Shown piece by piece: positions 1-13,369 of a DNA stretch of 13,369 bases. The stretch's first letter is position 1. The number at the start of each line of letters is the position of its first letter. Location of the stretch: the NCBI GenBank assembly GCA_030590585.1, contig JAUUYD010000019.1:1-13369 (forward strand). The letters are read 5' to 3'. The position numbers and the translations under genes were made by a program. The notes beneath the pieces are model-generated. The model did not search any database, had not been told where the DNA came from, and saw only the letters and a list, made by a program, of their open reading frames with translations. Source of the DNA: Spirochaeta sp. (GTDB lineage Bacteria > Spirochaetota > Spirochaetia > Spirochaetales_E > Spirochaetaceae_B).

Positions 1-959
1 ATGGTGAGACTCAATGTTTTCCCGGCCGGTTTGAGCGCGAGCGCACGGTACCCCAGGTCGATTCTTTCCTGCAAGTCCGAGATATCATGAAGTGATTCGT
101 CGGCTGCGACACGAACAGGGATTCTGTCCACTGCAATTTTTTTCTCGTAGGCAAACGGTTCTTCAAGGATGATAATCCCGGACAGCATGTCCAACTTTTC
201 GGCTGCATCCAAAAGCCGCATCAAGGTCTCAAGATCCGGATACCTGCCGTTGGCGTCCAGATAATAGTGGATCAGACCCTCTTCATGTTCCAGCGAATGA
301 TGCAGTTCCTCGAGGCGGCGAATGTCCTTTCCCAGCATTTCCGATGCCGATCCGTTTTGTCCCAATTTGACCTTGAGAATGCGGTGTCCCTGCCGCACGA
401 GTGTCACGACTTCGACAACGGGAACGTTATACGAAATAAGAGGAACTCTTGCCAGAGTATCGGCCCTGTCGGCGAATGCGTGCCGCATTGATTCAGGTAC
501 CAGGTTAAAGAAACTTTCAGTGCCCTGATCCCGGGCATGGGCTTTCCACAGGGCCAGATCCAATGCCACCATTGCGTTGAGAGCAAAGGTTGGTGTGACA
601 TCAGGACGTCCCGTTATTCGTCTGGCGTATTCGTGAACTTCAGACCGGATGGATTCAAACGCTTCAATCGGGTCGGTAAAAGATGATTCTCCGGCGATTT
701 GAACCGCCCGCTCGGCGAGCAGGGACATGAGGGAATTTCCACCGTACTCCGACCAGTCCCGGAAAACCGCCGGATCCGACCATAGAACCGCATTACCGCC
801 GAGGCCTGTGACTGTTTGTCCATCACTGCCTTCACCACCTTCAAGAGATAAGCTGACAACATTGATCCACTTCTCGGTAAAAAAACCACCTTTGAAATGG
901 AACGGCCTCACCAGGGGCTGACGCTCCACGGCGAATCGGTAATCGGTGAACCGGAGCAC
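1..959 (-). CDS. Enolase-superfamily enzyme (mandelate racemase/muconate lactonizing type), 3' end beyond window
   Basis: This is the 5' part (319 complete codons) of an enolase-superfamily enzyme; the C-terminus lies off the left edge. The N-terminal capping domain is about residues 1-130 (it includes RPFHFKGG at 18-25 and ALDLALW at 132-138). The TIM barrel then shows the full active-site series: K196-V-K198, D235-A-N237, E266-E267-P, A286-D287-E288-S and K310. K-x-K plus a lysine on the later strand is the muconate-lactonizing/dipeptide-epimerase/racemase arrangement: Mg2+-assisted proton abstraction alpha to a carboxylate, giving epimerisation, cycloisomerisation or dehydration. The true substrate cannot be read from this. 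I chose the GTG at 959 because AGGA lies six bases upstream and the protein then begins in the usual family style. The frame is open from the stop of the preceding hydrolase gene, three bases away, so the two are surely co-transcribed. The family is secure; the specific reaction is not. Confidence 0.9.
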   Translation of the reverse strand, partial: MLRFTDYRFAVERQPLVRPFHFKGGFFTEKWINVVSLSLEGGEGSDGQTVTGLGGNAVLWSDPAVFRDWSEYGGNSLMSLLAERAVQIAGESSFTDPIEAFESIRSEVHEYARRITGRPDVTPTFALNAMVALDLALWKAHARDQGTESFFNLVPESMRHAFADRADTLARVPLISYNVPVVEVVTLVRQGHRILKVKLGQNGSASEMLGKDIRRLEELHHSLEHEEGLIHYYLDANGRYPDLETLMRLLDAAEKLDMLSGIIILEEPFAYEKKIAVDRIPVRVAADESLHDISDLQERIDLGYRALALKPAGKTLSLT

Positions 960-962
960 AAT

Positions 963-2462
963 CTATCCTACCCAGACCGGACTGGACCAGGCGTACTGGC
1001 CGTTATGCAGACGCACCCTGACATAGTAAAAGTCAGGACCGTCTTCTATCGGACGTTTGTCGGTCCAGCGGATACTGCAGCGTGATTCTCCGGGAAAGAC
1101 AAGCCTGTGAATCTGAATGCTTTCACTCGTAAAGACTCCGGTAAATGTAACGTCGTTCCGGCTCTCAAGATCGGCCAGGGCAATACGCCGGGACAGAACC
1201 GTCGGTTGGCGAAAGGATATCTCCAGTCGTGCATCCCGTCCGGCTTCGATGTCGAGTACCAGTCCTTTGGTCGGATCCTGAAGATAGGCCTGACGCCGTG
1301 ATGTAAATGAATGGAGATCAATCTGCCGCTCCGATACCTGACGCGCAGAATCTTTGATTTTCTCACCGAAGGGTCCCGACTGGAAGCAGCGTTCGAAGCC
1401 CCGGATTCGGCCTCCTTCGATGCTGATACTCATGTCCCATTCGCAGACACGTTCCAGATCCAGGGCCGACCAGGGGCCCCAGCCGTATTGGATCCGGCAT
1501 TTGACGTTTCCGGGCAGCTGTTCCTGCTGAACGATTTCATCATGCGGGAAATGACGGTGTATGGTTTTATCTCCGCGAATCAACTCAACCGATTCAATCG
1601 AATCAGGCGAATCCACCTCGATTTCAAATATCCGCTCTTCACAAGCTGGGATTTCGGTTCCCATAGGTTCTCCGTTGACATGAAAAACAAGATGAATCCT
1701 GTCTCCGGTGATGGCCACGGTCCGCCTTGCCCTCAAGGCTTCAAAAATCGAAGACGGGTCGAGGGATTCGGCCCATATGCCGGTTAGCCCTTCACCGTAT
1801 GCACCGGGATAACCAAAGTGGTCGTCGGTGGAAGCAACAAAGCCGAAACGGCGGCCGGCTCTGAGCTGATACCGGGAAGTCTGGCTTGAAACACGCCCCC
1901 CGTTACTGTGGAGAAGGGCCGGGTACGGTGAGCTGTCTGAGAGTGTACATCCCTGCTCGGAGAATATTTCGACCACCGGAGTTACTGAAGGCCGAAAATG
2001 ATTCCAATTCGCACCCCGCCACCCCTCCTTGTAGGCAACATGATGAGGAATCGCCAACGCACCTTTTTCCTCTGCGAAATCAAATAATGCCTCGACATTA
2101 TCGGGAAGGAAGAGCTCCTCCTGATCTTCCTGAAAAATCAGGCATTGATCGCCATAGCGGCTTGAATGCCATTCGTACCCGAGGAATGCCAGGAAATCAT
2201 CGTCATTGGCTTCGGATATCATCTTTCGCGTTTTAGACCAGTGCTCTGAATGGACCTTGAAGCCGTTCACCCAGTGCATGTGCTGGTTCTTCGGCATTAA
2301 AGGCATGTCATGCCACGATGCATGGCCGGTAAACGCAAAGAAATCCAGATGCTCACGAGCCAGATCCACAGACCGGGCGAGGGAACCTTTGGCATATCCA
2401 ACCGCATTGTGATTGTGGAGGTCTCCCCAGAAAAGCTGATAGCGATCGGTAAATTTTTTCAT
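963..2462 (-). CDS. PHP-like metal-dependent hydrolase (DUF3604 type), copy A
   Basis: A 499-residue protein with no signal peptide, so probably cytoplasmic. The first half (about 10-225) has the PHP/amidohydrolase-like metal site: D14-L-H16-N-H18, H47, E97-W-H99, H140-H141, E165 with S168-E169, and D213-D214-H215 followed by FGYPG. The second half (about 255-499) appears beta-rich and ends in a signature near 477-498 (FYYVRV, NGQ, AWSSPVWV). That layout fits the DUF3604 family, related to PHP phosphoesterases. The reaction is uncharacterised; metal-assisted hydrolysis of a phosphate, amide or ester bond is a family-level expectation only. ATG at 2462 is preceded by AAGGA at good spacing, 26 bases after the oxidoreductase stop. 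It is a diverged paralogue of the gene at 4379-5863, sharing every metal-site motif. The next gene downstream starts three bases after its stop. Confidence 0.85.
   Translation of the reverse strand: MKKFTDRYQLFWGDLHNHNAVGYAKGSLARSVDLAREHLDFFAFTGHASWHDMPLMPKNQHMHWVNGFKVHSEHWSKTRKMISEANDDDFLAFLGYEWHSSRYGDQCLIFQEDQEELFLPDNVEALFDFAEEKGALAIPHHVAYKEGWRGANWNHFRPSVTPVVEIFSEQGCTLSDSSPYPALLHSNGGRVSSQTSRYQLRAGRRFGFVASTDDHFGYPGAYGEGLTGIWAESLDPSSIFEALRARRTVAITGDRIHLVFHVNGEPMGTEIPACEERIFEIEVDSPDSIESVELIRGDKTIHRHFPHDEIVQQEQLPGNVKCRIQYGWGPWSALDLERVCEWDMSISIEGGRIRGFERCFQSGPFGEKIKDSARQVSERQIDLHSFTSRRQAYLQDPTKGLVLDIEAGRDARLEISFRQPTVLSRRIALADLESRNDVTFTGVFTSESIQIHRLVFPGESRCSIRWTDKRPIEDGPDFYYVRVRLHNGQYAWSSPVWVG
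966..970 (-). promoter_or_regulatory. Ribosome binding site that sets the GTG start at 959
   Basis: TAGGA on the minus strand, six bases before the GTG, inside the last codons of the upstream hydrolase gene. No ATG occurs near the expected N-terminus, so this site decides the start. Confidence 0.6.
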
Positions 2463-2488
2463 GGTTCTTCCTTACAAACTCCTAAGGT

Positions 2489-3532
2489 TCACAAACGGCA
2501 GGGGCTGCCGCTTCGGGCCGACTCGTATATTCCGGTAATCAATTGAATGGCCTTTCGCCCTTCACGGCCCTGCAGCAGAGGGGGGCGTCCCTGATTAATC
2601 GCATCCACCATATCCTGGAACTGCCTTCTATGGCCTTCGAAACCGGCGGCCCTGGGATCACCGGCTCCCCCGGCCAAGCCCTCGGACTTGCTTCCTTTTT
2701 CCCGGATACCAGCATCCTCGGGACGCTCATCGGTGAATTGCCAGCGTACGATCCGGTCGTCTTCCAATATGATGCTTCCATTCTGCCCTGAGAGTTCAAG
2801 CTTCCGGGGGAATCCCGGTGCACAGGAAGTACTCGCTTCGATAACCCCGAAACCTCCCGAGACAAACCTCAGGCTCGCACCGGCCGTATCCTCGACTTCC
2901 AGGCCGGGGTGGGTAAGAGTGCCTATATATGCACTGACTTCCTCCACATCCCCGGCCAGATAGAGAAGCAGATCAATGATGTGTATTGACTGGTTCATGA
3001 GGGCCCCGCCGCCATCCAGCGCCCAGGTACCCCGCCAGCCCGCAGCGGCGTAATATTCCGGTGTCCGATACCAGCGAACCTGAGCACTGGCCAGTATCAT
3101 CCGACCGAATCGGCCTTCATCCAGCGCGTTGCGAATCAACTGGACATTGCTGCCGAATCGAGCCTGGAATACCGCGGCCAGCCGGACTCCCGCGTCTTCA
3201 CAGGCTTTTATGATGAGGTCGGTTCTTTCCAGGCTTGTCTCCAACGGTTTTTCGCAGATGATATGCTTCCCCGCCATGGCGGCTGGAACCGCCACATCCG
3301 CGTGAGCGCCACTGGGAGTCGCGATGGTGACAATATCGACATCCTGTCTGGTGAGAAGTTCTTCCAGTGTCGGAGCTGCCAAAACTCTGTGCTTCCCGGC
3401 AAAGTTACGGCACCGATCCGGATCCGCATCGTAAACAGCTATTAATGATGCGCCATGAAGAGCCCGGATGGCCTTGACATGTCTCTCGGCTACCATCCCC
3501 GTGCCGATGATGGCGATTCCGAGTTCAGACAC
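2489..3532 (-). CDS. Gfo/Idh/MocA family NAD(P)-dependent oxidoreductase, copy A
   Basis: A 347-residue sugar or cyclitol dehydrogenase-like protein. The N-terminal Rossmann fold carries the dinucleotide-binding glycine motif (IIGTGMVAERH, 8-18), and the family EKP motif is at 94-96 (catalytic lysine K95). The C-terminal alpha/beta domain has WRGTW (166-170), GGGALMNQ (174-181) and H184-x-x-D187, the usual active-site segment that aligns substrate hydroxyls. Members oxidise a ring or chain hydroxyl to a ketone, or the reverse, with NAD(P). It starts at GTG 3532 and overlaps the end of the TIM-barrel gene by 8 bases, so translation is probably coupled; GGAG lies about 12 bases upstream, rather far. 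It aligns end to end without gaps to the 347-residue protein at 10248-11291. Pairing with an isomerase-fold enzyme recalls inositol (IolG/IolE) and 3-keto-glycoside chemistry, but the substrate is unknown. Confidence 0.93.
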   Translation of the reverse strand: MSELGIAIIGTGMVAERHVKAIRALHGASLIAVYDADPDRCRNFAGKHRVLAAPTLEELLTRQDVDIVTIATPSGAHADVAVPAAMAGKHIICEKPLETSLERTDLIIKACEDAGVRLAAVFQARFGSNVQLIRNALDEGRFGRMILASAQVRWYRTPEYYAAAGWRGTWALDGGGALMNQSIHIIDLLLYLAGDVEEVSAYIGTLTHPGLEVEDTAGASLRFVSGGFGVIEASTSCAPGFPRKLELSGQNGSIILEDDRIVRWQFTDERPEDAGIREKGSKSEGLAGGAGDPRAAGFEGHRRQFQDMVDAINQGRPPLLQGREGRKAIQLITGIYESARSGSPCRL

Positions 3533-4382
3533 GGGAACGGATTTCTCCTACCATGGCCGTGAATATTCGGCCGTACTTCAAATACGATTCATACATCTGC
3601 CGAGGCGAACTGACTCCGCCGGATTTGTGAACGACAGCGGCAACGTGGGGCTCAATGGAAATAACACCATCATATCCGTCTTCAAGAATGATTGTTTCAA
3701 GATATTCGCGGATATTCGCATCCCCTTCACCGCAGAAAGTATAGTCGTCCGACGGTCCCCCGCCGTCCTTTCGCCTGACGTCTTTGATATGAAGATACGC
3801 GAACTCATTTCTGATCCCCTGAAAGAAGATTTCGGGATCCAGTCCGTGGCTCAGAGTATTACCAATGTCATACAGAAGGGCAAAGGACGGGCTTCCCACG
3901 GCATCCCGCATCTCAAGCATGTTCTCCACGCTCAGTCCTCCCCAGCCGTAGCAATTCTCATGGCAGAGCAGTACATCTCCATCTTCCGCGATTTTCGCCA
4001 ATTCCTTCATTCGGCGTATCGCCTCATCCCTCCACTTGCGATTTTCAACACCTTCGCCTTTCCAGCTCATGACTCGAATGGGTCTGACACCCAGCCTCTT
4101 CATCCGTGGAATTGAGGCCTTGAGGTCATTTACATCCAGTGAGAAATCATCATTGATATGACGGCTCCAATTGGCGATTCGTGATGCAAAACCGGTAACA
4201 GTCAGCCCTTCGCGGTCAAGAACGCTGCATATTTTATCAAACTCCGTATCGCTCACTTCACCGGCGATATTTTTTCCGTCAACAAGACGCAATTCAATGT
4301 GGTTCCATCCCAGTTCCTTGTGGGCTTTAACCTGATTGTCAATGTCGACAGCTGCTTCATCCGCTATGCCGGTTAATATCAT
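3525..4382 (-). CDS. Sugar phosphate isomerase/epimerase family TIM-barrel protein (xylose isomerase-like)
   Basis: A 285-residue single-domain TIM barrel of the xylose-isomerase-like/AP-endonuclease-2 superfamily, which includes IolE, IolI, hydroxypyruvate isomerase and tagatose epimerases. The metal-site residues are visible in order: E30 (HIELR), H141-E142-N143, D172 (YDIGN), H179, H198 (YLHIKD), E219 and E244 (ISIEPH). Members use a divalent metal for ketose epimerisation, isomerisation or dehydration next to a carbonyl. ATG at 4382 overlaps the TGA of the upstream hydrolase gene as ATGA, with GGAG seven bases before it, so both the start and coupling are well supported. Its stop overlaps the oxidoreductase start by 8 bases. 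That tight pairing suggests it acts on the keto product of that dehydrogenase (inference). I cannot tell isomerase, epimerase, dehydratase or keto-glycoside lyase apart from sequence alone. Confidence 0.9.
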   Translation of the reverse strand: MILTGIADEAAVDIDNQVKAHKELGWNHIELRLVDGKNIAGEVSDTEFDKICSVLDREGLTVTGFASRIANWSRHINDDFSLDVNDLKASIPRMKRLGVRPIRVMSWKGEGVENRKWRDEAIRRMKELAKIAEDGDVLLCHENCYGWGGLSVENMLEMRDAVGSPSFALLYDIGNTLSHGLDPEIFFQGIRNEFAYLHIKDVRRKDGGGPSDDYTFCGEGDANIREYLETIILEDGYDGVISIEPHVAAVVHKSGGVSSPRQMYESYLKYGRIFTAMVGEIRSRV

Positions 4383-5863
4383 ATCGTTTCTCCATTAACC
4401 CAGATGGGCGAGCACCAGGCCATCTGGCCGTTTTCCTGCTCAACCTTCAAGATGTAGAAATCCCCATGCACAGCTCCTTCATCGATCGTGCGAAATTCCA
4501 TAGTTCGTTCTCCCCTTGGAATGAGGGCATGTACCTTCAGTTTCGGTGAAGAAAATAAATCAAACGCAGAAAGGTAACTGTCCTGTTCGCGAAGCTCACC
4601 CTTGCCGACCCTGAGACTGCGTGAGAACGGGGAGTCTCCGTTTCTTCCGGTGACATCGATTGTAAGAGTGGAAGAATCCGGGCCTTTCCAGTCAAAGCTG
4701 AGGGAACTCACCGGTAATATGTTCTTCCTCGAAGTGTATGAAGATATGCGGAAAACATCTTCTTCTTCACTATGAAGAAGATTCACTTCGGAAACAGAAC
4801 CGACACCGCCACAAAAAGCCGGAACGATGTCGGTAATTGCCGATCGTTCCGCATGAACGCGAATGTCCCAGGTGGTGACAAGTTCGGATGAAAGCAGGTC
4901 CCAGCCCCATTCGATACGGACCAGATGCTCATCGATATCCGAATCACCGGTCCACGATTCAGGACCGAATCGTTTCCAGTGCCGGCCGTTTTTAAGCAGC
5001 TCAGCTGAACGGATACGGTCCCGGCCGGATATTTCGGCACTGAGCGACACCCCTTCGGCACAACTCACAACATCTCCCGGAATTCCGTCATTGACCCGGA
5101 AATCAACTTCTATCCTGTCGCCGGTAACGGCATAGGTATGCCTGGCTCGCAAAGCCGCCATTATTCCGGAACGGGAAAGCTCATCGCTAAGTACAGCCGT
5201 AAGTCCCTGATTATAGGCTCCGGGATAACCGAAATGATTATCACTCGAAGCCAGAAATCCGAAACGCAGGCCTTTACGAAGCTGTGCAAGACCCGATTGG
5301 GATTGATCGATTCCCCCCATGGAATGATTGTACATACCCCATGGTGAACTTGGTTCAAGTGAGTTCCCGTGTTCGGAAAATATCTCCACTACAGGGGACA
5401 GAAGGGGATCAAGAGATTTCCAGTCCAGACCGCGCCAGCCAAGACGATATCCTGGATGATGGGGAATCAGGATCGCCCCCCTGCTGCGGGCCAGTTCTTT
5501 CAGTTTATCGAGGGAGGAGGCCTCACTGAGCTCCGCCTGATCGCCTGGAAAATAGATACAATAATCTCCCCACTTCAGTGAATGCCATTCCCATCCCGCA
5601 AAAACAACGAAGCGCCCGGTGCTGTTCTGCTCTTCAACAAATCGACGCACCTCTTCCCACCGGGCTTTCACCTTCGCGAAACCTTTTTCGTGATGTCGGC
5701 GTATCACTTCGTCGTCCCTGGGTACATCGGTCCACCATCCGTGAGGCGTAAACGCGTAGAAATCAAGACTGTTTTCGGCTATTCGGAAAGAGCGATCCAG
5801 GGATCCTTCGGCATAACCGATTTCATTGTGATTATGGATATCCCCCCAGTAAATCTGTTTCAT
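4379..5863 (-). CDS. PHP-like metal-dependent hydrolase (DUF3604 type), copy B
   Basis: A 494-residue cytoplasmic protein, paralogous to the product of 963-2462. The metal-site motifs recur at matching positions: D8-I-H10-N-H12, H41, E92-W-H94, H135-H136, E160, S163-E164-H165 and S207-D208-N209-H210 followed by FGYPG. Copy A has D-D-H where this copy has D-N-H, and the segment after FTPH41 also differs, so the two may act on different bonds or substrates. The C-terminal half is again beta-rich and ends with the shared FY...NGQxAWxSPxWV pattern (469-489). ATG at 5863 overlaps the tctA stop as ATGA, and its own stop overlaps the next start the same way. Translation is therefore tightly coupled to the transporter on one side and the isomerase-fold gene on the other, which argues for a role in the first intracellular steps. 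The catalytic reaction is unknown. Confidence 0.85.
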   Translation of the reverse strand: MKQIYWGDIHNHNEIGYAEGSLDRSFRIAENSLDFYAFTPHGWWTDVPRDDEVIRRHHEKGFAKVKARWEEVRRFVEEQNSTGRFVVFAGWEWHSLKWGDYCIYFPGDQAELSEASSLDKLKELARSRGAILIPHHPGYRLGWRGLDWKSLDPLLSPVVEIFSEHGNSLEPSSPWGMYNHSMGGIDQSQSGLAQLRKGLRFGFLASSDNHFGYPGAYNQGLTAVLSDELSRSGIMAALRARHTYAVTGDRIEVDFRVNDGIPGDVVSCAEGVSLSAEISGRDRIRSAELLKNGRHWKRFGPESWTGDSDIDEHLVRIEWGWDLLSSELVTTWDIRVHAERSAITDIVPAFCGGVGSVSEVNLLHSEEEDVFRISSYTSRKNILPVSSLSFDWKGPDSSTLTIDVTGRNGDSPFSRSLRVGKGELREQDSYLSAFDLFSSPKLKVHALIPRGERTMEFRTIDEGAVHGDFYILKVEQENGQMAWCSPIWVNGETI

Positions 5864-7359
5864 TTACCAACCTTTCTTCGTTTCTGAAATACGGTAGACC
5901 ATACAATGAAGAACAGGGTCAGCAGTACAAACAACAGGGATATCGGACGTGTGAACAGTGGAAGGATGGAACCGTCTCCCAGTATCATCAATTGAACGAG
6001 GCTGGTTTCCATTAGCGGCCCCAGTATGAATCCCATCATGAGGGGCGGTATCGGAAAACTCAGCTTCTTCATGATGTAACCGATAACACCGAAAAGAATC
6101 ATGATGTAGACATCAAAAAGATTACTGTTGGTTGTATAGGCCCCAGCCATGCAGATTACCAGTACAATGGGAAAAAGGTAGGCCTTGCTCATCGACAGAA
6201 GACGGGTAAAAAGCTTAACGCCCAGTCGAGCGATGAAGAAATGAAATATATTCGCCACAATGAGTCCGATAAAAACAGCATAGACAATTGTGGCGGACTT
6301 CTCGAAAAGCTCAGGTCCGGGTACCAGTCCGTGCACAAGGAAAGCTCCCAGCATGATGGCGGTAATCGGGTCGCCTGGAATCCCAAGTGTGAGCAAGGGA
6401 ATAAGAGCGCCTCCTGTAACCGCGTTGTTTCCCGTCTCAGCCGCGAATACACCGGTGAGAGAACCTTTGCCGAACTCTTCGGGATTTTTGGAAGCACTCT
6501 TGGCGGCACCATAGGAAACAAAGGCTGAAATGGACGAACCGCTTCCCGGCAATGCCCCAATTCCTATCCCTATCAAGGTGGATCTGATAATAGTCTTGAA
6601 ATTCGATCGAAATTCCTGCCAGGTTACCCGGTCGTCATCTGGATTCTTCGGCGGAGGAACAACGACATCCATTTCCCCCTTTTTGATACGCTTTTCAATC
6701 TGGATGAGAAACTCCGATATTGCGAACAATCCGATCAGATGCGGGAGAAAGGGTATACCGCCTATCAGTTTGAAAATTCCGAATGTGAAACGTGCCGATC
6801 CGAAGATGGGATCGGCTCCGATCATCCTAAAAAAAATGCCGAAGAATATCGCAATCAGACCTTTAATCTTGAAATTACTGGAAACCATGGCGATTGTTGT
6901 CAAAGCGAAAATCACAAGCGCAAATTTTTCATGAGGTCCGAATTTCAAGGCAATCCGCGCAATCTGTGCTGCGAGGGTAATCAGAACGATGTCACTGATG
7001 AATTCTCCGATTACAGAACCGTAGATTGATGCCTTTAATGCCTTCCCGGCTTTACCCTGCTGTGCTAGTGGGTATCCGTCAAGACAGGTCACGGCAGCGG
7101 CGGGTGCGCCCGGGGTATTTATCAGAACCGCTGAGATGGAACCTCCGTAGGTTCCGCCTTTATAGACTCCCATCAGAAGAGTAAGCCCGGCTACCGGCTG
7201 CATGTAGAAGGTAATCGGCAGTAACAGAGCTATCGTCATCGGTACATTCAACCCGGGTATCGCACCGATTGTTATCCCGATAAAAAGTCCGATAACAACA
7301 ACCAGGAGATTTTGTATTGTAAAAAATAATTCAATTGACGGCCAGATAAATTCCAACAT
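5860..7359 (-). CDS. tctA: Tripartite tricarboxylate transporter large membrane subunit TctA
   Basis: A 499-residue, very hydrophobic inner-membrane protein covering the full TctA length. It has two repeat halves, each with a conserved PG-containing motif: GAIPGLN (32-38) followed by GGSISAVLINTPG (72-84) and DGYPLAQQGKAGKAL (94-108); then GALPGSGSSISAF (268-280) followed by EEFGKGS (294-300), ETGNNAVTGGALIP (308-321) and LTLGIPGDP (323-331). These are the family hallmarks. TctA is the channel-forming subunit of a secondary, ion-gradient-driven, binding-protein-dependent importer of carboxylates and other anionic small molecules. It lies 42 bases after tctB with ATG at 7359, and its stop overlaps the following hydrolase start by 4 bases. 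The solute carried cannot be deduced from TctA. Confidence 0.96.
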   Translation of the reverse strand: MLEFIWPSIELFFTIQNLLVVVIGLFIGITIGAIPGLNVPMTIALLLPITFYMQPVAGLTLLMGVYKGGTYGGSISAVLINTPGAPAAAVTCLDGYPLAQQGKAGKALKASIYGSVIGEFISDIVLITLAAQIARIALKFGPHEKFALVIFALTTIAMVSSNFKIKGLIAIFFGIFFRMIGADPIFGSARFTFGIFKLIGGIPFLPHLIGLFAISEFLIQIEKRIKKGEMDVVVPPPKNPDDDRVTWQEFRSNFKTIIRSTLIGIGIGALPGSGSSISAFVSYGAAKSASKNPEEFGKGSLTGVFAAETGNNAVTGGALIPLLTLGIPGDPITAIMLGAFLVHGLVPGPELFEKSATIVYAVFIGLIVANIFHFFIARLGVKLFTRLLSMSKAYLFPIVLVICMAGAYTTNSNLFDVYIMILFGVIGYIMKKLSFPIPPLMMGFILGPLMETSLVQLMILGDGSILPLFTRPISLLFVLLTLFFIVWSTVFQKRRKVGK

Positions 7360-7401
7360 GTTGCTTTGAGCCTCGTTTATTCAGGATTGTGCCGGGGGCT
7401 G

Positions 7402-7869
7402 TCAGTATAGGAAGCCATGAGGCAGGGGTATACGGAATATTTTCTCGAAAAAAAGCCAGACAGCGACAGGGATCATCACAATGACAATCGCAATCTTCCA
7501 CCAGCTGCGTGCACCGAAGAAGATTGTAAAAAAACCGACGAACACCGCACTCGTCACCACGAACCCCAATATCGGGAACAGTGTTGTGTATGCAAGCATC
7601 AGCAGGACCGTAATCAGAATACGTATGGATGTGGTTTTATCCAAATCGATACGGCTGGACTTTGGTCCGCCCAACGCGGATTGCAGGACAAGAGCAAGGC
7701 CCAGAATGATGAGACCCACCCCGACAAAGGCCGGAATGAATCTCGGTGACATCTCAGTCTGCATTCCCGGCATTAACCTCACCTGAGAGGAAACCAGGAA
7801 CAGAACAGAGGAGCCGATCAAAGCGACGGCTCCCCCTTCTGCGACGCTTCGCTGCGTGGGTCTATACAC
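7402..7869 (-). CDS. tctB: Tripartite tricarboxylate transporter small membrane subunit TctB
   Basis: A 155-residue membrane protein with about four to five hydrophobic segments (around 13-29, 44-64, 82-119 as one or two passes, and 122-141) and a C-terminus IFRIPLPHG (144-152) typical of TctB. It associates with TctA in the inner membrane; TctB is poorly conserved, so length, topology and position between tctC and tctA carry much of the call. The start is GTG at 7869, whose G is shared with the tctC stop (TAGTG). No good ribosome binding site is near: GGAG is about 16 bases away. It is probably made by ribosomes re-initiating after tctC. No better start is apparent downstream before the first membrane segment. 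Confidence 0.92.
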   Translation of the reverse strand: MYRPTQRSVAEGGAVALIGSSVLFLVSSQVRLMPGMQTEMSPRFIPAFVGVGLIILGLALVLQSALGGPKSSRIDLDKTTSIRILITVLLMLAYTTLFPILGFVVTSAVFVGFFTIFFGARSWWKIAIVIVMIPVAVWLFFEKIFRIPLPHGFLY

Positions 7870-8858
7870 TATTTAAGGCCCATTTTCTCCACGATAGCCG
7901 TATAGCCGTCTATATCATTCTGCCAGACAGCTCTGAACTCCTCAGCGGATTTCGGACTGATGCTTTCACCGATTCGTTTCATAACTTTCAGAAAGTCTTC
8001 ATCAACAATAACTTTGTCAAAAGCATCACGTAATGTTGCTAGTACATCATCGGAAAGTCCCTTGGGAGCCGCAATTCCGGTGAAAGGACTGGCAACTACA
8101 TCGTATCCCGATTCGACTGCAGTCGGAGTATCGGGAAGATTCCCGTCTCTTTCTTCGGCAAATACCATAAGGGCTACAAGACTGCCCGAATTCACATGGG
8201 AGACAATTGTCGCAACACTGGATGTCATGGCTATATCCACATGCCCGCCAAGTGTGGATGCAACAGCTTCAGCATCGTTCCCGACAGGAACATGTTTAAA
8301 TTCAAGACCCGCCGCATCGGCCCATCTCAGGAATCCCAGTTGAGGAGCTTTTAAGGCGACACATCCATAAGTGACTTTTCCGGGATTCGCCTTCGCATAG
8401 GCAATGAGACCCTCGACATCATCCCATGGGCTATCGGGATTAGACGCAATGGCCATCGTGCTGCTGCCGATCTGACCGATCGGTTCGAAATCGAAGGTAT
8501 CGTATGGAGCCGATCCGAAAACAACTGGAAACACGTTTGTTCCGGGAGTAATTGCAAGCAGGGTATAGCCGTCCGGTTCCGCATTCGCCACGAAATCACC
8601 GCCGATCACACTGCCGCCGCCGGCCATATTGATAACCATAACCGGTTGTCCCAGGTACTTGGGCGCGACACTGGCGAACATCCTCGCGTTGATATCCGTC
8701 CGTCCTCCAGCTCCCCATGGAACAATGATCTGTATAGGCTGCGAGGGGTATGGCTCCATTTCTACAGCGGCCTCACTCTCTCCGTCATTAGCCCCACCAG
8801 TAAAGGCCGGGAAAGCCACCAATAGCAGAACCGTAAGACAAATCAGCATCCTCTTCAT
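7869..8858 (-). CDS. tctC: Tripartite tricarboxylate transporter substrate-binding protein TctC (Bug family)
   Basis: A 329-residue periplasmic binding protein of the Bug/TctC family. Residues 1 to about 20 form an export signal (positively charged MKR, hydrophobic LICLTVLLLVAF, cleavage near AFTGG); there is no lipobox cysteine, so it should be soluble. Mature-domain hallmarks are PIQIIVPWGAGGRTDINAR (41-59), the NMAGGGSVIGG loop (77-87) and AEPDGYTLL (93-101), which form the ligand cleft of this family. I place the start at ATG 8858, not at the in-frame ATG 8906: the later start has AGGAG seven bases upstream and puts the signal peptide at the N-terminus, while the earlier one would add 16 basic residues and overlap the promoter. 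It is the first gene of the operon. The ligand is probably anionic, by family, but is not defined. Confidence 0.94.
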   Translation of the reverse strand: MKRMLICLTVLLLVAFPAFTGGANDGESEAAVEMEPYPSQPIQIIVPWGAGGRTDINARMFASVAPKYLGQPVMVINMAGGGSVIGGDFVANAEPDGYTLLAITPGTNVFPVVFGSAPYDTFDFEPIGQIGSSTMAIASNPDSPWDDVEGLIAYAKANPGKVTYGCVALKAPQLGFLRWADAAGLEFKHVPVGNDAEAVASTLGGHVDIAMTSSVATIVSHVNSGSLVALMVFAEERDGNLPDTPTAVESGYDVVASPFTGIAAPKGLSDDVLATLRDAFDKVIVDEDFLKVMKRIGESISPKSAEEFRAVWQNDIDGYTAIVEKMGLK

Positions 8859-8865
8859 CAGGTAT

Positions 8866-8870
8866 CTCCT
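8866..8870 (-). promoter_or_regulatory. Ribosome binding site of tctC
   Basis: AGGAG on the minus strand, seven bases before ATG 8858. It decides between this start and the in-frame upstream ATG at 8906. Confidence 0.8.
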
Positions 8871-8896
8871 CTTCTTTAGATTTTTATTTGTAATGG

Positions 8897-8925
8897 ATCC
8901 TAACATGACATCAACCAGCTGTCAA
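8897..8925 (-). promoter_or_regulatory. Sigma70-type promoter of the tctC operon
   Basis: On the minus strand a perfect -35 TTGACA (8925-8920) is followed, after exactly 17 bases, by the -10 TAGGAT (8902-8897), which matches four of six consensus positions. Transcription would begin near 8890, giving a leader of about 30 bases before tctC. It is the only strong promoter match I found in the divergent region in this direction, and it would drive the whole 8.8-kb operon. Confidence 0.65.
8906..8924. repeat. Inverted repeat TGACA-N9-TGTCA inside the tctC promoter
   Basis: Five-base arms TGACA (8906-8910) and TGTCA (8920-8924) flank nine bases. They lie between the -10 and -35 of the tctC promoter and overlap the -35. 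A protein bound here would compete with RNA polymerase, so it is a possible operator. The arms are short, so chance occurrence is quite possible. Confidence 0.35.
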
Positions 8926-8962
8926 TTTTTATCTTCATATACAGAAATTACATGAGAGTTAT

Positions 8963-9018
8963 TTCACATATATATCTTTTTATTTTCTGTTATAGAAAAT
9001 AACTGGACTAAATGTGAA
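8963..9018. repeat. Outer dyad TTCACAT...ATGTGAA surrounding the palindrome
   Basis: TTCACAT (8963-8969) and ATGTGAA (9012-9018) are exact reverse complements. Their centre at 8990.5 is almost the centre (8991) of the 9+9 palindrome, so the two inverted repeats are nested. This could reflect binding of a larger oligomer or two adjacent dimers. Confidence 0.4.
8980..9002. promoter_or_regulatory. Candidate ROK-repressor operator: perfect 9+9 bp palindrome
   Basis: Arms TTATTTTCT (8980-8988) and AGAAAATAA (8994-9002) are exact reverse complements around five bases. The form, TTATTT near one end and AAATAA near the other at about 23 bp, is like known operators of ROK repressors such as NagC and Mlc in E. 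coli. It sits 50 bases before the ROK regulator start and about 55 bases upstream of the -35 of the divergent tctC promoter. Binding could autoregulate the regulator and affect the operon. A copy of one half-site, TTATTTC, lies 21 bases (two helical turns) to the left at 8959. Confidence 0.6.
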
Positions 9019-9032
9019 TATTTATATATTCT
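9004..9032 (+). promoter_or_regulatory. Possible promoter of the ROK regulator, with overlapping inverted repeat
   Basis: A weak sigma70 match reads TGGACT (9004-9009), 17 bases, then TATTCT (9027-9032), four of six at each hexamer; an alternative -10, TATATT, is at 9025-9030. An exact inverted repeat GAATAT-N4-ATATTC (9016-9031) covers this -10 region and could be an autoregulatory site. The whole stretch is AT-rich, so these matches are tentative. Confidence 0.35.
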
Positions 9033-9051
9033 AAATTCAGGTTGGTGATTT

Positions 9052-10227
9052 ATGGAAAACCGCGATGGAAAACTCCTGTCTCTATTATTCAAACACGGTC
9101 CTCTATCCAATCAGGAGTTGGCAAATGCAATGCATATTTCACCGAGTACCGTAAGCTCTGCCGCAGTGAGATTACTCAAACTCGGGGCCATTAATAAAAT
9201 CGATGCCCGCCATTTCAACAGTCGAATCCAGATCGGCCAGCGAAAAAAGAGATCTTATTGCCTGAACCCTGAATATGGATTTGCCATTGTAGTTGAGATT
9301 GATTATGACGGCCTTATCATCCATATAACTAATTTTGATCTGTCAATCTCCAGTACCAGGCGTGTACCGATCACTCAGAATAAAAGAGACAGAATCCTGA
9401 GCATAATAGAAAAAGAACTCCATTTATTACTCTCAGAACACAAAGCAAACAGACTGCTGGGCATCGGGTTCAGCATGCCGGGACAGGTGGACGCTCAATC
9501 CCGGAAGGCCCTTCATAACACACGAATTAACGGCTGGGAAAACGTCAACTTCGATCAGTTTAAATCGTTCTCAGAAAACATCATTACAGAGAATGTGGCC
9601 AACGCATTGACTATTGGTGAAAACCTTCGCGGATCGGCTCAGGGTGTAGATGATTTTATCCTTCTTCATGTGGGTAATGGTGCCGGCATGGGAATAATGA
9701 TCGCCGGTAAGCTCCATCATGGGCATAATTATGCCGCCGGAGAAGCCGGACATGTTATCGTTGACGAAAACAGCGGTACCAGCTGCAACTGCGGTAATCG
9801 CGGATGTCTGGAATCTTTTGTCTCCCGGCGAGCCGTGATGAAGGAACTCGAACGGCTCCGAAAAAATGAAGTACCTTCCGGGATTCTAACCAACCCCGCA
9901 TTGAGCGATGGATCTGAGGTTTATCGATTACTTGGTGAATACTATGAATCGGGCGATAAGGTAGCCTACCTCGTCGTTGCGGAACTGGCTCACAAACTGG
10001 GACTCGCCGCCGCCAACTTTGCTCAGGTGCTTGATCCGGCCCGCATCGTTCTTTCAGGCCCGATATGCAATCTCGGCACACAATTCCTCAATCTCGTTCA
10101 GCAGACAATTAAAAGATATCATTTGCCCTGGCTGGACCAGGTACCGGTAGTTTTTGGTCAGAACGAGAACACAGCAACAGCTCAGGGAGTGGCTTTTCTC
10201 ATTTTTCAGAAAATTTGGAAGGGATAA
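9052..10227 (+). CDS. ROK-family transcriptional regulator (NagC/XylR/Mlc-like)
   Basis: A 391-residue protein. An N-terminal winged helix-turn-helix (about 16-48, with LSNQELANAMHISPSTVSSA) is followed by a ROK domain. Visible ROK features are GIGFSMPGQVD (137-147), GNGAGMGIMIAGK (208-220), GEAGH (230-234) and the zinc cluster C245-N-C247-G-x-x-G-C252-L-E, with H234 as the likely fourth ligand. Kinase residues are lost: the usual ENDAN is E180-N181-V182-A183-N184, so the catalytic aspartate is valine, and the N-terminal phosphate loop DxGGT is replaced by EIDYDG. It should therefore sense a sugar or sugar derivative without phosphorylating it, normally releasing DNA when bound. It diverges from the tctC operon across 193 bp containing a ROK-type palindrome, making it the likely local regulator. 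Only a weak ribosome site (GGTG) precedes ATG 9052. It converges on the next gene with 20 bases between. Confidence 0.93.
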   Translation: MENRDGKLLSLLFKHGPLSNQELANAMHISPSTVSSAAVRLLKLGAINKIDARHFNSRIQIGQRKKRSYCLNPEYGFAIVVEIDYDGLIIHITNFDLSISSTRRVPITQNKRDRILSIIEKELHLLLSEHKANRLLGIGFSMPGQVDAQSRKALHNTRINGWENVNFDQFKSFSENIITENVANALTIGENLRGSAQGVDDFILLHVGNGAGMGIMIAGKLHHGHNYAAGEAGHVIVDENSGTSCNCGNRGCLESFVSRRAVMKELERLRKNEVPSGILTNPALSDGSEVYRLLGEYYESGDKVAYLVVAELAHKLGLAAANFAQVLDPARIVLSGPICNLGTQFLNLVQQTIKRYHLPWLDQVPVVFGQNENTATAQGVAFLIFQKIWKG

Positions 10228-10247
10228 CTTCAGAATTACCCGAAAAA

Positions 10248-11291
10248 TCAGGGTTTAGTTCTTAATCCCGATTCAGCACTCCGGTAAATCGCCGTAATCA
10301 CCGCAACTGATTTCCGGGCTTCAATACCGTTTATAAACGGCTCCCGGTCTTCGCTCAGGGCTTGAACAAAATCGGCAAGCTGCCTGCGGTGCCCTTCAAA
10401 GCCGATTGCGCTTGGATCCCCGGCCCCGCCGCTGCCGGTTTCCCCGGTCTCAATACTCTTGAGTATCGAATCATCTTCAGGATGGGGTTTCTGAAATTCC
10501 CATCGGGTTACCCGGTTGTCCTCCAGAACAACGCTGCCCTCAGTGCCGCTGATTTCTATTCTCTTGGCCCACCCGGGCCAGGAGGCTGTGGCGGCGGTGA
10601 TTGTTCCCAATGCTCCGGATTCATGGAGAACCGTTGCTGTGATAACATCCTCAACCTCCAGATCCTTATGACCCAGAGTAGCGGTATAGGCGCTGACTTC
10701 AAAAATTCCTCCGGAAAACCACTGGAGCAGATCCACGGCATGGATAGCCTGGTTCATGAGGGCTCCGCCGCCGTCCATTGCCCAGGTGCCCCGCCATCCG
10801 GCCTGGGCGTAATACTCGTCACTGCGGTGCCATTTCACAGCAGCATCCAGAATGGTAAGCCGACCGAATCGGCCCTTATCAATAGCGCTTTTTATCTGAA
10901 GAGCACCATCTGAAAAGCGGCTGGGGAAAATCCCTGTAAGACGGACTTTATTGTCCCGGGCCGCGGTGATAATCCGATCGCATCGTTCTGTTGTAATTTC
11001 CAGAGGTTTTTCGATGACTAGATGTTTACCCGCAGCGGCGGCAGCCAGGGCCGGTTCCAGATGCAGACCCGAGGGAGTGCAGATGATAACGGCATCAACC
11101 GACTTGTCCGCCAGGAGGTCATCCAGAGACTCCATGGAATTACAAGCGAACTCCTCGGAAAATGCCTCCGAACGTTCCGGGGACAGATCGAAACATGCCG
11201 CCAGCCGGGCACCGGGAATCTCCGCCAATGCCTTGGCATGGAACGATGCAATCATCCCGACACCAACAACACCAAAACCTGTTTCCACCAT
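10248..11291 (-). CDS. Gfo/Idh/MocA family NAD(P)-dependent oxidoreductase, copy B
   Basis: A 347-residue paralogue of the product of 2489-3532, identical in length and alignable without a gap; by eye close to half the residues match. It has the Rossmann motif VVGVGMIASFH (8-18), EKP at 94-96 (K95), WRGTW (166-170), GGGALMNQ (174-181) and H184-x-x-D187. Keeping this whole segment suggests the same class of substrate, with differences elsewhere perhaps setting specificity. It begins five bases after the tctA stop of the second transporter; AAAGGAG, inside the tctA end, lies about ten bases before ATG 11291 (GTG at 11288 is an alternative). It is the last gene of this unit as seen, and its 3' end faces the regulator gene. 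NAD(P)-dependent sugar or cyclitol oxidation is expected from the family; the substrate is unknown. Confidence 0.93.
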   Translation of the reverse strand: MVETGFGVVGVGMIASFHAKALAEIPGARLAACFDLSPERSEAFSEEFACNSMESLDDLLADKSVDAVIICTPSGLHLEPALAAAAAGKHLVIEKPLEITTERCDRIITAARDNKVRLTGIFPSRFSDGALQIKSAIDKGRFGRLTILDAAVKWHRSDEYYAQAGWRGTWAMDGGGALMNQAIHAVDLLQWFSGGIFEVSAYTATLGHKDLEVEDVITATVLHESGALGTITAATASWPGWAKRIEISGTEGSVVLEDNRVTRWEFQKPHPEDDSILKSIETGETGSGGAGDPSAIGFEGHRRQLADFVQALSEDREPFINGIEARKSVAVITAIYRSAESGLRTKP

Positions 11292-11296
11292 AAGAA

Positions 11297-12829
11297 TCAG
11301 GCTCCTTTCTTCCGCTTAAACGGTGCAGCAATCATGTTTTTCAACATCGTCATAAGGTTTTGAAACCACTTCATCTTACTCAGGATAACCAGGAGTGTGA
11401 TGAGAAAAAGCACCAGGCCTATGGGCTGGTTGAAGAACGGCGCCAGGTGGCCGTCGGAAAGAATAAGACTGCGCCTGAGATTCTTGTCCAGTATATCCCC
11501 GAGAATGATACCCAGGATGAGGGGAGCCATGGGATAGTCCATTTCTCTGAGGAAGTAACCGACGATTCCAAAAAACACCATAACACCGATGTCGAAAGTC
11601 CTGCTCTGAATGGCGAAGGCTCCAACAACACAAAGAACAAAAATGATGGGCATGAGTTTTTCCCGAGGTACAGCTAATACTTTTACCAGCCACTTCACCA
11701 TGGAAAGACCCAGAACCAGCATGGCGGCAGATGCGAGAAGAACCATGACAACAATTTCGTAAACGAATGAAGGGAATTCTATCATAATGAGGGGTCCCGG
11801 GCGGACACCATGGATAAACATCGCCGCCAGGAGTACCGCTGCCGGAGCTGAACCGGGGATGGCCAGGGTGAGAACGGGAATCATGGCCCCGGCAACACAG
11901 GCATTGTTCCCGGCCTCCGCGGCTATCAGGCCCTCGATTGAGCCCTTACCGAATTCCTCAGGGTGTTTACTGGACCTCTTGGCCATGTCGTAGGACACCC
12001 AGGCAGCGATATCTTCACCAACACCGGGTATGGCGCCGATAAATGTGCCGACAATACCTGAACGGATGATGGTCCATTTGTTACACCAGATTTCAACAAA
12101 CTTGGGAATGACCCGTTCAATTTTGGTATCAACAACTTCATAGGCCGACCGCTTCATTACCGTGATAATCTCGGCAAATCCAAAGGCACCCACCATGGCG
12201 GGAAGCAAGGCAATTCCGCCGGAAAGCCCCGTACCGGGTTTGGCGAAACGGATGAAGGCAAAAGAACTTTCCATTCCAATCATGGCGATAAACAGACCCA
12301 GGAACCCGGCTATCCACCCTTTGAGAGGGTCTTTGGGAGCTGTCAGATTACCACTGATAACAATGCCGAAGATGGCCAGCCAGAAGAACTCATAAGATTT
12401 GAACTCCAGAGCAAACTTACCGATGAGGGGCGTGAAAAGAGCCAGAATAATCATCCCGATAAAAGTACCGATAAACGATCCCGTGGTGGCAATACCAATG
12501 GCCCGGCCGGCACGGCCCTGTTTAGCCAGAGGATAACCATCAACCGCGGTGGCTGCATTGGCCGGAGTTCCGGGGATGTTTAGTAGAATTGCACTTCGGC
12601 TTCCGCCGTATATGGCTCCAACATACATACAAATCAGGATGAGTATGGCTTCCGAGGCCGGCATCTGAAAGGTAAGTGTGGTTAGCAGGGCAACACCCAT
12701 TGTAGCTGTCAAACCGGGAAGCATCCCCACAATAATGCCGAGTTCCGTGGCCAGGAGCACATAAATCAGTATCTTGAATTGCATGAATCCAAGAAAAGAT
12801 TGTCCGAACATTTGCAATCCTTCCAGCAT
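11297..12829 (-). CDS. tctA: Tripartite tricarboxylate transporter large membrane subunit TctA, second system
   Basis: A 510-residue TctA with both repeat halves: GMLPGLTATMGVALL (35-49), YGGSRSAILLNIPGTPA (74-90) and DGYPLAKQGRAGRA (97-110); then GAIPGVGEDIAAWVSYDMAKRSS (265-287), EEFGKGS (291-297), EAGNNACVAGAMIP (305-318) and LTLAIPG (320-326). The variant GVGEDIAAW, where the first system has GSGSSISAF, and many changes between motifs show that the two transporters are old paralogues or separately acquired, not a recent duplication. ATG 12829 has AGGAGG eight bases upstream, overlapping the tctB stop; a second possible start, ATG 12811, has AAGGA six bases upstream. It works in the inner membrane with the TctB encoded just before it. 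A binding-protein partner is not present in the window. Confidence 0.95.
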   Translation of the reverse strand: MLEGLQMFGQSFLGFMQFKILIYVLLATELGIIVGMLPGLTATMGVALLTTLTFQMPASEAILILICMYVGAIYGGSRSAILLNIPGTPANAATAVDGYPLAKQGRAGRAIGIATTGSFIGTFIGMIILALFTPLIGKFALEFKSYEFFWLAIFGIVISGNLTAPKDPLKGWIAGFLGLFIAMIGMESSFAFIRFAKPGTGLSGGIALLPAMVGAFGFAEIITVMKRSAYEVVDTKIERVIPKFVEIWCNKWTIIRSGIVGTFIGAIPGVGEDIAAWVSYDMAKRSSKHPEEFGKGSIEGLIAAEAGNNACVAGAMIPVLTLAIPGSAPAAVLLAAMFIHGVRPGPLIMIEFPSFVYEIVVMVLLASAAMLVLGLSMVKWLVKVLAVPREKLMPIIFVLCVVGAFAIQSRTFDIGVMVFFGIVGYFLREMDYPMAPLILGIILGDILDKNLRRSLILSDGHLAPFFNQPIGLVLFLITLLVILSKMKWFQNLMTMLKNMIAAPFKRKKGA

Positions 12830-12837
12830 GAAAAAGC

Positions 12838-12843
12838 CCTCCT
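12838..12843 (-). promoter_or_regulatory. Ribosome binding site of the second tctA
   Basis: AGGAGG on the minus strand, eight bases before ATG 12829 and overlapping the tctB stop TAG. It favours this start over the in-frame ATG at 12811. Confidence 0.65.
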
Positions 12844-13357
12844 AAGGCAGACTGACGAGAAATAGATAACGGAACACAACCCATATGGAGACACCGCTGA
12901 TAACAGAAGTGAGCGTTGCTTTGTAAAGCATACGTTTCTCTTCTCTTAGGGGGACGCCTTTTTCGTGCTCGAATACCACAATAAATGCAAAAATAAACAG
13001 AACTGTACCCAACGCATACGGCAGCCAACCGATAAATACAAGGGCGTAAATCAGGCTCAAACCCAGAGTTATCAAGAGCCGCAGGGTAGAGTCGTCCTTT
13101 ACCCATTCCTTAATGGTTCGGCCGGTTATGCCGAGCTTGTATCCTTTTCGAATCAAGGAACGTATCAGCAGAACAATTCCCATAAAGGCAATGATGCCGC
13201 CGAGGAAACCAGGTACAACACCGGGAACCGAATATGGATTGGCATCCTGTTCTTCAAAACGCGGCATTCCGATTGAGACAAAAAGAATGGTGATTCCAAA
13301 AACGATCAACAGGATGGACATCAGGAAATCGGCTTTGGACATGTTTGATTCTTTCAT
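12842..13357 (-). CDS. tctB: Tripartite tricarboxylate transporter small membrane subunit TctB, second system
   Basis: A 171-residue membrane protein with hydrophobic segments near 11-30, 48-68, 91-111, 112-130 and 145-166. The PGVVPGFLGGIIAFMGIVLL stretch (45-64) matches the usual TctB second segment. The C-terminus (FRYLFLVSLP) lacks the LPHG ending seen in the other TctB. ATG 13357 is preceded by GAGG at five bases; an in-frame ATG at 13342 has no comparable site. It lies 12 bases before tctA, so the two are co-transcribed. The sequence ends 12 bases upstream of the start, so the expected tctC-like gene or the promoter would lie beyond the right edge. Confidence 0.9.
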   Translation of the reverse strand: MKESNMSKADFLMSILLIVFGITILFVSIGMPRFEEQDANPYSVPGVVPGFLGGIIAFMGIVLLIRSLIRKGYKLGITGRTIKEWVKDDSTLRLLITLGLSLIYALVFIGWLPYALGTVLFIFAFIVVFEHEKGVPLREEKRMLYKATLTSVISGVSIWVVFRYLFLVSLP

Positions 13358-13369
13358 CGTATCCTCTTC

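What the first reader, a model, noticed from the sequence alone, without database searches (positions are those of the whole stretch)
1..8858. Unrecognised catabolic operon: TctABC importer with two DUF3604/PHP-like hydrolases, isomerase-fold enzyme, dehydrogenase and enolase-superfamily enzyme
Eight genes in one direction with overlaps of 1, 4 or 8 bases or gaps of at most 42 bases behave as one operon behind one strong promoter. Each protein family is recognisable, but I know of no described pathway combining two DUF3604-type hydrolases with Gfo/Idh/MocA, xylose-isomerase-like and MR/MLE enzymes under a ROK regulator. The set could process an anionic sugar derivative: oxidise, isomerise or eliminate, hydrolyse, then act alpha to a carboxylate.
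Basis: partly seen in the sequence, partly recalled or inferred. Interest (0 to 1): 0.7.

Follow-up and report, generated by a model that had tools for sequence, protein, structure and literature searches.

The report
Spirochaete operon for sulfated acid uptake
An uncultured spirochaete carries a gene cluster that imports one particular acidic molecule, probably sulfate-bearing, and breaks it down with enzymes of families whose reactions in this combination are not known.

Summary
The eight-gene operon is real, with overlaps and gaps as described; the last gene runs off the window. Relatives show two modules. Core: tctCBA, the second DUF3604 gene (DUF2) and the MR/MLE gene. Second module: the first DUF3604 gene (DUF1), TIM-barrel and Gfo/Idh/MocA genes, seen in 3 of 14 genomes. 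A partner outside the window is a CxPxR sulfatase, within 120 bases of DUF2 in 11 of 11 other spirochaetal loci and convergent just past MR/MLE in the nearest relative. TctC orthologues share one pocket with an arginine absent from the 19 paralogues examined. The DUF1 model has a PHP metallohydrolase fold; MR/MLE keeps the KxK...K residues of the muconate-lactonising subgroup. Best reading: import of one multiply anionic acid, probably a sulfated sugar acid, then desulfation, PHP hydrolysis, alpha-proton chemistry and, here, sugar oxidation with isomerisation or elimination. Substrate and order are inferred. Rivals: phosphate or phosphonate ester, unsulfated sugar acid, betaine-like acid. My library searches found no gene-for-gene match. 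New variant of a known kind.

The parts
7869..8858 (-). TctC, TTT solute-binding protein; pocket signature VPWGAGGRTD with Arg at the position that is Gly in 25HK
   Evidence: PF03401 170 bits; Arg in 11 of 11 orthologues, 0 of 19 paralogues examined
7402..7869 (-). TctB, small TTT membrane subunit
   Evidence: PF07331 79 bits
5860..7359 (-). TctA, large TTT membrane subunit
   Evidence: PF01970 509 bits; 63-77% identical to TctA linked to DUF2 in other spirochaetes, 38-40% to two paralogues
4379..5863 (-). DUF1: DUF3604 protein, PHP metallohydrolase domain (about 2-250) plus beta-sandwich C-terminal part
3525..4382 (-). TIM: xylose-isomerase-like TIM barrel protein, metal type
   Evidence: PF01261 96.7 bits; E142 D172 H198 E244 invariant in 33 of 33
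2489..3532 (-). GFO: Gfo/Idh/MocA dehydrogenase closest to 3q2k/3q2i among solved proteins
963..2462 (-). DUF2: second DUF3604 protein, core module; PHP-like by homology to DUF1
   Evidence: PF12228 24.6 bits; 36% identical to DUF1 and sharing its invariant residues; within 120 bases of a sulfatase gene in 11 of 11 other spirochaetal loci
3..959 (-). MR/MLE enolase-superfamily enzyme, cut by the window end; KxK ... K subgroup
   Evidence: PF13378 39.5 bits; K193 K195 D232 E264 D284 K307 (L110 numbering) invariant in 11 of 11
8897..8925 (-). candidate promoter of the operon
   Evidence: TTGACA-17-TAGGAT, 10 of 12 matches with TG before the second hexamer; not above shuffles; TTGACA and 17-base spacer recur before tctC in L003, L001, L037 (read)
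8980..9002 (.). candidate operator: TTATTTTCT-N5-AGAAAATAA, 9-bp perfect arms
   Evidence: an AT-rich palindrome also stands before tctC in L001, but the nearest relative L003 and L037 do not keep this one; not tested for chance
9052..10227 (+). divergent ROK-family repressor
   Evidence: ROK 142 bits + winged HTH; ROK genes 85%, 44% and 42% identical beside tctC in L003, L001 and L037

Best explanation
A ROK-controlled operon that imports one specific multiply anionic small molecule through a TTT transporter (TctC captures, TctAB carries it in) and catabolises it in the cytosol. The substrate is most likely a sulfated organic acid, probably a sulfated sugar acid. Core steps, as inferred: a formylglycine-type cytosolic sulfatase (outside the window) removes sulfate; DUF2, a PHP-type metallohydrolase, cuts an ester, amide or similar bond; the MR/MLE enzyme, with a KxK lysine pair and an opposite lysine, abstracts the proton alpha to a carboxylate (epimerisation, beta-elimination or cycloisomerisation). 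This lineage adds a second module: DUF1 (a second PHP hydrolase), GFO (NAD-dependent sugar-hydroxyl oxidation, probably at C3 as in relatives) and TIM (isomerisation or beta-elimination of the keto sugar), comparable to the LgdA/LgdB1 chemistry on levoglucosan. Shown here: families, conserved catalytic residues, predicted fold of DUF1 and of an MR/MLE homologue, gene linkage, one shared TctC pocket. Inferred: sulfate, substrate class, cytosolic location of the sulfatase, reactions and their order.
For: Nearest relative G001: the same genes at 85-96% identity on three contigs that break inside DUF1 and DUF2, with MR/MLE followed by a convergent sulfatase (L110). A sulfatase gene (in L019 a fragment) lies within 120 bases of DUF2 in 11 of 11 other spirochaetal DUF2 loci. 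Density near DUF3604 genes in spirochaetal loci 0.244 per kb (11 in 45 kb) against 0.016 elsewhere in them (2 in 124 kb). CQPAR/CQPCR motifs in 9 of these 11, CVPTR in L110; the frames that start cleanly show no signal peptide by eye. Anaerobic sulfatase maturase (TIGR03942) above cut-off in 9 of 13 genomes; control genomes 2 of 14. MR/MLE in 8 of 26 genomes of one order, DUF2 in all 8. TctC: Arg in the pocket in 11 of 11 orthologues (11 genomes), 0 of 19 paralogues examined (30 of 52 TctC hits looked at). 28 of 120 listed DUF1 homologues share a contig length with a TIM homologue, control mean 0.58, maximum 4. TTT proteins can carry uronate oligosaccharides (PMC13390454, passages and section 8 read).
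Against: No sulfatase is in the window, so its presence in this very organism is unproven. In the nearest relative it is convergent, not in the operon, and only 43.5% identical to the one in L001. That fragmented genome has no maturase hit. Outside spirochaetes sulfatases are hardly denser near DUF3604 genes (0.038 against 0.027 per kb), and several DUF3604 relatives in spirochaetes have no sulfatase beside them (L094, L097, L114, L117). In two genomes core genes have broken frames: DUF2 and MR/MLE in G007, MR/MLE in G012. The Arg may bind a carboxylate or phosphate instead. NagB-like and MttB-like neighbours in some relatives hint at other chemistry. No enzyme of the operon reaches a curated cut-off for a named reaction. 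Of 4 non-spirochaetal genomes with MR/MLE among 32 searched, only one has DUF2 beside it.
Confidence: 0.5

Rival explanations
1. The substrate is a phosphodiester or phosphonate ester: the sulfatase-superfamily enzyme is a phosphodiesterase or phosphonate monoester hydrolase, and the two PHP proteins are phosphatases acting in sequence.
Against: The L001 sulfatase scores highest against choline-sulfatases (184 bits); entries named phosphonate monoester hydrolase score about 97-102 bits. NCBIfam gives the same ranking for it: arylsulfatase 270, PehA 158 bits.
Confidence: 0.2
2. The substrate is a quaternary-ammonium or N-acyl amino acid (betaine-like): MR/MLE is a racemase or epimerase of it, DUF2 an amidase, the sulfatase a choline-sulfatase relative.
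Against: That cluster was seen in these three loci only and not in the window. Muconate cycloisomerases and other subgroup members tie in the fold search. GFO and TIM fit sugars better (general knowledge of the families). Choline-sulfatase cut-off not reached (246, 242 and 237 against 433 bits).
Confidence: 0.13
3. An unsulfated sugar acid (uronate, aldonate or anhydro-sugar acid) is the substrate; the sulfatase is a neighbour that acts on other molecules.
For: No sulfatase inside the window operon; convergent in the nearest relative. The closest solved TctC binds unsulfated alginate oligosaccharides. The second TTT operon has a related GFO and, in the relative, TIM genes, with no sulfatase hit in the 14.6 kb read.
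Against: Sulfatase gene beside DUF2 in 11 of 11 other spirochaetal loci, including divergent and rearranged layouts. Arg replaces Gly in the pocket.
Confidence: 0.14
4. The genes are a chance assembly without a joint function.
For: Distribution is patchy: DUF2 at E<=1e-30 in 8 of 392 genomes of the phylum, DUF1 at E<=1e-80 in 2 of 288 of another.
Against: Linkage kept across rearrangements at about 60% identity; contig sharing 28 of 120 against 0.58 expected.
Confidence: 0.03

Closest known systems
TTT-dependent alginate utilisation locus of Vibrio sp. C42 (PMC13390454)
   Same: TTT importer whose SBP (25HK) is the top solved match of this TctC by sequence (147 bits; 2dvz 145), feeding cytosolic sugar-acid catabolism
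   Different: Pocket residues differ (25HK Gly24, Phe19, Pro104, Gly183, Thr225, Arg227 are Arg, Trp, Thr, Ala, Pro, Thr here); none of that locus's lyases or KdgF/DehR/KdgK/Eda enzymes is among the families found in this window
Levoglucosan pathway LgdA/LgdB1/LgdB2/LgdC (PMC7676230, passages read)
   Same: Sugar 3-dehydrogenase plus sugar-phosphate-isomerase-like proteins in one locus; oxidation then beta-elimination
   Different: GFO scores 107 bits against a cut-off of 650 for levoglucosan dehydrogenase; one TIM gene, not two; TTT transporter, PHP hydrolases and MR/MLE have no counterpart among the four Lgd enzymes
Choline sulfate catabolism (cytosolic choline-sulfatase; pathway recalled)
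   Same: Import of an organosulfate followed by a cytosolic sulfatase; choline-sulfatases are the top solved match of the linked sulfatase
   Different: Sulfatases below the choline-sulfatase cut-off; transporter and following enzymes differ
CehA/McbA carbamate hydrolases
   Same: Remote sequence similarity to DUF1 over residues 6-306 (58 bits)
   Different: Below the family cut-off of 80; DUF2 has no hit
WlbA-type UDP-sugar 3-dehydrogenases (3q2k, 3q2i; the name is recalled; WlbA papers seen only as references in PMC10622841)
   Same: Best solved relatives of GFO, nearly full length (205 bits)
   Different: Those are biosynthetic enzymes on UDP-sugars (recalled); no UDP-sugar gene is among the families found in the window

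Membership tests
Tripartite tricarboxylate transporter (TTT) | TctA, TctB and TctC subunits together, each above Pfam cut-off | tested here: met
   509, 79 and 170 bits
Pfam DUF3604 (PF12228) | score above gathering threshold 20.4 | tested here: met
   DUF1 36.5, DUF2 24.6 bits, best stretch only about 40 residues
PHP metallohydrolase fold | PHP fold with conserved His/Asp/Glu metal ligands | tested here: met
CehA/McbA family metallohydrolase (NF038032) | score above cut-off 80 | tested here: not met
   DUF1 58.3, DUF2 no hit
Enolase superfamily, muconate-lactonising subgroup | KxK on one side, three metal carboxylates, lysine on the other side (definition recalled) | tested here: met
Named MR/MLE reactions (DgcA, o-succinylbenzoate synthase) | curated equivalog cut-off | tested here: not met
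   full-length relative 19-28 bits against 130-400
Type I sulfatase, Cys subtype (gene outside the window) | PF00884 and CxPxR | tested here: met
   145 and 158 bits in L110 and L001; motif in 9 of 11 linked sulfatases plus L110, 2 not readable: an overlong frame and a fragment
Type I sulfatase, Cys subtype (gene outside the window) | a maturase in the genome | tested here: inconclusive
   TIGR03942 above cut-off in 9 of 13 genomes, none in G001; aerobic-type FGE not searched
Choline-sulfatase (TIGR03417) | cut-off 433 | tested here: not met
   246, 242 and 237 bits for L110, L001 and L013
Levoglucosan dehydrogenase / myo-inositol pathway | equivalog cut-offs for GFO and TIM | tested here: not met
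   107 of 650; iolG 152 of 355; iolE 20 of 290
Organosulfate importer | TctC binds a sulfated ligand | not testable with these tools
   only a conserved pocket Arg is shown

The most novel reading that the evidence does not exclude
This TctC clade (VPWGAGGRTD) is an organosulfate-specific TTT importer, and the operon is a new pathway for a sulfated sugar acid in which the DUF3604/PHP proteins carry out a previously undescribed cytosolic hydrolysis coupled to a new MR/MLE reaction. That would give a first function to this branch of DUF3604.
Probability: 0.33. Interest if true: 0.72.

Novelty: new variant of a known kind. Interest (0 to 1): 0.5.

Why it matters
Organosulfates are a large part of marine organic matter, yet few importers for small sulfated acids are known (general knowledge, not searched). 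The recurrent sulfatase partner and a one-residue pocket signature turn an anonymous operon into a testable substrate prediction. It could also give a function to DUF3604 enzymes; the word DUF3604 occurs in 1 paper of the 5.39 million in the library.

Tried and rejected
Rejected: 'one indivisible eight-gene pathway'. A TIM of 60% identity or more is in 3 of 14 genomes (G001, G002, G003), where it stands with DUF1 and GFO; the core runs without them in the others. In those, TIM homologues of 35-47% sit elsewhere; of the five stretches read, three (L141, L142, L145) have one shared unrelated neighbour.

Dropped or limited counts: one search kept the best 80 of 273 stretches (79 loci). In one search the two loci of the nearest relative (L003, L004) end before any sulfatase could show, and G695 (L126) has DUF2 at a contig start, so these are not in the 11. 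L019's linked sulfatase is a 175-aa fragment. In one search I looked at 30 of 52 TctC hits (those with loci); genomes G007 and G011 were not. In one search two of 11 linked sulfatases gave no motif. Contig sharing rests on equal longest-contig lengths of the 120 listed hits of each search. DUF1 against MR/MLE gave 6 of 120 with a control mean of 0.9 and maximum of 5, hardly above chance. Signal peptides and the acetyltransferase-like or twin-arginine-like look of some neighbours were judged by eye.

Full report
What is there. The window holds eight - strand genes from 8858 to its first base: tctC, tctB, tctA, a DUF3604 gene (DUF1), a xylose-isomerase-like gene (TIM), a Gfo/Idh/MocA gene (GFO), a second DUF3604 gene (DUF2) and an MR/MLE gene. 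The MR/MLE gene is cut: 319 codons here against 424 in the nearest relative. A ROK gene diverges at 9052. Beyond it lies a second TTT operon (GFO2, TctA2, TctB2), whose GFO2 is 48% identical to GFO.

Source. No whole genome is held for the window. The closest genome found is a Spirochaeta sp. MAG (G001; loci L003, L004, L110), with proteins 85-96% identical. The window is therefore from a spirochaete, by inference. In G001 the genes lie on three contigs that break inside DUF1 and DUF2, so their joint order there is inferred from the halves.

Conservation. A scan of one genome each for 84,980 species with a DUF3604 alignment found 273 relatives and kept 79 loci. Gene order shows a core in Spirochaetales: sulfatase, DUF2, MR/MLE and TctCBA. 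In 11 spirochaetal DUF2 loci other than G001, a sulfatase gene lies within 120 bases of DUF2 in all 11 (in L019 it is a fragment). MR/MLE follows in 10 of 11; the L037 contig ends, and its genome has an MR/MLE piece elsewhere. TctC is in the same locus in 9 of 11. L019's stretch has none, and in L030's genome orthologues of TctC and TctA are in another operon. L001 is a rearranged version: MR/MLE-DUF2-sulfatase-ROK diverging from TctCBA-DUF1-TIM-GFO. L002 (Victivallaceae) has DUF1, another gene, TIM, GFO and MR/MLE. In the nearest relative the gene after MR/MLE is a convergent sulfatase (L110:1469-2941). Within one order, 8 of 26 genomes hold MR/MLE and all 8 hold DUF2. In two of them frames are broken: DUF2 and MR/MLE in G007, MR/MLE in G012. 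In the phylum sample DUF2-like genes are rare (8 of 392 at E<=1e-30). Of the 120 DUF1 homologues listed from a 5.8-billion-protein set, 28 share a contig length with a listed TIM homologue (control mean 0.58, maximum 4).

The sulfatase. PF00884 scores 145 and 158 bits in L110 and L001; both are closest to arylsulfatase and choline-sulfatase models, yet below their cut-offs. Nine of 11 linked sulfatases show CQPAR or CQPCR, L110 shows CVPTR. The frames that begin cleanly have no evident signal peptide by eye, so the enzyme should be cytosolic. Maturase TIGR03942 is above cut-off in 9 of 13 genomes (2 of 14 control genomes), but no hit was found in G001. Density is 0.244 per kb near DUF3604 genes against 0.016 elsewhere in spirochaetal loci; for other phyla 0.038 against 0.027. 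So the coupling is shown for spirochaetes only. Single further pairs occur in distant DUF3604 branches (L113, L115, L121), while others (L094, L097, L114, L117) have no sulfatase beside them.

The importer. TctC orthologues are 63-94% identical and TctA 63-96%; the paralogues met here 27-31% and 38-40%. Best solved matches are 25HK (147 bits) and 2dvz (145). 25HK is the alginate-oligosaccharide SBP of Vibrio sp. C42 (PMC13390454; passages and section 8 read). At the eleven positions that paper lists, the window and ten orthologues agree apart from single changes in L016 and L032. They carry Arg where 25HK has Gly and, by the paper, BugD and MatC have Pro. Among 30 of the 52 TctC proteins of 11 genomes, the 11 orthologues all have Arg and the 19 paralogues have Ala, Gly, Ser or Gln. 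So one ligand with an extra negative charge is likely. That it is sulfate is inference from the neighbouring sulfatase.

Reading. I put 0.5 on import and stepwise breakdown of a sulfated organic acid, most likely a sugar acid; 0.2 on a phosphate or phosphonate ester; 0.14 on an unsulfated sugar acid; 0.13 on a betaine-like acid. That this is a real, conserved TTT-fed catabolic system I hold at about 0.9. Evidence against is kept in view: no sulfatase inside the window, no maturase found in the nearest genome, no clear coupling above background outside spirochaetes, broken frames in two genomes, and hints of amino-sugar (NagB-like) or methylamine (MttB-like) neighbours in some relatives.

Noticed in passing
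window 10248-13357: A second TTT operon (GFO2, TctA2, TctB2). In the nearest relative it continues with TctC2 and two divergent TIM-barrel genes, one weakly like 5-keto-L-gluconate epimerase (76 bits of 300), and no ROK gene adjoins it there (L144).
   Followed up: partly
L110:3343-12691: Another gene run in the nearest relative: ROK, sugar ABC transporter, two GFO genes, a third DUF3604 gene and a second sulfatase-like gene. A GFO-type, DUF3604, sulfatase run is also in L096.
   Followed up: partly
L176:4764-12252: In genome G008 the Arg-type TctC and a TctA sit with a DHO_dh/PreA-like gene, a GFO, a glucosamine-6-phosphate-isomerase-like gene and a ROK regulator, on another contig than the sulfatase-DUF2-MR/MLE genes.
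   Followed up: partly
L016:10436-11815, L030:91-1554, L045:4448-5830: One cluster of proteins recurs near the core in three genomes; the L016 and L045 members were scanned and are MttB-like methyltransferases.
   Followed up: no
L021, L022, L025, L028, L050, L056: Planctomycete and acidobacterial DUF3604 proteins lie near sulfatase genes; those read have a twin-arginine-like N-terminus by eye (L021, L022, L025, L050, L056), suggesting an exported version.
   Followed up: partly
window 8926-9001: Two imperfect copies of a 25-base AT-rich element between the ROK gene and tctC, 51 bases apart.
   Followed up: no
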